Positions 1 through 64,000 of a stretch of 64,000 nucleotides of DNA are shown here, piece by piece. Both the position numbers and the translations under genes were made by a program. How positions within the stretch are numbered: the first letter of the stretch is position 1; the number at the start of each line of letters is the position of its first letter. Where the stretch lies: the NCBI RefSeq assembly GCF_016907715.1, contig NZ_JAFBCM010000001.1, positions 5,332,001 to 5,396,000 on the forward strand, written 5' to 3'. The notes under the pieces are model-generated. The model ran no database searches and was not told where the DNA came from. It saw nothing but the letters and a program-made list of their open reading frames with translations. The stretch is from Tenggerimyces flavus (GTDB lineage Bacteria; Actinomycetota; Actinomycetes; Propionibacteriales; Actinopolymorphaceae).

Positions 1-527
1 GCGTTCGGGCCTTTGTCCTTGGTGAGCTGCAAGGCCTGCTTGACGTTCGGGTAGACGATCGTGTCGATGATGTCGAGGTACTTGCTGCCGTACTTGCGTT
101 CGCACGGGTTGCCGAAGCCGCCGGTGGACAGGCCGGCGAGCGCGCACTCCTGGATCGCCGTGCCGAACAGCCCGCCGTCGTTGCCGCCGATGCTGATCGT
201 GATCAGGTCGGTCGCTTCGTCGACGGCGTTGAGCTGGGCGGGAGTGCCGGGGTACTGCGCCTCATTGAAGTCGTTGGTCGCCGCGCCGCCACAGGTCCGG
301 TCGTCGAGGTTCGCGCCGATGCTCGCCGCGAGGACGTGCGGGTAGTTGCGGCTCGACTGCAGGCAGAGCGGGTTGCGGTTCTTGACGATCGGCAGCACGC
401 CGGAGCCTGCCGCGTAGGAGTCGCCGAGGGCGACGTACTCGACCGGTTCGTCCGCCTGCGCGACCGCGGGGGCGGCCAGCAGTCCAACCGTCGTGCTCAG
501 CGCCACCAGCGCCACACGAATCCTCAT
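1..527 (-). CDS. Secreted SGNH/GDSL hydrolase (C-terminus cut by window edge)
   Basis: Probable exported esterase/lipase of the SGNH hydrolase superfamily. The N-terminus is a Sec signal peptide (residues 1 to about 26, hydrophobic core ending AVAQA). Block I is GDSY at 35-38, with Ser37 the expected nucleophile. Block II glycine lies in CGGAATNDF (79-87), and block III is GGND at 114-117. The distal DxxH block would lie beyond the window edge. The ATG at 525-527 is preceded by GGGAGG six bases upstream, but that Shine-Dalgarno sits inside a perfect hairpin (separate entry). About 175 residues are visible. Substrate cannot be told; related actinobacterial proteins act on acyl esters outside the cell. 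Confidence 0.85.
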   Translation of the reverse strand, partial: MRIRVALVALSTTVGLLAAPAVAQADEPVEYVALGDSYAAGSGVLPIVKNRNPLCLQSSRNYPHVLAASIGANLDDRTCGGAATNDFNEAQYPGTPAQLNAVDEATDLITISIGGNDGGLFGTAIQECALAGLSTGGFGNPCERKYGSKYLDIIDTIVYPNVKQALQLTKDKGPN

Positions 528-531
528 GGGC

Positions 532-567
532 AGCCTCCCGCGTTACTCGTCGGTAACGCGGGAGGCT
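532..567 (-). promoter_or_regulatory. Perfect 15-bp hairpin covering the ribosome-binding site of the SGNH hydrolase gene
   Basis: Arms 532-546 and 553-567 are exactly complementary around a six-base loop (547-552). Read on the minus strand, the start-proximal arm contains GGGAGG at 534-539, which is the only good Shine-Dalgarno for the ATG at 525-527. In RNA the ribosome site would be fully paired. As DNA it is also a possible operator: the centre has the TTAC/GTAA half-site look of TetR-type sites. Which of the two it is cannot be decided from sequence. Confidence 0.7.
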
Positions 568-635
568 ACGCCCACCCTCAGCAACCGGTCAATGGCCGAC
601 CGTGAGTTGGCATGCCCGTCTTAACCGCCTGCGCG

Positions 636-711
636 GTGATCATGTACGTGATCATGAAAGCGAACCCGGCGTATACGACCAGTTTGGCTTCATGATCACG
701 TACATGATCAC
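636..711 (-). repeat. Dispersed stem-loop repeat, copy A (76 bp)
   Basis: Arms 636-658 and 689-711 are a perfect 23-bp inverted repeat of alternating TGATCA/CATG motifs, around a 30-base loop. The same element, including a similar loop, recurs at 60851-60925 in the opposite orientation. It sits in the 200-bp gap upstream of the SGNH hydrolase and downstream of the small monooxygenase gene. It is AT-richer than its surroundings and has no T-run, so a simple intrinsic terminator is unlikely. Confidence 0.8.
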
Positions 712-731
712 GGGCGAGCGCCGCCCGCTGC

Positions 732-1031
732 TCAGAGGTGGCTGGCGACCAGCTCGTGGTCGAGCTCGACGAACTCGACGATCTCGTTCGCGAACTGGCC
801 CGCGATCAGCTTGTTGTAGACCTCCGAGGTCGTGTGCGCGTCGTAGGCGGCCTGGTCGGCGAAGTGCTCGACGAACAGCAGGTAGTCGGGCCGGTTCTTG
901 TCCCGGTACACGCGGAACGACACCGTTCCCGGCTCCTGACCAGGCCCGATCGGCGCGAACTCGCGGACGAGCTCCTCCATCGCAGCTTGGCGGCCGGGCT
1001 TGAGCTCGATCGGGAAGACCTTCACCAACAT
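732..1031 (-). CDS. Antibiotic biosynthesis monooxygenase (ABM) domain protein
   Basis: Small single-domain protein of 99 residues, the usual length for the dimeric ferredoxin-like ABM/YgiN fold. Recognisable blocks are the N-terminal KVFPIELKPG, the central FRVYRDKNRPDYLLFVEHF and the AYDAHTTSE segment. Members oxidise quinol-like or polyketide substrates without cofactor, or degrade haem; the substrate here is unknown. The start chosen is the ATG at 1029-1031, because GAGGAG (1041-1046) lies nine bases upstream; the ATG at 1052 would place that site inside the gene. It is divergent from the Ada/AlkA-like gene across about 170 bp. Confidence 0.75.
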   Translation of the reverse strand: MLVKVFPIELKPGRQAAMEELVREFAPIGPGQEPGTVSFRVYRDKNRPDYLLFVEHFADQAAYDAHTTSEVYNKLIAGQFANEIVEFVELDHELVASHL

Positions 1032-1199
1032 GGGGTGTTTCTCCTCATTCATCGGGGGGATCGAACGAGTCCCATCCTTCGACTTCGGCGGTCTCGGGTC
1101 TGGCCGGATCTGGTCCTGCAGTGGACGGATTCGGACCTACCGAACGCGAGGTCCGAATCCGGCTAGTCCGTTGTCGGTGCTCCCGGTAGAACGGACAGT

Positions 1200-2363
1200 G
1201 TGACCACGTACTCAGCCGTCCGAACGACCGGCATCTACTGCCGCCCGGGCTGCGGCGCGCGGCCTCGGGCGGAGAACGTCACGACGTTCGAGCTCGCCGC
1301 CGCGGCCGAGGCCGCCGGCTTCCGCGCGTGCCTGCGCTGCCGCCCGTACCGCGTGGCTGGCGAGGTCTCCCCCACGTCGCCCGAGCTGGTGTGCCGGGCC
1401 GTACGCCTCGTCCTCGACGGCGCACTGGACGACGCGACCGAGGAACAGCTCGGCCACCGGATCGGCGTCTCGGCCAGGCATCTGCGCCGGCTGTTCCACG
1501 AGCACCTCGGCGTGACGCCGACGCAGCTCGCGCTGTCGCGGCGGGCGCATTTCGCGCGCCGGCTGCTGGACGACTCCGACCTGTCGATCGCGCAGATCGC
1601 GTTCGCGTCGGGGTTCGGCAGCATCCGGCACTTCAACCGGGCGATGCGCGAGGTGTTCCGTTCGTCGCCGAAGGAGCTGCGCGACCGGCGCCGGCGGCAC
1701 GACCGGCTGCTGACGGACGGCGGGTTGGGGCTGCGGATCCCGTACGAGCAGCCGTACGACTTCGGCGCGGCGCTCTCGTTCCTCGCCGCGCGGGTCATCC
1801 CGGGCGTCGACTCGGTGGAGGACGGAACGTACCGCCGCACGATCATGCTCGACGGCGGGCCGGGCGTACTCGAGCTCAGCGTGGGCGGCCCGGACCATCT
1901 GGTGCTGGTGGCACATCTGCCTTACTGGGAAGGGCTTATCCACGTCGTCTCGCGGGCCGCGCAGGTGGCGGGCATCGGGCTGGAGCAGCCCGGGGCTTGG
2001 GGCTCGTTCGAGGCGGGTGTGCAGTTGCTGGCCGTGCAGTCGTCGGCGCAGTCCGGGCTCGGCGGTTTGGTGCGATCACTGGGCACCTTCGTCCCGGGCC
2101 TGACCCACGGTCTGGCCTACGCCTTCCCCTCGGCCGAGGTGGTAGCGAGCGCCGATGTGGAGGCGCTGGGACTGCCGGCGACGGTGCGGGAGTTGGCCGT
2201 ACGCGTACACGCGGGCGAGGTGCGGCTCGACGGCGCGGCCAGCCTGGACGAGCTGATCTCGTCGCTGCTGTCGATCCCCGACGTCGAGCCCACCACGGCC
2301 CACGCGTTGGCGACTCGTCTCGGCTATCAGGCAGCGGTACCGATCGGGTTGTCGATCACGTAA
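1200..2363 (+). CDS. Ada/AlkA-like protein, N-terminally short and with a degenerate glycosylase domain
   Basis: Fusion with the architecture of the actinobacterial Ada-AlkA adaptive-response proteins. Residues 1-50 are the zinc-bound methyl-acceptor domain (Cys14, Cys18, Cys44, Cys47, in IYCRPGC and RACLRC). Residues about 60-160 are an AraC-type double helix-turn-helix (SIAQIAFASGFGSIRHFNR). Residues about 175-387 align with AlkA 3-methyladenine glycosylase. Oddities: the GTG start at 1200 leaves out roughly 20 residues that normally precede AVRTTGIYCRP. In the glycosylase part, the usual helix-hairpin-helix LPGIGPWTA is IPDVEPTTA, and the region that should carry the catalytic Asp reads AAVPIGLSIT. 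Regulation by methylated DNA could survive while base excision probably does not. A decaying gene is the alternative. Confidence 0.75.
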   Translation: MTTYSAVRTTGIYCRPGCGARPRAENVTTFELAAAAEAAGFRACLRCRPYRVAGEVSPTSPELVCRAVRLVLDGALDDATEEQLGHRIGVSARHLRRLFHEHLGVTPTQLALSRRAHFARRLLDDSDLSIAQIAFASGFGSIRHFNRAMREVFRSSPKELRDRRRRHDRLLTDGGLGLRIPYEQPYDFGAALSFLAARVIPGVDSVEDGTYRRTIMLDGGPGVLELSVGGPDHLVLVAHLPYWEGLIHVVSRAAQVAGIGLEQPGAWGSFEAGVQLLAVQSSAQSGLGGLVRSLGTFVPGLTHGLAYAFPSAEVVASADVEALGLPATVRELAVRVHAGEVRLDGAASLDELISSLLSIPDVEPTTAHALATRLGYQAAVPIGLSIT

Positions 2364-2397
2364 CGCCAGCGGCCATGATCGTCATGACTCACACCGC

Positions 2398-3327
2398 TTA
2401 TCGCGGCAGGTAGTCCTCCCGCCGTAGTGCCTGGCCATCGATCACCGCTGCGCTGTAGATCCCCTGCCCTGGTGTCACGCCGTTCAGATCGGTGAACCCG
2501 TACTCCACCGAGAGTTGCTCCGCGTACATCGTCCGGCAGTTCCATCGCGCCACCTCGGGATCGCTCGCCAGCGCGACCACCGCGCGACCGGTGAAGCGCG
2601 GGCTCTCCGACCGGAGCCAGAAGCTGTGGCGGTGCTCCGGGTCGCGCCAGTAGTAGTCCTGCCAGTTCTCCTCGGTGACCTCGGCCCACTCGAGCATCTC
2701 CTCCGAGCGCAGCCACCCGGGCGAGATCGCCACGCCGGTGATCCCGTACGGCTTGCCGTCGGTGCCATAGCCCACAGCCAGCCGCATCACCGACTTCTTG
2801 CACAGGTCGTAGAACAGGTTGTCGTGGTACATGTCCGGCGCGCCGTCGGTGATGCCGATCATCAAGCCCTTCTGGCGTTTCGCCATCAGCGGCGCGACGA
2901 ACCAGCTGGTGATCACGTGCGTGTCGACCGCGTTGCGGAGGATCCCGAGCCGGTGCTCGAGATCGTGCTCCCAGAACGGCTTGGCGTGGTTGTCGGTCAG
3001 CTCCCCCTGCCCACCCCAGATGTCGTTGACCAGCAGGTCGATCCGCCCGTTCTGCTCCTGCTCGATCCGCGCGACCAGCGCGCGCACCTGCTCGATGTCC
3101 ATGTGGTCGACCTGCACGGCGATGCCGGTGCCGCCGGCCTCGTTCACGAGCTCGGCGGTCTCCTCGATGGTCTCCGGCCGGTTCAGCGGCGATCGCTGGG
3201 CGCGCGTCGTCCGCCCCGTGCAGTACACGGTCGCGCCCGCGACGCCGAGCTCGATCGCGATCCCGCGGCCGGCGCCGCGGGTCGCGCCGGTCACCAGGGC
3301 GACCTGTCCTTCGAGTGCTCTCGTCAT
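2398..3327 (-). CDS. Short-chain dehydrogenase/reductase, DHRS1-like
   Basis: NAD(P)-dependent oxidoreductase of 309 residues. The cofactor loop is TGATRGAG (13-20) and the catalytic pair is Tyr173/Lys177 (YDLCK). The usual NNAG motif is replaced by LLVNDIWGG, as in the longer DHRS1-like SDRs, and the protein is about 50 residues longer than a classical SDR at the C-terminus, also typical of that group. The ATG at 3325-3327 is chosen because residues 1-8 lead directly into the first beta strand. It is divergent from the acetyltransferase at 3373, with 45 bp between starts, and convergent with the Ada/AlkA-like gene. Substrate unknown. Confidence 0.8.
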   Translation of the reverse strand: MTRALEGQVALVTGATRGAGRGIAIELGVAGATVYCTGRTTRAQRSPLNRPETIEETAELVNEAGGTGIAVQVDHMDIEQVRALVARIEQEQNGRIDLLVNDIWGGQGELTDNHAKPFWEHDLEHRLGILRNAVDTHVITSWFVAPLMAKRQKGLMIGITDGAPDMYHDNLFYDLCKKSVMRLAVGYGTDGKPYGITGVAISPGWLRSEEMLEWAEVTEENWQDYYWRDPEHRHSFWLRSESPRFTGRAVVALASDPEVARWNCRTMYAEQLSVEYGFTDLNGVTPGQGIYSAAVIDGQALRREDYLPR

Positions 3328-3372
3328 GCCTGGGACGATGCCACTCCGCACCGACAGGTCTGGGAGGAAGCG

Positions 3373-3885
3373 ATGACGGGGGTCGAGGTCGTGGAGCTGG
3401 GCGATCCCGCGCGACAACGGGACGCCACCACCTTGGTGTTCGAGTACTTCGCGCTCACGGCCGTCGAGATCGACCGGCCGGTGCCGGAGCGGGTGACGGA
3501 TCTGCCCCCGAGCCTGCGGGTCGAGTGCGAGGACCTCGCGGCGGCCTATCCCGAGCCGGGGTTCGTGCTGGTCGCGTACGTCGACGGCGAGCCCGCCGGC
3601 GTCGTCGGACTCAAGGCACCAGGCGAGGTCAAGCGGCTGTACGTACGACCCGAGCACCGCTCGAACGGTGTCGGCCGGCGGCTGATGGAGCACCTGCATG
3701 AGCGCGCCGCGGAACGAGGCATGCGGCGGGTCGTCCTCGATGTCCTCCCCAGCCGGAAGCAGGTCATCGACTTCTACCGCCGCCTCGGCTACACCGACAT
3801 CGACCCGCCGCCGGGCGAAACCTTCCCGATGCTCTACCTGGCGCGAAATGTCGAGAACGGCGACGCCCGACCGTGTGAAGGGTGA
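3373..3885 (+). CDS. GNAT-family N-acetyltransferase
   Basis: Acetyl-CoA-dependent N-acetyltransferase of 170 residues. The acetyl-CoA pyrophosphate loop is in the segment LYVRPEHRSNGVGRRLM (RSNGVG is the Q/R-x-x-G-x-G/A motif), and the C-terminal VIDFYRRLGY is the conserved beta5-alpha4 region of GNAT enzymes. The ATG at 3373 follows GGGAGG at 3362-3367. It begins a short same-strand run with the RibD-like and YCII genes, 27 bp from the next gene. Acceptor substrate not recognisable. Confidence 0.8.
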   Translation: MTGVEVVELGDPARQRDATTLVFEYFALTAVEIDRPVPERVTDLPPSLRVECEDLAAAYPEPGFVLVAYVDGEPAGVVGLKAPGEVKRLYVRPEHRSNGVGRRLMEHLHERAAERGMRRVVLDVLPSRKQVIDFYRRLGYTDIDPPPGETFPMLYLARNVENGDARPCEG

Positions 3886-3912
3886 CAACCCCACCACGGG
3901 AAGGATCCAGCC

Positions 3913-4494
3913 ATGAGCCGCCGCATCGTCGTCGTCAACTTCCAGTCGCTCGATGGAGTCATCCAGTCCGTCCTCTTCCCCGACGAGGACACCGAGGGTG
4001 GCTTCGACCGTGGCGGCTGGGTGCCGCCGTACGTCGACGAGACCGTCGCACGCGTCATGAAGGAGGCGACGACGAAGGCGGGCGGCATGCTGCTCGGGCG
4101 GAAGACGTACGAGGCCTTCGCCTCCATCTGGCCGCACCAGTCCGAGGACGACCCCGCGGTCGCGGCGATGAACAGGATGCCCAAGTACGTCGCGTCCACC
4201 ACTCTCCGCGAGGGCACGTGGGCGCATACGGTCATCCTCGACGACGTGCCCGAAGCCGTCGCCAAGCTGAAGCACGAGGACGGCGCCGACCTCGTCGTCT
4301 TCGGCAGCGGCCAGCTGCTCCAGACGCTCCGCGAGCACGACCTGGTCGACGAGTACCAGCTGCTCACGTTCCCGATCGTCCTCGGCAAGGGCAAGCGGAT
4401 GTTCCCCGACGGTGCGCAGGCGAAGCTCGGCCTCGTCGACGTCGTGACAGCCGGCAGCGGCGTGGTCATCGCGACGTACCGCCCGACCAGGTAG
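3913..4494 (+). CDS. Dihydrofolate-reductase-like (RibD C-terminal domain) protein
   Basis: Protein of 193 residues with the fold of RibD C-terminal/dihydrofolate reductase domains. Visible landmarks are the N-terminal VNFQSLDGVIQ, the NADPH-contacting GGMLLGRKTYEAFASIW, VVFGSGQLLQTL (the GS-Q segment), and PIVLGKGKRMF. Such stand-alone proteins are common in actinobacteria and are not the essential folate enzyme; their substrates are unknown. The start is supported by GGAAGGA upstream. It is separated by only four bases from the YCII gene, so they are probably cotranscribed. Confidence 0.8.
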   Translation: MSRRIVVVNFQSLDGVIQSVLFPDEDTEGGFDRGGWVPPYVDETVARVMKEATTKAGGMLLGRKTYEAFASIWPHQSEDDPAVAAMNRMPKYVASTTLREGTWAHTVILDDVPEAVAKLKHEDGADLVVFGSGQLLQTLREHDLVDEYQLLTFPIVLGKGKRMFPDGAQAKLGLVDVVTAGSGVVIATYRPTR

Positions 4495-4498
4495 GAAG

Positions 4499-4828
4499 GT
4501 GCACATGACGCAGTACCTGCTCAGCATCTACCAGCCCGACCACGACCCGGTCGACGACGTCGGCCAGGTCGCGCGCGACGTCGACGCGGTCGAGGCCGCG
4601 GGCAAGGCCGCCGGCGCCTGGGTCTTCGCCGGCGGCCTCGGCTCGGGCGCGCGGGTCGTACGGAAGGGCCTCGTCACCGACGGCCCATACGTCGAGGGCA
4701 AGGAACACGTCGGCGGCTTCGTGGTCATCGACGTCGGCACGTACGACGAGGCCCTCGACTGGGCCAAGCGCCTGAGCGACGCCGCTACCCTGCCGGTCGA
4801 GGTCCGCTCTCTGGACTGGGCACGGTGA
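4499..4828 (+). CDS. YCII/DGPF-domain protein
   Basis: Small protein of 109 residues belonging to the YCII-related DGPF group. The signature is TDGPYVEGKEHVGGF at about residues 60-74, followed by the YDEALDWAKRL helix. These dimeric alpha/beta proteins often sit with ECF sigma factors or RibD-like enzymes and have no assigned reaction. The gene follows the RibD-like gene by four bases. Its 3' end overlaps the convergent transglutaminase-like gene by 44 bases. Confidence 0.85.
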   Translation: MHMTQYLLSIYQPDHDPVDDVGQVARDVDAVEAAGKAAGAWVFAGGLGSGARVVRKGLVTDGPYVEGKEHVGGFVVIDVGTYDEALDWAKRLSDAATLPVEVRSLDWAR

Positions 4829-6026
4829 CGCGGTAGCGCACCTCGCCAGCCGGGAACTCTCCGTACGGCGTCACGACGGCGAGAGGCGCCACGTGCTCCC
4901 CAGCCGACAGCTCCAGCGTGCCAAGGACCCCGCGCACGTACGGATGCGACGATGTGAACGTCAACACCGGCTCGCGCACGGTCCCGGCCAGCCCGACGGC
5001 CACGTCGTGCATCGACGGGTACGCCACCGCGGGATCGCGGACGACGCGCTCGGGCCGCATCAGCCGCAGCTGCTGAACGACGGGCACGAACGACGCACCA
5101 TCGCCCCAGGCGACACCCGTCGTCCAGCCGCTCGCGAAGTATTGCCACCAAGCCGACGCCGTCGCCTCGTCGTAGCTCTCGACGAGCCCGTTCATGCGCG
5201 GCACCTCGCCGCCCTTGAGGAGACCGTGGCGGAGCGCCGGCAGGCCGAGTGGATCGCCTTGCTGGGTTGACCAATAGGCGCCGTTCTGCCCGTCGAGGAT
5301 CACCCACCGGCCAAGGTCGTCGATCCACGCCTCCGACACGACATGCGACCGCCCGAGGCCCACGTGGTGGTCACGGCTGTAGAGGAACACGCGCCGCGCG
5401 GGGATGCCGACCGCGTTCAGCGCCTGGGTCAGCACGATGCTGTACTCGACGCACGCGAACCGCTCCCCCGCGGCCACGCGCTCCAGCACGTGTACGGCGT
5501 CGATCAGCTCGACGTGGTCGTTCGCGTGCTCCCACCGCGTGTGCACCCAGGTCAACAACGCCTTAGCGGTCGCCCAGGCACTCGCGTGAACCGGCGGCAG
5601 CAGCTCCCGGAGCAGGGCCACGCGATCGCCGGCGATGCGCTCGAACTCGAGCGGAACGTGCGGAGCCGGGTCCGGGAAGGAGAGCAACTCGACCGAAGGC
5701 GGTGGAACGCTCCGGACCAACCCGTCCTGGTCGCCGAACCACTCGGCAAGCTCCTCACCGAACAGCGAAGGCTGACAGAAGCCCGCAGCGAGAGCCTCGT
5801 CGAGCAGCTTCCGCGCCTCCCCCGCCCGCCCCAACCGCGCCGCCGCGAGAGCGCAGCCCGGCGCCCACAGGTGCGGCCACACCTCGGCGTCCGACCGCAG
5901 CTCGGAGACCAGCCCCAGCAGGTCCTCGTCCGCCTTGTCCCGCAGGAACCCCTCGGCGAGCAGCCGGAGCCGCGCGAGCGCAGGGTCGACGGGCACCTGC
6001 GCGTAGGGCGACTCATGAGCTGTCAC
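4785..6026 (-). CDS. Transglutaminase-like domain protein
   Basis: Protein of 413 residues. A helical N-terminal part (1 to about 110) resembles a repeat or scaffold region. It is followed by a transglutaminase/protease-like core with Cys192 in ERFACVEYSIVL, His228 in RSHVVSEAWI and Asp245 in WVILDGQNGA, the expected Cys-His-Asp order. About 110 residues of probable beta-rich C-terminal domain follow. There is no signal peptide, so it is probably cytoplasmic. The role is unknown; such proteins hydrolyse or cross-link amide bonds. The 3' end overlaps the YCII gene on the other strand. Confidence 0.65.
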   Translation of the reverse strand: MTAHESPYAQVPVDPALARLRLLAEGFLRDKADEDLLGLVSELRSDAEVWPHLWAPGCALAAARLGRAGEARKLLDEALAAGFCQPSLFGEELAEWFGDQDGLVRSVPPPSVELLSFPDPAPHVPLEFERIAGDRVALLRELLPPVHASAWATAKALLTWVHTRWEHANDHVELIDAVHVLERVAAGERFACVEYSIVLTQALNAVGIPARRVFLYSRDHHVGLGRSHVVSEAWIDDLGRWVILDGQNGAYWSTQQGDPLGLPALRHGLLKGGEVPRMNGLVESYDEATASAWWQYFASGWTTGVAWGDGASFVPVVQQLRLMRPERVVRDPAVAYPSMHDVAVGLAGTVREPVLTFTSSHPYVRGVLGTLELSAGEHVAPLAVVTPYGEFPAGEVRYRVTVPSPESGPRPAG

Positions 6027-6040
6027 CCGGAGATCGTGAA

Positions 6041-6114
6041 GGCTTGACGCGAAGCCGTCAAGATCACGTCAAGCTCAAGGTCCTTCCGAGGCACGCGGTC
6101 CTAGCGTCGCAGGC
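6041..6114 (+). promoter_or_regulatory. Direct-repeat operator and promoter upstream of the lysA-like pseudogene
   Basis: GTCAAG occurs at 6057-6062 and again at 6068-6073, an 11-bp period, with a further TCAAG at 6075-6079 and CTTGAC at 6043-6048. Eleven-base direct repeats are the usual layout for OmpR/PhoB-type response regulators. TAGCGT (6102-6107) is a good -10 and would place the transcript start next to the ATG at 6115, a leaderless arrangement. That ATG is not in frame with the lysA-like sequence, so the promoter has probably been joined to the wrong gene. Confidence 0.4.
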
Positions 6115-6118
6115 ATGG

Positions 6119-7201
6119 ATCCTTCACCTCAGGTGTTGCGGGTGCACGTACACGATCCGCGACGGCGCGCCCTGGCCACTCACCACCGAGCAGGGCGCCC
6201 TCGGCGACCTGCACGTCGGCGGCGTCAGCCTGGTGCAGCTCGCCGAACGCTTCGGCACCGCCGCCTACGTGGTCGACGAGCAAGACCTCCGCGCCCGCTG
6301 CCGCTGGTACAAGGAGGCCTTCCCGAACGCCGAGATCATCTACGCCGCCAAGGCGTTCTGGTGCGTCACCCCCGGCGTCGACCCGCGCACCCACGCGGCC
6401 ATCAACACCGGCGTCGTGGACCAGAAGTTCGGCCTGCCCTGGTCCGGCGGCGCGGTCCACGAGGCGGTACGAAGGATCGTCGAGCAACCGCTGCTGGAGT
6501 TCGCCGGGCTGCACTGCCACCTCGGCTCGCAGATCACCGACCCGACCGCGTTCGACCAGGCGATCGAGCGCGTGCTCACCCTCGCCGCGACCCTGCAGGG
6601 CGAGTACGGCGCCGCGCTCGCCGACCTCGACCTCGGCGGCGGCCACCCCGTGCGGTACGAGGCAGAGGATCCGCCGTTCTACCTGAGTACGTTCGCCGAC
6701 CACGTCCACCGCAAGGTGAACGAGGTCTGCGCCAAGCTGCGCATCGACGTACCGCGCCTCAGCCTCGAACCAGGTCGCGCGATCGCCGCCCGAGCCGGCG
6801 TCACCGTCTACCGCCTTGTGTCGGTGAAGCGCCTGCCGAACGGGCGGTGCTACGTCGCCGTCGACGGCGGGCTCGGCGACAACCCGCGCCCCGCGCTCTA
6901 CCAAGCCCGCTACACCGTGCGGTCGCTGAGCCGCGCCGACAACAGCCGGATGGAACCCATGAGCGTGGTCGGCAGGTACTGCGAAGCCGGCGACGTCATC
7001 GCGCACGACGTCCTGCTCCCCACCCACACCCACCCGGGCGACCTCCTCGCGGTCGCGACGACCGGCGCCTACCACCACTCGATGGCCTCGTCGTACAACC
7101 TCGTCGGCCGCCCGCCGGTGATCGCCGTCAACGGCGGCACGGCGAAGGTCGTCGTCCGAAGAGGGACCGAGAACGACCTGATGGAGCGCGATCTCGGCTA
7201 G
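6119..7201 (+). pseudogene. Diaminopimelate decarboxylase-like gene with a large internal deletion and no start
   Basis: The reading frame matches LysA, the PLP-dependent enzyme that makes lysine from meso-diaminopimelate. It has the N-terminal LAERFGTAAYVVDEQDLRAR, the PLP lysine segment YAAKAF, GLHCHLGSQ, LDLGGG, LSLEPGRAI, VDGGLGDNPRPALY, CEAGDVIAHD and ATGAYHHSMASSYN. After KAFWC (about 6364) it jumps directly to VTPGVDPRTHA. Roughly 75-85 residues found in all LysA proteins are missing, removing several strands of the TIM barrel. No ATG or GTG lies in frame before the conserved region; the first is a GTG inside it. The deletion keeps frame, so the remnant is either a recent pseudogene or an assembly collapse. 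A functional lysA is presumably elsewhere. Confidence 0.7.
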
Positions 7202-7695
7202 GTCACCTCGACGAGACGCGCGGAGACCAGCGCGCCGTCCGCGATCTCGAGGACGCCGAGCGTGCCATGCGGCTGCCGGCGACGATCCGTGGGCGAACCA
7301 GGGTTGAGGATGCGTACGCCGTAGCCCGACTGATCCAGGGGAATGTGCGAGTGCCCGAAGACGACCAAGCCGGCTTCGGGAAACAGCCGCCGCATCCGCG
7401 CGGCTCGGCCGTCCTTGTGCCCGGCGTCGTGGATCATGCCCACCCGCAGACCCTCGATCGTCACCTCGAGCGTCTCGGGAGCGCCCCACGCCGCGACGTC
7501 CGGACCGTCGTTGTTGCCCTGCACGACGTGCACCGGCGCGAACGCGGCCAGCTCGTCGAGCACGCTCGGCACACACACGTCACCGGCGTGCAGGATCAGC
7601 TCCGCGCCGTCCAGCTGCGCGGCGACCGCGGCCGGCATCGTCCGCCACCGGCGCGGCGCGTGTGTGTCGGAGATCGCGACGACCTTCATGCGCAC
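7198..7695 (-). CDS. YfcE/MJ0936-type metallophosphoesterase
   Basis: Phosphodiesterase of 165 residues with the full calcineurin-like metal set: DTH (10-12), HAGD, GNND, a central IHDAGHKDG and the C-terminal GHSH. The length and LNPGSPTDRRR near the C-terminus are typical of the YfcE/MJ0936 group, two-metal phosphodiesterases with an unknown natural substrate. A second in-frame ATG at 7689 (MKVVAISDTH) is an equally good start. The last four bases overlap the stop of the lysA-like pseudogene on the opposite strand. Confidence 0.85.
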   Translation of the reverse strand: MRMKVVAISDTHAPRRWRTMPAAVAAQLDGAELILHAGDVCVPSVLDELAAFAPVHVVQGNNDGPDVAAWGAPETLEVTIEGLRVGMIHDAGHKDGRAARMRRLFPEAGLVVFGHSHIPLDQSGYGVRILNPGSPTDRRRQPHGTLGVLEIADGALVSARLVEVT

Positions 7696-7716
7696 ATCAT
7701 GGCGCCAGGGATGAGG

Positions 7717-8907
7717 CTAGATCGCCTCGACCGCCTCGCGGATCATCGCGAGCGGGTCGCCCTCGTGGTAGATCCGCTCGTCCGGCTCGATGTTGTCCAG
7801 GAACCGCTGGTACAGAACGCCGCGTACCAGTTTCGACAGCACCGCCATCGGCGCGATCGCGGCCGCCGGGTCGGAGCCCGGAGCCGTCGCACGCCACGCG
7901 TCGGCCCAGATCTTCTCCGCCAGCGCACCCTGCTCGGGAGGCACTCGCCCGACGAGCCGGTCGATGTCGGCGGCCGGGTGGCCGAGGTACGCGTCCGCCC
8001 AGTCGACGATCTTCCGGTGGAGCCCGTCCGACCGCCAGTTGCCCGGGTGGAAGTCGCCGTGCACAACTGTGTGCGGGAGCCCTGCCGAGTCCAGCTGGGA
8101 AAGCAACGAAGGGAGCCGCGCGGTCAACGCCGCGACGCCTTCCCGGTCGGCCGGCGTGAGGTCGGCGGCGACCCGTTCGACCAGCTCGTCGAGCGCTGCC
8201 GGGAATCCGTTCGACGGCGTCGCAGGCGCATCGATCGAGCCCACCTGGTGGGCGAGAACGCCCTGCACCGAGACCCAGCGCCGAAGCACCAGCTCGACCG
8301 TCGCGTCGTCCGGCTCCCAGCAGTCTTCACCCGGCGCGTGCGCGAGCAACGACCATCGACGTTCCAGATCCACGGCGATCGGCTCAGGAGCCAGCGACGG
8401 GTCGCACGCCCGGACGTGCCGGATGATGTCGCCGTCCGCCGACGCGAAAGCGCTCGTCGCCTTCGCCCAGGCCAGGCCGTCCGAGATCGGCAGCCGGAGG
8501 AGGCAGGAGAGGTTCCACGTCTTCACCTGGACGGGTTTGCCGGCCAGCGGAACGATGCCGCCCGCCCACTCCACCATCCGCCGCGGCCCGCCGATCTCCG
8601 CCCAGTTCGCGCGCAGCGGCTGCGGACGGACGATCTCTGCCCAGTCGGATGGCGGTGTCGGGTCGAGCACGCCCGCACGTGGGGTGCCGTAGGCCTCGAC
8701 GTGGTACCGCACGTGCCCGCCCGGCTGCGACTGGCCGGCGGTCGGGGCGACCCGCAGCACCGCGGTCGGAACGCCGAGCAACGCGTCCAGGTGCGCGGTG
8801 AGGTCCGCGACCTCGCCCCACCAGGGGATGGCGTCCTCGAACGGCGGCGCGGTGCCCACGTACTGTCCATCGACGCTCACCAGGGCGTGGACGATCCGAT
8901 GCTCCAT
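7717..8907 (-). CDS. Aminoglycoside-phosphotransferase-fold kinase
   Basis: Protein of 396 residues with the APH/choline-kinase catalytic loop VVHGDFHPGNW (Asp base and Asn) followed by the metal site IVDWADAYLGHP. The N-terminal lobe is unusually long, with about 120 residues before recognisable kinase sequence. APH-fold enzymes phosphorylate small molecules such as antibiotics, sugars or choline; nothing here names the substrate. It lies 13 bp downstream of the amidase gene on the same strand and is probably cotranscribed with it. Confidence 0.75.
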   Translation of the reverse strand: MEHRIVHALVSVDGQYVGTAPPFEDAIPWWGEVADLTAHLDALLGVPTAVLRVAPTAGQSQPGGHVRYHVEAYGTPRAGVLDPTPPSDWAEIVRPQPLRANWAEIGGPRRMVEWAGGIVPLAGKPVQVKTWNLSCLLRLPISDGLAWAKATSAFASADGDIIRHVRACDPSLAPEPIAVDLERRWSLLAHAPGEDCWEPDDATVELVLRRWVSVQGVLAHQVGSIDAPATPSNGFPAALDELVERVAADLTPADREGVAALTARLPSLLSQLDSAGLPHTVVHGDFHPGNWRSDGLHRKIVDWADAYLGHPAADIDRLVGRVPPEQGALAEKIWADAWRATAPGSDPAAAIAPMAVLSKLVRGVLYQRFLDNIEPDERIYHEGDPLAMIREAVEAI

Positions 8908-8920
8908 GCCGGCGAGTCTG

Positions 8921-10285
8921 TCAGCCGATTGCTGGGGGTGGCGCGAGGGAACCGAACGAGCGCTCCAGCTCGGCGGCGACGTCGAGGCAGACGTTCTCGC
9001 GGTAGCGCCACGACACGATCTGCACGGCGAGCGGAGCGCCGCGGCTGTCCAGACCGGCGGGCAGGCTGACCGCCGGCAGGCCCATCGCGCTCACCGCCAA
9101 CGTCAGCAGCATGTCCTCGCGAAGCTGGTCCAGCGAGCCGGGCTCGAGGTCGTACCCAGGCGCCGGCGTCGGCCGGCCGGAGACCGGACCGAGCAGCACG
9201 TCGTACTCGGCGAACCACGCGCTCCACGCCCGCGCCAGCAGCAGCCGCGCGGGGAACAGTCCCTGGTAGCCGGCGAGGTCCAGCGGCGGGCGGAGCCGCA
9301 GCATCTCGTCGACGATCTGGTTCGCAGCGGGACCGCCCGCCTGGCGCATCAGCGGGAGCGTGCCGACCGAGATCTCGGTGACGGTCTCGTTCAGCCACGA
9401 GTCGGCGGCGTCGACGATCGGCGGCTCGGCGGTCTCGACGTGGTGGCCGGCCTTCGCGAGCAGCTCGGCAGCGCGCTGGATCGCGCCGCCGACCTCGGCG
9501 TCGCAGGCGTTGGTCGTGATGCCGACCCGGAGCGGACCGCCTTCCCGGCCGGGGGTGAACGGGATCGGCGTACTCGCCGGGTCGCGCGGGTCAGCTCCGG
9601 CGAGCAACCCGAACGCGAGCGCCGCGTCGGCCACCGTACGGACGACCACACCCAGCGTCGCCATCAGCTGCTGCCCGAGGTTGGGGACGCCGGAGGTCGG
9701 CGCGTTTGCGGCCGGGATCCGGCCGGGCGTCGGCTTGAGCCCGACGACTCCGCAGGCGGCGGCCGGTACGCGGACCGAGCCGCCGTAGTCGGAGCACAAC
9801 CCGAGCGGGCTCATGCCGCTCGCGACGGCTGCGGCCTCGCCGCCGCTCGAACCGCCGGGCGACACGTCCGGCGACCAGGGGTTGAGCGTCTGCCCGCGCA
9901 GCGAGCTGTCGGTGTGCCACCGCAGCGCGAAGTCCGGCATGTTCCCGCGGCCGATCGGGACGCCACCCGCCTGCCTCAACCGCGAGACGGCCGGCGCGTC
10001 GGTCTGCGCGATGGCGCCCGCGAGCGCGGGCAGTCCCCACGTCGTGGCCGAGCCGGCGACGTCGAGGTTCTCCTTCACGGTGAACGGGACGCCGCCGAGC
10101 GGTCCTTCCGCCGTGGCGGCCGCGGCGAGAACGGCCTCGGCGTCGATCGGCGTCAGCGCGTTCAGCCGCGGGTTGAGCTCGGCGATCCGGTCCAGGTGCG
10201 CCTGGACGACCTCGGTCGCGGTCACCTCACCGGCCGACAGTGCCTGGACGAGTTCGCTGAGTGAGCGGGCGGTGAGATCGGTCAT
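8921..10285 (-). CDS. Amidase-signature family amidase
   Basis: Enzyme of 454 residues of the Ser-cisSer-Lys amidase family. The catalytic Lys lies in FTVKENLD. The glycine/serine-rich signature is SPGGSSGGEAAAVASG, with the nucleophile in DYGGSVRVPAAACGVVGLKP. The length is that of a free amidase rather than GatA, and there are no neighbouring gatB/gatC genes, so hydrolysis of a small amide is likelier than tRNA amidation. The start is taken at the ATG at 10283-10285 (MTDLTARSLSEL), where family homology begins. The upstream aquaporin remnant overlaps its 5' end in another frame. Confidence 0.85.
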   Translation of the reverse strand: MTDLTARSLSELVQALSAGEVTATEVVQAHLDRIAELNPRLNALTPIDAEAVLAAAATAEGPLGGVPFTVKENLDVAGSATTWGLPALAGAIAQTDAPAVSRLRQAGGVPIGRGNMPDFALRWHTDSSLRGQTLNPWSPDVSPGGSSGGEAAAVASGMSPLGLCSDYGGSVRVPAAACGVVGLKPTPGRIPAANAPTSGVPNLGQQLMATLGVVVRTVADAALAFGLLAGADPRDPASTPIPFTPGREGGPLRVGITTNACDAEVGGAIQRAAELLAKAGHHVETAEPPIVDAADSWLNETVTEISVGTLPLMRQAGGPAANQIVDEMLRLRPPLDLAGYQGLFPARLLLARAWSAWFAEYDVLLGPVSGRPTPAPGYDLEPGSLDQLREDMLLTLAVSAMGLPAVSLPAGLDSRGAPLAVQIVSWRYRENVCLDVAAELERSFGSLAPPPAIG

Positions 10286-10349
10286 GGTCGCGCATCCTCG
10301 CAAGGTCTGCCGGGCGGATCAACCGGTCAGCTCGCGTGGTACGCCCGGC

Positions 10350-10796
10350 TGGCTGGGCGACGACGAACAGCAGGATGGATCCCGGCGCTATACCAGCGAA
10401 GGTATCGCTGAACGCCCGCGCGATCGTCACGGCGGGGTTGGCGAACGACGTCGACGAGGTGAACCAGTACGCCGCGCCGATGTACGCGCCGACCGCCGCC
10501 GGTGCGGATCCGGCCCGGTCGGACCGGACCAGCGCGAAGATCAGGAACACCAGCCCGGCGGTGGCGACGAACTCCCCCAGCCACTGGCCGACCCCGCCGC
10601 GCTGCGTCGTCGACCAGCCGAGCGGTACAGCGAACATCGCGTTCGCGAGCAGCGCGCCGCCGATGCCGCCGACGACCTGGGCACCGACGTACGCCGCGAG
10701 TTCCTTGCTCCTCAGGCCGCCTTTGCCGCGGCCGAGCCAGGCGTCGGCGGCGGAGACGACCGGGTTGAAGTGGGCGCGAACCCCTCGCGGTGTCAC
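10350..10796 (-). pseudogene. MIP/aquaporin-family remnant lacking both ends
   Basis: A reading frame of about 150 residues carries the two pore motifs of the major intrinsic protein family: AHFNPVV (first NPA box, changed to NPV) and FANPAVTIARAFSDTFAGI. Between them are QWLGEFVATAGLVFLIF and GAYIGAAYWFT, which match bacterial aquaporins closely. The first transmembrane helix and the loop before box 1 are missing: the open frame starts eight residues before the motif. After FVVAQ the sequence diverges into a charged, non-membrane tail, so the last helix is missing too. With four of six helices it cannot form a channel. Confidence 0.65.
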
Positions 10797-10831
10797 GGTC
10801 CTGGCCGTTTGCGGAGTGTACGTTGCCGATC

Positions 10832-11626
10832 ATGACTTCGGCGCTCACCGCTGTCGGCCTGCCCGCCGACGCTCCGTGCGAGCCAACGACCGGCGCGACC
10901 GGGGAGCTGTTCCGGGTCTCGGTCGGGGCTTCGACGTACGCCCTCCGGCTCGTGTCGGCCGCATCGGCGGTGGTGGGCGTGCTCGCCACGATGGACGCCG
11001 CGCGCGGTGCGGGACTGCCGGTGCCGGCGCTGATTCGCCAAGCGGACTGGACGAACGGGCATGCGCTGCTGTTCGAGTGGATGTCCGGCTTGAGCGTTCC
11101 GGAGGCCCTCACCCGCGACCCTTCCTCAGCTGGCGAGATGGGCCGGCAGCTCGGGATCACCCAGCGCCACATCCATGGGATCACGGCTCCGGCGTCGCTG
11201 CCCCGGGTGAAGGACGACCCCTTCGGACCGCCGACGTACCCCATCGACTCGTCCGGGCTGCCCGACGGCGACGCATTGCTGCACCTGGACTGGCATCCGC
11301 TCAACGTGCTCGTCGACAACGGCGCGTTGACAGCGGTGCTCGACTGGGACAACGCGCGGGCTGGGCATCCGTACGCCGACCTGGCCCGCACGCACACGTT
11401 GCTCACCATCGACCCGGCGCTCTCCCAGCTCTCCCCTGTCGAACGCAAGGGTGTCGCCGAGCTGGCAGCGGGGTGGGCGGCCGGCTACGGCCCGGAGGCG
11501 TCCTCGATCCCGGCTTCCTGCCTGGCGTGGGCGGGCCGGGCGATGCTCCGCGACCTGGCGGCGCGCTGCTCCGCCGAGGAGCTCGCTCCGGTGCGTGCCT
11601 GGACCGCTGCGCACGAGGCCGCGTAG
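10832..11626 (+). CDS. Aminoglycoside-phosphotransferase-fold kinase (short form)
   Basis: Protein of 264 residues with an APH-type catalytic loop HLDWHPLNVLVDN (Asp153, Asn158) in which the usual HGD is HLD, and metal-binding Asp171 in DWDNARAGHP. The N-terminal lobe is short, but a nucleotide-binding beta hairpin is visible (LFRVSVGASTYALRLV). The start is the ATG at 10832; a more distant upstream ATG would add a stretch with no family resemblance. It is divergent from the aquaporin remnant. Substrate unknown; unrelated in sequence detail to the larger kinase at 7717-8907. Confidence 0.7.
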   Translation: MTSALTAVGLPADAPCEPTTGATGELFRVSVGASTYALRLVSAASAVVGVLATMDAARGAGLPVPALIRQADWTNGHALLFEWMSGLSVPEALTRDPSSAGEMGRQLGITQRHIHGITAPASLPRVKDDPFGPPTYPIDSSGLPDGDALLHLDWHPLNVLVDNGALTAVLDWDNARAGHPYADLARTHTLLTIDPALSQLSPVERKGVAELAAGWAAGYGPEASSIPASCLAWAGRAMLRDLAARCSAEELAPVRAWTAAHEAA

Positions 11627-11692
11627 CCGGCGCGTGGCGGACACGTGGCCGATACGGATCCGCACAGCGCGGCGCCGGAGCAGGCTGGCGTC

Positions 11693-12151
11693 ATGACACA
11701 CGACGTGAGCTCGACGCGAACGCTGCCCGTCCCACCCGCCGAGGTCTGGAAGGCGTGGGAGTCGTCCGACTACCTCAAGCGGTGGTGGGGTCCGCAGGGC
11801 TTCACCTGTCCAACCGCCGACGTCGACCTCCGTGAGGGCGGCCGGACGCTCGTCTCGATGACCGCGCCGGGCTTCGGCGAGATCTACAACACGTGGACGT
11901 ACAGCCGGATCGTCCCGCACGAGCGGATCGAGTACGTACTGCGCTTCACCGACAAGGACGGTGCGCCACACGATCCGCCGATGCCCGACATCCCGAACGA
12001 GGTGCCGCACGTGGTGACGTTCTCGGCCCTTCCCGAGGGCGGCACCACGCTGACCGTCGTCGAGTTCGGCTACGCCTCAGCCGAGGCCGCCGCGATCTCG
12101 CGGGGCGGTCTCGAGCAGTGCCTGGACAAGCTCGAAGCGATCTACGCCTAG
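11693..12151 (+). CDS. SRPBCC/AHSA1-type ligand-binding protein
   Basis: Protein of 152 residues of the Bet v 1-like (SRPBCC, Aha1-related) fold. Characteristic segments are LPVPPAEVWKAWESSDYLKRW, WWGPQGFTC, the central GEIYNTWTYSRIVPHERIEY and the C-terminal helix GGLEQCLDKLEAIY. Such proteins bind hydrophobic ligands or act as co-chaperones and stress proteins. The start is the ATG at 11693 (GGAG about 12 bases upstream); an upstream GTG would add 16 residues without family resemblance. Its stop overlaps that of the convergent SDR by four bases. Confidence 0.75.
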   Translation: MTHDVSSTRTLPVPPAEVWKAWESSDYLKRWWGPQGFTCPTADVDLREGGRTLVSMTAPGFGEIYNTWTYSRIVPHERIEYVLRFTDKDGAPHDPPMPDIPNEVPHVVTFSALPEGGTTLTVVEFGYASAEAAAISRGGLEQCLDKLEAIYA

Positions 12152-12897
12152 TCGTCGAGGCAGCCCATCGTGAGGTTGACGGTCGTCCCGGTCATTCCGC
12201 TCGCCCGGTCCGATGCCAGGAACGCGGCGGTGTCGCCCACCTCGGCGAGCGTCGTCAGGCGCTTCGGGTGCGTCCTGCTGGCAAGGACCTCCTGGAACTG
12301 CTCCCAGCTCATCCCCATCGCCTTCGCCCGCGGGATGAACGCCGCCCGGGTCGTGGCGGCTTCGGGGATGGCGTTCGGCCGCAGCCCGACCGCGCGGATC
12401 CCGTGCGGTGCGAGCTCGGCGGACAGCTCGCGGGTCAGCGCCTCCTTGGCCGCCATCGCCGGACCGTAGCCGCCGACGAGCGGCAGGCCGGTCCGCGAGT
12501 GGAGCGTGGTGACGGTCATGAGCACACCTTGCTTGTGCTCGAGCATGCGCCTGGCGGCGAGGCGAGCGGTGAGGAAGTACGAGCTCACCCAGGTCGTGAT
12601 CGGCTGCGTGAACGTCGCGAGGTCCAGGTCGGTGAGCGGGGTGCCGAGCAGGGTCGGGTCCGAGAGTCCGATCGCGTTGAACGAGATGTCGACTCGGTCG
12701 AGGGTGCTCAGGTGGTCCTCGACCGCTCGTTCGTCGGTGGCGTCGACCTCGGCCGCCGCGGCGTTGGTCTCCTTGGCGAGCGCTTCGAACGTGCTGGGGT
12801 TGCGGCCGGTGAGGAAGAGCCGGGCGCCCTCGCGGGCGACGGCGCCGCCGATCGCGCCGCCCGCGCCGTAGATGACGGCGACCTTGCCTTCGAGCAT
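12148..12897 (-). CDS. Short-chain dehydrogenase/reductase with displaced catalytic lysine
   Basis: SDR of 249 residues with the cofactor loop YGAGGAIG (10-17), FNAIG in place of NNAG, a serine at 134 and Tyr144. The lysine expected four residues after the tyrosine is Met148; the nearest lysine is Lys151 (YGPAMAAK). The SDR at 16591-17181 shows the same Tyr-x6-Lys spacing, which suggests a divergent subgroup rather than a random mutation. It is divergent from the ECF sigma factor gene (61 bp between starts), a possible regulatory link. Confidence 0.75.
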   Translation of the reverse strand: MLEGKVAVIYGAGGAIGGAVAREGARLFLTGRNPSTFEALAKETNAAAAEVDATDERAVEDHLSTLDRVDISFNAIGLSDPTLLGTPLTDLDLATFTQPITTWVSSYFLTARLAARRMLEHKQGVLMTVTTLHSRTGLPLVGGYGPAMAAKEALTRELSAELAPHGIRAVGLRPNAIPEAATTRAAFIPRAKAMGMSWEQFQEVLASRTHPKRLTTLAEVGDTAAFLASDRASGMTGTTVNLTMGCLDD

Positions 12898-12958
12898 GGT
12901 GGGTGTCCTTTCGGGTGCGTTGCTCGTGCAGACACCGCGGCGTTGCCAGACTGGGCGG

Positions 12959-13855
12959 GTGGCGGAGATTTCCGACGGCGAGGCGTTCGATGCCTTGACC
13001 TCGCCGTACCGGCGTGAGCTGCACGTGCACTGCTACCGGATGCTGGGGTCGTACCAGGACGCCGAGGACGCCTTGCAGGACACGCTGCTCGCGGCGTGGC
13101 AGTCGTTCGGGTCGTTCGAAGGGCGGGCGTCGCTGCGGACGTGGCTGTACCGGATCGCCACGAACCGCTGCCTGAACGCGCTGCGCTCTGCTCGGCGGCG
13201 GCCCGCGGTGGCGTGGAACGTTCCGGGAGTGACGCTGCCGGAGCCTTCGCGTCTCGGCGAGGTGGTGTGGCTGCAGCCGTACCCGGACGCGGCGCTCGAT
13301 TACGAGCGGACGGAGTCGCTGTCGCTGGCGTTCGTCACGGCGTTACAGTTGCTGCCGCCCCGCCAAGTAGCGGTGCTGGTGCTGCGGGACGTGCTCGACT
13401 TCCCGGCGCTGGAGGTGGCGTCGATGCTGGACACGACGGTGTCGTCCGTGGAGAGTGCGCTGAAGCGTGCGCGTGCCCGACTCCCCGCGACTCCTGTCGT
13501 GCCGTCGCCGGCCGACGAGGCGCTGGCGGCACGCTTCGTGGCGGCGTACGAGTCAGCCGACCTCGAGGCGCTGGTCGACCTGCTCACCGACGACGTGTTC
13601 ATCTCGATGCCGCCGATGCCGTACGAGTACGTCGGCCGCGAAGCAGCCCGCACCTTCTGCGCAAACCTCTTCACCACCCGCCGCTACCGGCTGCTCCCGA
13701 CACGCGCGAACGGCCAACCCGCGTTCGGGACGTACGTGCACGGCCAAGCAACCGGCCTCATCGTCCTCACGGTGAGAGGCGACCACATCGCCGCCATGAC
13801 CCGCTTCGACGAAACCGTCATCCCGTTCTTCGCCCTCCCGCAGACGCTGATCTAG
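12959..13855 (+). CDS. ECF sigma factor with C-terminal SnoaL-like domain
   Basis: Alternative sigma factor of about 298 residues. Region 2 (about 10-75) shows the region-2.1/2.2 helix ELHVHCYRMLGSYQDAEDALQ, and region 4 (about 110-165) ends in VSSVESALKRARARL. Residues about 175-298 form a SnoaL/NTF2-like domain (EYVGREAARTFCANL). This layout is that of the sigma factors related to SigG/SigJ, where the C-terminal domain replaces a separate anti-sigma factor. The GTG at 12959 is preferred because the upstream ATG at 12872 would run over the start of the divergent SDR and add non-homologous sequence. Target promoters unknown. Confidence 0.8.
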   Translation: MAEISDGEAFDALTSPYRRELHVHCYRMLGSYQDAEDALQDTLLAAWQSFGSFEGRASLRTWLYRIATNRCLNALRSARRRPAVAWNVPGVTLPEPSRLGEVVWLQPYPDAALDYERTESLSLAFVTALQLLPPRQVAVLVLRDVLDFPALEVASMLDTTVSSVESALKRARARLPATPVVPSPADEALAARFVAAYESADLEALVDLLTDDVFISMPPMPYEYVGREAARTFCANLFTTRRYRLLPTRANGQPAFGTYVHGQATGLIVLTVRGDHIAAMTRFDETVIPFFALPQTLI

Positions 13856-14973
13856 CGGAAGGACTCCCGGACGGTGCCGCCGACGAGGGCGCACCACGTC
13901 GACTCGGTCAGTTCGCCGTTCGGGCGCAGACCGTGCAGGCGCTGCAGTCGCTGGACGGCGTTGAACGTGACGTTGTCGTACGCCCCGTTCACCGTCGTCC
14001 CGAAGCCCTTCATCGCCAGCATCGACTGCACCGCGGAGATCGCCGGGCTCGTCGCGCCCGGGCGTAGGACCTGGACGAGCGTCTCCCAGGTCGAAGGCGT
14101 CAGCGTCGCGTCGATGTCGACCGGGATGCCCTGCCGCGACTGCCAGTCCTGCACCGCTGCCACCGTCATCGGACCGAACGCGCCGTCGGTGGTGAGGGTG
14201 TAGCCGCGCGAGTTCAGCAGGTACTGCGCCGTCCGGACCGACTCGCTGTTCACGAACCGCCACACGTCCGGCCAACGCCGCTCCGGCGCGTCCTTCATCG
14301 CCTCGCCGAGGCCGCGAGCAACGCGACGCTTGATCGCCGGGAACATCGAGTAGAACGCGATGCCCGGGCACTGCGTGTGCCGGAAGTCCCAGTGGCCGAA
14401 CAGGTCGTACCCGTGCAGCCCGTACTGCTCGCAGATCGCCACGCACAGCTGCACCGACGAGTCGATCAACGCCTCCGTCGGGATGTCGGTGATGTACGTG
14501 CCCTCGTGCTCGATGCCGATCGACCGGCCGTTCTCTCCGGGACAGTGCGCGGAGATGACCTGATTGCCGCCGGTGTCGAGCTGGGCGAGGCTGCCGCGCC
14601 GCCCCTCCATCACGTACCCGCCGCGGCTGATCGTGAAGTGCTGCCCGGTGTCGGTCCAGCCGTTGCCGTCCATGTGCAGGTTCTGGCAGTCCTTCGCGAG
14701 CTTGATGCCCTGTGCACGGGAGTAATCCGTCACGTTCGGGAACGCCATGTGGTGCAGGATGATCTTGTTCGTCGGGATCGCGCTCAGCGGCAGCTCGCCG
14801 GCGGGCGGCCGGGCGCCCCAGCCGTCGCAGTCGATGATCCACGGGAACTTCTGGCTGGGCGCCGCCTGCGCCGCCGGAGCGCTCACGATGCCGGTCCCGA
14901 CGAACGCCGCGGCCGCGACGCCGACGCCGGCCTTCAGCACGGTCCGTCGACCGGGCTCGACCTGGTCGCCCAT
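13852..14973 (-). CDS. Tat-exported N-acetylmuramoyl-L-alanine amidase with two peptidoglycan-binding domains
   Basis: Cell-wall hydrolase of 373 residues. Residues 1-38 form a twin-arginine signal (GRRTVLKAG) ending APAAQA. Residues about 45-215 are an amidase_2/PGRP domain: IILHHMAF (74-75) and FGHWDFRHTQCPG supply the zinc ligands His and Cys202. Residues about 230-290 and 300-360 are two peptidoglycan-binding repeats (TTDGAFGPMTVAAVQDWQ and VNGAYDNVTFNAVQRLQ). It cleaves the amide between muramic acid and L-Ala outside the membrane, in wall turnover or lysis of other cells. The tail-to-tail overlap with the sigma-factor gene is four bases. Confidence 0.85.
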   Translation of the reverse strand: MGDQVEPGRRTVLKAGVGVAAAAFVGTGIVSAPAAQAAPSQKFPWIIDCDGWGARPPAGELPLSAIPTNKIILHHMAFPNVTDYSRAQGIKLAKDCQNLHMDGNGWTDTGQHFTISRGGYVMEGRRGSLAQLDTGGNQVISAHCPGENGRSIGIEHEGTYITDIPTEALIDSSVQLCVAICEQYGLHGYDLFGHWDFRHTQCPGIAFYSMFPAIKRRVARGLGEAMKDAPERRWPDVWRFVNSESVRTAQYLLNSRGYTLTTDGAFGPMTVAAVQDWQSRQGIPVDIDATLTPSTWETLVQVLRPGATSPAISAVQSMLAMKGFGTTVNGAYDNVTFNAVQRLQRLHGLRPNGELTESTWCALVGGTVRESFR

Positions 14974-15144
14974 GGTTGTCCCTCCTGCTGGTCCTGGCTG
15001 ATCCTGCGTGGCACGTAAGAACTCGTCCTCGCGCACTGTACGACCGAAGATTATTGGCGGGGAGAGACTTGTAGATTTCTTTCCGTGGCCGGATTTGGCC
15101 TTCTCCCCAAGGCAAAGCCGACTTGCGCTGGTTTGATGGCAGGC

Positions 15145-15918
15145 ATGGCATTCGAGCACGAGTCCCTGCCGGTCAAGGTCGAAAGCCACGGGGAGTACGA
15201 GCGCGACGGGGTCGTCGTGGAGACGATCACGTACGAGACCGGCGAGCACCGAACCGACGCGTACCTCGTCCGGCCGGCGGCCGAGGCCGACGAGGCGCTC
15301 CCGGGCGTGGTGTACGCGCATGGTGGCGGGGCGACGAAGGACCGGTTCCTCGACGAGGCAGTCGCCCTCGCCAGCCAGGGCGCGGTCGCGATCCTTCCGC
15401 AGACGGTCTTCGCGACCACCGGCGACGCGACGGGCGACCTTCGGGTCGCCGAGACGGCGGTGGCGCTGGAACGGATCGCGCTCGACGTTCTGACCCAGCG
15501 AGCCGACGTCGACCCCGACCGGCTCGGGGTCGTCGGGCACAGCTGGGGCGCGACCCAGGCCGCGATCCTCGCCGGCGTCGAGCCCCGCCTCGCCGCCGTC
15601 GTCGTCGCGGCGACCGGGCCGAGGGTGGCGGAGTTCGTCTGGTCGCTGCACTCGCGACCGGCGTCGGAGAAGGCGGCGTACCTCGCGGTCGTCGGCGAGG
15701 CGGACCCGATCCGCCACCTCGCGATGGAGGGCCGGCGGACGTTGCTGCTGCAGTTCGGCCGGCTGGACCAGATCCCCGCCGAGGAGGTCCAGGAGCTCTG
15801 GTACGCGGCGGCGGGCGACAAGGAGCTCGCCGAGTTCGAGTGCGGCCACGACCTGGTCGGCCACGAACCAGCCCGCCTGAGCCGCCTCACCTTCCTGCAC
15901 CGCACCCTGCGGATCTGA
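15145..15918 (+). CDS. Alpha/beta-hydrolase (dienelactone-hydrolase-like)
   Basis: Cytoplasmic hydrolase of 257 residues. The nucleophile elbow is GHSWGA, the oxyanion region VVYAHGGGATKD, the acidic member is Asp in QFGRLDQIPAEE and the base is His in ECGHDLVGHE. The fold is that of dienelactone/acyl-peptide-type hydrolases. Two ATGs nine bases apart (15136, 15145) are possible and neither has a strong ribosome site; the second gives the commoner N-terminus MAFEHESLPVKVES. It is convergent with the MerR gene across 250 bp that hold only the palindrome at 15952-15983. Confidence 0.75.
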   Translation: MAFEHESLPVKVESHGEYERDGVVVETITYETGEHRTDAYLVRPAAEADEALPGVVYAHGGGATKDRFLDEAVALASQGAVAILPQTVFATTGDATGDLRVAETAVALERIALDVLTQRADVDPDRLGVVGHSWGATQAAILAGVEPRLAAVVVAATGPRVAEFVWSLHSRPASEKAAYLAVVGEADPIRHLAMEGRRTLLLQFGRLDQIPAEEVQELWYAAAGDKELAEFECGHDLVGHEPARLSRLTFLHRTLRI

Positions 15919-15951
15919 GGCGGAGCCTCGACCGTCCCGGCCCCGCCCTGG

Positions 15952-15983
15952 GGCCAATGATCATGTAAACATGATCATTGGCC
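15952..15983. repeat. 32-bp palindrome with TGATCATG core
   Basis: Arms 15952-15966 and 15969-15983 are complementary, with only the central two bases unpaired. It contains the ATGATCATGTA/ACATGATCAT core also used by the 75-76-bp repeats at 636 and 60851, but lacks their loop. It lies between convergent genes (alpha/beta-hydrolase and MerR), where a bidirectional terminator could act. However, the stem is AT-rich for this genome and has no T-run, so an operator or a half-size version of the dispersed repeat are alternatives. Confidence 0.6.
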
Positions 15984-16170
15984 GCTTTACGTGGGGTGGA
16001 CGCCAGGTAGCGGGGCCACTCGCGGCGTAAGGCGAACACGACGCCTCACCCACGGAGTGCCGACCGGCTCGGATCACTCGGAGACGTCGCCATCCCGAGC
16101 CACCCCAGCAGGACAGGCACTTCCGTCTTTCACAGGCCAGCGTCGCCCACCAACACCTGAAGTCCTGAGG

Positions 16171-16530
16171 CTAGGAGAGCTCTGCCGGGGCTGCGGCGAG
16201 GACGTTGTCGAGCAAACTGCGGGAACCTTCGAGCGCCGCGATGGTGTCGGTGATGCGCGCGCGTTCCTCCTGCAGCTTCTCCAGCAAGACAGCGCACGTC
16301 GGGATCAGGTGCTCCGAGCCCGTCAGGCATGGCAGGAGCTCGGCGATGGTGGCCGTCGAGAGGCCGACCCCGAGCAACGTACGGATCCGGCCCACCGCCA
16401 GGACGTCCGACTCGGCGTACGACCGGTATCCGCTCGGCAGTCGTGACGGGTGCAGCAAAGACTGCTCCTCGTAGTACCGCAGCAGCCGCTCGCTCACCCC
16501 AGCACGCCGCGCCAGCTCACCGATCCGCAT
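16171..16530 (-). CDS. MerR-family transcriptional regulator
   Basis: DNA-binding regulator of 119 residues. The winged helix is MRIGELARRAGVSERLLRYY, followed by RLPSGYRSYAESDV (wing and second helix), then a dimerisation coiled coil (LLEKLQEERARITDTIAALE). There is no cysteine cluster of the metal-sensing type, so the signal is probably organic or redox. The gene is divergent from the SDR at 16591, and the 60-bp gap holds a canonical MerR promoter (separate entry), so control of the SDR and of itself is likely. Confidence 0.85.
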   Translation of the reverse strand: MRIGELARRAGVSERLLRYYEEQSLLHPSRLPSGYRSYAESDVLAVGRIRTLLGVGLSTATIAELLPCLTGSEHLIPTCAVLLEKLQEERARITDTIAALEGSRSLLDNVLAAAPAELS

Positions 16531-16552
16531 ATCGAACCCAGCCTCCAAGCCC

Positions 16553-16583
16553 TTGCCTTCACATCCATGTGAGAGTTTACCGT
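16553..16583 (+). promoter_or_regulatory. MerR-type promoter with 19-bp spacer and central dyad
   Basis: TTGCCT (16553-16558) and TACCGT (16578-16583) are separated by 19 bp, the overlong spacer typical of MerR-activated promoters. The spacer holds the dyad TCACAT/ATGTGA (16559-16564 and 16567-16572). The predicted transcript start is seven bases past the -10, at the ATG at 16591, so the SDR mRNA would be leaderless. Confidence 0.75.
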
Positions 16584-16590
16584 CACCGAC

Positions 16591-17181
16591 ATGCCAGGAA
16601 TCGTCGTCATCGGAGCCGGCCCGGGTGTCGGCAGAGCGGTCGCCGCCAGGTTCGCCAAGGAGGGCATGCCGGTCGCCCTCATCGCCCGCACCCCCAAGAA
16701 GGACGCCGTCACGTTCACCGCCGACGTCGCCGACGTGCACGGGTTGGAGCGGGCGCTGGACCAAGCCGTCGACGCGCACGGCATCCCCGACGTCGTCGTC
16801 TACAACGCCGCCGTCATCCAGCCCGACGGCCCCGCGACGATCACCGCCGACGAGCTCACCAGAACGTTCCAGGTCAACGTCGGCGGCGCCTTCACCGCCG
16901 CCGCCCACCTCGCGCCCCGCATGAAGAACGGCTCGTTCCTGCTCACCGGCGGCATGCCCCACCCCGTCAAGGGCTACCTCTCACTCTCCATCGGCAAGGG
17001 GGCCCTCCGCACCCTCACCACCCTGCTCGCCGAGGAGTACGACCACCTCCACGTCGCCACCATCACGATCGGCGGCGACGTCGTCAAAGGCACGAAGTAC
17101 GACCCCGACGCCATCGCCGAGCATTACTGGCAGCTCCACACCCAACCCAAGCACCAGTGGGAACGCGAGCGAACGCTCTAG
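16591..17181 (+). CDS. Short-chain dehydrogenase/reductase, probable MerR target
   Basis: Compact SDR of 196 residues with the cofactor loop GAGPGVGRAV (8-17), YNAAV in the NNAG position and Tyr129. The lysine is at Tyr+7 (Lys136, YLSLSIGKGALR) rather than Tyr+4, the same displacement as in the SDR at 12148-12897. It is about 50 residues shorter than a classical SDR. No ribosome site is present and the promoter places the transcript start at the ATG, so translation is probably leaderless. Substrate unknown; the MerR neighbour suggests induction by a small toxic compound. Confidence 0.75.
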   Translation: MPGIVVIGAGPGVGRAVAARFAKEGMPVALIARTPKKDAVTFTADVADVHGLERALDQAVDAHGIPDVVVYNAAVIQPDGPATITADELTRTFQVNVGGAFTAAAHLAPRMKNGSFLLTGGMPHPVKGYLSLSIGKGALRTLTTLLAEEYDHLHVATITIGGDVVKGTKYDPDAIAEHYWQLHTQPKHQWERERTL

Positions 17182-17185
17182 AAGC

Positions 17186-18595
17186 CTAGAAGCACCGCGC
17201 CAAGCGACGCAGCCCCCGCTCGATCCGGTCCGAGGCGATCGCCCCGTAGCCGATCACCAACCCTTCGACCGGCGACCCCATGCAGTACGAGGACAACGGC
17301 TCCACCCGCACGCCCGCCTCCAACGCCCGGTCCACGACCGACGACACAGAGACCGGACGACGCACCAGGGCACACACGTGCAACCCCGCCGCCGAAGGCA
17401 CCAAGGACAGCGACGAGCCGAGGTAGTGCTCGAGCCCCGACACGATCTGCGACCTCCGCGCCGCGTACTCCTTCGTCGCCTTGCGCACGTGCCGACCCAG
17501 CATCCCCTCCGCGATGAACCGCGCCAACGCCGCCTGCAGAGGGGTCTCGGTATGCCAGTCGGTGAGCTGTTTCGCCTTACGCAGCGCGGGTTGCAGCGAC
17601 GCCGGCGCCACCAGGAAGCCGAGCCGGAGCATCGGCAGCAACGTCTTCGAGAACGAGCCCACGTAGATCACCCGCCCGCCGCGGTCGATGCTCTGCAACG
17701 GTTCCAACGGCCGATCGGAGTACCGGAACTCGCTGTCGTAGTCGTCCTCCACGATCACCGCGTTCCGCCGGTTCGCCCAATCCAGCAAGGCAGAACGCCG
17801 TTCCATCGACATCGGCGTCCCGGTCGGGAACTGGTGCGACGGCGTCACGTACACCAACCGCGCGGACGACGGCAACGCCTCGATCGAGATCCCGGAAGCG
17901 TCGACCGGCACACCGACCACGCGAGCGCCGAGCGAACGAAACAGCTCCCGCGCCGGCGGATAGCCAGGCTCCTCGACCGCCACCACACTGCGCGGCGCGA
18001 CCAGCACCCGGCCGATCACGTCGAACGCCTGCTGCGCCCCGTGCGTGACCAGAACGTCGGACGCACCCGCCCGCACCGACCGCGACACCCCCACGTACCG
18101 CGCGATCTCCGCACGCAGCCCTGCATGCCCGGCCGGATCGGTGTAAACCGCGGACTGCACCATCGACGGCCGGTACTCCCGCGACAGCAGCCGCCGCCAG
18201 CTCTCGAACGGGAACAGCCGAACGTCCGGCACGCCCACACTGAAGTCGAACGGCACGGTCACCTGCTCGGTCGAAGCGCGCACGTCGACCGAGTCCCACA
18301 CGCGGAGCGGCCGCAGCTCGTCGCCCACCGGCGCCCGCCGCGTCCCCGACGACGCAGGGCGCGCGGTGACGAACGTGCCAGCGCCCACCCGAGCCTCGCA
18401 GAACCCCTCCGCGGTGAGCCGCTCGTACGCCACCGCCACCGTGTTGCGGGAAACCTCCAACTGCCGCGCCAGCTCCCGCGAAGGCGGCAGCTGCTCGCCC
18501 GCGAGCAACCGCCCGTCCAGGATCGCCTCCAGCAGCTGCCGGTAGATCCGCGCCGCCAGGTCACCCCGCCCGGCCAGGCTGATGTGCACGTCCAC
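17186..18595 (-). CDS. MocR/PdxR-type regulator (GntR winged helix fused to aminotransferase fold)
   Basis: Transcription factor of 469 residues. Residues 1-75 are a GntR winged helix (LPPSRELARQLEVSRNTVAV). After a linker, residues about 110-469 are a class I aminotransferase-like domain that binds PLP, with the Schiff-base lysine in GSFSKTLLPMLRLGF. MocR proteins sense PLP or PLP-amino-acid adducts and control vitamin B6, GABA or taurine genes. It is divergent from the AhpD-like gene across about 80 bp that carry repeated ATTGG/CCAAT half-sites, its likely operator. It contains the aminotransferase residues but probably no longer transaminates, as in the family. Confidence 0.85.
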   Translation of the reverse strand: MDVHISLAGRGDLAARIYRQLLEAILDGRLLAGEQLPPSRELARQLEVSRNTVAVAYERLTAEGFCEARVGAGTFVTARPASSGTRRAPVGDELRPLRVWDSVDVRASTEQVTVPFDFSVGVPDVRLFPFESWRRLLSREYRPSMVQSAVYTDPAGHAGLRAEIARYVGVSRSVRAGASDVLVTHGAQQAFDVIGRVLVAPRSVVAVEEPGYPPARELFRSLGARVVGVPVDASGISIEALPSSARLVYVTPSHQFPTGTPMSMERRSALLDWANRRNAVIVEDDYDSEFRYSDRPLEPLQSIDRGGRVIYVGSFSKTLLPMLRLGFLVAPASLQPALRKAKQLTDWHTETPLQAALARFIAEGMLGRHVRKATKEYAARRSQIVSGLEHYLGSSLSLVPSAAGLHVCALVRRPVSVSSVVDRALEAGVRVEPLSSYCMGSPVEGLVIGYGAIASDRIERGLRRLARCF

Positions 18596-18608
18596 GGACG
18601 ATGTCTAC

Positions 18609-18656
18609 ATTGGCCCAATCAGATCGGTCAAGATTGGCGCTTCGCCTGACCCAATC
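18609..18656. promoter_or_regulatory. Probable MocR operator (repeated ATTGG/CCAAT half-sites)
   Basis: ATTGGCCCAAT (18609-18619) is a near-perfect palindrome. GATTGG (18632-18637) and CCAATC (18651-18656) repeat the half-sites. All lie between the divergent MocR and AhpD-like genes. Paired and directly repeated half-sites are usual for MocR regulators. Confidence 0.5.
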
Positions 18657-18676
18657 CGAGCAATAGCGTGAGCGCC

Positions 18677-19147
18677 ATGACCGCACGACTCAACCTCAGC
18701 GAACAAGCTCCCGCCACCTACAAGGCGATGGTGCACCTCAGCACCACCGTCGACCGCAACTCCAGTTCGATACCCGCGCCGCTGCTCGACCTGCTCAGAC
18801 TCCGGGTCTCCCAGCTCAACGGCTGCGCCTACTGCGTAGACATGCACACCACCGATGCGCTTGCCGCCGGTGAGTCGGCCGCCCGGGTCGCCGCCGTCGC
18901 GGTGTGGCGCGAGGCCCCGTGCTTCGACGACTTCGAACGAGCGGTCCTGGCCTTCGCGGAGTCACTCACGAAGATCGCGGACGTCGAGGACCGCGTACCG
19001 GACGAGCTCTGGGCCGCCACCGGGAAGCACGTCGGCGACACCGGGCTCGCCGAGCTCGTCATGGCCGTCACCACCATCAACGCCTGGAACCGGATCTGCG
19101 TCGCGACCCGCACGGTCCCCGACTCGTTCGCCGCTCCAGAGGGGTAG
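18677..19147 (+). CDS. AhpD-like carboxymuconolactone decarboxylase family protein
   Basis: Protein of 156 residues with the redox CxxC of AhpD: NGCAYCVDMHTTDA, Cys-x-x-Cys followed by His. It is a peroxidase or thiol-disulfide partner in the peroxide defence family rather than a true decarboxylase. The rest of the all-helical fold is recognisable (LRVSQLNGCAYC, ELVMAVTTINAWNRI). The ATG at 18677 begins the family-like part; a GTG nine bases upstream is possible. It is divergent from a MocR regulator, which probably controls it. The 214 bp that follow, up to egtA, show no gene or clear site. Confidence 0.85.
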   Translation: MTARLNLSEQAPATYKAMVHLSTTVDRNSSSIPAPLLDLLRLRVSQLNGCAYCVDMHTTDALAAGESAARVAAVAVWREAPCFDDFERAVLAFAESLTKIADVEDRVPDELWAATGKHVGDTGLAELVMAVTTINAWNRICVATRTVPDSFAAPEG

Positions 19148-19361
19148 GCGAACAGGCCCGATCCGGTCGTGGCGCCGCCGATCCGGCACCCGAAGCGCCC
19201 GTCAGGAACTCGTAAGCAACTTATTCGGTCGTCTTTCGCGTCGGGCCGTCCGGGTGCAACCAAGGTGAAGCGCTACACAACCACCGAAATGGCTATGCCG
19301 GTTCCGATAACGCGGCAACCGTTCTCTTGCGCCCCGGAACCTGTCGGCAGGGCGTGGTCGA

Positions 19362-20591
19362 ATGGCTGACGTGCCTCCCCACAGCGGCATCGTGACAACC
19401 GACGACGCACACCGTTATGTCGGCCGCAGCTGCTTTCGTACCGGTCCACCGCGCTACGTGGGCGCAGAGCTGGAGTGGCTCGTCGCCCCGGTCTCCGATC
19501 CGCACGAACGCGTCCCCCTCGACCAGCTCCGCGAGCTCGTCGAGGTCGCCGGACCACTCCCCGGCGGGGGACGCGTCACGTACGAGCCGGGCGGTCAGCT
19601 CGAGCTGAGCTCCGCTCCCGGCGACGGGCTCAACGACTGCTGGCGCCGCGTCGAGCTCGACACCCAGCACCTTCGAGCCGCGCTCGCGCGGGCGGACCTC
19701 ACCGTGCTTCCCTCCGCGATCGACCCCTACCGCGAGCCGCACCGCCAGCTCGTCGACGATCCGCGATACGCGGCGATGGAGGCGTACTTCGACCTCCGCG
19801 GCATCAACGGCCGGCTGATGATGTGCTCGACCACCGCCGTCCAGGTCAACCTCGACGCCGGCGCCGACTCCACCGACGTGGCCCGGCGCTGGAAGCTCCT
19901 CAACCGCCTCGGCCCGACGATGGTCGCGGCCTTCGCCAACTCCCCCATTCAGGCGGGTCGCGTGACCGGGTGGAAGTCCAGCCGCCAGCTGGTCTGGCAG
20001 CTGCTGGACCCATCGCGTACGTCGGTCCCGCTGGGCGACGACCCGGTCACCTCGTTCGCCGACTACGCGCTGGACGCCGCGGTCATGCTGCGACGGACGG
20101 CGACACCGCCGTGGACCGTCAACCCCGGCTTGTCGTTCCGCGAGTGGATCGAACGCGGCGACGATCGCCCGACCGAGGACGACCTGGAGTACCACCTCAG
20201 CACGCTGTTCCCGCCGGTCCGCGCGCGCGGCTGGCTGGAGGTGCGGTACGTCGACGCGCAACCGGACGGGCTGTGGCCGGTGCCCGTCGCCGTGCTCACC
20301 GCGCTCGTGGAGGACGCGCAGGCGAGCGCCGCCGCGCTCGAGGCCGTCGAGGGGCTCGGCGGGCGCTGGATCCAGGCCGCGCGCCACGGACTCGCGATCC
20401 CCGAGCTTGCCGCCGCGGCCAGCGCCTGCTTCGGCGCCGCGCTGGCGGCACTCCCCCGGATCGGCGCCGACCCGGCGCTGATCGACCTGGTCGGCGACTA
20501 CGCCGAACGCTACGTCGACCGGGCGCGATGTCCGGCCGACGACGCCCTCGACGAGGGCAGCTTCAGCCCCACCACGGAGGAGCTCGTATGA
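19362..20591 (+). CDS. egtA: Glutamate-cysteine ligase of ergothioneine biosynthesis
   Basis: EgtA, 409 residues, makes gamma-glutamylcysteine, the sulfur donor for EgtB. It has the GCS2-type core: VGAELEWLV near the N-terminus (residues 34-42), EPGGQLELSSAPG (substrate and metal-binding glutamates), and RLMMCSTTAVQVNLDAG. First gene of the operon; its TGA overlaps the ATG of egtB by four bases, which argues for translational coupling. Confidence 0.9.
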   Translation: MADVPPHSGIVTTDDAHRYVGRSCFRTGPPRYVGAELEWLVAPVSDPHERVPLDQLRELVEVAGPLPGGGRVTYEPGGQLELSSAPGDGLNDCWRRVELDTQHLRAALARADLTVLPSAIDPYREPHRQLVDDPRYAAMEAYFDLRGINGRLMMCSTTAVQVNLDAGADSTDVARRWKLLNRLGPTMVAAFANSPIQAGRVTGWKSSRQLVWQLLDPSRTSVPLGDDPVTSFADYALDAAVMLRRTATPPWTVNPGLSFREWIERGDDRPTEDDLEYHLSTLFPPVRARGWLEVRYVDAQPDGLWPVPVAVLTALVEDAQASAAALEAVEGLGGRWIQAARHGLAIPELAAAASACFGAALAALPRIGADPALIDLVGDYAERYVDRARCPADDALDEGSFSPTTEELV

Positions 20592-21940
20592 GCCTGCTCG
20601 ACGATCTGCCGCAACCCGCTTCGGAGGAGGTCGACGAGGACGCGTTCAAGCAGCTCGTCGCCGACGAGCTGGAACGCGTCCGTACCCGCAGCTTCGGCCT
20701 CACCACCGACGTCCTCGACGAGAGCGAGCTCACCGCCCAGCACTCGCGGCTGATGTCGCCGCTGGTCTGGGACCTCGCCCATGTCGGCAACTACGAGGAG
20801 CTGTGGCTGCTCCGCGAGGCCGCCGGCATCGAGGCGATGCGTCCGGAGATCGACGACCTGTACGACGCGTTCGAGCATCCGCGATCGGAGCGTCCGGCGC
20901 TGCCGCTGCTGAGCCCGACCGAGGCGCGCGACTACATCGGGCTGGTGCGGCGGAAGGTGCTCGACTCGCTCGCTGTGGCACGGTTGGATCCGTCGAAACC
21001 CTTGCTGGCCGACGGATTCGTCTATCGCATGGTCGTCCAGCACGAACACCAGCACGACGAGACGATGCTCGGGACGCACCAGCTCCGGCGCGGCGACCCG
21101 GTACTGCCTCCGGCGACCGACGGCCTGCCGGCACCGACCGACGGCTCGCTGCTGGCCGAGGAGGTACTGGTCGCGGGTGGTCCGTTCGTGATGGGCACGT
21201 CGACGGACCCGTGGGCGTACGACAACGAACGACCCGCGTACGTGGTGGAGCAGCCGTCGTTCTGGATCGACACGACGCCGGTGTCGAACGCGTCGTACCG
21301 CGCGTTCATCGAGGCCGGCGGGTACGACGACCCGCGCTGGTGGACTCCCGGAGGGTGGGACTGGCGGACGAAGTCGGGCAAGCGTGCGCCGGCGTTCTGG
21401 GTGCGGGAGGGGACGTCGTGGTTCCGGCGGCGCTTCGGCCGGCTCGAGCCGCTGCCGGACACCGAGCCCGTGCAGCACGTCTGCTACTTCGAGGCCGACG
21501 CGTACGCCCGATGGGCGGGCAAGCGGCTGCCGACCGAGGCGGAGTGGGAGAAGGCGGCTTCCTGGGATCCTGCTTCGCGGTCGAAGCGGCGGTATCCGTG
21601 GGGCGACGCGGCACCGACCTCCTCGACGGCGAACCTCGGTCAGCTGCGGTTTCACCCGACGGGGGTGGGATCGTTCCCTGCCGGCGCTTCGGCGTACGGG
21701 GTGCGGCAGCTGCTCGGCGACGTGTGGGAGTGGACGTCGACGTCGTTCACGGGGCATCCGGGGTTCTGCGTGTTCCCGTACAAGGAGTACTCCGAGGTCT
21801 TCTTCGGCGACGACTACAAGGTGCTGCGCGGCGGCTCGTGGGCGACCGATCCGCTCGCGGTGCGTAACACGTTCCGCAACTGGGACTACCCGATCCGACG
21901 TCAGATCTTCGCCGGCTTCCGCTGCGCCCGGACCGCGTAG
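20588..21940 (+). CDS. egtB: Hercynylcysteine sulfoxide synthase
   Basis: EgtB, 450 residues, is the non-haem iron, O2-dependent enzyme that joins gamma-glutamylcysteine to hercynine as a sulfoxide. The N-terminal DinB-like helical bundle carries the iron-binding histidines (VVQHEHQHDETM, residues 149-160). The C-terminal two-thirds is a formylglycine-generating-enzyme-type domain (FVMGTSTDPWAYDNERPAY, RLPTEAEWEKAA, GDVWEWTSTSF, VLRGGSWATDP). It overlaps egtA by four bases and its TAG is directly followed by the ATG of egtC. Confidence 0.93.
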   Translation: MSLLDDLPQPASEEVDEDAFKQLVADELERVRTRSFGLTTDVLDESELTAQHSRLMSPLVWDLAHVGNYEELWLLREAAGIEAMRPEIDDLYDAFEHPRSERPALPLLSPTEARDYIGLVRRKVLDSLAVARLDPSKPLLADGFVYRMVVQHEHQHDETMLGTHQLRRGDPVLPPATDGLPAPTDGSLLAEEVLVAGGPFVMGTSTDPWAYDNERPAYVVEQPSFWIDTTPVSNASYRAFIEAGGYDDPRWWTPGGWDWRTKSGKRAPAFWVREGTSWFRRRFGRLEPLPDTEPVQHVCYFEADAYARWAGKRLPTEAEWEKAASWDPASRSKRRYPWGDAAPTSSTANLGQLRFHPTGVGSFPAGASAYGVRQLLGDVWEWTSTSFTGHPGFCVFPYKEYSEVFFGDDYKVLRGGSWATDPLAVRNTFRNWDYPIRRQIFAGFRCARTA

Positions 21941-22675
21941 ATGTGCCGACACCTCGGCTACCTCGGCGCGCCGATTTCCCTTGCGTCGTTGGTGATGGCG
22001 CCCTCGCACTCGTTGTATGAGCAGTCGTGGGCGCCGCGGCGGCAGCGACACGGGACGGTGAACGCGGACGGTTTCGGGGTCGGCTGGTACGTGCCGTCGG
22101 TGCGGCCCGAGCCGGCGCGGTACCGGCGTTCGGTACCGATCTGGAACGACCCGTCGTTCGCGTCGTTGGCTCCGACCGTGTCGTCGGGATGTGTGGTCGC
22201 GGCGGTCCGTTCGGCGACCGCCGGGTATCCGGCCGACGAGTCGAACGCGGCGCCGTTCACCTTTGGGCGTTGGCTTTTCAGCCACAACGGGCGGGTCTCC
22301 GACTGGTCGCAGGTACGAAAGCTGCTGCCGGTTGACACCGAGGTGCACGAGTCGTTGGCGCCGGTCGACTCGGCGGCGCTGTTCGGGCTCGCGGTGTCGC
22401 TGTGGCGTGCGGACGCCTCGCTCGGCGACGGTCTGGTCGGCGTCGTGTCGGCCGTCCTCGCCGCTGGCGGAGGGCGATTGAACCTGCTCGCGTCCGACGG
22501 CTCCTCCCTGGCGGCGACGGCGTGCGGCGACACGTTGTTCGCGCTCACGCTGGCGGACGGTGTCGTGCTCGCATCGGAGCCGTACGACGATTCGCCTGCC
22601 TGGCAAGAGATTCCCGACAACTCGCTGGTCGAGGTCGACTCGGCCGGCCTGCGCGTGACTTCGATTGCCCTTTGA
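21941..22675 (+). CDS. egtC: Gamma-glutamyl hercynylcysteine sulfoxide amidohydrolase
   Basis: EgtC, 244 residues, is a class II glutamine-amidotransferase-fold (Ntn) hydrolase. It removes glutamate from the EgtB product. The nucleophile is Cys2 (MCRHLGYLGAP), exposed by loss of the initiator Met. Other markers are NADGFGVGWY and FSHNGRVSDW. It starts immediately after the egtB stop, with no separate leader. Confidence 0.92.
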   Translation: MCRHLGYLGAPISLASLVMAPSHSLYEQSWAPRRQRHGTVNADGFGVGWYVPSVRPEPARYRRSVPIWNDPSFASLAPTVSSGCVVAAVRSATAGYPADESNAAPFTFGRWLFSHNGRVSDWSQVRKLLPVDTEVHESLAPVDSAALFGLAVSLWRADASLGDGLVGVVSAVLAAGGGRLNLLASDGSSLAATACGDTLFALTLADGVVLASEPYDDSPAWQEIPDNSLVEVDSAGLRVTSIAL

Positions 22676-22688
22676 TGACGGAGGATTC

Positions 22689-23657
22689 GTGTCCCCTCGC
22701 ATAGACAAGCACCTGACCGACTCGGACCTCGCGGCCGCGTTGGCGCGCGACGTTCGGGCCGGTCTGCCCTCGACGCCGAAGGAGCTGCCGCCGAAGTACT
22801 TCTACGACGCTCGAGGCAGTGAGCTGTTCGAGGAGATCACGCGGCTGCCCGAGTACTACCCGACGCGGGCGGAACGTTCCATCCTGGAAGCGAGATCTGC
22901 GGAGATCGCGAAGGTGTCGGGTGCGGACACGCTGGTCGAGCTCGGGTCGGGGTCGTCGTCGAAGACGCGGCTGCTGCTGGACGGGATGCGGGCGACGGGG
23001 ACGTTGAAGCGCTACATCCCCGTGGACGTGAGCGATTCGGCGCTGCTCGACGCGGTGGGGCTGTTGGCCGAGGAGTATCCCTCGATCGAGCTGCACGGCG
23101 TGGTGGCGGACTTCGAGCACCATCTGGAGCAGCTGCCGCAGGAGGGCACGCGACTGCTCGCGTTCCTGGGTGGCACGATCGGCAACCTGGCGCCGGCGGA
23201 ACGGGCGGCGTTCCTCGCGTCGGTGCGCGAGCAGCTGTCACCGTCGGACTCGTTCCTGCTGGGCACGGACCTGGTGAAGCCGCGCGAGCGGTTGGTCGCG
23301 GCGTACGACGACGCGGCCGGCGTGACGGCGGAGTTCAACCGCAACGTGCTGCATGTGATCAACCGCGAGCTGTCCGCGGACTTCGACGTCTCGGCCTTCG
23401 CCCACGTCGCGGTGTGGGACGAGTCGGCCGAGTGGATCGAGATGCGCCTGCGTACGTCGACAGCACAGAGCGTGCGCATCGCCGCGCTGGATCTGGAGGT
23501 GTCGTTCGCGGCGGGCGAGGAAATGCGCACGGAGATCTCCGCCAAGTTCCGCCGCGAGGGGGTCGAGGCCGAGCTCGCCGCCGCCGGCTTCGCGCTGACC
23601 TCGTGGTGGACCGACGCTCCAGGAGACTTCGCGCTCTCGTTGGCGACGCCGATCTAG
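22689..23657 (+). CDS. egtD: L-histidine N-alpha-methyltransferase
   Basis: EgtD, 322 residues, trimethylates histidine to hercynine with three S-adenosylmethionine. SAM-binding segments are LVELGSGSSSKTRLLL and YIPVDVSDSALLDA, with LLAFLGGTIGN and the C-terminal sheet DLEVSFAAGEEMRTEIS characteristic of the family. The GTG at 22689 is chosen because GGAGG (22679-22683) precedes it and the length then matches known EgtD (about 320). It begins 13 bases after egtC. No egtE-like C-S lyase gene is present in the window. Confidence 0.93.
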   Translation: MSPRIDKHLTDSDLAAALARDVRAGLPSTPKELPPKYFYDARGSELFEEITRLPEYYPTRAERSILEARSAEIAKVSGADTLVELGSGSSSKTRLLLDGMRATGTLKRYIPVDVSDSALLDAVGLLAEEYPSIELHGVVADFEHHLEQLPQEGTRLLAFLGGTIGNLAPAERAAFLASVREQLSPSDSFLLGTDLVKPRERLVAAYDDAAGVTAEFNRNVLHVINRELSADFDVSAFAHVAVWDESAEWIEMRLRTSTAQSVRIAALDLEVSFAAGEEMRTEISAKFRREGVEAELAAAGFALTSWWTDAPGDFALSLATPI

Positions 23658-23661
23658 AACG

Positions 23662-24396
23662 GTGACCAGCCCGTTCGCCCACGCGGCGACTCCGTACGCA
23701 CAGTCTCGCCCGCGGTACGCCGATGCCGCGCTCGACGCGCTGACGCGCGAGCTCGGTCTGCGACCAGGCGACCGCGTCGTCGACCTCGGTGCCGGGACGG
23801 GAATCCTCAGCAGGCAGCTGGCCGAGCGCGGTCTGCGAGTGACCGCGGTCGAACCCGAGGCCTCGATGCGCGGCGACCTCAGCGGGATCACCGCAGTGGA
23901 GGGCACCGCCGAACGGACCGGTCTCCCCCACTGCTGCGCCGACGCCGTGGTCGCGGGGACCGCCTGGCACTGGTTCGACGCGCACCTGGCCACCCGCGAG
24001 GTCGCTCGGCTGCTGGCGACACCGGCGAGCGGCCTGGGCCTGCTGTGGAACGACTACGACGAGTCTGTCGAGTGGGTGGGCACGTACGCCCGGATCGCGA
24101 GCGACCGCAGGTCGTCCAGCTCGCCCAGCGCCCGAAGTGGCAGCTGGAAGGAGAGCTTCGACGAGGTGCCCGGTTGGGAGCCGCTGCGCGAGGCGCGGTT
24201 CCCGAACCCGTGGCCGACCACGCGACAAGGACTCGCCGATCGGCTCCTGTCGTCGAGCGTGATCTCCGGGCTCCCGCCGACGGGGCGAGCGGAAGCCCTG
24301 CGGGAGCTCGACGCACTGGTACGCCGCTTCGGGCTGAGCGAGGAGCTCGAGCTGCCGTACGTCACGTCCCTCTACTGGACGTTTCCCTCGACGTAG
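23662..24396 (+). CDS. Class I SAM-dependent methyltransferase
   Basis: Protein of 244 residues with the Rossmann SAM motif VVDLGAGTGILSRQL, acidic loop VEPEASM, and the VVAGTAWHWFD segment seen in actinobacterial UbiE/methyltransferase-11 proteins. The start is GTG, four bases after the egtD stop, so it is probably cotranscribed with the ergothioneine operon, but it has no PLP-lyase features and cannot replace EgtE. Substrate unknown. The 3' end overlaps the convergent MBL gene by 25 bases. Confidence 0.8.
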   Translation: MTSPFAHAATPYAQSRPRYADAALDALTRELGLRPGDRVVDLGAGTGILSRQLAERGLRVTAVEPEASMRGDLSGITAVEGTAERTGLPHCCADAVVAGTAWHWFDAHLATREVARLLATPASGLGLLWNDYDESVEWVGTYARIASDRRSSSSPSARSGSWKESFDEVPGWEPLREARFPNPWPTTRQGLADRLLSSSVISGLPPTGRAEALRELDALVRRFGLSEELELPYVTSLYWTFPST

Positions 24397-25088
24397 GCGG
24401 TCACCTCGTCGCGCGTGGCAGGCGGCTCGTGGGCGCCGACGTACCAGTCGAGATCCGGCGTCAGGAGCCGGCGCAGCAGGGCGAGGTCGGCGGTGTCGGT
24501 CTCCTTCCGCAGGTGGTACGGCGGCGGGTAGACGGCGTCGCCCAGCAGCACGACGCGGGACGTCGGGTCGACGACCACCAGCGAGTCCTCGCTGTGCTGG
24601 CCGCCGACGTGACGGAGCTCGACGCCGTTCGGCAAGGTCAACGTGTCGGCGAACGTCGTGGTCGGCGGCAGCACGCGGAAGGCCTCCCACGACGGCATCG
24701 CCCAGGCGCGGGCGCGGAAGCTCAGGGCGAGGCGGGGGTTGTCCTGTACGCACGCGCGCAGGTACGCGTGACTCCACGGCCGTTCGGCCTCCGCCGTCAG
24801 CACCGGGAGTGCGGCCTCGTGCGCGACGATCTCCACATCGGCCGGCCACGCGCACGCGCCCCACACGTGGTCCCAGTGCGAGTGCGTGTAGACCAGCCAC
24901 CGCGGCGCCGGCAGCCCGGCCGAGCGAAGCGCCTCCTGCACCACCAGCGCTCGGCCCGGGCTGTTGCCGGCGTCCACGACCACACTCCCCCGCTCGTCCG
25001 CGATCACGGTCACGCAGGGCTGCACGTTGTCCGGATCCGGGTCGCACGCAAACACGAACACCCGCCCCGCCAACAAAGAGAACGTCAC
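24372..25088 (-). CDS. MBL-fold metallohydrolase
   Basis: Metallo-beta-lactamase-fold hydrolase of 238 residues with the di-metal motif THSHWDH, a downstream VLLGDAV aspartate and VGAHEPP histidine. Nearby GQHSEDSLVVVDP places it with glyoxalase-II-like proteins; substrate unknown. The start proposed is the GTG at 25086-25088 (VTFSLLAGRVFVF). An ATG at 25130 is also in frame, but the 14 extra residues (MTDAIFATRPRLSQ) are encoded largely by the end of the MITE at 25102-25279, so they are probably not ancestral. Whether the insertion has created a new start is an open point. Confidence 0.75.
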   Translation of the reverse strand: MTFSLLAGRVFVFACDPDPDNVQPCVTVIADERGSVVVDAGNSPGRALVVQEALRSAGLPAPRWLVYTHSHWDHVWGACAWPADVEIVAHEAALPVLTAEAERPWSHAYLRACVQDNPRLALSFRARAWAMPSWEAFRVLPPTTTFADTLTLPNGVELRHVGGQHSEDSLVVVDPTSRVVLLGDAVYPPPYHLRKETDTADLALLRRLLTPDLDWYVGAHEPPATRDEVTAYVEGNVQ

Positions 25089-25101
25089 CTGGCTAAGCCT
25101 A

Positions 25102-25279
25102 GGTCGTGTTGCGAAAATAGCGTCGGTCATCGCGCGCAGCGCGATGGCGCGCGGCGCATCGCGCCTGGCTGGGTGTGGTGCAGGTCAAGGTCGTACTCGT
25201 CTGTACGTCCGCCGATCTGCAACGCAGCCAGGCGGGATGCGAGGTGTCGCGCGCCAGGCGATCTTTTCGCAACGCGGCC
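25102..25279. mobile_element. Fold-back MITE with IS5-like terminal inverted repeats
   Basis: Terminal repeats GGTCGTGTTGCGAAAA (25102-25117) and TTTTCGCAACGCGGCC (25264-25279) are imperfect inverted copies (14 of 16). Internal sequence continues the inverted symmetry, for example CGCATCGCGCCTGGCTG against the complement of CAGCCAGGCGGGATGCG (16 of 17). Both ends abut CCTAGG (25098-25103 and 25278-25283), consistent with a CTAG or TA target duplication. It encodes no protein. Ends of this type are seen in IS5-family (IS427-group) elements of actinomycetes; that family match is from memory. One end supplies an alternative start to the MBL gene, the other overlaps the stop codon of the next gene. 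Confidence 0.75.
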
Positions 25280-26526
25280 TAGGAGTCCCAGATCGCGCCG
25301 TACGCCGGGATCCCTCGACGTTCCATTCCCGACACCACCTGCCAGGTCAGCTTCTTGTTCGAGATGCAGATCACCGCCTCCGCGTCGAAGTCACGGTACG
25401 CCTCGTACGCCAGCGCGACCATGTCCGGCTTGCCGTGCGCCGAGGTGTCCCACACCAACGCGTCCGGTTGCACCGCGAAGATCTCGTCGACGAGCTCGTC
25501 CCCGTACGTCAACCGCGGGTTGCGCGTCGCCCACACCAACCGAGCCGGCACCTTCTGCGCCAACAGGTGCGGGAGGCACGGCCCGATCCCCGAGCCCGTC
25601 GCGACGTAGATCACCCGCGTGAACAACGTCTCGATGTTCGCCACGCCCGCCGTCGTGATCCCCTTCACCCACACGTGCGAGGGCAGGTCGTCGATGAACG
25701 AGCCCGTCCAGTCGCCCGCCCGCGAGATCGTCAGCCGGAAGCCGTGCTCGTCCGGCGCGGGCACGTTCGCGAACGAGTGCCACTCCAGCAACGGCCGCCG
25801 GCTGATCGCCGTCGACGAACCCGAGAACGGCGTCACCCCGTGGTCGAACCGGGCCAGCACCACGTGCGACGACGGTCGCGAGAGGTGCACCGGAACGCGC
25901 CGAAGTCTCAACCAGGGAAGGGCAACGCTGAACGTGACGACCGCCAGCACAACGATCCCCACCACGGACCCGCCGAGCACCGTGTGCACCCAGAACAGCA
26001 CCAGCGCTGCCCACCCGCCGAACCGGTGGATCTTCTCGAACGTGTCGTGGAACCGCGCGCGGAACGGCGGCGCCGCCGTCACGCTGATCCCGACGAGCAG
26101 CCCGACCAGGACGTACGCCACCACGCTCGTCGCGGTCGGCGGGGAGCCGAGCAGCGACACCACGTACGCCACGAACCACAGCGTCCCCGCGAGCGCACCA
26201 CCGACGTGCAGTCCGCCGAAGTGGTAGACCTTGCCGAGCGTCCATCGCAGCTTCAGCGGCCAGCTCGTCGGCACACTCGTCGCCAACCGGAACAGCAGGT
26301 TGATCACGTACTGCTGTCGCACCAGTATCGCCAACGCGAGGTTGCCGAGCACGAGATTGGCCATGCTCTGTGGGGAGACGCCGGGCAGGAACACGACGTT
26401 GACGAGCAGCACGAACGCGGCCAGCCGGTTGTGGTGCATCAGCCAAGGATGCTTGAAGAAACGCCGCAAGGCGGAGGGCTCCGCCTGGGTGCGCGCAGCG
26501 GGTCGGGAGACAGTCAACACGCTCAT
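25279..26526 (-). CDS. Six-helix membrane ferredoxin/flavo-reductase (TmpL C-terminal-like)
   Basis: Integral membrane protein of 415 residues. Six hydrophobic segments are visible between about 35 and 220 (for example AAFVLLVNVVFLP, GGLHVGGALAGTLWFVAYVV, FGGWAALVLFWVHTVLGG), with histidines near helix ends reminiscent of ferric-reductase-like domains. The C-terminal half is a ferredoxin-NADP-reductase-like unit with the nucleotide loop YVATGSGIGPCLPHLL. It is translationally coupled to the upstream adenylation gene (four-base overlap). Fungal TmpL/TmpA proteins combine an AMP-binding domain, six helices and an FAD/NAD domain in that order. This gene equals the second part. Electron acceptor unknown. 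Its stop codon lies on the MITE border. Confidence 0.75.
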   Translation of the reverse strand: MSVLTVSRPAARTQAEPSALRRFFKHPWLMHHNRLAAFVLLVNVVFLPGVSPQSMANLVLGNLALAILVRQQYVINLLFRLATSVPTSWPLKLRWTLGKVYHFGGLHVGGALAGTLWFVAYVVSLLGSPPTATSVVAYVLVGLLVGISVTAAPPFRARFHDTFEKIHRFGGWAALVLFWVHTVLGGSVVGIVVLAVVTFSVALPWLRLRRVPVHLSRPSSHVVLARFDHGVTPFSGSSTAISRRPLLEWHSFANVPAPDEHGFRLTISRAGDWTGSFIDDLPSHVWVKGITTAGVANIETLFTRVIYVATGSGIGPCLPHLLAQKVPARLVWATRNPRLTYGDELVDEIFAVQPDALVWDTSAHGKPDMVALAYEAYRDFDAEAVICISNKKLTWQVVSGMERRGIPAYGAIWDS

Positions 26527-28106
26527 GACGCCACCGCCACCCGCGCCGCCAGCGGAGCCGCCTCGGCCAGCGCGAGCAGAGCCCGCTTGTCGACCTTGCC
26601 GCGGCTGGTCTCCGGCAGCGACCCGACCGCGTACACCGACGACGGCACGCAGTAGTACGGCAGCGCCGACTCGACCGCCGCCCGCGCCGCATCCACGTCG
26701 ACGTCGGCGGGCGTGACGAACGACACCAGGTTGCGGTCGTCCAGCTTCAACGTCACCGCCCGCGCGCATCCCGGAACGCCTTCCAGGACAGAAGAAACCG
26801 AGTCCAGCTCGACCCGGAACCCGCGCACCTTCACCTGGTCGTCGGTACGACCGAGATGCTCCAGCTCGCCGTCAGGTGTCCACCGACCGAGATCTCGGGT
26901 ACGGAACATGAGACGACCGCCGCCAAGGAACGGATCGGGCGCGTACCGCTCGGCGTTCAGCGCGGGGTTGTCGAGGTACCCGGCCGAGACGCAGTCGCCA
27001 CCCGCCCACATCTCCCCCACCTCGCCGATCGCGCAGAGCTTCCGCTCGTCGTCGAGCACGTACACGGTGTTGTTCGGGGTCGGCCGCCCGATCGACAACC
27101 GGATCGCCGACGGGTCGTGGCGCTGCATCGTGTTCACGATCGTGGTCTCGGTAGGCCCACAGGAGTTGAAGAAATCGCAGCGCGACGCCCACCGGTCGGC
27201 GAGCGGGCGTGGGCACGGCTCGCCCGCGACAGCGACGACCTTCACCTGGGAGCACTCGGCCGGATCGACCACGGAGAGCACGGTCGGCGTGGCGATCAGC
27301 ACGTCCGCCATCCGGGCCGCGGCGCCGATGTCGGTGCCGCGGATCACCAGCGTCGCGCCGTGGCTGAGGCAGCCGAGGATCTCCCACGCCGCCATGTCGA
27401 ACGCGACGTTCAGCAGCTGCGCCACCCGCCAGCCCGGCCGGATCCCCAGCGACCCCGGCGCGGTGAGCAGGATGTTGGCGACGTTGCGATGGGTGACCTT
27501 GACCCCGTTCGGCTTGCCGGTCGTGCCGGAGGTGAAGAGCACGTAGCACCCGTCGGCCGGCTCGCTCGCCACTTCTGGCGCCGTCGACGCGCCGGGCGAC
27601 GGCGTGTCGAGTGCCCACACGTGCGGACCTTCCGGCACCCGATCGAGGTGGGCGGACGTCGTCAGGATCACGCGGGTGCGCGCGGTCGCGACGACGTGGG
27701 CCAGCTGTGGCAGCGGCGTGATGCCCACGTCCTGCGGAACGTACGCGGCACCCGCCTTCAACGTGCCGAGCAGCCCGACCAGCATCGGGATCGAACGGCG
27801 TACGAACAGTGCCACGTTGTCGCCGGGCCGGATGCCCGCCGTGACGAGCTGGTGCGCCACCGCGTTCGCCTGCCGGTCGAGCTCGCCGTAGCTGATCGTG
27901 TCGCCCGTGCCCACATCGATCGCGGCCACGGCATCGGGTGCCGTGGCCGCGTGGGCTTCGAACGCGCGATGGACGAGGCCGTACGGAACCTCGACGCTCG
28001 GGCCGGTGCCGAACCGTTTGACCAGCTCGCGGTCCGCGGGAGCGAGCTGGTGGAGCAGCGGCTCCGGCCACGTCTGCCTCGGCGTAGCACGAGACGGTGA
28101 CTGCAT
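26523..28106 (-). CDS. Stand-alone NRPS-type adenylation enzyme (TmpL N-terminal-like)
   Basis: AMP-forming enzyme of 527 residues with the adenylation core motifs in order: SYGELDRQANAVAHQL (A2 region), LFTSGTTGKPNGVKVTH (A3), FNSCGPTETTI (A5), FRTRDLGRW (A7), GRTDDQVKVRGFRVELDSV (A8), and the A10 lysine in TSRGKVDKRAL. There is no carrier (PCP) or condensation domain, so the activated acid must be passed to another protein or released. It overlaps the membrane reductase by four bases, implying one functional unit. The ATG at 28104-28106 is chosen because GAAGGGGG precedes it; an upstream ATG adds 21 unrelated residues. Substrate cannot be read reliably from the pocket. Confidence 0.85.
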   Translation of the reverse strand: MQSPSRATPRQTWPEPLLHQLAPADRELVKRFGTGPSVEVPYGLVHRAFEAHAATAPDAVAAIDVGTGDTISYGELDRQANAVAHQLVTAGIRPGDNVALFVRRSIPMLVGLLGTLKAGAAYVPQDVGITPLPQLAHVVATARTRVILTTSAHLDRVPEGPHVWALDTPSPGASTAPEVASEPADGCYVLFTSGTTGKPNGVKVTHRNVANILLTAPGSLGIRPGWRVAQLLNVAFDMAAWEILGCLSHGATLVIRGTDIGAAARMADVLIATPTVLSVVDPAECSQVKVVAVAGEPCPRPLADRWASRCDFFNSCGPTETTIVNTMQRHDPSAIRLSIGRPTPNNTVYVLDDERKLCAIGEVGEMWAGGDCVSAGYLDNPALNAERYAPDPFLGGGRLMFRTRDLGRWTPDGELEHLGRTDDQVKVRGFRVELDSVSSVLEGVPGCARAVTLKLDDRNLVSFVTPADVDVDAARAAVESALPYYCVPSSVYAVGSLPETSRGKVDKRALLALAEAAPLAARVAVAS

Positions 28107-28251
28107 GGGAATCCCCCTTCGCTCGGGTGTCTTGGTCAAGACCACGAAGTGAGGGAGAACCCGGTTCACTCAGAACTTCGTAACTTCTTGCCGACCGAAC
28201 TCACACCCGGGTTCCAGGTGCCTCCCAGGTCGGCCGGAGAAGGTGCGAGGC

Positions 28252-30285
28252 ATGACAACGACGATTCCCGGCAACCCGCCGGCAGCCGTTGCCGCCAGCG
28301 ACCGGACTCCCGCCGCCTGGCGGCGCTGGGTCGTCGGGCTCGTCCGCGGCAACTCATACGACCCTCGGTGGGTACGTCCCACGCTCCTGGCTCTGCTGTC
28401 CGCGACCGCGGTCCTGTACGTCTGGGGGCTCGGCGCGTCCGGCTACGCGAACAGCTTCTACTCCGCCGCCGCCCAGGCCGGCGCGGACAGCTGGAAGGCG
28501 TTCTTCTTCGGTTCCTCCGACGCCGCGAACTCGATCACGGTCGACAAGACGCCGGCGTCGCTGTGGCTGATGGCGCTGTCCGTGCGCGCGTTCGGGCTGA
28601 GCTCGTGGAGCATCCTGCTGCCGCAGGCTCTGGCGGGCGTGGCGACCGTCGGGGTGCTGTACGCGACCGTACGGCGGTGGTTCCCGCCCTCGGCTGGACT
28701 GATCGCTGGCGCGGTGATGGCGCTGACTCCCGTTGCCACGTTGATGTTCCGCTTCAACAACCCGGACGCTCTGCTCGTGCTGCTGCTGACTCTTGGCGCC
28801 TACGCGACTGTGCGGGCCGTCGAGAAGGCGAGCGCGAAGTGGCTCATGCTCGTCGGCGTGCTGGTGGGCTTCGCGTTCCTCACCAAGATGTTGCAAGCGC
28901 TGTTGGTGATTCCGGCGTTCGCTCTGGTGTACCTGCTCGCGGCGCCGACGGGGTGGGGCCGGCGGATCCGTCAGCTTCTGCTGGCGGGCTTGGCGTTGGT
29001 GGTGTCCGGCGGCTGGTGGGTGGCGGTGGTGGAGCTGATCCCCGCGCAGTACCGGCCATACATCGGCGGCTCGCAGACCAACAGCGTGCTGGATCTGATG
29101 TTCGGCTACAACGGTCTTGGTCGGCTGAACGGTGAGGAGGTCGGCTCGGTCGGTGGTGGAGGTGGCGCCGGGGGCGGGCCAGGCTGGGGCGAGACCGGGA
29201 TCGGGCGGTTGTTCAACGCCGAGAACGGTGGTCAGGTCGCGTGGCTGCTGCCTGCCGCGCTGGTCCTCCTGATCGCGGGGCTCGTGCTGCGTGGCCGTTC
29301 GCCGCTCGTTGACCGGCCCCGTGCGGCGTTCGTGCTGTGGGGCGGCTGGTTAGTGGCGACCGCGCTGGTGTTCAGCTTCATGGCGGGGATCTATCACGCG
29401 TACTACACGGTGGCGCTGGCTCCGGCGATCGGCGCTGTCGTGGGGATGGGCGTGGTCGCTCTGTGGCGGGAGCGGGGGCGGATCTGGGTGCCGATCGTGC
29501 TGGCTCTGACGCTCGCGGGGACGTCGGTCTGGGCCTACGTGCTGCTCGGCCGGAGTGCGACGTTCGTGCCGTGGCTGCGGACGGTGATCCTCGTCGTCGG
29601 CATCTTCGCGGCGCTGGCCTTGCTGGTGGTGGAGCTGCTGCCGCGACGGTTGGCGCAGGGTGTGGCGGCGGTGGCCGCTCTCGTCGCGCTGGCCGGGCCG
29701 GCGGCCTACTCGCTGCAGACCGCGGCCGCGGCGCACACCGGCTCGATCCCGACGGCGGGTCCCGCGGTGGCGAACGCGCGCGGCGGCGGGCCTGGCGGCG
29801 GTGGTGGGCGGATGTTCGGCCCCGGCCAGGGCCAGGCACCGCAGGGCGCGCCGCCCGGCGGAGGTGGTCGCTTCGGTGGTGGCGGTGGTGGCGGTGGTGG
29901 CGCTGGCGGCCTGCTGAACGGCGCGAACGTCAGCACCGAGCTGGTCGCGCTGCTGAAGGCCGGCGGCACCTCGTTCACCTGGGCCGCGGCCTCGGTCGGC
30001 TCGCAGAACGCGGCCAGCTACCAGCTCGCGAGTGGCCTGCCTGTGATGGCGATCGGCGGCTTCAACGGCAGCGACCCGTCACCGACGCTGGCGCAGTTCC
30101 AGCAGTACGTCGCCTCCGGTCAGATCCATTACTTCCTCGGCGGCGGTGGCTTCGGCAGCCGCGGCGGCAGCTCGAGCTCGACCGAGATCGCCGAATGGGT
30201 CGCGGCCAACTTCGAGGCCCAGACCATCGGGACCTCCACCGTCTACGACCTCTCGTCCGGCTCGACCGCCTCGGCGAGCATCTGA
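28252..30285 (+). CDS. GT39-type membrane glycosyltransferase with glycine-rich insert
   Basis: Polytopic membrane protein of 677 residues of the PMT/ArnT-like glycosyltransferase superfamily, which uses polyprenyl-phosphate sugars on the outer face of the membrane. The first extracytoplasmic loop has the expected acidic site (ITVDKTPASLWLMAL), followed by MFRFNNPDALLVLLLTLGAY and about ten hydrophobic helices. Two glycine-rich insertions occur, a short one near residue 305 and a long one near 500-550, before a soluble C-terminal domain. The ATG at 28252 is preferred (GGAGAAG nine bases upstream); a GTG at 28243 is possible. It is divergent from the adenylation gene. The acceptor may be a surface polymer or protein. 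Confidence 0.8.
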   Translation: MTTTIPGNPPAAVAASDRTPAAWRRWVVGLVRGNSYDPRWVRPTLLALLSATAVLYVWGLGASGYANSFYSAAAQAGADSWKAFFFGSSDAANSITVDKTPASLWLMALSVRAFGLSSWSILLPQALAGVATVGVLYATVRRWFPPSAGLIAGAVMALTPVATLMFRFNNPDALLVLLLTLGAYATVRAVEKASAKWLMLVGVLVGFAFLTKMLQALLVIPAFALVYLLAAPTGWGRRIRQLLLAGLALVVSGGWWVAVVELIPAQYRPYIGGSQTNSVLDLMFGYNGLGRLNGEEVGSVGGGGGAGGGPGWGETGIGRLFNAENGGQVAWLLPAALVLLIAGLVLRGRSPLVDRPRAAFVLWGGWLVATALVFSFMAGIYHAYYTVALAPAIGAVVGMGVVALWRERGRIWVPIVLALTLAGTSVWAYVLLGRSATFVPWLRTVILVVGIFAALALLVVELLPRRLAQGVAAVAALVALAGPAAYSLQTAAAAHTGSIPTAGPAVANARGGGPGGGGGRMFGPGQGQAPQGAPPGGGGRFGGGGGGGGGAGGLLNGANVSTELVALLKAGGTSFTWAAASVGSQNAASYQLASGLPVMAIGGFNGSDPSPTLAQFQQYVASGQIHYFLGGGGFGSRGGSSSSTEIAEWVAANFEAQTIGTSTVYDLSSGSTASASI

Positions 30286-30301
30286 CCCCTGCGTTCGAGC
30301 T

Positions 30302-32317
30302 TCACTCGCGGCGTGGTGCCCGGAACGTCAGGTACAGCACGCGGAGTGCGAGGACACAGCCGATCAGCAGAATGTTGTAGCCGAACAGCTGATAGAGGCT
30401 CACGTCGGCGACGAACGGTGGGCCTTCGTCGCTGCCGAGCAGGTAGACGGCCATGAAGCCGGCGGCCGCGGCGAGGAACGTGAGCACGAGCTGGTGCAGC
30501 AGCCCGGAGGCGTACCGGCGGTCCCGTTCGTCGGAGAACAGCCGCACGTTCACGCTGAACCGGCCCTGTTCCAGCGCGCTGGAGATCCGGTCGATCCGCC
30601 GCGGCAGCCGCCGCAGCATCGGGAGCAGCGACATCAGCTCGGCGGTCGCGGTCTCGCGCAGCGAGGTGCCGGTGAGCTGCGAGGTCAGCTGCGACGTGGC
30701 GAACGCACGGGCCTCCGACACGATGTTGAAACCGGGCGACAGCTGCGCCAGAGTCCCTTCCAGCGTTGCCAAGGCGCGGAACACCGCCGCAACCTCGGGC
30801 GGGATCGACAGTTCGTAGAACGCGATCAGCCGGAACAGGTCGCTGAACATCGCCAGGTCCGGTGTCGAGCCCGCCCCGAGATGCCGCGCCATGAACTGAC
30901 CGAGCGCGCGTTCCAGCCGCTGCTCGTCGATGTCCTCCGGCCGCGTGACGATCTCCAACAGCGAGTCACGCATGCCCGCCGGATCGCCGCGTTCGAGCGA
31001 GAGCAGCAGGTGCTGCAACGACGTACGGATCATCCCGTCGAGCCGACCGACCGAGCCGAAGTCCAACAGGCCAAGGCGATTGTCGGCGAGCAGGAACACG
31101 TTGCCCGGATGTGGATCGGCGTGGAACACCCCGTCCAGCATGACCTGCTTGAGGATCGCGCCGAGCAGCGCTCGCCCGAGCTCGAGCCGGTCGAGCTCCC
31201 GTTCCTCGACGACGGACTCCAGCGCGCCGAGCGGCGTACCCTCGAGCCGGCTGAGGACGAGTACGCGCGAGGTCGACATCTCCTCGTACACCGTCGGCAG
31301 CACGACGCCCGTGTCGCCGCCGCGGTCGCGGGTCGCGGTGCTGACGGCACCGATGTTCCGAGCCTCGATGTCGAAGTCGAGCTCTTCTCGCAGTGCCGCG
31401 GCGAACCCCTCGGCGAGCGCGATCGCGCCGAACGAGCGGCCCCACGACGTTCGGACCTCCAACGTGCGGGCCAGCCGGATCACGATGTCGAGATCGCGAT
31501 CGACAATCTTCCGGATGTCCGGTCGCTGCACCTTGATCACGACGTCCTGGCCGGTCTTCAGCCTGGCCTGATGGACCTGGGCGACCGAGGCGGCGGCCAA
31601 CGGCGTACTGCTGATCTCGGCGAAGACCTCACTCGGCCGCGCGTTCAGCTCGCTGGTGAGAACGGCCTCGATCTGCTCCCACGGCGCCGGCGGGACCTGG
31701 TCCTGCAGCCGGCTCAGCTCCTCGACGAACTCGATCGGCAGCATGTCGCGCCGCGTCGACAGCACCTGGCCGAGCTTGACGAACGTGACGCCGCCCTCTT
31801 CGAGCGCCTCGCGCAGCGACTGCGCGAGCCGTACCTGCCCCTGCCGTCCCCCGTCGCTCGGCGCGGTGCGCCGGCCGCGCAGGTACGGGCCGAGGCCGTG
31901 CCGGAACGCGATCATGGTGATCTTGCTGTACCGGCGGCCACGGCCGAGCGCACGCCGCAGCGCCCGCAGCCACTGGATCGGCGCGATCCGGAGACCACTC
32001 GCGGCCGCCGCCTCGAGCGCGACGAGGAAGATCATCGCGACCAGCAGGCCGAAGCCGAGCGAGATCGTGAACACACCAATCCACGCCGGGGTGAAGCTCG
32101 TTGCCTCGACTCGCCAGGGCAGCTGGAGGAGCCCGTTGCTGACCATCAGCCCGATGAACCCGGCGATCACGCTGCGGAGGAACCCGACCTGCATGCCCAG
32201 GATTCGCCGGGCCGCGAGGGAGAACAGCGTCATCGTGACGATGAACGTCGTGACCGTGACCACGGCGATGATGACGATGAACACCGGGTTGTCGAGGAAC
32301 GGCGGTGGCTGGTTCAC
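30302..32317 (-). CDS. AarF/UbiB (ABC1) family atypical kinase with membrane anchors at both ends
   Basis: Protein of 671 residues. Three hydrophobic segments lie in the first 105 residues and two near the C-terminus. The central kinase-like domain has the ABC1 signature KxGQ (VKLGQVLSTRRDMLP), the alanine-rich nucleotide loop AAASVAQVHQARL, VVIKVQRP lysine, the catalytic VFHADPHPGNVFLL and the metal site GLLDFGS. UbiB relatives support isoprenoid-lipid (quinone) metabolism, binding ADP/ATP and extracting lipid precursors. Menaquinone biosynthesis is the likely link in an actinobacterium; that is an inference. It stands alone, 16 bp from the convergent GT39 gene. Confidence 0.85.
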   Translation of the reverse strand: MNQPPPFLDNPVFIVIIAVVTVTTFIVTMTLFSLAARRILGMQVGFLRSVIAGFIGLMVSNGLLQLPWRVEATSFTPAWIGVFTISLGFGLLVAMIFLVALEAAAASGLRIAPIQWLRALRRALGRGRRYSKITMIAFRHGLGPYLRGRRTAPSDGGRQGQVRLAQSLREALEEGGVTFVKLGQVLSTRRDMLPIEFVEELSRLQDQVPPAPWEQIEAVLTSELNARPSEVFAEISSTPLAAASVAQVHQARLKTGQDVVIKVQRPDIRKIVDRDLDIVIRLARTLEVRTSWGRSFGAIALAEGFAAALREELDFDIEARNIGAVSTATRDRGGDTGVVLPTVYEEMSTSRVLVLSRLEGTPLGALESVVEERELDRLELGRALLGAILKQVMLDGVFHADPHPGNVFLLADNRLGLLDFGSVGRLDGMIRTSLQHLLLSLERGDPAGMRDSLLEIVTRPEDIDEQRLERALGQFMARHLGAGSTPDLAMFSDLFRLIAFYELSIPPEVAAVFRALATLEGTLAQLSPGFNIVSEARAFATSQLTSQLTGTSLRETATAELMSLLPMLRRLPRRIDRISSALEQGRFSVNVRLFSDERDRRYASGLLHQLVLTFLAAAAGFMAVYLLGSDEGPPFVADVSLYQLFGYNILLIGCVLALRVLYLTFRAPRRE

Positions 32318-32413
32318 CCGCCGGAGTCTAGGGCTGCGGCCGGTGAACGGCTTACAGGTAAGGGGTCTACCCGGGCCTCGGCGCGTCGTCGATGGCGTCG
32401 CCAGTTATAGCCG

Positions 32414-32944
32414 TCAGGCGTGCCAGCGCCGATGGTCGACGAAGAGTTGCTCGCTCGCGTCCAGGACGTCCAGGTAGTCGGTCCTGTGCTCGCGAGTTGG
32501 ATGGACGCCGAAGTCCGTCAACAGAAGCCGGAGGATGGACTCGATGCTGACCCGGCCGGTGGGGATGTGGGCGTGCCGATCCAGCGCGCTGGAACTCACG
32601 TGGAGATGCGGGAAGTCGACACCGGGTAGCGGCGTGGGGTGCCAATGCCAGGAGATCAGCTCCCGCCCGTCGGCGTCATCGAGGCGGTAGTCGTAGGCGA
32701 CCGTGCTGACATGCCAGACCTTCGGAGCCTCCTCCACCATCCGGAAGCTGTGCGCGAGGCCGAAGTGGACATCGCCTTTCGTCGAGCGCAGCTTGAGAGG
32801 TTCGACGGACAGAGTCAGCGCCCCCACTTGGTCATGTCCCTTGCCCCCACTCGCCAACACCTGAGCGTTCGTCACGCACGACAAGGCCCGTTTGAGGGGC
32901 TCGAGGAACGCAGCTTTGGCTGCGGCAGCTGACCTACCGGGCAA
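32414..32944 (-). CDS. Uncharacterised protein, second gene of a two-gene cassette
   Basis: Protein of about 176 residues that I do not recognise. It is acidic and histidine-rich in the middle (ELISWHWHP, DFPHLHVSSSALDRHAHIP) and ends in a helical LRLLLTDFGVHPTREHRTDY stretch. There is no signal peptide or membrane segment. The best start is a TTG at 32942-32944, overlapping the end of the upstream 64-residue gene by 11 bases. Coding appears real from the first helix (AAFLEPLKRALSCVTNAQVL). The pair has the size and coupling of a toxin-antitoxin or small regulatory cassette, but no known family motif supports this. Confidence 0.55.
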   Translation of the reverse strand: MPGRSAAAAKAAFLEPLKRALSCVTNAQVLASGGKGHDQVGALTLSVEPLKLRSTKGDVHFGLAHSFRMVEEAPKVWHVSTVAYDYRLDDADGRELISWHWHPTPLPGVDFPHLHVSSSALDRHAHIPTGRVSIESILRLLLTDFGVHPTREHRTDYLDVLDASEQLFVDHRRWHA

Positions 32945-33128
32945 AGGGGAGGAGCATGATCAGGTGGAGAACGTCGCGATCATCGAGATCCAACTGGCCT
33001 GCGTCGTACGCCGCCTCGAACTGCTCCAGCGTCAGATTGAGCAGCCGCCGCGTACGCTCGTCCAGCATCTCGCGGCCCTCGGCGCGGTCGAGCTCGACAA
33101 CACCGGGCTCCCCGGTAATGGGGCTCAT
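32934..33128 (-). CDS. Uncharacterised 64-residue acidic protein, first gene of the cassette
   Basis: Small acidic protein with a predicted helix-rich body (DERTRRLLNLTLEQFEAAYD) and a conserved-looking tail LDLDDRDVLHLIMLLPFAR. The ATG at 33126-33128 is chosen because AGGAGG lies seven bases upstream; the ATG at 33149 would encode the ribosome site as protein. It is translationally coupled to the 176-residue gene downstream. Not recognised; possible antitoxin-like or adaptor role is only suggested by layout. Confidence 0.55.
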   Translation of the reverse strand: MSPITGEPGVVELDRAEGREMLDERTRRLLNLTLEQFEAAYDAGQLDLDDRDVLHLIMLLPFAR

Positions 33129-33306
33129 GGCCAGCCTCCTCTCGGTCACTTGCGCATCGCCAACGCATCACTAGGTCAAGGGTTGCACAGCTCACCGACA
33201 TGAACCAGTTGCGTCGAGGAGGTGTGGACAAACGTTCGAGGTGACCTGAGGCGATCCCGTACCGGCCGATAGCGTGAGGTCGATCCGGCGAGGAAGGGAC
33301 GCGGCC

Positions 33307-34608
33307 ATGGCAGCTTGGGCCGACCACGCGATCTGGTGGCAGGTGTACCCGCTCGGCTTCGTCGGCGCGGAACGTTCCGCCCTGCCGCCGGACGCTGAAC
33401 CGGTGCATCGCCTCGACCGGTTGGAGGCGTGGCTCGACTACCTCGTCGGCCTTGGCTGCAACGGGCTCGCGCTCGGGCCGGTGTTCGCGTCGGAGACGCA
33501 CGGGTACGACACCGTCGATCACCTCCGGGTCGACCCCAGGCTCGGCGACACGCACGACCTCGACGCGCTGATCGCCGCCTGCCAGGCGAAGGGTGTCCGC
33601 GTGCTGCTCGACGGCGTGTTCAACCACGTCGGACGCGGGTTCGGCCCGTTCCAGGACGTGCTCGCGCACGGCCGCGCGTCGGCGTACGCGAACTGGTTCC
33701 GGCTCGACTGGACCGACGACGGCTTCGACTACGCGGACTTCGAGGGTCACCGGCAGCTCGTCGCGCTCAACCACGACGAGCCCGCCGTCGTCGAGTACGT
33801 GGCCGAGGTGATGACGCACTGGCTCGACCGCGGCATCGACGGGTGGCGGCTCGACGTCGCCTACGCCGCGCCGTTGCCGTTCTGGCGCCAGGTCACCGAT
33901 CGGGTGCACGCGCGGCACCCGGACGCGTGGCTGTTCGGCGAGGTGATCCACGGTGACTACGCCGGCTTCGTCCGCGAGGGTGGCCTGGACTCGACCACGC
34001 AGTACGAACTGTGGAAGGCGATCTGGAGCTCGCTGAACGATCGCAACCTCTTCGAGCTGGCGTGGGCGTTCGACCGGCACGCGAAGCTGCTCGAGGAGTT
34101 CGTTCCCCAGACGTTCGTCGGCAACCACGACGTGACGCGGATCGTCAGCAAGCTGGTGGACGAACGGCATCTCGGCCACGCGCTCGCGGTCCTGTTCACG
34201 CTGGGCGGCGTGCCGAGCGTCTATGCCGGCGACGAGCAGGCGTTCCGCGGCGTCAAGGAGGATCGGGAGGGCGGCGACGACGAGATCCGGCCGGCGTTCC
34301 CGGCCGCGCCGGACGCGCTGGCGTCGGAGGGTTGGCCGCTGTATCGGCTGCACCAGGACCTCATCGGCCTGCGCCGGCGACATGCCTGGCTGGTGCGGGC
34401 GTCGGTGCGGGTGGACAAGCTCGCGAACCAGCAGCTGGCGTACACCGTCTCCGCCGCGGACACCGAGGAACGGCTGCTCGTTCTGCTCAACCTGGCCGAC
34501 GATCCGTTTCGGTTCGACGTCCCAGCGGGCATGGTGAAGCTGAAAGGCTCGCGCGAGGCGGGAGAACCTGCCATCGTCGAAGCACACGGGTGGTCGATCC
34601 TGGGGTGA
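33307..34608 (+). CDS. GH13 alpha-amylase-family enzyme
   Basis: Cytoplasmic glycoside hydrolase of 433 residues. The four GH13 regions are present: LLDGVFNHVG (I), GWRLDVAYA (II, nucleophile Asp), LFGEVIHG (III, acid Glu) and FVGNHDVTR (IV, Asp). The residue pattern and lack of a signal peptide fit an intracellular maltodextrin or sucrose/isomaltose-type enzyme rather than a secreted amylase. The ATG at 33307 is preferred over an upstream GTG because the family N-terminus WADHAIWWQVYPLGF follows directly and GAGGAAGG is upstream. It ends four bases before the adenylate-kinase-like gene, so the two are probably one transcript. Confidence 0.85.
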   Translation: MAAWADHAIWWQVYPLGFVGAERSALPPDAEPVHRLDRLEAWLDYLVGLGCNGLALGPVFASETHGYDTVDHLRVDPRLGDTHDLDALIAACQAKGVRVLLDGVFNHVGRGFGPFQDVLAHGRASAYANWFRLDWTDDGFDYADFEGHRQLVALNHDEPAVVEYVAEVMTHWLDRGIDGWRLDVAYAAPLPFWRQVTDRVHARHPDAWLFGEVIHGDYAGFVREGGLDSTTQYELWKAIWSSLNDRNLFELAWAFDRHAKLLEEFVPQTFVGNHDVTRIVSKLVDERHLGHALAVLFTLGGVPSVYAGDEQAFRGVKEDREGGDDEIRPAFPAAPDALASEGWPLYRLHQDLIGLRRRHAWLVRASVRVDKLANQQLAYTVSAADTEERLLVLLNLADDPFRFDVPAGMVKLKGSREAGEPAIVEAHGWSILG

Positions 34609-34612
34609 TGTG

Positions 34613-35269
34613 ATGCGCAAGTACGTGATCATGGGCGTCCAGGGCAGCGGGAAGGGCACCCAGGCCGACCTGCTGGCGGTCGACCTCGACCTGGTGCAGA
34701 TCAGCGTCGGCGACATGTTCCGCTGGCACGTGAAGAACCACACGAAGATCGGCGCCCAGGTCCGCCGCGTGATGGCCGCCGGCGAGTTGGTGCCGGACGA
34801 CCTGGTGGAGTCGCTCGTACGTCAGCGCCTGGAGCAGCACGACTGGAACTTCGGCTTCATCGTCGACGGATTTCCGCGGAACGCGCGGCAGGCCGAGTTC
34901 TTCCTGGAGAGCTACGACATCGACGGCGTGATCCAGCTCGACCTGCCCGACGAAGAGGTCCGCCGCCGCATCCTCGCCCGTCGCCTGTGCTCCAAGTGCG
35001 GCATGGACTACAACCTCATCGCCGACCGCCCCACGGTGCCCGACCGCTGCGACGTCTGCGGCGGCGAGCTCGTCAGCCGCGAGGACGACACCGAAGAGGC
35101 GTTGGCGGCACGGCTGAAGGACTACCACGAGAAGACGAATCCCCTGCTGGATCTCTTCCGCCGCAAGGAGTTCGTCTTCGCCGTCGACGCCCGCGCCGAC
35201 AAGGCGACCGTGCAACAGGAGATCCGCGCCAAGCTCAACCTCCCGCCCTACCAGGGCGAGGAGAGCTGA
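34613..35269 (+). CDS. Adenylate-kinase-like nucleoside monophosphate kinase with zinc-finger lid
   Basis: P-loop kinase of 218 residues: GVQGSGKGTQ is the phosphate loop, FIVDGFPRNARQAEFF the NMP-binding segment. The lid carries two CxxC pairs (CSKCGMDYN and CDVCGG), as in zinc-containing adenylate kinases. It is a paralogue of housekeeping adk rather than its usual locus, since no ribosomal-protein or secY genes are near. It follows the GH13 gene by four bases. Substrate is probably AMP or another NMP. Confidence 0.8.
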   Translation: MRKYVIMGVQGSGKGTQADLLAVDLDLVQISVGDMFRWHVKNHTKIGAQVRRVMAAGELVPDDLVESLVRQRLEQHDWNFGFIVDGFPRNARQAEFFLESYDIDGVIQLDLPDEEVRRRILARRLCSKCGMDYNLIADRPTVPDRCDVCGGELVSREDDTEEALAARLKDYHEKTNPLLDLFRRKEFVFAVDARADKATVQQEIRAKLNLPPYQGEES

Positions 35270-35270
35270 G

Positions 35271-35921
35271 CTACTCCTTCTCCGCGCCCAGAAAGGCCAG
35301 GCAGGGTTCGACGCCTTCGAGGGTCGCGTCGACCGTACGGTGCTGCTCCCACGCTTCCCGCGTCAGCCGGAAGTGCTGCTCCAGAGCGACCTTGCCGCGA
35401 GAGATGCCCCGCCCCATCCCGTTCTCCGCATACCCGAGCTTGCGCGACACCGTCAGCGAAGCGGGGTTGTGCAGGTAGCCGGTCGACACCGCTTCTTCCG
35501 CGCCCAGGCCGGCGAAGGCCAGGTGCAGCATCGCCGCGCGCATCTCGGTGCCGATGCCACGACCCTGGTAACGCAACCCCAGCCACGACTCGGAAGTCAC
35601 CTGGCGCTGGATGGCGAAGTCGTCGGCCTCCACCTCCTGCACGCCCACCGGGTCGCCGTCGACGAAGACGACCAGGTTCAGAGCCCACGAGTCCGGCTTG
35701 ATCTCGGACTGGCGCTTCCAATGTTGCTGGATCACCCGGCGAGAAAGCTTCGGACCAGGCAGCTCCGACCACGGGTTCCCGAACGGCATCATGTCCGGCT
35801 CGTGGATCCCCTCGGCGGCCAGCTCAGCCAGCGTGGCCAGCTCGTCGCCGGAGGGGAACCGCAGTTCCAGCCGAGAGGTCCGGACACGTAGGCCTAGCAC
35901 GGGGATGTGGTCGATCAGCAT
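35271..35921 (-). CDS. RimJ/RimL-type GNAT acetyltransferase
   Basis: Acetyltransferase of 216 residues. The acetyl-CoA loop is LGLRYQGRGIGTEMRAAML, preceded by the substrate strand LVVFVDGDPVGVQEVEADDF and followed by GYLHNPASLTVSRKLGY, a layout typical of RimJ/RimL-like enzymes that acetylate protein N-termini or small amines. It is convergent with the adenylate-kinase-like gene with one base between stops. Substrate not recognisable. Confidence 0.8.
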   Translation of the reverse strand: MLIDHIPVLGLRVRTSRLELRFPSGDELATLAELAAEGIHEPDMMPFGNPWSELPGPKLSRRVIQQHWKRQSEIKPDSWALNLVVFVDGDPVGVQEVEADDFAIQRQVTSESWLGLRYQGRGIGTEMRAAMLHLAFAGLGAEEAVSTGYLHNPASLTVSRKLGYAENGMGRGISRGKVALEQHFRLTREAWEQHRTVDATLEGVEPCLAFLGAEKE

Positions 35922-35930
35922 GGCGACAGG

Positions 35931-37205
35931 CTAGCGAGTACGCACGAAGATGTCGTCCGCGTTGTTGCTGTCCCCCGCGACCAGGTTGGCGGCGTCCGAG
36001 GCGAACGCAACGACACCGTCGTCGCTCACTGTCGGGAAGCCGTTCCCGATTCCCGACGTGATCTGCGCGCCCGACGTGCTCACGCTCACCCGCGTCGTCG
36101 TCGCCGCCTGGCGATCGCGCAGGAAGACATCCGCCGTCTCATTCGTGTCCCCCGCCACCAGGTTGGAGGCGACCGAGCGGAACGTCACGTACCGCCCGTT
36201 GGGGCTGACAGAAGACTGGTCACTCCACCCGTTCGCCGCGGCCGGACCGACGCTCGCCTTGCTCGTCGCGCCCAGCTGCAGGTCGCGTACGTAGACCTCC
36301 GGGCCACCGACGAAAGGCCCGCCCACCAGGTCGGTCGCGTACGAGGCGAACGAGACGTACCGGCCGTCCGCGCTGATCGACTCGTCGAAGACGTCGCCCT
36401 GCGTCTGCGCACCCGAGCTGTTCAGGTTCGCCCGCACGGTGGTGCCCGCCAGAGTGTCGCGTACGAACAGGTCCCAACGCCCGTTCGTGTCGTCCGCCAC
36501 CAGGTTCGTCGCACCGGAGCGGAACACCACGCGGCCGTTGTCGCTCACCGCGGTGGGCATCGCGTACGCCTCGGCGTTCCCCTGCACGCCCGCCGTGCTC
36601 AAGCTCACCCGCGCGATCGCGCCCGTCGTGAGGTCGGCGACGAACGCGTCGGCAACGCCGTTCGTGTCCCCAGCAACGAGGTTCGACGCACCCGCGATGA
36701 ACGCCACGTAGCGCCCGCTCGGGCTGATCCCCGGCCGCCCGCTGAAGCCGTTCCCACCTGGAGTCACCAGAACCGTTGTCCCTGCGACGAGATCGCGCAC
36801 GAACACGTCGCTCTGCCCGTTCGTGTCCCCGGCGACCAGGTCCGACGCGGAAGAGCTGAACGTGACGTACCGGCCGTCAGCACTGAGGTTCGGCTCGCTG
36901 CTGCCGCCATTGGCGTACCCACCGCCCAAGGCGACGCTCGCCAAAGAAGTGGTCCCGGCAACGCGGTCCCAGACGAACACGTCGAAGCCCGCACCGTTGT
37001 CGCCCGGCACCAGGTTCGTCGCCCCCGACTGGAACGCGACGTACCGCCCGGAACCGCTGATCGCGGGGTTTCCGGAGTCGTCGTTCCCCTGCGCACCAGC
37101 AGAGCTCACGCTCGCGCGCTCGGTCGAAGGCGCCGCGTACGCGGTCCCCACTGACATCCCCAGGCCGAGAAGGCCGACGACAAGCAACGTGACAGACCTG
37201 CGCAT
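35931..37205 (-). CDS. Secreted PD40-type beta-propeller protein
   Basis: Exported protein of 424 residues: signal peptide 1 to about 24 (VTLLVVGLLGLGMSVGTAYA). It is then made almost entirely of repeats with the pattern SADGRYVTFSSSASDLVAGD followed by TNGxxDVFVRD, spaced about 60 residues, which is the TolB/PD40 propeller unit. Six to seven blades are visible. No enzymatic motif is present; such proteins bind ligands or surfaces. The ATG at 37203-37205 has GGGAGGGG upstream. The near-identical repeats are also visible in the DNA. Confidence 0.8.
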   Translation of the reverse strand: MRRSVTLLVVGLLGLGMSVGTAYAAPSTERASVSSAGAQGNDDSGNPAISGSGRYVAFQSGATNLVPGDNGAGFDVFVWDRVAGTTSLASVALGGGYANGGSSEPNLSADGRYVTFSSSASDLVAGDTNGQSDVFVRDLVAGTTVLVTPGGNGFSGRPGISPSGRYVAFIAGASNLVAGDTNGVADAFVADLTTGAIARVSLSTAGVQGNAEAYAMPTAVSDNGRVVFRSGATNLVADDTNGRWDLFVRDTLAGTTVRANLNSSGAQTQGDVFDESISADGRYVSFASYATDLVGGPFVGGPEVYVRDLQLGATSKASVGPAAANGWSDQSSVSPNGRYVTFRSVASNLVAGDTNETADVFLRDRQAATTTRVSVSTSGAQITSGIGNGFPTVSDDGVVAFASDAANLVAGDSNNADDIFVRTR

Positions 37206-37317
37206 GTGATCCCCTCCCGTAAGACCGTGCGGGTCATCCAAGCCGAGGGGATGTCGATCGCATTGGTTTCTCGCGATTTCTCGCGGCAGCAAGCTGTCAG
37301 GCGTAGACCACTTCGCC

Positions 37318-38385
37318 TCAGCGAGCAGGCAAGGCGGTGACGAGCTCCCGCGCGACGCGCAGCACGGACGCCTCCACCTGTGCTGGTGGACGCGGCCCGA
37401 AGTGCAGGAACGTGAGCTGGTACCGACCGGCGGCCACGGCGATCCTGGCGACGTTGCCGACCGTGCTCGTCGCGGAAAGGTCTCCGAGCGAGACAGGCTT
37501 GGCAGACCAGCCGTGTGCCCACTGCCGGACCTCGAGCTCGGCGTCGTTAGCGTCGTCGTGCACGCGCAGGCTCACTGACAGACCGGCATGCGCACGGGAG
37601 ACCTGGTCGGGTCGCACCTCGAACGGCTCACCGTTGTCCGACCAGTCGCACGCCGCGGCACGAGGCGCTTCGGCGCGGAAGCCGACGGTCTCCTTCGGCG
37701 TACCCGCCGCCGCGAGAGTGTCCGCCGGCACCAGCGCACAAAGGTCGAATGCGGTCGGCTCGGGAACGGGAGTCTCCGAGGGCGGCGGCGTGTACACCGC
37801 CTCGACCGTCGGCACCTTCGACCAAGCCGCGTTGGCCTCGCGGCCGACGGCGAGCAGGATCCGCTCGATCGTCGCGCGGTCGACCCGCACCTGCTTCCCG
37901 TTCGCCCAGTCGCGGGCGTACAGCTCCACCTCGAGCACGCCGTCCGGCCGGCAGACCAACAGCTCCTCGTCGACGGCATCGGAGTCGATCCACGCCCGTG
38001 TCCCGGGAACCTCGACGGGCCGCACGTTCTCGTCCTTGCCGCCGCCGGCGCGGTACGTGGCGTACTCGTCGCAGTCCTGTTCGGAGCTCGCCTCCGTCGC
38101 GACCGACAGCTTGCGGGTGAACGGGCGCCGGCCAGGGTCGGCTCCGCTGGTGTCCGCGGAGAAGTCCCACCCACACCTCGACCGCGTGTTGTTGGGGACG
38201 GTCTCCGACACGGTCGGGTCCGCCACGGCCGGGCCGACCACCTCGTCGAGCGTCGCCGGTGAGACCAGCGCGCACGCGTCGGGAGAAGGGAGTCGCGGCT
38301 CGGGAACGGCCGGTTCGTCGGTGGTCGACGTACAGGCGGTGGCCGCGATCACCACGCCCAGTAACGCCACGCAAACTCGCCTCAT
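37318..38385 (-). CDS. Lipoprotein with two DUF3558-like halves
   Basis: Predicted lipoprotein of 355 residues. The signal ends in VVIAATAC, with the lipid-modified Cys near residue 18. Two homologous-looking halves follow, each with the DUF3558-like opening DACALVSPATLDEVVG or FDLCALVPADTLAAAG and a later Cys-Trp pair (RCGWDF, ACDWSD). Each half thus probably has its own disulfide. Function unknown; found on the outer face of actinobacterial membranes. It is divergent from the nrdA riboswitch region. Confidence 0.7.
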   Translation of the reverse strand: MRRVCVALLGVVIAATACTSTTDEPAVPEPRLPSPDACALVSPATLDEVVGPAVADPTVSETVPNNTRSRCGWDFSADTSGADPGRRPFTRKLSVATEASSEQDCDEYATYRAGGGKDENVRPVEVPGTRAWIDSDAVDEELLVCRPDGVLEVELYARDWANGKQVRVDRATIERILLAVGREANAAWSKVPTVEAVYTPPPSETPVPEPTAFDLCALVPADTLAAAGTPKETVGFRAEAPRAAACDWSDNGEPFEVRPDQVSRAHAGLSVSLRVHDDANDAELEVRQWAHGWSAKPVSLGDLSATSTVGNVARIAVAAGRYQLTFLHFGPRPPAQVEASVLRVARELVTALPAR

Positions 38386-38523
38386 GTGTCGCGGATCCCC
38401 GTTCGTTCGCCCGTTGGCGGACAGCCTAGGCGCGGCGCAGGCGTACGGACGACGGAGGTCACGACACGCCAGATCTTGCGGTCCAACGACTTGTCGGACC
38501 CCGCATGTAGTGTCTGTCGAGCT

Positions 38524-38695
38524 GATGGTTCGACCGGCTCGCCAGGCCGGTCGAGGCAAGAGGGAACCCCGTGCGAATCGGGGACTGCCCCGCAGCGGTG
38601 AGCGGGAACGAACGCCGTCACCATCCAGCGAGCCCCAATCGCTGGAGGGTCGAGCACTGGGTGTCACCACGAGCCTGGGAAGCGACGGCTATTAG
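38524..38695 (+). promoter_or_regulatory. Cobalamin (B12) riboswitch upstream of nrdA
   Basis: Clear cobalamin aptamer. The core is AGGGAACCCCGTGCGAATCG (38561-38580), then CTGCCCCGCAGCGGTGA (38585-38601), and the B12 box GCCTGGGAAGCGACGGCT (38673-38690). Expression stops when adenosylcobalamin is bound. The 223 bases from here to the nrdA GTG hold no gene. They carry a GC hairpin (38765-38772 with 38781-38788) and a CTCTCC (38856-38861) that can pair with the Shine-Dalgarno GGAGAG (38907-38912), so control of translation is a plausible expression platform. The stretch 38386-38523 upstream holds the divergent promoters; no clear -35/-10 pair could be fixed. Confidence 0.9.
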
Positions 38696-38918
38696 GCCAC
38701 CCCCGCCGACCTTCCCCCTCCGGTCGGTGGTCTGCCCGCGAGTCCGAAGACCTGCCATCGGTGTGCGCCCGCGAGGACAAGCGGGCGCGCAAGGTGCCGA
38801 GCCTCGCGGGAGGGCTCAGGGACGCGCAGCGCCGACCCCTCGGTCGGGCGCTGCCCTCTCCCCTGCCGCGAAGTCGAAGCCGCGAACGCCAGACCGCAGC
38901 TCGCGAGGAGAGAGTTCC

Positions 38919-41900
38919 GTGACCCAAGCACCACCAGCACCCACCCAGCAGGTCGTCCGCCGCGACGGCAGCACGTCGCCGTTCGACCCCAGCAAGATCT
39001 CGGTCGCCCTGACCAAGGCGTTCCTGGCGGTGGAGGGACGCCAGGCCGGTGACTCCAGCCGCGTCCACGAGACCGTACGAGAGCTCACGGCGTCGGTCGC
39101 CGCTTCCCTGACGAGGCACCAGAGCCGGACGTTCCACATCGAGGACATCCAGGACCAGGTCGAACTCGCGTTGATGCGCGACGGCCACCACCGGGTCGCT
39201 CGCGCGTACGTCCTGTACCGCGAGGAGCACGCCCGCGCACGGCTCGAGCGCGACGTCCCCGGTGAGTCCGAAGCCACGCCGCAGCTACAGGTCAAGCAGA
39301 TCGACGGCGAGCTTCGCCCGCTCGACACCGCCCGCCTCACGCGTCTCGTCGAGGACGCCTGCGCCGGGCTCGACGGAGCGAACGCCGAGGCGGTGCTCGC
39401 CGAGATCAGGCGCAACCTGTACGACGGCATGACGGTCGCGGAGCTCGAGGTCGCCCAGATCATGGCGGCCCGGACGTTCGTCGAGGCCGACTCCGACTAC
39501 GCGTTCGTCAGTGCCCGGCTGCTGCTGGACAAGCTGCGGCGCGAGGCGCTCACGTTCCTCGCCGACCGTCCCGACGAGGCGCGCCGCGAGGAGATGGCTT
39601 CGCGCTACCCGGCGTACTTCAAGTCGTATGTGCACCGCGCGATCGAGCTGGAGCTGCTCGACCCCGAGCTCGCCCGGTTCGACCTGGACCGGATCGGCAA
39701 GGCGCTCAAGCCCGAGCGCGACGAGCAGTTCCAGTTCCTCGGCCTGCAGACCCTGTACGACCGGTACTTCCAACACTCCGACGGCATCCGCTTCGAGCTG
39801 CCGCAGGCGTTCTTCATGCGCGTCGCGATGGGTGTCGCGATCCGCGAGATCGACCGCGAGGCACGCGCGATCGAGTTCTACGAGCTGCTCTCCTCGTTCG
39901 ACTTCATGCACTCCACGCCGACGCTGTTCAACGCGGGGACGACCAGGCCGCAGCTGTCGTCCTGCTTCCTCACCACGGTCGACGACGACCTCGACGGCAT
40001 CTTCCAGGGCATCAAGAACAACGCCCTGCTCGCGAAGTACTCCGGCGGACTCGGCAACGACTGGACGCCTGTGCGCGGCATGGGCGCCCACATCAAGGGC
40101 ACGAACGGCAAGTCCCAGGGCGTCGTCCCGTTCCTCAAGGTCGCGAACGACACCGCGGTGGCTGTCAATCAATGCTTTGCGCCAGCAACACCCGTCTACA
40201 CAGCAGATGGCGTCAAAGAGATCCAGGCCGTCGAGGTGGGCGACCTTGTTCTGGGAATCAGTGGAACGTACCGCGAGGTCACCCAGAAGTTCGTCTACGA
40301 CAACGTCGACATCACCGTCGACGTGAACGTCAAGCATGCGATCGACCCCGTGACGGTCACGGCAGGCCACCCGTTCTACGCCATCCAGGGGGTTCCGCTC
40401 GAACAAGACACCAAGCGCACCTACGCATCGCTGGCCAGCGGCAAGGTACGCCCCGACTGGGTAGCGGCCGGCAAGCTCTGCAAGGGCGACTATGTCGCCC
40501 AGGTCGTGCCGAAGGAAGTCGTTCCCGTCCCTGGCTTCACCGACGACGACGCGCGCCTCTACGGGGTCCTGCTGGGTGACGGACACCTGGCGAAGGACGG
40601 ACTCGAGTGGGGAGTGTGCGGAAACCCGCAGCGAGACGCCCATCTGTCGTTCGTCCGCGACTACCTCAATGCTCGCGGTATCCACTTCTGGGAAGCTCAC
40701 CGCGGCCACACCTTCGCCTCGATCAGATGGGCGTCGGGTGAGCCAACGCTTCCCTTGACGGGCGACGATCTCTACGACGAGCATGGCGACAAGCGCATCT
40801 CCCGACGCTTCTCGCACCTGCCGCATGCTCAGACCCGTGCGCTCCTGCGCGGCCTGCTCGAGACAGACGGGGGTGTGTCGCGCGGCGTAGAGATCTCCTT
40901 CACCTCCACTTCGAGGCCGCTCACCGCCGGCCTCCGGTACCAGCTGCTGCGTCTGGGGATCCCTACCGCCGGCCAGTATCGAGTACGGGACACGAGCCAT
41001 GTGGGTCATCGCTCCGACGGGTCCGAGATCACGTTCAGTGGAGTGACCAAGGCGTTCGACGTCCGAGTCCCCGCGGTCCCGGAGATCGCCGAGCTCGTCG
41101 GCGCTCGGCCGATCCACAAGAAGAACTGGCTCGAGCACCGCGGCATGCTCTTCACGAGGGTTCGCGACGTGCACGAGACCGAGATCGCACCCACGGTCTT
41201 CGACCTCGAGGTCGAGGGCGACGAGTCCTACATGACCGTCGCGGGGCTCGCTCACAACGGCGGGCGCCGTAAGGGGGCGGCGTGCGCGTATCTCGAGACG
41301 TGGCACATCGACATCGAGGAGTTCCTCGATCTGCGGAAGAACACCGGGGACGATCGGCGCCGGACGCATGACATGAACACCGCGAACTGGGTGCCCGACC
41401 TGTTCATCCAGCGGGTCGAGGCGGACGGGCCGTGGACACTGTTCTCCCCCAACGAGGTGCCGGAGCTGCACGACCTCTACGGAACGGCTTTCGCCAAGCG
41501 GTACGAGGAGTACGAGGCGGCGGCTGAACGCGGCGAGCTCAAGGTGCACCGCCGCATGCGTGCGGTCGAGCTGTGGCGCCGGATGCTGTCGATGGTGTTC
41601 GAGACCGGGCACCCGTGGATCACGTTCAAGGACCCGTGCAACCTGCGCTCGCCGCAGCAGCACTCCGGCGTGGTGCATTCGTCCAACCTGTGCACGGAGA
41701 TCACGCTCAACACGACGGTCGACGAGGTCGCGGTCTGCAACCTCGGCTCGGTCAACCTGCTCAACCACGTGCGGGACGGTAAGCTCGACAAGGAGCACCT
41801 CGCGCGGACCGTGCGCGCCGCCGTTCGCGCGCTGGACAACGTGATCGACGTGAACTTCTACACGATCCCGGAGGCACGACGCTCCAACCTCAAGCACCGG

Positions 41901-42890
41901 CCGGTCGGGCTCGGGCTGATGGGCTTCCAGGATGCTCTGTTCGCGCTGCGGATCCCGCTGTCGTCGCAGCAGGCGGTGGAGTTCGCCGACGAGTCGATGG
42001 AGGTGATCTCGTACCACGCGATCGCGGCGTCGTCGGAGCTCGCGGCCGAGCGCGGTTCGTACGCCTCGTTCCCCGGATCCCTGTGGAGCAAGGGGATTCT
42101 GCCGATCGACTCCGTGGCGCTGGTCTCCGAGGCACGTGGCGGCGACGTCCTGATGGACACCTCGTCGACGCTGGACTGGGCGACGTTGCGCGAGCAGGTC
42201 AAGACCGTCGGCATGCGCAACTCCAACGTGATGGCGATCGCGCCGACCGCCACGATCTCCAACATCTGTGGCGTCGGGCAGTCGATCGAGCCGCTGTACC
42301 GCAACCTGTACGTGAAGTCGAACATGTCCGGCGACTTCACTGTCGTCAACCCGCACCTCGTGCGCGACCTCAAGGAGCGCGAGCTGTGGGACGAGGTCAT
42401 GGTGAGCGACCTCAAGTACTACGACGGCAGCCTCGGCCCGATCGACCGGGTGCCGGACGACCTGAAGGACTTGTATGCGACGGCGTTCGAGATCGACTCG
42501 AGCTGGCTGGTCGACGCGGCGTCGCGCCGGCAGAAGTGGATCGACCAGGCGCAGTCGCTGAACCTGTACGTCGCGGCGCCGAACGGGCGCAAGCTGGACG
42601 AGCTGTACCGGCACGCGTGGCGGAGCGGGCTCAAGACCACGTACTACCTGCGTTCGCAATCGGCAACGCACGTGGAGAAGTCGACGATCAAGGGCACCGA
42701 CGGGAAGCTGAACGCGGTCTCGCCGGTGATCCCCGTTCCAGCGGCTGCTCCGGCACCGGTGCCCACGCCGGCGGCGACCGTTCCCGCCGTGCCGGTGCCG
42801 GCCACCGTGCCTACCGTCGACATCGAGCTGCCGGACAGCGATGCCGCGTTCTGCTCGATCGACGACCCCGACTGCGAAGCCTGCCAGTAG
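38919..42890 (+). CDS. nrdA: Class I ribonucleotide reductase large subunit containing an intein
   Basis: Precursor of 1323 residues; removal of the intein (419-780) gives a 961-residue subunit. It reduces ribonucleotides to deoxyribonucleotides with NrdB. Two ATP-cone-like allosteric domains occupy residues about 1-200. Active-site residues are present: [14 protein letters not shown] (first cysteine), SNLCTEI (radical Cys and Glu), VCNLGSVNL (second cysteine) and the C-terminal DCEACQ redox pair. The GTG at 38919 has GAGGAG eight bases upstream. The double ATP cone resembles Chlamydia-type class Ic enzymes. A B12 riboswitch precedes the gene, so this O2-dependent enzyme is probably made when B12 (and hence a B12-dependent reductase elsewhere) is lacking. 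Confidence 0.93.
40173..41258 (+). other. Intein in NrdA with LAGLIDADG endonuclease domain and Gly at +1
   Basis: Insert of 362 residues between AVNQ and GGRRKGAA, a point that is contiguous in intein-free NrdA (compare SQGGVRGGAA in E. coli). Block A begins [13 protein letters not shown] with Cys1. Block B is [10 protein letters not shown] (TxxH). Two dodecapeptide motifs, [11 protein letters not shown] and [11 protein letters not shown], mark a homing endonuclease. The end is [21 protein letters not shown] in two parts: block F without its usual His, and block G with penultimate His and final Asn. The first C-extein residue is Gly, not Cys/Ser/Thr. The insert's base use is visibly less GC-rich than flanking nrdA, a sign of transfer. 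Confidence 0.9.
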
Positions 42891-42897
42891 AAAGTTC

Positions 42898-43980
42898 ATG
42901 GACATGACCGATACGCAATCCAGCATTGACACCACCGGGCTCGGTGAGATCGAGCGCGGCGCGGGCCGCATCAGCGTCGACGACAAGGCGATGATCAACG
43001 CTCGCGCCGACGTCAACCAACTCCTGCCGCTGAAGTACCGCTGGGCTTGGGAGAAGTACCTCGCCGGCTGCAACAACCACTGGATGCCGACGGAGGTCTC
43101 GATGCAGGCCGACGTCGCGCTGTGGAAGTCGCCGACCGGGCTCACCGACGACGAGCGCCTGATGATCAAGCGCAACCTCGGCTTCTTCGCGACGTCGGAG
43201 TCGCTGGTCGCGAACAACATCGTGCTCGCCGTCTACCGGCACCTCACCAACCCCGAGTGCCGGCAGTACCTGCTGCGGCAGGCCTTCGAGGAAGCCGTCC
43301 ACACGCACACGTTCCAGTACATCTGCGAGAGCCTCGGCCTGGATGAGGGCGAGCTGTTCAACATGTACCGCGAGGTGCCGTCGATCACCGACAAGGCCGC
43401 GTGGGCGCTGGACTACACCCAGCACCTGGAGGACCCGGACTTCTCGACCGGCACGCCGGAACGGGACCAGGCGTTCCTGCGCGACCTGGTGGCGTTCTAC
43501 GTGATCTTCGAGGGGATGTGGTTCTACACCGGCTTCGCGCAGATCCTGTCGCTCGGCCGGCGGAACAAGATGGTGGGGATCGCCGAGCAGTACCAGTACA
43601 TCCTGCGCGACGAGTCGATCCACCTGAACTTCGGCATCGACGCGATCAACCAGATCAAGCTGGAGAACCCGCACCTGTGGACGCCGGAGTTCCAGGCCGA
43701 GCTGCGGCGGATGCTGACCGAGGCGTGCGAGCTGGAGATCGCGTACGCGCGGGACACGATGCCCCGCGGCGTGCTCGGCCTGAACGCCGAGGTGTGCACG
43801 CAGTACATGCACTTCATCACGAACAGGCGGTGCGCGCAGATCGGGCTCGCTCCGGTCTTCGGCGAGACCGAGAACCCATTCCCGTGGATGTCGGAGCTGA
43901 TGGACCTCGGCAAGGAGAAGAACTTCTTCGAGACCCGCGTGATCGAGTACCAGAGCGGTGGCGCCCTGACCTGGGACTGA
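42898..43980 (+). CDS. nrdB: Class I ribonucleotide reductase small subunit, class Ic-like
   Basis: Radical-cofactor subunit of 360 residues, seven bases after nrdA. Metal ligands: Glu66 (MPTEVSMQ), Glu132 and His135 (EEAVHTHTF), Glu205 (VIFEGMW), Glu239 and His242 ([10 protein letters not shown]). The position of the radical tyrosine (Tyr122 in E. coli, four residues after the metal His) is Phe139, and the first metal ligand is Glu instead of Asp. Both are hallmarks of class Ic enzymes such as that of Chlamydia, which use a Mn/Fe centre in place of a tyrosyl radical. Alternative ATG at 42904. Confidence 0.92.
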
Positions 43981-44047
43981 CGGCCACAGGTTCAGGCATG
44001 TGAACCGGGGTTCCGAAGAGTGCGCGCGGGGCGGCAGCGTCTTGGCC

Positions 44048-46813
44048 ATGTCAGCCGACCTGCGCGCACTCTTCGCGAACCCGGCCGCCGAGCACAGCGC
44101 CTGCCCGTTCTGGTTCTGGAACGGCGACCTGGAGCCGGACGAGCTGCTGCGCCAACTGCACCTCATGCACGAACGAGGGGTGCTCGGGTTCGTCATCCAC
44201 GGCCGCGAAGGGCTCGGGATCCCTTACCTGTCTGAGGATTGGTTCGACCGCTGCCGGCTCGTCATCGAGGAGGCCGCCCGGCTCGGAATGAAGGTGTGGG
44301 TCTACGACGACCTGAACTGGCCGAGTGGCTACGCCGGCGGCCGGGTCGTGGCGAGGGATCCCGGCTACGTGGGGCAGAACCTCAGCATCGAGCGGCACTA
44401 CGTGGAAGGCCCGGACGTCCTCCGGCTGGACTTCCTCGGCGTAGCACGAGACTTCGACCGGCCGGACGAGGTGGTCGCGGTCGGAGCCGCGCGGATCGCC
44501 GAGGCGCGGCCGAAGCCAGTCGACCCGTTGCGCGTGCATCATGTCAACGCGGCCTTGCCCACCGACTGGTCCGACACCGCGGCGTTCGAGCACACCTACG
44601 CGCAGGAGGCACCGCAGGCCGTCGCGTTCGACGACGGCGGCGTCACCTGGGAGGCGCCGGCGGGACGGTGGTGTGTGACTGTGGCACGGGTCACTGCCAC
44701 GGACTGGATGGCCGTCTACAGCGCGTTCCCGTACACCGACCTCATCAACGACGGCGCGACGACGGCGTTCATCGAGGAGACGCACGACGAGTACTACCGC
44801 CGGTTCGAGGAGTACTTCGGCGACACGATCATCGGCTTCTTCGTCGACGAACCCGGTTTCTACAACAACTTCTGGGATCGCAACCCCGGCTCGATCCCGT
44901 GGACCGGCGACTTCGCCGAGCAGTTCGCGGCGCGGCGCGGGTACGAGCTCCTCCCGCTGCTGCCCGGACTCTGGGAAGACCTCGGCGTGCACAGCCACGA
45001 ACTGCGCGCGGACCTGTGGAAGACGGTCGCGGAGCTGCTGGACGAACGGTTCTTCGGCAAGCTCGCCCGCTGGTGCGCGGCCCACGGCGTGAGCCTCACC
45101 GGCCACCTGGAGTGGGAAGAGTGGCTGTTCACGATGACCCGCCACTCCGCCAGCCCGTTCCGCGCGCTCGCCCCGTTCCAGGTCCCCGCGCTCGACCGGA
45201 TCGACGAGGCCACCGACAAGATCACCGAGAAGCTGGTGTCGTCGATCGCGCACCTCAACGGCCGGTCGCGGGTGCTGAGCGAGACGTTCGCCTTGGCCGG
45301 TTGGAAGCTCGCGCCTGCGTACATGAAACGCATCGTCGACTACCAGTACGTCCGCGGCGTCAACTGGCTGTCCTGCCACGGCTTCTACTACAGCATTGAG
45401 GGGCACCGGAAGTACGAGTGCCCGCCTTCGGAGTTCTTCCAGAACCCCTGGTGGGAGCACAGCGGTCCGCTCTGGACGTACGTGTCGCGGCTGTCCGCTG
45501 TGCTGTCGGCCGGACGGCATGCGGCACCGGTCGGCGTCTACTACCCGATCGACGCGGCGTGGGCAGAGCTCACGCCGACGGCACCAGGGCCGTTCGACGG
45601 CGCGGCGACCGAGCCGTGGGAGCTGCCCGAACGCGGCCTCGCGTTGCAGCGCACCGACCTGGCGATGATCCGGCTGACCCAGACCCTGCTCGGCACCCAG
45701 TGGGACGTCGACCTGCTCGACCATGTCGCGGTCGAGGAGGCCAAGGTCGACGGCGAACTGCTGCAGGTCGGCGACGAGACGTTCCGCGCGGTGGTCGTCC
45801 CGCCGCTCCAGACGATTTCCGGACCGGCGCTCGGTCAGTTGCTGGCGTTCGCGGAGGCTGGCGGCACCGTCGTGTTCGTCGAGGAGCCGCCGAGCCGGGC
45901 GGTGTGGAGCGACCTGCCGCCGTCCTGGGCAGATGTTCGCGCGCGGCTGGTGGCGTTGCGCGATCCCGGGTACGTGCCGTGGGGAGCCGGCCGGCTCGGG
46001 TACGTGCCAGCAGGCGTCGGCGCGGTCTCGTCCCTGCTCGCCGAGGCCGTATCACCCGACGTCGTGGTCGACCTCGGCGACGGCGACACCGCGTTGGTGC
46101 TCGTCGACGAGGCCCGGCGCGGAGGCCGCAAGGACACCAAGCTCCATCGCCCGTCCAGCTTCGTCCGGTATGTCCGTCGCCGGGTCGGTCACGACGACGT
46201 CTACTTCCTCGTGAACGAGTCCGGCCACGAACTCGCGGCGCACGTCCGCCTCGCCGCCGGTGGTCCCGTCCAGCGGGTCGAGGAATGGGATCCGGTGACG
46301 GGTGAGCGGTGGAGCCGAGCCGCCACCGTCGATGCGGGACGAGCCGTCGAGGTCGACCTCGCTTTCGCACCGTGGCAGTCGTACCTGCTGGTCCTGTCCA
46401 GCGAGGGATCGGCGGCACCGGACCGGGACGTCGAGGGCGGTGTGACGCAGGCGTTGAACGATTGGGAGCTGGAGGTCGCCGGCCGGACGTTCCGCGGCCC
46501 GCTACGCAGCTGGCACGAGCTCGGGCTGGCGCGATACTCCGGGGTCGGCCGCTACACGAGCCGGTTCCAGGTCGCAGGTCGCGGCCGCGTCCTCCTCGAC
46601 CTCGGCACCGTGCTCGAGACCGCACAGGTCTTCGTCAACTGCCTACCGCTCGCTCCCCTGGCGTTTCCGCCGTACCGGCTCGACGTCACCGAGCACGTGG
46701 TCGTCGGGGACAACCTGCTCGAGATCGAGGTGGCGAACACGAACACGAACGCGTTCGAGGAGGTCGAGCGTCCCAGCGGCCTGATCGGGCCGGTGCGGGT
46801 GTCTGTCGCGTGA
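44048..46813 (+). CDS. Large putative glycoside hydrolase (GH106-like, C-terminal jelly roll)
   Basis: Cytoplasmic protein of 921 residues. The first 400 residues form a TIM-barrel-like region with WFWNGDLEPDEL, GFVIHGREGLGIPYLSE, MKVWVYDDLNWPSGYAGG and FFVDEPGFYNNFW, typical of the large bacterial glycosidases often annotated as rhamnosidase-like or simply glycosyl hydrolase. Glu/Asp candidates for catalysis are in VDEPGF and LEWEEWL. The C-terminal 150 residues look like a GH2-type sugar-binding jelly roll (YTSRFQVAGRGRVLLDLGTV). No signal peptide. The ATG at 44048 begins the family-like part. Precise substrate unknown; a terminator-like hairpin follows. Confidence 0.65.
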   Translation: MSADLRALFANPAAEHSACPFWFWNGDLEPDELLRQLHLMHERGVLGFVIHGREGLGIPYLSEDWFDRCRLVIEEAARLGMKVWVYDDLNWPSGYAGGRVVARDPGYVGQNLSIERHYVEGPDVLRLDFLGVARDFDRPDEVVAVGAARIAEARPKPVDPLRVHHVNAALPTDWSDTAAFEHTYAQEAPQAVAFDDGGVTWEAPAGRWCVTVARVTATDWMAVYSAFPYTDLINDGATTAFIEETHDEYYRRFEEYFGDTIIGFFVDEPGFYNNFWDRNPGSIPWTGDFAEQFAARRGYELLPLLPGLWEDLGVHSHELRADLWKTVAELLDERFFGKLARWCAAHGVSLTGHLEWEEWLFTMTRHSASPFRALAPFQVPALDRIDEATDKITEKLVSSIAHLNGRSRVLSETFALAGWKLAPAYMKRIVDYQYVRGVNWLSCHGFYYSIEGHRKYECPPSEFFQNPWWEHSGPLWTYVSRLSAVLSAGRHAAPVGVYYPIDAAWAELTPTAPGPFDGAATEPWELPERGLALQRTDLAMIRLTQTLLGTQWDVDLLDHVAVEEAKVDGELLQVGDETFRAVVVPPLQTISGPALGQLLAFAEAGGTVVFVEEPPSRAVWSDLPPSWADVRARLVALRDPGYVPWGAGRLGYVPAGVGAVSSLLAEAVSPDVVVDLGDGDTALVLVDEARRGGRKDTKLHRPSSFVRYVRRRVGHDDVYFLVNESGHELAAHVRLAAGGPVQRVEEWDPVTGERWSRAATVDAGRAVEVDLAFAPWQSYLLVLSSEGSAAPDRDVEGGVTQALNDWELEVAGRTFRGPLRSWHELGLARYSGVGRYTSRFQVAGRGRVLLDLGTVLETAQVFVNCLPLAPLAFPPYRLDVTEHVVVGDNLLEIEVANTNTNAFEEVERPSGLIGPVRVSVA

Positions 46814-46817
46814 TCAT

Positions 46818-46866
46818 GCGGCCTTGTCCGTTCTGCTCCCCTTCGGAGCAGCGCAGGCAGGGCCGC
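46818..46866 (+). terminator. Two-tier hairpin just after the glycosidase stop
   Basis: Outer arms GCGGCC (46818-46823) and GGCCGC (46861-46866) enclose an inner hairpin CTGCTCC/GGAGCAG (46833-46839 and 46845-46851), four bases after the stop of the preceding gene. No T-run follows, as is common for actinobacterial terminators. It also separates that gene from the convergent small gene. Confidence 0.45.
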
Positions 46867-46890
46867 ACGTTCACTTCTGGGTCAGGTAGC

Positions 46891-47115
46891 TCACGCGGCC
46901 ACCCGGTCGGTGAGGCGGACGCCGTCACGCTGGGCGCGCTCGGCGGCGCGGTGGAAGCGGCCGGAGGTCCAGGCCCAGCAGCCGCGGCGGTCGCCGACGG
47001 CGCGGCAGCCGCAGCCCTGGTCGTGCAGGACCTCGGCCAGGTCTTCGAGCTGACCGAGCAGGTCGCCGCGGGAGGTACGAGCGTGGACTGCTGGGAGAGT
47101 GAGTACGGTGCTCAT
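46891..47115 (-). CDS. Small cysteine-containing hypothetical protein
   Basis: Protein of 74 residues starting at the ATG at 47113-47115, which has a strong GAAGGAAGG ribosome site about eight bases upstream. The body is a predicted helix (DLLGQLEDLAEVLHDQGCG) followed by a CGCRAVGDRRGCW segment with three cysteines and a basic helix. Not recognised. The region 46814-47341 otherwise holds only the hairpin at 46818 and the promoter area of the helicase, in which I could not fix a clear -35/-10. Confidence 0.5.
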   Translation of the reverse strand: MSTVLTLPAVHARTSRGDLLGQLEDLAEVLHDQGCGCRAVGDRRGCWAWTSGRFHRAAERAQRDGVRLTDRVAA

Positions 47116-47341
47116 GTCGGGCCTTCCTTCCTGGTTTCTTGCCCTGTTGCTAGGTAGACGGAGCCGAGCTCGAGAAATCATCGCTGCCGGCAGAATTCGT
47201 TCGAGGAATATTCGGTAGCTGGCCATCTGGACGGCCTGATACGTTCGTCGGTCCGTCTGGGATCGGAACGAACCGGACAGCAGTCCGGGGCGGGATTCCC
47301 CTCACCACCCAGCCGATCGCCTCCCAGGAGCCTCCACTCCC

Positions 47342-49387
47342 ATGGAAGAAGACCCTGCACTCGCCATCGAACGCGCCTACCTCCTGCAAGCCCGTGCGGC
47401 CCTGCGCCGCATGCACTCCGAAGTCGTCAACCTCGACACCCCGCTGATCGGCGGCGAGGACAACGACGAACGGTTCACCAACGAGGCCTACCAGCGGGAC
47501 CGTTGGATCCGCGCCCAGGCACTCGTCGACCTCCCCGACGTCCCCTTGTTCTTCGGCCGGCTCGACTACGAGCACGGCACCGTCGAGGAGTCCGACCGGC
47601 TCTACATCGGCCGCCGCCATGTGATCGACGACAGGGGCATGCCGCTGGTCATCGACTGGCGGGCCCGGGTCTCCGTTCCCTTCTATCGAGCCACCCGCAC
47701 GGACCGCCAGCACGTGCTGCTGCGCCGGCGGTACGGCTACTCCGACGCCGCCGAGCTGACCGGCTTCGAGGACGAGCCGCTGACCGACGGCTCCGTTCCC
47801 GCCGACGGCGAGGCGTACCTGCGGGCGGAGATCGAACGGCCTCGTACCGGCCCGATGCGCGACATCGTCGCGACGATCCAGCCCGAGCAGGACGACCTGG
47901 TCCGCGCACCGCTGCACCCGTCGATCTGCGTGCAGGGCGCGCCCGGTACCGGCAAGACCGCGATCGGCCTGCACCGGATCGCGTACCTGCTCTACACCGA
48001 ACGCGAGCGGCTCGGCCGCGGCGACGGCGTCGTGATCGTCGGGCCGAACAAGTCGTTCCTCTCCTACATCCGCAAGGTCCTGCCGGCGCTGGGTGAGGTG
48101 AACGTCAAGCAGTCGACGATCGACGAGGTGATCGCGCCCTATCGGGTGCTGCATCCGGAGTCCGGCCCTGCCCCGCGGGTGAAGGGCGACGCGCGGATGG
48201 CCGCGGTGCTGCGCCGGGCGGTGTGGCTGAACGTCGGCACGCCGTCGGAGGGGATCCTCTACGCGAAGGGCTCGATGCGGTACCGCGTCCATGCCGACCA
48301 GGTCATCGACATCGTCGCCGCGCTGCACCAGAGCGCGACGAGGTACGAGCCGGCGCGGGCAGCGCTCCCGCAACGGCTGGCGCACGCCGTCCTGGTGAAG
48401 ATGGAGGAACGCGGCGAGATCACCGACGACCGGACGCAGAACGCGGCCGCGCGCTCGAAGCCGGTCAAGGACGTCGTGACCGCGGTCTGGCCGAAGCTCA
48501 CGCCGGAGCTCGTCCTGCACCGATTGCTGTCGGACGCCTCGTTCCTCGCCTCGGCCGCCGACGGCGTGCTCTCCGCCGAGGAGCAGACCGACCTGCTGTG
48601 GGCGAAGGCGCCGCGGTCGGTGAAGTCGGTGAAGTGGACCGAGGCGGACTCCGTTCTGCTGGACGAGCTCGCCGACCTGCTCGAGCACCAGCCGACCGCC
48701 CTGGGCCATCTCGTGGTGGACGAGGCGCAGGACCTGTCGGCGATGCAGCTGCGGGCACTGTCGCGGCGGTGCCGGAACGGGTCGGTCACCGTGCTCGGCG
48801 ACCTCGCGCAGGCGACCACGCCATGGGCTCCGTTGTCGTGGGCGGACGTGCTGGGACACCTGGGCATCGCCGACGCGACGCTGGTCGAGCTGGACCGGGG
48901 CTTCCGGGTGCCGGCGCAGATCATCGACTTCGCCTCCAGGCTGCTGCCGACGATCGCGCCGACGCTGGCCCGGACCCGCAGCGTCCGGTCGATGCCCGAC
49001 GCGCTGCAGGTGGTGGCGACGGGGTCGGACGACTTCGCCGCGCGGCTCGCTTCGGCCTGCCGTTCGGCGCTCGCCGGCGAGGGCTCGGTCGCGCTGATCG
49101 CCGCGGACGAGGACATCGCCTCGTTCCGGAAGGCCTTGCTGGCTTCAGGATTGGAGTCGGCGATGCTCGGCGAGACCGAGGACGCGATGGAGTCCGCACG
49201 GCTCGTCTGCGTCCCCGCCCGCCTGGCCAAGGGCCTCGAGTTCGACGGCGTCGTCGTCGCCGAGCCAGCCCACATCGTCGCCGCCGAGCCGCGCGGCCTG
49301 CACCGGTTGTACGTCGTGCTCACGCGAGCCGTCTCCACGCTGCACGTGGTGCACTCGACCCCGCTGCCGGAAGCACTCGCCAGCTAG
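47342..49387 (+). CDS. HelD/HelR-type RNA polymerase-associated superfamily I helicase
   Basis: UvrD-like ATPase of 681 residues. An N-terminal coiled coil and RNA-polymerase-entering arm (1 to about 150, including FFGRLDYEHG, LYIGRRHVIDD and PLVIDWRARVSVPFY) precede Walker A GAPGTGKT (199-206). Walker B is VVDEAQDLS, and motif IV-VI residues are in LDRGFRVPAQI and YVVLTRAVSTLHV. This is the layout of actinobacterial HelD/HelR, which removes stalled RNA polymerase from DNA and in some species protects it from rifamycin. No rifamycin-associated element was seen upstream. Its stop overlaps the convergent hydrolase by four bases. Confidence 0.8.
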   Translation: MEEDPALAIERAYLLQARAALRRMHSEVVNLDTPLIGGEDNDERFTNEAYQRDRWIRAQALVDLPDVPLFFGRLDYEHGTVEESDRLYIGRRHVIDDRGMPLVIDWRARVSVPFYRATRTDRQHVLLRRRYGYSDAAELTGFEDEPLTDGSVPADGEAYLRAEIERPRTGPMRDIVATIQPEQDDLVRAPLHPSICVQGAPGTGKTAIGLHRIAYLLYTERERLGRGDGVVIVGPNKSFLSYIRKVLPALGEVNVKQSTIDEVIAPYRVLHPESGPAPRVKGDARMAAVLRRAVWLNVGTPSEGILYAKGSMRYRVHADQVIDIVAALHQSATRYEPARAALPQRLAHAVLVKMEERGEITDDRTQNAAARSKPVKDVVTAVWPKLTPELVLHRLLSDASFLASAADGVLSAEEQTDLLWAKAPRSVKSVKWTEADSVLLDELADLLEHQPTALGHLVVDEAQDLSAMQLRALSRRCRNGSVTVLGDLAQATTPWAPLSWADVLGHLGIADATLVELDRGFRVPAQIIDFASRLLPTIAPTLARTRSVRSMPDALQVVATGSDDFAARLASACRSALAGEGSVALIAADEDIASFRKALLASGLESAMLGETEDAMESARLVCVPARLAKGLEFDGVVVAEPAHIVAAEPRGLHRLYVVLTRAVSTLHVVHSTPLPEALAS

Positions 49388-50568
49388 GTCCGACACAGCG
49401 CGTGGTCGATGAGCGCGGCGCTGCTCTGGTACTGCTCGATCGGAGGCACGCCGGGTCCGAGCAGGCTCGCGATCGCGACCGACGCGCTCGCGCGGCCGTC
49501 GGAGGTGACCGCGTTGTCCGACAGGGAATTCCACACCCCGCCGGCGTGGAACCAGACCCAGTCGCCGCAGTCCAGCTTCCGCTTCATCAGGCCGAGGCCG
49601 TACCGAGCGTCCTTCCAGACCTGCTGGTACTGCCCCGCCGGAACTGTCTGCTCAGTCATCTGCTTCAGCTCGGCGGGGCGAAGCAGCTTGCCGCCCAGCA
49701 GCGCGCGGAAGAAGCGACCGACGTCGTCGGTGGTGCTGATCATCGAGCTGTCCGGGTGGCCGGCGGCGTACTCGGAGATGTCGGTCAGTGGGCCGTCCGG
49801 ACTCAGCCGCTTGTACACCGACAGCCTCGGCTCCGGCAGGTTCGCGGACGTGCCCGGGATCAGGGTGTGCCGCAGGCCGAGCGGCTCGATGATGCGCTGG
49901 TGGACCTCCTGCTGCCACGGGTTGCCGGTCACCTTCTCGATGACCATCCCGGCCAGGACGTAGTTGGTGTTGGAGTACGACCAGCCCTCCACCGGCTCCT
50001 GCCGCATCGCCATGGCGACGAGCTCCTCGGGCTCGTACGTACGGAAGCGTTCCGCGCGCCACCCCTCCGGCGTCGTTACCTGCTCCAGTGCCACGCCGTC
50101 GTACTCCGGGATTCCGCTGGTGTGCTGGAGGAGCTGCCGGATGCTGATCTCGCGGCCGTCCATGCCGTCGCCCCGCACCAGACCGGGCAACCACCGCTCC
50201 ACCTTGTCGTCCAGGGAGAGCCTGCCCTCGCCCACCAGCTGCAATACGACCGTCGCCACGAACGGCTTGGTGGTACTGGCGATCCGGAAGTACGCGTCCC
50301 AGGGCACCGGCTGCTTGGTACGGAGGTCGGCGACGCCGCTGCGCGCGCGTTGCCGCCCCTCGGGGGTGGTCACCGAGGCCAGCACGCCGCTGGCCTCCGT
50401 GGCCAGGACCGCGTCGGCGTCACGCTGCAACTGCTTCGGTCTGTCGCCTCGATCGTCCACAGTCTGTGCCGCCGCCCCTCCGCTCAGTCCCGCGGCCACG
50501 ACGGCCCCCGCCGCGACGACCGCGACGCCGGACCGCCAGTTCTTCCTGATAGTCGCACGAAAGCCCAT
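49384..50568 (-). CDS. Secreted serine beta-lactamase-fold hydrolase (D-Ala-D-Ala carboxypeptidase type)
   Basis: Exported class C beta-lactamase/penicillin-binding-protein-like hydrolase of 394 residues. Signal peptide 1 to about 34 (VAVVAAGAVVAAGLSGGAAA). Catalytic SxxK is STTK (98-101), YxN is YSNTN, and the third box is HAGG near the C-terminus. It is typical of R61-like D-Ala-D-Ala carboxypeptidases/esterases acting on peptidoglycan or esters outside the cell. The ATG at 50566-50568 begins the signal peptide. Substrate uncertain. Confidence 0.8.
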   Translation of the reverse strand: MGFRATIRKNWRSGVAVVAAGAVVAAGLSGGAAAQTVDDRGDRPKQLQRDADAVLATEASGVLASVTTPEGRQRARSGVADLRTKQPVPWDAYFRIASTTKPFVATVVLQLVGEGRLSLDDKVERWLPGLVRGDGMDGREISIRQLLQHTSGIPEYDGVALEQVTTPEGWRAERFRTYEPEELVAMAMRQEPVEGWSYSNTNYVLAGMVIEKVTGNPWQQEVHQRIIEPLGLRHTLIPGTSANLPEPRLSVYKRLSPDGPLTDISEYAAGHPDSSMISTTDDVGRFFRALLGGKLLRPAELKQMTEQTVPAGQYQQVWKDARYGLGLMKRKLDCGDWVWFHAGGVWNSLSDNAVTSDGRASASVAIASLLGPGVPPIEQYQSSAALIDHALCRT

Positions 50569-50664
50569 GCGTCCGACCCTCGCAGCGACCGGCCACCGCT
50601 GACCATCGGGGATGTTCCCCCGCCCTCCCCTGGCCCGACCCGCACTTCGTGCGCATGATGGAGC

Positions 50665-51159
50665 ATGATTCCGGACCGGGTACGTGCGGCCGTCGACCTC
50701 GTCGATCCCCAACCAGGCGAGCGGATTCTCGAGCTCGGCGGCGGGCCTGGCGTCTCCGCCGGCCTCGTCTGCGCACGGCTCGGCGACGGGCAGCTGCTGG
50801 CCGTCGACCGGTCGGCGGTCGCCGTTCAGCGGACCGAGGCGCGAAACGCCGAGCACCTCGCCGCCGGCCGGCTGGTCGTCCGCCAGGCATCGCTCGAAGA
50901 GCTGGACCTGCCGGCTGCGAGCCTGGACAAGGCGTTCTGCCTGAACGTCAACCTGTTCTGGACGCGCGACCCCGCCCACGAGGTCGCGATCCTCCGCGCG
51001 GCCCTCAAGCCCCAAGGCACGTTGCACGTTCTCTACGGCACCGACGGCCCCAGCTCGGCCGATCGCGTCACCGCGCCCATCACCGCGGCGCTGCGTGCCG
51101 GCGGCTTCGAGACCGAGCCGGTCCGCACCGAGCACTGCATGGGTGTCAGGGCATGGTGA
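50665..51159 (+). CDS. Short class I SAM-dependent methyltransferase
   Basis: Protein of 164 residues with the SAM motif [15 protein letters not shown], acidic VDRSAVAV, and [12 protein letters not shown] before the catalytic loop. It is short for a class I methyltransferase (usual minimum about 180-200) but retains the first five strands and a C-terminal strand pair. Substrate unknown. Convergent with the zinc alcohol dehydrogenase, overlapping by 14 bases. Confidence 0.75.
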
Positions 51160-52135
51160 GCACGCCGACGCCACGGATGCGGCCGGCGCGCAGGTCGGCC
51201 AGGGCGGCGTCGGCGCGCGCGAACGGGTACGGCGACACCTCCACGCGCAACGGGTGGATCGCGGCCAGCGACATGAACTCGTTCCCGTCCTGCCGCGTAT
51301 TCGCCGTTACCGACCGCACGTCGCGCTCCTGGAACAGCTGCCGGTCGTAGTCCAGGGGCGGGATCTCCGACAGGTAGATCCCCGCGATCGACAACGTCCC
51401 GCCCCGCCCGAGCGCCTCCAAGGCCACCGGCACCAACGACCCCGCCGGCGCGAAGATGATCGCCGCGTCCAACGGCTCCGGCGGCCGGTCGGTCGAGTCG
51501 CCGACCCACGACGCGCCGAGGTCGCGCGCCAGCGCCCGCGCCGCGGCGGACCGGGTCAGCACGTTCACCTCGGCACCCCGCGCCAGCGCGACCTGCGCTG
51601 TGAGGTGCGCGGACGCGCCGAACCCGTAGATCCCCAGCCGGCCACCCGGCGGCAGCTCCGAGCGCCGCAGCGCGCGGTAGCCGATGATGCCCGCGCACAG
51701 GAACGGCGCCAGCTCTTCGTCGGAGTAGTTGGACGGCAGCTGGTAGGCGTAGGCGGCCGGCACCGTCACGTACTCCGCGTACCCGCCATCGGCGTCCCAC
51801 CCCGTGTAGACCGACGAGGGGCAGAGATTCTCCTTGCCCCGCAGGCAGAACACGCACGCGCCACAGGTCCGCCGCAGCCACGGGACGCCGTAGCGGACGC
51901 CTGGCACGTACGTCGGCGGCACCTTCGATCCCGAGGCCACGAGCTCGCCGACCACCTGATGGCCCGGCACGACCGGCGACTTGTGCGGTGGCAGGTCGCC
52001 GTCGAGCACGTGCAGGTCCGTACGGCAGACGCCCGAGGCGACCACGCGCAACAACAGCTCGTCCGGCGCCGGAGCCGGCACGGGCAGCTCCACCAGCTCG
52101 AGCTCCCCCGGCGCCTTCACCACCCACGCCCGCAT
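51146..52135 (-). CDS. Zinc-binding alcohol dehydrogenase
   Basis: MDR-family oxidoreductase of 329 residues. The catalytic zinc site is GVCRTDLH with the GHQVVG histidine, and the structural zinc is [15 protein letters not shown]. The nucleotide motif is YGFGASAHL. It has the short arrangement of the zinc-binding alcohol dehydrogenase family of actinobacteria. The ATG at 52133-52135 ([18 protein letters not shown]) is preferred because GAGG precedes it and homology starts there; an in-frame ATG at 52180 would share its CATG with the treZ start. Substrate probably a primary alcohol or aldehyde. Confidence 0.85.
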
Positions 52136-52178
52136 CGCCTCAGGTTTGGCAGCTGCCACGTCTGACAAGGTACGGGTC

Positions 52179-53897
52179 ATGGCCACGTTCCGCCTCTGGG
52201 CGCCGCTCGCGACGGACACCGTCACCGTGCACCTCGGTCCGGTGACCGTGCCGATGGAGCGGCACAACCGCGGGTGGTGGACCGCGGAGGTGTCCGATGC
52301 CGGTCAGGGCACGCGTTATGCGTTCTCCGTCGACGAAGGTCCGGCTCGTCCCGATCCGCGTTCGCGCTGGCAGCCGGACGGCGTGCACGCGCCGAGCGCT
52401 GTGTACGAGCACTCCCTGTTCGCGTGGACCGACGACGCGTGGCGGGGCGTCGGGCTGGCCGGCGCCGTGGCGTACGAGGTCCATGTCGGCACGTTCACCG
52501 CGTCAGGAACGTTCGACGCCGCGATCGAACGCCTCGACCACCTCGTCTCGCTCGGGGTGACGCTGGTCGAGCTGATGCCGGTCGCCGCGTTCGACGGCGT
52601 CCACGGCTGGGGGTACGACGGCGTCGCGCTGTTCGCGCCGCACGAACCGTACGGCGGCCCCGACGGGCTGAAGCGCCTCGTCGACGCCTGCCACGCGCGC
52701 GGGCTCGGCGTGTGCCTCGACGTCGTCTACAACCACCTCGGGCCGAGCGGCAACTACCTCGCGGAGTTCGGGCCGTACTTCACCGACAAGCACTCGACGC
52801 CGTGGGGATCCGCGGTCAACCTGGACGACGCCGGCTCCGACGAGGTGCGGCGCTTCGTGATCGACAACGCGCTCGGCTGGTACCGCGACTTCCACGTCGA
52901 CGCGCTCCGGGTGGACGCCGTCCACGCGCTGCACGACGAGCGCGCGGTGCACATCCTGGAGGTGCTGTCGGAGGAGATCGACGCCACCGCTGCCGCGCTT
53001 GGGCGACCGTTGTGGCTGATCGCCGAGAGCGACCGGAACGACCCGCGGACGGTGACGCCGCGCGAGGCGGGCGGGTACGGCGTGCACGGGCAGTGGGACG
53101 ACGACGTCCACCATGCGCTGCACGCTCTGGTGACCGGCGAGCGGGACGGGTACTACTGCGACTTCGGATCCCTTGCCTGCTTGGCAAAAGTGCTGTCGTC
53201 GGCGTTCTTCCACGACGGGACCTGGTCGGCCTACCGGGACCGTACTCACGGCCGGCCGGTGGATCGGGAGCGGACCGCCGGGTGGCGGTTCGTCGCCTCT
53301 GTGCAGAACCACGACCAGATCGGCAACCGGGCTGCTGGCGACCGGTTGTCCGTCGATGAGTTGGCGATCGGCGCCGCGTTGATCTTGACGAGCCCGTACA
53401 CGCCGATGCTGTTCATGGGCGAGGAGTGGGGCGCTGCGACGCCGTGGCAGTTCTTCACCGACTTCCCCGATCCGGAGCTGGCGGCCTCGGTGCGGACGGG
53501 GCGGCGGCGGGAGTTCGAGCCGTACGGCTGGAAGCCTTCGGAGGTGCCCGATCCCGGCGACCCGGCGACGTTCGAACGGTCGAAGCTGGACTGGTCGGAG
53601 CCCGCTCGGGCACCGCACGACGCGTTGCTGCGCTGGTACCGGGACCTGATCCAGCTGCGCCGCACCGAGCCGGACCTCGCCGATCCACGGCTGGATCGGG
53701 TCGACGTGTCGTACGACGAGGCCGCCGGGTGGCTGGTGGTCGCGCGGGGGAGGTTCCGGGTGGTGCTCAACGTGGCCGAGGACGCCCAAGACGTCCCGCT
53801 GACCGGGTCGGTCGTGCTCGCGTGGCGGCCGGACGACACGAAGGCCGGGAACGGAGTGGTCTCCGTGCCCGGCCGTTCGGTGGCTGTTGTCCGCTAG
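52179..53897 (+). CDS. treZ: Malto-oligosyltrehalose trehalohydrolase
   Basis: TreZ, 572 residues, releases trehalose from the ends of malto-oligosyltrehalose made by TreY. N-terminal CBM48-like domain (about 1-85), then a GH13 barrel: [13 protein letters not shown] (I), [10 protein letters not shown] (II, nucleophile), LIAESDRND (III, acid) and VQNHDQIGN (IV). Family-typical are [17 protein letters not shown] and [14 protein letters not shown]. No treY or treX gene is next to it, which is unusual; they may lie elsewhere. The ATG is chosen at the start of the CBM48 domain ([11 protein letters not shown]). Confidence 0.92.
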
Positions 53898-54033
53898 GCG
53901 GGCATCTTGGGCCCGAGCCAAGTGCCGCCGCTGACGTCGACCGTCGCACCGGTGATCATGCTGGCCTCGTCGGAGGCGAGGAAGGCGACGACGTTCGCGA
54001 TCTCGTCCGGCTGGCCGATCCGCCCAAGCGCCG
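53894..54033 (-). pseudogene. C-terminal remnant of a short-chain dehydrogenase
   Basis: About 45 codons match the last part of a classical [23 protein letters not shown] then [16 protein letters not shown]. The cofactor-binding and catalytic parts are absent. The fragment is joined in frame at about 54033 to a piece of an AfsR-like regulator. Its stop overlaps that of treZ by four bases. Confidence 0.7.
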
Positions 54034-54264
54034 TCACGCTGGCGACGGCCACCAGGAGAAGATCGGATGATCCGGCGGGAACAGGTGCGAGGTCCACGAA
54101 GCAGACCTCCGACGTTTCACGTCCAGCGACCTCGACCGCCAACCGCATTCCTCCAGCCACACCGACGACGCCTCGGCGAACGGCAGGTCCCGAACGTCCA
54201 CCAGAGCTGAGGCCGACCCGTCAGCCGCCAGGACCTCAACAGGTCCGAGGACGCAGAACAGCAC
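54034..54264 (-). pseudogene. Scrambled remnant of an AfsR/SARP-type regulator
   Basis: Three short pieces of one AfsR-like regulator (DNA-binding domain, BTAD domain, NB-ARC ATPase) lie within 230 bp. The opening [16 protein letters not shown] is the start of the OmpR-type domain. It is followed directly by [14 protein letters not shown] from the end of the BTAD domain. In another frame [11 protein letters not shown] and [12 protein letters not shown] come from the segment just after the P-loop. Several hundred codons between and around these are gone and the frame shifts. It cannot make a working regulator. Confidence 0.6.
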
Positions 54265-54338
54265 GCGCTGATTATGCAGTCGGTATGTCGTTCCGGTGTC
54301 CTCATGTGGTCAGCCGTGTAAACATCGGAGCTATTGCG

Positions 54339-54368
54339 GGATCGTACGGAAAATAGGATCGTGGATCG
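54339..54368 (+). promoter_or_regulatory. GGATCG triple repeat and -10 upstream of the GntR gene
   Basis: GGATCG occurs at 54339-54344, 54356-54361 and 54363-54368, and TAGGAT (54354-54359) is a fair -10 for the gene at 54403. Repeats over the promoter suggest autoregulation by the GntR protein. No clear palindrome of GntR type was seen. Confidence 0.35.
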
Positions 54369-54402
54369 AGGATGAACTGATCCAACCCCTCGGAGGTCTG
54401 CG

Positions 54403-55101
54403 ATGGCGGGAGACGTGACGTGGCAGACCTCCGCGCCGCTGCCCCGTCGACAGAATCTCGCCGACGGCGTCTATGAGGCGCTCAAAGAGCTCATCATGGA
54501 CGGCAACCTGGACCACGGCTCGCGAGTGAACCTCGACGAGGCCGCCCGGCAGCTCGGCGTCTCGCAGTCTCCGCTGCGTGAGGCGCTGGTCAGGCTGGAA
54601 GCGGTCGGCCTGGTCACCAAGGAACCGTTCCGCGGCTACTCCACGACTCCCCTGTTCAGCAAGGAGGAGCTGTACGACCTGTTCGAGTTCCGCTTCGTCG
54701 TCGAGCCGTGGGCGGCAGCCCGCGCGGCCGAACGCATCACGCCCGAGGGCGTCGCGGCGTTGAAGGCCGAACTGGCCACCTGCCCGAAGGCACCGACCGG
54801 GCAGTACTACCAGAGCTACCGCGGCCTGTCCGCGCACGACGAACGCCTGCACGACCTGATCCAGTCCTTGTCCGGCAACGACCACATGCGGCGCGCCCTG
54901 GCCAGGACGCACTGTCATCTGCACATTTTGCGGCTGCGGTATCGCGGGGGTATGGGAACGGCAGCCCTGCGCGAACACAGACAGCTCGTCGCCGCGATCG
55001 CGTCGGGTGACGCCAAGACCGCCGAGGCGGCCATGTGCGCACACCTCGAGGCCTCGCGCGACCGGCTGTTGCCCGTCTACGACGACCCGACCGACCGCTA
55101 A
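54403..55101 (+). CDS. GntR-family (FCD) regulator of the sugar importer
   Basis: Transcription factor of 232 residues. Winged helix 15-80 (LDEAARQLGVSQSPLREALV), then an FCD effector domain with the metal-binding residues in DLFEFRFVVEPWAAARAAE, LSAHDERLHDLI and ALREHRQLVAAIASGD. FCD regulators sense sugar acids or similar metabolites. It is placed first, 114 bp upstream of the two permease genes and the solute-binding protein, and so is their probable regulator. Confidence 0.85.
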   Translation: MAGDVTWQTSAPLPRRQNLADGVYEALKELIMDGNLDHGSRVNLDEAARQLGVSQSPLREALVRLEAVGLVTKEPFRGYSTTPLFSKEELYDLFEFRFVVEPWAAARAAERITPEGVAALKAELATCPKAPTGQYYQSYRGLSAHDERLHDLIQSLSGNDHMRRALARTHCHLHILRLRYRGGMGTAALREHRQLVAAIASGDAKTAEAAMCAHLEASRDRLLPVYDDPTDR

Positions 55102-55215
55102 CGCCGACACAGCGACAAAGCCGCACCAGACAACGGAGAAACGCACGCGGGTGGAGCGTGGCGTACCTCAGTGCGCCCTCGTGCCAGACCAGAAGAAGGG
55201 AGCGGAGTAGCGACC

Positions 55216-56115
55216 ATGACGACAGTTACTGCGGTCAAGGAACCCAAACAGGACAAGGCGTTCAACGTCGTCAACTACTTCGTCCTGACGATCTTCCTGC
55301 TGGTCGTGCTCTATCCCCTGGTGTTCATCATCAGCGCCTCGATCAGCTCGCCGATCGCGGTGTCGAGCGGCGAGGTCTGGTTGTGGCCGGTCGACATCAC
55401 GTTCAACGGCTACCAGGCGGTGATCGAGTACCGCACGATCGTCTCCGGCTTCCTCAACTCGCTGTTCTACGCGGGCGTCGGCACGATCATCAACGTCACG
55501 TTGACGCTGCTCGCCGCGTACCCGCTGGCCCGCCGTGACCTCTACGGCCGGAACGTGCTGATGTTCTTCTTCGCGTTCACGATGCTGTTCGGCGGCGGCC
55601 TCATCCCCACCTACCTCGTCGTCAAGGACCTCGGCCTCCTCGACACCCGCTGGGCGCTGATTCTCCCTACGGCCATGGGTGTCTGGAACATGATCATCAC
55701 CCGCACCTTTTACCAGGTGACGATCCCGAACGAGCTGCACGAGGCCGCCCGGCTCGACGGCTGCGACGACTTCAACTTCTTCTGGCGGGTCGTCGTCCCG
55801 CTGTCGAAACCGATCATCGCGGTGAACGCGCTGCTGTACGCGGTCGGCCACTGGAACCAGTTCTTCAACGCGTTGATCTACCTCACCGACCAGACGTTGT
55901 TCCCCTTACAGCTGGTCCTGCGCGAGATCGTCATCCAGAACCGCATCGACCCCGGCGCGATGGTCGACGCGAGCGAGCTCGCCAGACGCCAGGAGCTTCG
56001 CGACCTGCTGAAGTATTGCCTGATCGTGATCGCACTGATACCGCCCTTGATCGCGTATCCCTTTGTGCAGAAGCACTTCGTCAAGGGGATCATGATCGGC
56101 TCGTTGAAGGGATGA
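55216..56115 (+). CDS. Carbohydrate ABC transporter permease, YtcP/LplC type
   Basis: Inner-membrane permease of 299 residues with six helices. The EAA loop that contacts the ATPase is ELHEAARLDGCDDFNFFWRV. Hallmarks of the LplC/YtcP subfamily include FFFAFTMLFGGGLIPTYLVV and the C-terminal FVQKHFVKGIMIGSLKG. Together with the LplB-like permease and the solute-binding protein it imports an oligosaccharide. The ATG at 55216 follows a GGAG-like site. No ATPase gene is present, so a shared MsmX-like ATPase must be used. Confidence 0.88.
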   Translation: MTTVTAVKEPKQDKAFNVVNYFVLTIFLLVVLYPLVFIISASISSPIAVSSGEVWLWPVDITFNGYQAVIEYRTIVSGFLNSLFYAGVGTIINVTLTLLAAYPLARRDLYGRNVLMFFFAFTMLFGGGLIPTYLVVKDLGLLDTRWALILPTAMGVWNMIITRTFYQVTIPNELHEAARLDGCDDFNFFWRVVVPLSKPIIAVNALLYAVGHWNQFFNALIYLTDQTLFPLQLVLREIVIQNRIDPGAMVDASELARRQELRDLLKYCLIVIALIPPLIAYPFVQKHFVKGIMIGSLKG

Positions 56116-56119
56116 GGAC

Positions 56120-57112
56120 ATGGCGACCCTGACGAAAGAGCGCCGGCCTCAGACCCGTCGAAGCGGTTCGGGCCGGGACCGAGGCGTCCGCCGAGCCAAG
56201 CGCGCGGCGATCGGCCGGCAGATCAAGCACAACTGGCAGCTGTACGTCATGCTGATCCTGCCGGTCGCGTACATGATCGTCTTCCACTACTGGCCGATGT
56301 ATGGCGTGCAGATCGCGTTCCGGAACTTCAACCCCATCGACGGAATCTCCGCGAGCCCGTGGGTCGGGCTGCAGCACTTCGAGCGGTTCATCAACGCGTA
56401 CCAGTTCTGGCCGCTGATCGAGAACACCGTGTTCCTGCATGTGTACGAGCTGGTCGTGCGGTTCCCGTTGCCGATCATCCTCGCGCTCGCGCTCAACCAC
56501 GTTCGGGTGCGCTGGTTCAGGGCCTCCGTGCAGATGATCACGTACGCACCGCACTTCATCTCCACTGTCGTCGTGGTTGGCATCCTGTTCCTGCTCCTCG
56601 ACCCGCGCACCGGGCTGCTCAACAACCTGATGAGCCTCGTCGGCATCGAGGGCGTCAACTTCATGGGCGACCCGGGCATGTTCCGGCACGTGTACGTGTG
56701 GTCCAGCGCGTGGCAGAGCATGGGCTTCTCCGCGATCATCTACCTCGCCGCGCTCTCGAGCGTTCCGCAGGAGCTCCACGAGGCGGCGGTCGTCGACGGC
56801 GCCACGAAACTTCAACGTATGTGGCACATCGACCTCCCGAGCATCATGCCGATCGCCGTCATCCTGCTCATTCTCGACATCGGTTCGATCCTCAGCGTCG
56901 GCTTCGAGAAGGTGCTGCTGATGCAGACGCCGCTGAACATGGGAACGGCCGAGGTCATCGACACCTACGTTTACAAGGTCGGGATCGCGTCTCAGGTCCC
57001 GCAGATCTCGTACGCGGCCGCCATCGGGTTGTTCCGCGCGGTGATCGGGCTCGTCCTGCTCGTGATCGCCAACCAGATCGCCCGCCGTCTCGCCAAGACA
57101 AGCCTCTGGTGA
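56120..57112 (+). CDS. Carbohydrate ABC transporter permease, LplB type
   Basis: Partner permease of 330 residues. A basic N-terminal tail precedes six helices (YVMLILPVAYMIVFHYWPMY is the first). The EAA loop is ELHEAAVVDGATKLQRMWHI. LplB-type features are FRNFNPIDGISASPWVGLQ and VPQISYAAAIGLFRAVIGLV. It starts four bases after the first permease, so they are cotranscribed. Confidence 0.88.
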   Translation: MATLTKERRPQTRRSGSGRDRGVRRAKRAAIGRQIKHNWQLYVMLILPVAYMIVFHYWPMYGVQIAFRNFNPIDGISASPWVGLQHFERFINAYQFWPLIENTVFLHVYELVVRFPLPIILALALNHVRVRWFRASVQMITYAPHFISTVVVVGILFLLLDPRTGLLNNLMSLVGIEGVNFMGDPGMFRHVYVWSSAWQSMGFSAIIYLAALSSVPQELHEAAVVDGATKLQRMWHIDLPSIMPIAVILLILDIGSILSVGFEKVLLMQTPLNMGTAEVIDTYVYKVGIASQVPQISYAAAIGLFRAVIGLVLLVIANQIARRLAKTSLW

Positions 57113-57140
57113 GGAACCTCGTAGCAGGAAGGAAAGGACG

Positions 57141-58970
57141 ATGACGCAGGACAACACGCACGGGGCTCAGTCACCTGGCCGAGCGCGATCACGTCGCGAG
57201 TTCGTACTCGGCGCCTTGGGCATCGGCTTGGCCGCCACCGCCGGCAGCAGCCTGCTGGCCGCCTGTTCCGGCGGCAAGGGCAGCGGCGGGTCCGGTGCGG
57301 CTCCGGTCGCGGACGCCGCCGCGGTCAAGGGCGGCCCGAAGACCACACCGTTGAAGGGCGTCATCTACCCCGACGGGTACATCGGCCCGATGGCGTCCGA
57401 GAAGGGCAAGCTCGTCGTCGGGGAAGAGAAGGTCACGCTCAAGATCGTGGTCCCGAAGGACAAGGAGACCGCGGACTGGAACAACAACCAGTTCTCGAAG
57501 TGGTACGAGGAACGCACCGGCGTGCACGCCGAGTTCCAATCCGTCGGCATCGAGGACCAGTGGCCGGAGACGATGGCCAAGGTCAACGCGATGATCACTG
57601 CCGGCGAGATCCCCGACGTCTTCATGAACATCCAGTTCTCCAACTCCCAGCTCATGCTGTACGGCCAGCAAGGGCTGTTCCTCCCGCTGGAGAAGTACAT
57701 CGCCGACTACGGCGTGGAGATCAAGCGCGTCTACAAGGACTACCCGGACACCGAGAAGGTCATCACGGCGCCGGACGGACACATCTACTCGATGCCGTAC
57801 GTCAACGACTGCTACCACTGCAAGGCCGGCGGCCAGCGGATGTGGGTCTACAAGCCGTGGCTGGACAAGCTCGGGCTCAAGATGCCGGAGACGCTCGACG
57901 AGTTCCGCGACATGCTCATCGCGTTCAAGACGCGCGACCCGAACGGCAACGGCAAGAACGACGAAGCGCCGTTGATGGCGGACTCGGAGACGTTCCTCAC
58001 GAACTACTTCATGGGCTCGTTCATGTACATCCCGTTCACCGGCACGAACGCGCGTGACCCCTGGTTGGTGGTCGGCGACGACGGCAAGGTCCAGTTCGTC
58101 GCGAACAGGGACGAGTGGCGCGCGGGGCTGCGCTACATCGCCGGCCTCTACAAGGAAGGCCTGATCGCGAAGGAGAGCTTCACCCAGAACGGCGACCAGC
58201 TGCGGCGCGTCGGCGACAAGAAGGGCGACCGGATCCTCGGCGCGGTCCGCGCGTTCTACTGGGGCTCGTTCCTCACCATCGACGACGACTCCCCCGACGC
58301 CCCGTGGCGCGACTACGTCTGTGTCCCGACGCTCAAGGGGCCGTCCGGAACGCAGATCTCGACGTGGGACTACTACGCGCCGTGGGCCAACGGCCGGTTC
58401 GTCGTCACCAACGCCTGCAAGAACCCCGCGGTGGCGGTGATGTGGGCCGACGGGCAGTACGAGCTCGAGACCCAGATGCGCTCGTACAGCGGCGTGAAGG
58501 ACAAGACCTGGCGCTGGGCGAAGCAGGGCGAGATGGGCATCAGCGGCAAGCAGGCGCTCTGGACCACGATCGGCACCTGGTCGGAGCTGCCCGACGGTAC
58601 GTGGTGGGGTCAGAACGGCACGAACTACCGGTCCAACGACTACCGGCTCGGTGAGGTCGTCGACCCGAAGAACCCCACGTTCGAGCAGCCGCTGTACACC
58701 AACAGCCGGGACAACTACTTCCCGCACAAGCAGGCGCAGGAGCTGCAGCTGCCGCCGGTCTATCTGAACGAGGACCAGGCCGCGACCGCGGCGGAGATCG
58801 CGACGAACCTCAACAGCCACATCAACGCGAGCACCGCGCAGTTCATCATCGGCAGCCTGAACGTCGAGGACGACACGGTCTGGACGAAGTACGTCGACAC
58901 GATCGAGCAGATCGGTCTGGAGTCGTACCTGCAGACGTATCAGGAGGCCCTGGACGCGTACAACAAGTAA
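57141..58970 (+). CDS. Tat-type solute-binding lipoprotein of the sugar importer
   Basis: Extracellular substrate-binding protein of 609 residues. The signal has a twin-arginine motif (SRREFVLGALGIG) and a lipobox ending LLAAC at about residue 42. The mature part starts KGVIYPDGYIGPMASEKGKL and continues as a large LplA-like (cluster D type) binding protein, with MPETLDEFRDMLIAFKTRDP typical of the family. Length and aromatic content suggest an oligosaccharide ligand. Last gene of the GntR operon, 28 bp after the permease. Confidence 0.88.
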   Translation: MTQDNTHGAQSPGRARSRREFVLGALGIGLAATAGSSLLAACSGGKGSGGSGAAPVADAAAVKGGPKTTPLKGVIYPDGYIGPMASEKGKLVVGEEKVTLKIVVPKDKETADWNNNQFSKWYEERTGVHAEFQSVGIEDQWPETMAKVNAMITAGEIPDVFMNIQFSNSQLMLYGQQGLFLPLEKYIADYGVEIKRVYKDYPDTEKVITAPDGHIYSMPYVNDCYHCKAGGQRMWVYKPWLDKLGLKMPETLDEFRDMLIAFKTRDPNGNGKNDEAPLMADSETFLTNYFMGSFMYIPFTGTNARDPWLVVGDDGKVQFVANRDEWRAGLRYIAGLYKEGLIAKESFTQNGDQLRRVGDKKGDRILGAVRAFYWGSFLTIDDDSPDAPWRDYVCVPTLKGPSGTQISTWDYYAPWANGRFVVTNACKNPAVAVMWADGQYELETQMRSYSGVKDKTWRWAKQGEMGISGKQALWTTIGTWSELPDGTWWGQNGTNYRSNDYRLGEVVDPKNPTFEQPLYTNSRDNYFPHKQAQELQLPPVYLNEDQAATAAEIATNLNSHINASTAQFIIGSLNVEDDTVWTKYVDTIEQIGLESYLQTYQEALDAYNK

Positions 58971-58985
58971 AGATTGCCCGAACTG

Positions 58986-59069
58986 GCCCCCACGGTCGTG
59001 GTCGGTCCCTAGCCTGTAGCCATCCGGTGGACACGGGGTACGGGACGCACCGGCTACCACCGTGGGGGC
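58986..59069. repeat. 11-bp inverted repeat flanking a promoter region
   Basis: GCCCCCACGGT (58986-58996) is repeated in inverted form as ACCGTGGGGGC (59059-59069), with 62 bases between that hold TAGCCT, a possible -10 for the nuclease-like gene at 59079. It could be a stem in the preceding transcript's end or a paired operator. Confidence 0.4.
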
Positions 59070-59078
59070 ACGTTCGCG

Positions 59079-60005
59079 ATGATCGATCCCATTCAGGTCC
59101 TGTGGTCGCCTGCCGGCCTGTCGATGCCGTCGCTGGGCGCACGCGCGCTCGTCGACGTCACCGACGGGGACACCCCGAACATCCGGATGCCGATCCGGAT
59201 GCTGTCGGTGGACACGCCGGAGGTGACGGCTCGTACGCCCGACGGGGCGGCGAAGGTCGACAAGAAGTTCCTGCAGCTCGCGGAGTGGATGCGCGAACGC
59301 CCTGCGGACGTGCCCATCTCCGCTCGGCTGTCGAAGGTGCTGGAGCCCAAGCTGGCCACGGGATCGGCGGGGACCCTGCACTTCACGCAGGGGAAGTCGG
59401 CCTCGGCGTTCGAGCACGAGAACATCGACAAGCGGCTGCGCAAGGATCCGCCGAACGAGGACGAGAAGCGCAACCTGTTCATCCGGATCGCCGACGCCCC
59501 GTTCGACAACAACAACCGACTGCTCGCCTACATCGCTCCGAACTACTCGACGACCGAGCTGGCGAAGCTCACGCGAGCGCAGCGCGGCACGTTCAACCTG
59601 GACCTGATCGCCGCCGGCTGGGCCGCGCCGTTCATCCTCTACCCCTCGATCCCGGGCGAGCTGGACCTGCCGCTGTTCCTGGAGGCGGCCGCCGCGGCGG
59701 TGAAGGGCAAGAAGGGGATCTGGAGCGACAAGAACACCCTGCTGGCGTACGAGTACCGCGCGATGGAGAAGCTGTTCTCCATTGCCAAGAAGGGGATCGA
59801 GGACGGCAAGCCGGTGACGGGCGCGGCCCGATACGGCTGGCGCGAACGGTACTGCGCCGACCTGCGGACCCGGGTGCTGCACGGGCCGGAGGACTACATC
59901 GACGTCCCGCCGGTGTACCGCCTGTGGATCTGGCCCGCCGACGTGCAGACCGCGATCGGCACCCTCAACCTCACCCCCGCCCCGAGACTGGTCAGCGCCG
60001 ACTAG
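59079..60005 (+). CDS. Staphylococcal-nuclease-fold protein
   Basis: Protein of 308 residues, no signal peptide. The N-terminal segment DVTDGDTPNIRMPIRMLSVD with DTPEV carries the nuclease motif (DGDT, Arg, and Glu of DTPE). RLLAYI supplies the second Arg region, and FNLDLIAAGWAAPF matches the C-terminal strand-helix. A long insert (about 60-140) and an extra C-terminal helical region with RYGWRERYCADL make it twice the size of a simple SNase. Calcium-dependent nucleic-acid cleavage is possible but not proven. It stands after the sugar operon with its own promoter. Confidence 0.6.
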   Translation: MIDPIQVLWSPAGLSMPSLGARALVDVTDGDTPNIRMPIRMLSVDTPEVTARTPDGAAKVDKKFLQLAEWMRERPADVPISARLSKVLEPKLATGSAGTLHFTQGKSASAFEHENIDKRLRKDPPNEDEKRNLFIRIADAPFDNNNRLLAYIAPNYSTTELAKLTRAQRGTFNLDLIAAGWAAPFILYPSIPGELDLPLFLEAAAAAVKGKKGIWSDKNTLLAYEYRAMEKLFSIAKKGIEDGKPVTGAARYGWRERYCADLRTRVLHGPEDYIDVPPVYRLWIWPADVQTAIGTLNLTPAPRLVSAD

Positions 60006-60136
60006 GCCTTGGCCTGCATGCCGCCGAGCAGGATCTTCGCGAGCTCGGCCGCGTAGTCGCGCGGATCGAGCTCGGGATGCTGATCGAGGTGCGCGAGCAT
60101 GACGTCGATCGAGCCCTGGTAGGTGACGGCCATGAC
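60002..60136 (-). pseudogene. C-terminal remnant of a TetR-family regulator
   Basis: About 43 codons resemble the end of a TetR-type ligand domain (TYQGSIDVMLAHLDQHPELD, then AAELAKILLGG). The DNA-binding part is absent; on its 5' side the sequence switches to another gene fragment. Short length makes this a tentative identification. Confidence 0.45.
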
Positions 60137-60247
60137 AGCGTTCCGTTGATCGGTGCGCTCAAGCTCGTGGTGTTGATCGTCCTCGCCGAGGTGAGCAGTC
60201 AGCTCTACTTCCGGCGCAAGGGCGGACCGTACCTGCCGGGGTGGCGC
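60137..60247 (+). pseudogene. Fragment of a membrane protein C-terminus
   Basis: Thirty-seven codons in frame with the SDR that follows read as one hydrophobic helix (GALKLVVLIVLAEV) and a basic tail ending GPYLPGW. It looks like the end of an unrelated membrane protein joined to the SDR start. It is recorded only because the stretch is otherwise unexplained. Confidence 0.3.
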
Positions 60248-60854
60248 ATGAGCGGGCGTACCTACGTCGTCACCGGCTCGGCGTCGGGCATCGGCGCCGC
60301 GACCGCGTCGATCCTTCGCGACCTCGGTGGCCAGGTCGTCGGCTGCGACCTGTCTGCGCCCCTTGCTGGGCGCGCGGCGACGCCCCCCCCCCCGAGCCGT
60401 CGCCGTGTCCTCGACCTCCTCGCTCGCACCCGCGGACGAACGGGTCCTGCAAGCCTGTGCGGACGGCGACGAAGCCAAGGCGATCGCCTTGGTGGACGCC
60501 GATCCCGCACTGCGCGCTGCTGCTTACGGCATTGCCAAGCGAGCACTGAACGGGTGGGTACGACGATCCGCCCCGACACCGGGATGGGCCGGCGCCGGCA
60601 TCGCGCTCAACGCGGTCGCTTCCGGCGTGGAGGACACTCCGGCCGCCGCCTGGATCCTCGCCGACGACGAGGTACGCGAGTCCGTCGAGGCAGCCGCACC
60701 ACAACCGTTCGGCGGCTTTCCGGGCCAACCGGAGTGGGTCGGTCATCTCATCGGCTGGCTGGCGAGCCCGGAGAACCGCTTCGTCACTGGTCAGGTGATC
60801 TTCGCCGACGGCGGCGCCGAAGCCGCCCTGCTCGGCGACCGCCAGTGGCGGTGA
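60248..60854 (+). pseudogene. Short-chain dehydrogenase broken at an 11-C run, with its middle deleted
   Basis: The first 46 codons are a normal SDR start (YVVTGSASGIGAATASILRD, then GCDLSAP). At an uninterrupted run of eleven C (60383-60393) the frame changes. The sequence resumes as AVAVSSTSSLAPADERVLQA, AYGIAKRALNGWVR (catalytic Tyr/Lys) and LIGWLASPENRFVTGQVIFAD, the second half of the same type of SDR. About 60-70 codons between the halves are missing. Both a deletion and a frameshift are needed, so it is not merely a homopolymer sequencing error. Confidence 0.7.
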
Positions 60855-60925
60855 TCATGTACGTGATCGTGAAGCCAGACTGGTGATATACGCCGATTTC
60901 CTTTCATGATCACGTACATGATCAC
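60851..60925 (+). repeat. Dispersed stem-loop repeat, copy B (75 bp)
   Basis: Arms 60851-60873 and 60903-60925 are a 23-bp inverted repeat with one mismatch. The 29-base loop resembles the loop of copy A (636-711) read in the other orientation, so the whole element is conserved, not only the palindrome. Located between the SDR pseudogene and the GntR gene; overlaps the SDR stop by a few bases. Confidence 0.8.
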
Positions 60926-60937
60926 GGTGTGGTGGAG

Positions 60938-61651
60938 TCAGCGGGCGGGGAGGTTGAGGCGCTTCAGCCGTTCGTACGCGCCGGTGATGTGCCTGTCGAT
61001 CGCGTCCTGCGCCGCCTCCGGATCCGCCAGCGCGAGGGCGTCGCGCAGTTCGAGGTGCTCGACGTACCCCACCTCGAGGAAGTCGGGGAAGCTCGCGTTC
61101 CGAGCCCGCAGGAACACCGTGACCTGACCGCGGATCGAGGCCCACACCCGCTGCACCCAGCTGTGTTCGCAGTACGCGTAGATGATGTCGTGGAACCGCA
61201 GGTCGAGCACGACCGCGTCCTCCGGGTCGATCCGCGTGTCGACCTTCTTCATCTGCTCGAGCACCTCGTCCATCTCCGCGAACCCCGCACCCCGCATCCG
61301 CATGCATGCCCGGCTCGCGGCCAGCCGTTCGATCGCGCCGCGCAGGGTGTGCACCTCCTCGACGGAGTTCGCGGTCAACGTGCTCACGAACGCGCCGCGG
61401 TGGCGGCGGAGCTCGACGTGGCCCTCGGTCTCCAGCCGGGCGAGGGCCTGCCGGATCGGGCCGCGGCTCACCTTCAACGCGTCGGCGAGCGCGGACTCCT
61501 TCAGGTGCTCCCCGGGCTGGACCTTCCCCTCGGTGATCATCGAGCGGAGAACGTCGGTGACCAGATCGCCGAGTGCGCGCTGCGAAGGCAGCGGCGGGAC
61601 AACGCCGTCGGGGATCACCACGCCCACGACAGTACGGCCAAGATTGTACAT
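60938..61651 (-). CDS. GntR-family (FCD) regulator of the GH39 locus
   Basis: Regulator of 237 residues. Winged helix about 30-95 (LKESALADALKVSRGPIRQA), then an FCD domain with metal-binding histidines in LDLRFHDIIYAYCEH, VGYVEHLELRDALA and AIDRHITGAYERLKR. The ATG at 61649-61651 overlaps the TTGT-rich operator-like region shared with the divergent GH39 gene. It probably represses GH39 and the permease operon until a sugar-acid-like signal is present. Not closely similar to the GntR protein at 54403. Confidence 0.85.
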   Translation of the reverse strand: MYNLGRTVVGVVIPDGVVPPLPSQRALGDLVTDVLRSMITEGKVQPGEHLKESALADALKVSRGPIRQALARLETEGHVELRRHRGAFVSTLTANSVEEVHTLRGAIERLAASRACMRMRGAGFAEMDEVLEQMKKVDTRIDPEDAVVLDLRFHDIIYAYCEHSWVQRVWASIRGQVTVFLRARNASFPDFLEVGYVEHLELRDALALADPEAAQDAIDRHITGAYERLKRLNLPAR

Positions 61652-61672
61652 TGTAAACGATTGTTGTTGACA
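61644..61672 (+). promoter_or_regulatory. Operator-like TTGT repeats and -35 of the GH39 promoter
   Basis: TTGT recurs at 61644, 61651, 61661 and 61664, with TTGTACA and TTGTAAAC resembling GntR half-sites. TTGACA (61667-61672) is a consensus -35 pointing at the GH39 gene; a weak -10 follows near 61686-61695. The AT-rich block lies exactly between the divergent genes. Confidence 0.5.
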
Positions 61673-61752
61673 GTTTCCAAGCTCGGATACACGGTTGAGC
61701 GAACGTTCGCCAGGAAGCGCCTCCCTACCGAATGCGAGGCTGGTCCGGGGCC

Positions 61753-63474
61753 ATGAGCACCGATACGTCCGCACACGTCAGCAGAGTCCGGCTCGGTCCG
61801 TTCCCGCCCGCGGCACCCAGCGATCCCGACGCGCCGCACGTCCTCCAGGCCACCGTCGAGGTCGACGCCAGCGCCAGCCGCGGCGAGCTCACCCGCGTCT
61901 GGGAGAGCTTCGGCTACGACGAGATCAACTGGACCTACACCCCCACCGGCAAGCGCCTGCTCCAGACGTTCGCCGACTTCTCCGGCGGCGGCTACCTCGT
62001 CCGCCCGCACTACGTCTTCTGCTCCGGCAGCGGCTTCGGCATCCCGCACTGGGGCAACGGGAACGTCTACCACGAGGACGAGAACGGCAAGCCCTACTAC
62101 GACTTCACGATCGTCGACCAGACGTACGACGCGATCGTGAACGCCGGCCACCACGTGCTCGTCGAGCTCGCGTTCACCCCGCGCGACCTGGTGCCGCCGG
62201 AGGCCGAGGAGCTGAAGGTCGTGCCGAGCCCGACCGTCTACACCTCCTATGAGGCCGGCACCTGGGGCTACCCGCCGAAGGACTACGACAAGTGGGGCGG
62301 CCTGATCGCGGCGACCGCCCAGCACTGCCTGGAACGCTACGCCGAGGAGGAGGTCACCGCCTGGCTGTGGGAGCTGTGGAACGAGCCCGACATCAACTAC
62401 TGGCGCGGCACGTTGCAGCAGTTCAACGAGCTCTACTCGGTCACGGCGGCAGCCGTCCGCAGCGTGATCCCGAACGCGAAGGTAGGCGGCCCAACAGTCA
62501 CCAGCGGCGGCCTGGAGTTCCTCAAGGGCTTCCTCGACTACACCTCGAGCCGGAACGAGCCGCTCGACTTCATCTCGTACCACACCAAGGGCAGCCGCTT
62601 CCCGACCCGCGAGTACCTCCCGTTCGACAGCCCGCCGAGCGAGCAGGCGAGCCCGTCGTCGACGAAGATGCTGTACGACCTGCGCGAGTTCAACCGGGCC
62701 ATCGCCACGTACGAGCAGTACCGCGATCTCCCTGCTGTGGTTGACGAATGCGATGCCGCCGTTCCCGCGCACTTCGGCCGCTACGACAACCGCAACTACG
62801 AGTTCCAGAACACCGAGTACTACCCCGTGTTCCAGGTCAAACTGATGAAGAAGATCCTCGACCTGAACGCGAACGAGATCGTGCAGGTCCAGCGGGCGAC
62901 CTCGTGGAGCTTCTACTTCGAGGCCGAGCGGTACTTCGAGGGCACCCGTTCGTTCATGACCGCGGGCCGGATCGAGAAGCCACTGCTGAACGCTTACCGC
63001 ATGCTCTCGCTGCTCGGCGGGGAACGCGTCGCGGCAAACTCCAACGTGGCTTGGGATCTCGGCGCGCTCGACGAGACCGACGGCAGTAGCATGCCGGAGG
63101 AAGTCGACGTTCTCGCCTCGCGCGACGACAACGGTGCGGTGGCCGCGCTGGTGTGGCGGCACACCGACGACCAGTACCAGACCAGCGAGCAGGAGACGAC
63201 GGTCGCGCTGACCGTACGCAACCTGCCGGGCCGCGGCTATCGCGTACGCCACTACCGCATCGACGCCGAGCACAGCAACGCCCATACCAGGTGGAAGGAA
63301 CTCGGCGAACCGCAAGATCCGACCGACGAGGAGCTCGCCCAGATCAAGGCGCGGCAGGGGCTCGAGGAGCTCGAACCCGCGCGCACGATCGAGGCGGACG
63401 AGGGACGCGTCCAGGTCGAGATCTCCCTTCCGCTGCCGGCGGCGTCGCTGCTGGTGCTGGAGCCCACCGACTGA
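61753..63474 (+). CDS. GH39-type beta-xylosidase-like glycosidase
   Basis: Cytoplasmic retaining glycosidase of 573 residues. The acid/base is Glu211 in WELWNEPDI and the nucleophile Glu332 in VVDECDAAV, with SYHTKG (276-281) between, as in GH39. N-terminal barrel starts GELTRVWESFGYDEINWTY in two parts, and the C-terminal 100 residues form a beta-sandwich. GH39 enzymes hydrolyse beta-xylosides or alpha-iduronides; xylo-oligosaccharide is the likelier substrate. It is controlled by the divergent GntR gene and followed by an importer gene 22 bp later. Confidence 0.8.
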   Translation: MSTDTSAHVSRVRLGPFPPAAPSDPDAPHVLQATVEVDASASRGELTRVWESFGYDEINWTYTPTGKRLLQTFADFSGGGYLVRPHYVFCSGSGFGIPHWGNGNVYHEDENGKPYYDFTIVDQTYDAIVNAGHHVLVELAFTPRDLVPPEAEELKVVPSPTVYTSYEAGTWGYPPKDYDKWGGLIAATAQHCLERYAEEEVTAWLWELWNEPDINYWRGTLQQFNELYSVTAAAVRSVIPNAKVGGPTVTSGGLEFLKGFLDYTSSRNEPLDFISYHTKGSRFPTREYLPFDSPPSEQASPSSTKMLYDLREFNRAIATYEQYRDLPAVVDECDAAVPAHFGRYDNRNYEFQNTEYYPVFQVKLMKKILDLNANEIVQVQRATSWSFYFEAERYFEGTRSFMTAGRIEKPLLNAYRMLSLLGGERVAANSNVAWDLGALDETDGSSMPEEVDVLASRDDNGAVAALVWRHTDDQYQTSEQETTVALTVRNLPGRGYRVRHYRIDAEHSNAHTRWKELGEPQDPTDEELAQIKARQGLEELEPARTIEADEGRVQVEISLPLPAASLLVLEPTD

Positions 63475-63496
63475 CTGCGAGGGGAGCGGGCGGGCC

Positions 63497-64000
63497 ATGT
63501 CGATCAGATCCGTACAGCTCACCCGGCGCGAGTCGAGGAACGCGAAGAACGCCAGGCGCGCCTCGACCGTCGACGAGCAGATGGTCGCGCCCGAGCGCGG
63601 GTGGAAGCGGACGACCTGGATCTGGCTCTTCCTGCTCCCGACCATAATCCTCTACGGCATCTACACGATCTACCCCATCATCGCGAGCTACTGGTACTCG
63701 CTGGTGGAGTGGAACGGGTTCGACTCCGAGCAGCGCTTCGTCGGAATCGCCAACTACCAGGCGGTGTTCGCCGATCCGTTCTTCTGGAACTCGTTCCGGA
63801 TCACGCTGCTGTTCATGCTGTTGGTGGTCCCGGCGCGAGTCCTGCTCAGCCTGCTGATGGCGATGGTGCTGAACTCCCCCAAGCTCCCGCTCGTCGGTGT
63901 GCTGCGGTCGGCGTTCTTCATCCCGGTGGTCACCACGACGGCGATCATCGGCGTGGTGATGCGGTTCGTCCTCGATCCGGCGAGCGGTCCGGTGAACGGC
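63497..64000 (+). CDS. Carbohydrate ABC transporter permease, MalF/UgpA type (cut by window edge)
   Basis: The first 168 residues of a CUT1 permease, open to the end of the window. A basic N-terminal tail is followed by WIWLFLLPTIILYGIYTIYP (first helix), then SYWYSLVEWNGFDSEQRFVG and FVGIANYQAVFADPFFWNS, the usual periplasmic start of MalF/UgpA-like subunits, and two more helices (LLFMLLVVPARVLLSLLMAM, VLRSAFFIPVVTTTAIIGV). It follows the GH39 gene by 22 bp and probably heads the importer for the GH39 substrate. Confidence 0.85.
   Translation, partial: MSIRSVQLTRRESRNAKNARRASTVDEQMVAPERGWKRTTWIWLFLLPTIILYGIYTIYPIIASYWYSLVEWNGFDSEQRFVGIANYQAVFADPFFWNSFRITLLFMLLVVPARVLLSLLMAMVLNSPKLPLVGVLRSAFFIPVVTTTAIIGVVMRFVLDPASGPVNG

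Follow-up and report, generated by a model that had tools for sequence, protein, structure and literature searches.

The window, a 64-kb stretch of the Tenggerimyces flavus genome, contains two overlapping genes on the minus strand, designated A and B in what follows. Their positions, and those of the sequence features discussed below, are as follows.

26523 to 28106, minus strand: gene A, encoding a stand-alone NRPS-type amino-acid adenylation enzyme of 527 amino acids, without carrier or condensation domain
27381 to 27401, minus strand: FDMAAWE, the core of the A-domain pocket, in which D237 corresponds to PheA D235 and W241 to PheA W239
26523 to 26526, minus strand: ATGA, the start of B over the stop of A, four shared bases that are likely to couple the translation of the two genes
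25279 to 26526, minus strand: gene B, encoding a membrane protein of 415 amino acids with six helices, an FAD/NAD reductase domain and a predicted NADPH-oxidase fold
26206 to 26208, minus strand: H107 of B in helix 3, a candidate inner-haem ligand, invariant, the counterpart by position of H69 in the Streptococcus NADPH oxidase SpNOX
26026 to 26028, minus strand: H167 of B in helix 5, a candidate inner-haem ligand, invariant, the counterpart by position of SpNOX H129
25771 to 25782, minus strand: WHSF, the FAD-binding motif of B (NOX-like EWHPF), whose W, H and F are invariant in 29 relatives and which aligns with LEWHPF of human NOX2
25579 to 25596, minus strand: GSGIGP, the NAD(P)-binding motif of B, of which the fungal protein TmpL is reported to have an identical copy (PMC2766074)

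The adenylation enzyme and its membrane partner

The product of gene A matched the amino-acid adenylation family TIGR01733 with 341 bits against a curated cutoff of 317, as well as PF00501, while the Pfam and NCBIfam profiles found neither a carrier nor a condensation domain in it. Taken with the ATGA shared by the two minus-strand genes, these matches bear out the sequence-only reading of this DNA, which had described a carrier-less adenylation gene overlapping the next gene by four bases. The nearest solved relatives of A are adenylation domains of NRPSs such as linear gramicidin synthase. Read against PheA, with positions taken from the known PheA numbering rather than from structural superposition, the specificity code of A in the window is DMWIAASIVK, and the pattern DMW[I/V]AA[C/S/A/G]IVK fits all 80 complete A proteins compared, that of the window among them; the same code core is kept by A in the operon of locus L145. 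By analogy with PheA, the pocket of the Aspergillus nidulans protein TmpB was reported to comprise D238, W242, C307, G309, I315 and K495 at matching places, C307 being equivalent to PheA A322 (PMC4804170). The aspartate and tryptophan of this pocket are kept in A, as are, judging from the published TmpB residues, its glycine, isoleucine and lysine, and a cysteine occupies the PheA-322 position in 43 of the 80 complete A proteins and in one partial one, as it does in TmpB. The sequence thus supports A being a complete amino-acid-adenylating enzyme whose pocket is nearly fixed across loci. Its substrate is likely to be a hydrophobic amino acid, the code not telling which one.

Gene B matched no Pfam or NCBIfam family. 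In the structure predicted for it by AlphaFold2 from 26 relatives (mean pLDDT 86.8, pTM 0.81), six membrane helices are followed by a flavin/NAD reductase domain, which is the architecture that had been proposed for this protein beforehand. The closest solved fold to the model is that of SpNOX (Z 23.9 over 353 residues, 12% identity); comparison with human NOX2 gave a Z of 22.0 over 380 residues, and identities to the SpNOX and NOX structures lie between 12 and 14%. The predicted model fits the NOX fold, a six-helix ferric-reductase domain joined to an FNR-type dehydrogenase domain, and B thereby resembles SpNOX and the eukaryotic NOX and DUOX proteins in its six helices and FAD/NAD domain, and NOX2 in its GDWT and WHxF motifs. 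A weak direct match of B to human NOX2 indeed spans the FAD motif (LLEWHSF..GDWT in B, LEWHPF..GDWT in NOX2). B would be expected to bind flavin.

Where B differs from SpNOX, NOX and DUOX is in lacking the outer-haem histidine pair and in failing the FAD and NADPH motif patterns. SpNOX binds its inner haem through H69 and H129 and its outer haem through H83 and H142 (PMC11564096). Four histidines, H102, H107, H160 and H167, are the same in all 83 aligned B proteins whose genes are linked to A, and three of them (H107, H160, H167) likewise in 11 solo B relatives, encoded without A. For an outer haem, B lacks the partner in helix 3, and the candidate partner in helix 5 (H181) varies among its relatives. 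The sequence filters applied for bacterial NOX proteins were those of Hajjar et al. 2017 (PMC5676040), namely two His-X12/14-His pairs, in helices 3 and 5, together with FAD and NADPH motifs. The helix-3 pair was found in one of the 83 A-linked proteins and in none of the 11 solo ones, the helix-5 pair in 61 and two of them, respectively, and the published FAD and NADPH motifs in none of the 83 for either. By these measures, B has a NOX fold, as predicted, yet is not a NOX by the published sequence filters, all of which it fails, and it would hold one haem only, towards the cytosol. W413 of B, the third residue from the C-terminal end, is nearly invariant and stands where SpNOX has F397; since the engineered F397W change inactivates SpNOX (PMC11564096), fast NAD(P)H oxidation by B is not assured.

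Conservation of the gene pair and its usual third gene

A search for B restricted to one genome per species yielded 310 candidate relatives, from which 80 loci were kept on the basis of B similarity alone. A lies directly upstream of B in every one of these loci whose contig extends that far. With each locus counted once, the first searches gave 82 distinct loci in which A directly precedes B, and three further A-B-E loci (E being the third gene described below), drawn from a phylum-wide sample and a phage collection, brought the total to 85. The four-base overlap between the end of A and the start of B recurs in 73 of the 83 loci compared for it. Among the hosts are Streptomyces, Microbispora, Streptosporangium, Micromonospora, Catelliglobosispora, Glycomyces, Amycolatopsis, Actinophytocola, Longimycelium and Catenulispora, with Streptomyces contributing the majority of the loci, so that these counts do not represent independent events. 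The spread is patchy: an even draw over the phylum revealed full-length B in two other genomes of 295, and none was present in seven family-mates of the window genome. The search of viral contigs found no relative, and that of plasmids no match to A at 1e-80. No fusion of A with B occurs among the loci examined; a 940-codon frame at B in genome G080, considered as a candidate fusion, proved to be the B frame remaining open through A in an ordinary A-B-E operon.

The third gene, E, encodes an enoyl-CoA hydratase and directly follows B in 80 of the 82 loci found initially, mostly at a distance of 13-180 nt, and, once the three later loci are added, in 83 of 85. The two A-B loci devoid of an adjoining E are that of the window and L094. 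The two-gene operon originally read from the window therefore stands as regards the A-B pair and falls short in missing E, the window being without it. E matched PF00378 with 255.9 bits and is closest to the models for short-chain enoyl-CoA hydratases, none of which it reached above its curated cutoff. All 16 E proteins compared have E109 and E129, which occupy the positions of both catalytic glutamates of the enoyl-CoA hydratase family. The highest-scoring E relative that the window genome offers (257 bits) lies 2.1 Mb away. This genome has 11 crotonase-family genes; either E is dispensable there, or its role is supplied by another of these 11 genes. The gene that does stand beside B in the window (24372-25130) encodes a metallo-beta-lactamase-fold hydrolase; it was rejected as a stand-in for E, having no relative at any other A-B locus.

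From locus to locus, A, B and E diverge in step: the Spearman coefficients between their pairwise divergences are 0.90-0.93, a level that none of 500 permutations reached. Rather than belonging to an ordinary clade of A domains with no linkage to the membrane protein elsewhere, which had been named in advance as the outcome that would speak against a TmpL counterpart, A is linked to B in 85 loci, diverges jointly with it and is well separated from the remaining A domains (it scores 925 bits, the runner-up in the same genome 355). As far as these sequence comparisons go, the A-B pairing is not due to chance, and A, B and E evolve as a unit.

Some genomes also carry B without A or E. One actinobacterial genus (f3/g5) has several such solo B genes, two of its genomes having both kinds, and single copies are found on a Pantoea plasmid and on cyanobacterial plasmids. 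Among 32 B proteins placed in a tree whose bootstrap had not settled, the seven solo B proteins of genus f3/g5 form one clade (100/100), and the Pantoea protein groups with the operon-borne B of L145 (98/96), the distant rows of this tree being long-branched. No AMP-binding enzyme was present among the solo-B neighbours scanned. The existence of copies unaccompanied by A or E indicates that B can work without an adenylation partner.

The surroundings of two solo copies, together with the NADPH-oxidase/ferric-reductase fold of B, are suggestive of a role in iron reduction. The Pantoea plasmid copy lies several kb from an aerobactin-type cluster, and another copy adjoins a gene for a periplasmic-binding protein of a kind often used for iron. 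B could accordingly be a ferric reductase and A the maker of part of a siderophore, the pair serving iron uptake. We consider this quite unlikely, as no conserved siderophore, transporter or carrier gene adjoins the operon, and the missing outer-haem histidines imply that electrons would not reach the outer face of the membrane by the NOX route. The iron-regulator box sought upstream of A, moreover, scored no better than shuffled sequence, and the same held for zinc, Rex and CatR boxes.

Relation to fungal TmpL, TmpB and TmpA

Proteins of a similar composition have been described in filamentous fungi, the only organisms from which TmpL has been reported (PMC2766074). TmpL, found in Alternaria and A. 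fumigatus, consists of an A domain, six helices and an FAD/NAD domain with the motif GSGIGP, and has neither a thiolation nor a condensation domain; the isolated domain binds flavin (PMC2766074). TmpB (AN9129) of A. nidulans has a TmpL-like layout, resides at the plasma membrane and is required for normal sporulation. The function put forward for it is adenylation of a hydrophobic amino acid, followed by oxidation of that acid by the reductase part (PMC4804170). The bacterial pair shares with TmpL, TmpB and ChNPS12 a carrier-less and condensation-less A domain of the NRPS type, followed in the same order by about six helices and an FAD/NAD domain with GSGIGP. The difference is that TmpL and TmpB are fused polypeptides, whereas the bacterial parts are encoded by two genes overlapping by four bases. 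TmpA is the reductase part alone and in this resembles the solo B proteins of genus f3/g5, Pantoea and the cyanobacterial plasmids; it differs in having as its neighbour AfeA, an enzyme that resembles 4-coumarate ligases and not A. The equation of the bacterial gene order with the domain order of TmpL and TmpA, made from the window alone, thus holds for TmpL and also for TmpB, but not for TmpA. Fungi have TmpA in addition to TmpB, and some operon-bearing bacteria likewise have a solo B.

The likeness extends to the neighbourhood of these genes. An enoyl-CoA hydratase/isomerase gene adjoins tmpB and is conserved among several Aspergilli (PMC4804170), just as E usually belongs to the bacterial operon, although not in the window. 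The AN9129 (tmpB) cluster was independently annotated as consisting of two genes, AN9129-AN9130 (PMC3689640), and AN9130 is probably the hydratase gene in question. Two Salinispora species and Hahella have stand-alone A domains, which appear to be the same kind of protein as A and which were placed within the fungal NPS12/ETP module 2 clade at a bootstrap above 80%; the part of that study concerned with them describes them without a membrane partner or a hydratase (Bushley and Turgeon 2010, PMC2823734).

We hold it to be highly probable that A-B is of a common kind with TmpL and TmpB, a comparison made through published descriptions and matching motifs. The proposal that the locus is a split bacterial counterpart of TmpL has gained support from the 85 A-B loci, the GSGIGP motif, the pocket residues, the hydratase gene beside tmpB and the published A clade. 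Given the absence of the fusion in bacteria, we refer to the pair as a split counterpart of TmpL/TmpB and not as a member of the fused family. Common descent of A-B with the fungal fusion, known to us from its published descriptions, may be inferred. Independent pairing of an A domain with a ferric-reductase-like protein in bacteria and in fungi could be argued on the grounds that the fungal side is compared by description and that both domain types are common and mobile. In view of the position of the Salinispora and Hahella A domains (PMC2823734), the identity of GSGIGP, the matching pocket residues and the same type of third gene, such convergence strikes us as very improbable. We found no description of a bacterial A-B-E operon in the open-licence literature.

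The fungal phenotypes also bear on whether A and B might form a redox-balance device, in which B would regulate membrane redox or reactive oxygen and A, instead of serving biosynthesis, would be a partner that senses ATP and amino acids. TmpL mutants display raised reactive oxygen and sensitivity to H2O2 (PMC2766074), and B has the predicted NADPH-oxidase fold. The A. nidulans tmpB mutant, on the other hand, is not sensitive to oxidative stress (PMC4804170), B is devoid of the published NOX motifs and of the outer haem, and the linkage to an enoyl-CoA hydratase that is catalytically complete by sequence points to metabolism. We attach a low probability to such a device.

A putative carrier-independent pathway

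The explanation that we favor as a whole, and to which we would give about an even chance, is that the locus is a split counterpart of TmpL/TmpB (NPS12-type), normally organized as an A-B-E operon and serving a carrier-free route to a small metabolite. We are less sure of the exact chemical steps. A would convert a hydrophobic L-amino acid to the adenylate and might hand the activated acid to CoA or another small thiol, with no need for an NRPS carrier; transfer to CoA is suggested here as the simplest way of connecting A with E. At the cytosolic face of the membrane, B would pass electrons from NAD(P)H to FAD and through at most one haem to an acceptor located within the membrane or on its inner side, thereby altering the redox state of what we guess to be the activated acid or a product made from it. 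E would hydrate an alpha,beta-unsaturated thioester or form one by dehydration. What results may then be a small diffusible metabolite derived from an amino acid, as was proposed for the fungal sporulation signal, although the nature of this product is a guess.

Whether A depends on a carrier is central to this scheme. In agreement with the earlier statement that no carrier protein is nearby, the 64-kb window contains no carrier domain, the nearest one in the window genome being ~90 kb away. A is clearly of the NRPS type, most host genomes hold many carrier domains and stand-alone A domains acting in trans are known (PMC2823734), all of which would suit an ordinary adenylation enzyme loading a carrier encoded elsewhere, with B and E tailoring the product. 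PP-binding domains were searched in seven operon-bearing genomes of various genera and then in four Glycomyces genomes. In three Glycomyces genomes with the operon, a single PP-binding domain was found, and in two of these it sits in an 81-codon frame, as expected for the acyl carrier protein of fatty-acid synthesis. This finding indicates that A is in general independent of an NRPS carrier partner and, along with the distance of the nearest carrier from the operon in the window genome, renders loading in trans unlikely in our opinion.

Returning to the carrier-free route, a broader and distinctly more tentative possibility is that bacteria and fungi have in common an amino-acid pathway in which an adenylation enzyme, a single-haem reductase of the NOX fold and a hydratase yield a small diffusible compound, the fungal version consisting of a fusion and a neighbouring gene and producing a developmental signal. 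In fungi, sporulation, redox state or virulence is governed by TmpL, TmpB and TmpA. The split operon, with enzymes that can be expressed separately and a nearly fixed code, offers a simpler place to find the product of this chemistry, and E would narrow the chemistry to unsaturated thioesters. Glycomyces hosts have almost no other carrier-dependent biosynthesis, and the product could be traced in them by comparing extracts. Seen from the bacterial operon, the gene beside Aspergillus tmpB is likely to be a partner of the latter rather than a bystander.

As a separate observation, we note that sequence conservation is present upstream of A.

A tryptophan in the membrane flavoprotein B

The six-helix flavoprotein B differs from its closest solved fold, the Streptococcus NADPH oxidase SpNOX, in carrying a tryptophan where SpNOX has F397:
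window 25282-25290, residue W413 of B
Replacement of F397 by tryptophan yields an inactive SpNOX (PMC11564096). Since nearly all relatives of B share the tryptophan, the gating of hydride transfer may differ in the B family.

Variation among the compared loci

Features of the compared loci, in their own coordinates
L065 4499-6243, response regulator and histidine kinase pair, Micromonospora
L091 2258-4248, response regulator and histidine kinase pair, Micromonospora
L074 6413-7926, adenylation gene A in pieces, Streptomyces
L078 6238-7920, A in pieces, Streptomyces
L105 6475-9078, distant solo B and next gene, cyanobacterial plasmid
L106 9893-12608, distant solo B and next gene, cyanobacterial plasmid
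L145 (MT838715.1) 889-4593, operon of A, B and the enoyl-CoA hydratase gene E

The regulator and kinase pair directly precedes A in both Micromonospora loci, an arrangement suggestive of two-component control there. The split A genes of the two Streptomyces loci may reflect gene decay or sequencing error. The plasmid-borne solo B proteins (~31% identity) are each followed by another protein; the one at L105 looks like an export subunit of the membrane-fusion (HlyD) type.

MT838715.1 is a 4.9 kb record (~60% GC) of human faecal origin deposited under 'Bacteriophage sp.', whose products share 57% (A) and 55% (B) identity with their window counterparts and 59% with a Streptomyces E, and which bears a sigma-factor-like gene on the strand opposite to A-B-E. 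The operon is bacterial and the label probably wrong; this record suggests that A-B-E also occurs beyond the high-GC actinobacteria sampled here.

Other features of the window

19362-23657, ergothioneine-like gene set, close to A-B
22665-23657, EgtD-type histidine methyltransferase (PF10017)
38509-38773, cobalamin riboswitch (RF00174, 74.4 bits)

With egtA-, egtB- and egtC-like frames preceding the EgtD-type gene, the first group looks like an ergothioneine set; proximity of an EgtD gene to A-B was found only in the window genome and at none of the other A-B loci. The riboswitch lies further along the window.

Follow-up and report, generated by a model that had tools for sequence, protein, structure and literature searches.

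A widespread family of NrdA inteins followed by glycine at the +1 position

An intein interrupts the class I NrdA of Tenggerimyces flavus

The window analysed here, a stretch of 64,000 nucleotides from the actinobacterium Tenggerimyces flavus, carries a class I ribonucleotide reductase locus in which an in-frame LAGLIDADG intein of 362 residues (40173-41258, + strand) lies in NrdA between a glutamine and a pair of glycines. The features of the locus, in window coordinates, are as follows:

38883..40172, + strand: NrdA N-extein (the part translated), covering ATP cones, the all-alpha domain and the beginning of the barrel; last residues ...VAVNQ
40173..41258, + strand: intein, Cys1 to His361-Asn362 (from the sequence and from homologues at the same site)
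40359..40370, + strand: block B TAGH with Thr63 and His66 (sequence; family conservation)
40560..40589, + strand: 10-residue stretch that we take to be LAGLIDADG motif 1 (sequence; fold match to LAGLIDADG inteins and I-DmoI)
40845..40874, + strand: 10-residue stretch that we take to be LAGLIDADG motif 2 (Pfam LAGLIDADG_3 at residues 220-270)
41202..41258, + strand: blocks F and G with Asp344 (F:4), Glu351 in place of His, Tyr353, Thr355 and the terminal His-Asn
41259..41261, + strand: +1 residue Gly (GGC), counterpart of E. coli NrdA Gly295
41259..42890, + strand: NrdA C-extein
43015..43878, + strand: NrdB (R2 subunit), PF00268 match in ORF 42841-43980, directly downstream of NrdA

The reading frame (ORF 38571-42890, + strand) is open throughout, with no frame break across the intein, and the remainder of it encodes the ATP cone, helical domain and barrel of a class I NrdA (Pfam). 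On the N-terminal side, CAA (Gln, 40170-40172) is followed by TGC for Cys1 (40173-40175); on the C-terminal side, CAC AAC (His-Asn, 41253-41258) is followed by GGC for Gly+1 and then by GGG CGC CGT AAG. Block B occupies intein residues 63-66, the block F aspartate (in DLEV) is residue 344, and the usual place of the block F histidine is taken by Glu351 (...EGDESY...). The original prediction, made from the window alone, of an NrdA intein with Cys1, a TxxH block B and a terminal His-Asn that is followed by glycine and is devoid of the block F histidine holds at exact coordinates.

Pfam LAGLIDADG_3 matches residues 220-270 with 35.2 bits (cut-off 22.5), and the Hint models of Pfam give matches below cut-off. 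A search of PDB sequences with the intein yielded weak matches, the best with an E value of 0.2. An AlphaFold2 model of the insert and its flanks (70-row alignment; pLDDT 89.8, pTM 0.88) resembles over its whole length the LAGLIDADG intein TliVMA (7qsu; Z 29.5, r.m.s.d. 3.3, 311 residues), and its splicing part resembles HINT domains, with Mtu RecA (3ifj; Z 17.7) and the bacterial intein-like (BIL) domain CthBIL (2lwy; Z 17.2, r.m.s.d. 1.6, 129 residues) tied.

The insertion splits specificity loop 2

The insertion site can be read from intein-free reductases. Pseudomonas aeruginosa NrdA (PDB 5im3) runs across it at Q442/G443 with no residue missing (a slash marks the junction throughout), E. 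coli K-12 NrdA has it at Q294/G295, and human RRM1 (3hnc) reads Q288/GGNKRPGA in a loop that is longer by one residue. The two bacterial proteins confirm the predicted insertion between Q and GG, and the predicted active-site loop turns out to be specificity loop 2 of the E. coli enzyme. In loop 2 of class I reductases, Cys292 touches the effector, and Arg298, Gly299 and Ala301 touch the substrate (PMC8772380); the intein is placed within this loop because Q294/G295 falls between C292 and R298. Since the restored NrdA must read Q-G-G, Gly+1 is demanded by the host sequence.

An alternative boundary that would supply a nucleophile was looked for and can be dismissed: the flanking residues differ at the two junctions (Q and N before them, C and G after them), and only a boundary at Q/GG restores the intein-free NrdA product. 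That the +1 glycine codon stems from a sequencing error is very unlikely, given that glycine is also found in G187, a genome identified by a protein search free of any junction pattern, and at 21/21 loci with a readable C-junction in a search on the N-side junction only (below). Among 394 sampled genomes of the class, 91 have an empty site (VNQGG) and two, the window genome and G187, a filled one (HNGG); the ten empty-site loci that were looked at apparently belong to another NrdA subfamily.

Glycine at +1 is shared by a same-site family

Whether relatives have the +1 glycine, a check proposed with the original prediction, could be answered in the affirmative. The protein search of the 394 genomes returned one further full-length match, together with partial matches in 40 other genomes; this is the intein of G187, a genome of another family, which is 70% identical, occupies the same site and ends in AHN/GGKRKG. 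Because tblastn with the window intein gave no match in genome_contigs, relatives in that collection were sought with the junction pattern HNGG[KR]RKGAxCA, which yielded at least 111 stretches and a further three on viral contigs, each continuing into an NrdA C-extein. Titles for 80 of the at least 111 point mostly to Gammaproteobacteria and Burkholderiales, and also to Chlamydiae, Verrucomicrobia, Actinobacteria and one Acidobacteria bacterium. Seventeen of the 114 pattern loci (L034-L147) end before the N-junction and were dropped, which left an aligned set of 99 complete inteins: those of the window and G187, 95 of the 111 genome loci and two of the three viral ones. The pattern imposes His-Asn/Gly-Gly and the parser imposes Gln/Cys, so that the occurrence of Cys1, His361, Asn362 and Gly+1 in 99/99 is not an independent observation.

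A search with the N-side junction only, over 63 genomes of the order of Thiothrix lacustris, found the intein in 22. The C-junction was readable at 21 of these 22 loci (20 by script and L190 by eye; L186 was unreadable), and all 21 have Gly+1, in 20 cases after His-Asn and in L190 after Ser-Asn; at least six genomes (G403, G411, G414, G419, G422 and G423) are common to this search and the pattern search. In viral_contigs the N-side pattern gave 18 matches, four of them in NrdA, where 3/3 readable C-junctions have glycine; the other 14 stand outside any NrdA context and were taken as chance. The Gly+1 NrdA intein is therefore a widespread family and not a peculiarity of the window genome.

The family has the marks of a mobile homing intein, namely a LAGLIDADG domain, the same site in distant hosts and empty sites in relatives, and the endonuclease of the window intein is presumably active. 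Trees of inteins and exteins (45 tips) have 13/42 splits in common, and in either tree the six tips labelled as Actinobacteria group together as a single clade, so that nearby transfer and descent are not separable there. On one viral contig (L175), an NrdA intein at the same site has a divergent C-terminus (GGLVHN/GGKRRGAGCGYLETWH). All inteins found in the phage and plasmid collections are distant (22-29% identity); the sole full-length relatives there, at 23-24% identity, are in phage Nyseid (MG765276, 33232-34167) and on a Euzebya pacifica plasmid (NZ_CP031166, 96797-97867), in both cases inside DNA cytosine methyltransferase genes.

First-step residues are conserved and the block F histidine is mostly lost

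With no side-chain nucleophile at +1, standard transesterification is impossible. The residues that would serve the first step of splicing are nevertheless retained by the family (Thr63, His66 and Asp344 at F:4, each in 98/99), and the position of the block F histidine is held by Glu in 83 of the 99 inteins and by His in two. L190, the single relative read with a Ser-Asn C-terminus, has the block F histidine (EGDHSY), as if in this one case the penultimate and the block F histidine were interchangeable. Tyr353 (99/99) and Thr355 (98/99) are as conserved as the catalytic residues, and we know of no role for either.

Such conservation would fit splicing with ligation by way of an additional, class-3-like branch, in which an internal side chain (that of Tyr353 or Thr355, for example) accepts the acyl group and hands it on to the glycine amine; internal acceptors are known from class 3 inteins (PMC4031507). 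F:4 is Asp in 98/99 rather than the Cys of class 3, however, and the conservation of Tyr353 and Thr355 may be structural, and we consider an internal acceptor unlikely compared with the direct, branch-free ligation proposed below.

Other inteins provide a control. Four NrdAs with the Gly+1 intein contain a second intein of about 365 residues in the C-extein, the part covered by this search: in L041, L065 and L089 it follows C-extein residue 145 (NLC/C...KN/TEI, +1 Thr), and in L092 residue 159 (AEIAV/C...HN/CNLG, +1 Cys). The block F histidine is kept in 4/4 of these second inteins. Among other inteins of the class, the +1 residue is Ser in eight and Thr in one (9 of 28 loci readable); an extra His-Asn before Met in L006 was taken as chance.

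In many carriers no other reductase was found

Fifty intein-bearing genomes were picked, non-randomly, from the 80 named records so as to include isolates and a range of phyla. NrdA with the intein is the only PF02867 gene in 29/50, and another PF02867 gene is present in 21/50; class III NrdD is absent from 24 of the 29 and present in five. Of the 24 genomes without a further class I, II or III reductase in these searches, five are isolates (Thiolinea disciformis, Thiothrix lacustris, T. eikelboomii, T. caldifontis and Thiofilum flexile) and 19 are MAGs, among them 11 of Chlamydiae; the MAGs are of unstated completeness, and drafts can miss genes. In two of these MAGs (G437 and G439), NrdA is split over contigs or frames. 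It is unlikely that a gap common to five isolates and 11 Chlamydiae stems from missed draft genes. In 17 of the 24, no monomeric class II enzyme was found above cut-off, and NrdB is present in 17/17 of the sole-reductase genomes examined, with partial or split matches in three. RTPR matches below cut-off, seen in 16/19 genomes, fall on NrdA and, in the window genome and G187, also on the second reductase.

The dN/dS of the intein has a median of 0.22 (range 0.07-0.92; 134 equal-length pairs with dS 0.05-1), compared with 0.16 for the nearby extein, which argues that the insert is maintained. As 24 of the 50 carrier genomes show no other reductase, it is very probable that inteins of the Gly+1 family excise and leave an active NrdA; the sole-reductase hosts most likely obtain their active NrdA from the intein-bearing gene. 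A dead intein as the explanation for the whole family is refuted by the intact frames, the dN/dS values and the sole-reductase genomes.

A working enzyme might also arise if the intein were cleaved at both ends and the NrdA halves reassembled without a peptide bond. BIL domains give mostly cleavage products (PMC4031507), a functional reductase encoded in pieces has been published, and the nrdA of phage Aeh1 consists of two coding pieces. In the present family, by contrast, the break would lie inside loop 2, between the effector-contacting C292 and the substrate-contacting R298 (E. coli numbering), and the 24 sole-reductase genomes would rest all dNTP synthesis on a nicked loop; the block B and block F:4 residues, moreover, are each kept in 98/99. 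Reassembly of unligated halves thus appears improbable beside excision with ligation.

The need for splicing is argued here from relatives, not from the window organism or its actinobacterial lineage. The argument is weaker for the window organism, because its genome has an intact, intein-free class II NrdJ (C1:3940218-3941825; L002); NrdD was not found in this genome. All ten Actinobacteria among the 50 carrier genomes (10/10) likewise have a second PF02867 gene. The window copy could on these grounds be a decayed, poorly splicing intein that is tolerated since NrdJ supplies dNTPs, and it does depart from the family at 4/98 positions with at least 90% conservation (44, 48, 132 and 195). Yet this copy has an unbroken frame and retains Cys1, block B, the Asp of block F, Tyr353, Thr355 and His-Asn, the extein is 80.5-84.1% identical to those of the hosts of the five closest inteins, and NrdB is intact downstream, which together make decay very improbable. 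For the window segment, too, self-removal by an unusual route is probably the case.

A proposed branch-free route to ligation

We propose that a mobile LAGLIDADG intein colonised the Q/GG site in loop 2 of NrdA, and that it is excised with ligation despite Gly+1 by a branch-free route, a reading to which we give a probability of about 0.6. We infer ligation and four chemical steps. Cys1 would form the N-terminal thioester, aided by the block B Thr and His and the block F Asp; side-chain transesterification would be absent; cyclization of Asn362, aided by His361, would release the alpha-amine of Gly+1; and this unhindered amine, kept in the active site, would attack the Cys1 thioester to form the Gln-Gly bond directly. 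The original prediction had left a choice between a branch-free route, poor splicing and cleavage; as the sole-reductase genomes argue for an excision that restores the enzyme, they favour the first of these, which is not proved thereby.

Its expectation of unusual chemistry has to be qualified by a precedent, since for A-type BIL domains splicing by attack of an amine on the N-terminal thioester has been proposed (PMC4031507). For BIL2 of Tetrahymena, a joining reaction with a Lys amine has been described (PMC8616854), and sortases hand a thioester to oligoglycine (PMC5458133). Glycine would offer the least hindered amine, and the likeness to sortases is our own comparison. BIL domains also mark the weak point of a branch-free route: BILs without a +1 nucleophile mostly cleave (PMC4031507), one review regards A-type BILs as unable to ligate (PMC7765530), and a Magnetospirillum BIL spliced only once its +1 residue had been made Cys (PMC4031507); here, by contrast, an important enzyme apparently relies on the product.

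A further-reaching view, which we advance tentatively and rate a little short of even, is that the family constitutes a separate natural mechanistic class: mobile inteins that splice efficiently without a branched intermediate by means of the backbone amine of an unvarying Gly+1, with the block F histidine rewired to time Asn cyclization, and through which Thiothrix-like bacteria make all their DNA precursors.

Inteins are stated to insert before Cys, Ser or Thr (PMC2814812). If the proposal is true, peptide ligation by a HINT domain works well enough for life without a side-chain nucleophile; its significance would rest on a large, conserved Gly+1 family in a gene with which some hosts apparently cannot dispense. 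Proteins could then be ligated at Gly junctions without a scar, and the branch-free mechanism becomes testable in cultured carriers.

Relation to known inteins and intein-like domains

The window intein shares with class 1 inteins Cys1, the block B TxxH (Thr63, His66) and a C-terminal Asn with penultimate His (His361-Asn362), but at +1, where class 1 requires Cys, Ser or Thr, it has Gly, as do all the relatives read. Its resemblance to the class 1 LAGLIDADG inteins TliVMA, PI-SceI and Mtu RecA extends to the whole-length fold and the block F Asp; unlike these, the family has lost the block F histidine in 97/99. With A-type BIL domains it has in common the terminal His-Asn, the lack of a +1 nucleophile and the proposed amine-on-thioester ligation. 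BILs, however, occupy variable regions of non-conserved proteins (PMC7765530), whereas the window intein carries a LAGLIDADG domain, interrupts an active-site loop in a conserved enzyme, and belongs to a family whose product is seemingly needed in some hosts. It therefore fully fits neither the class 1 definition, for want of a +1 nucleophile, nor that of BILs, on account of its place in the host protein. Class 2 chemistry requires Ala1 and Cys+1 and is excluded by Cys1 and Gly+1; class 3 (WCT) chemistry requires Cys at F:4 and no Cys1 or Ser1, and is excluded by Asp at F:4 (98/99) and by Cys1 in the window.

In the open-access literature, to which our search was confined, we met no description of a Gly+1 NrdA intein or of its splicing. 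An intein in an aerobic class I reductase of Thiomargarita is in print (PMC4853749). The A. chroococcum NrdA intein has been placed at aas 442-800 and noted as conserved in A. vinelandii, in a paper whose available text has nothing on the +1 residue or on splicing (PMC4465626). These Azotobacter inteins (Avin_33290 and Achr_15980) are of the same family and at the same site as that of the window, and A. vinelandii CA is locus L087 of our set. InBase lists an A. vinelandii RIR1 'BIL', and its curators may have noticed the missing nucleophile.
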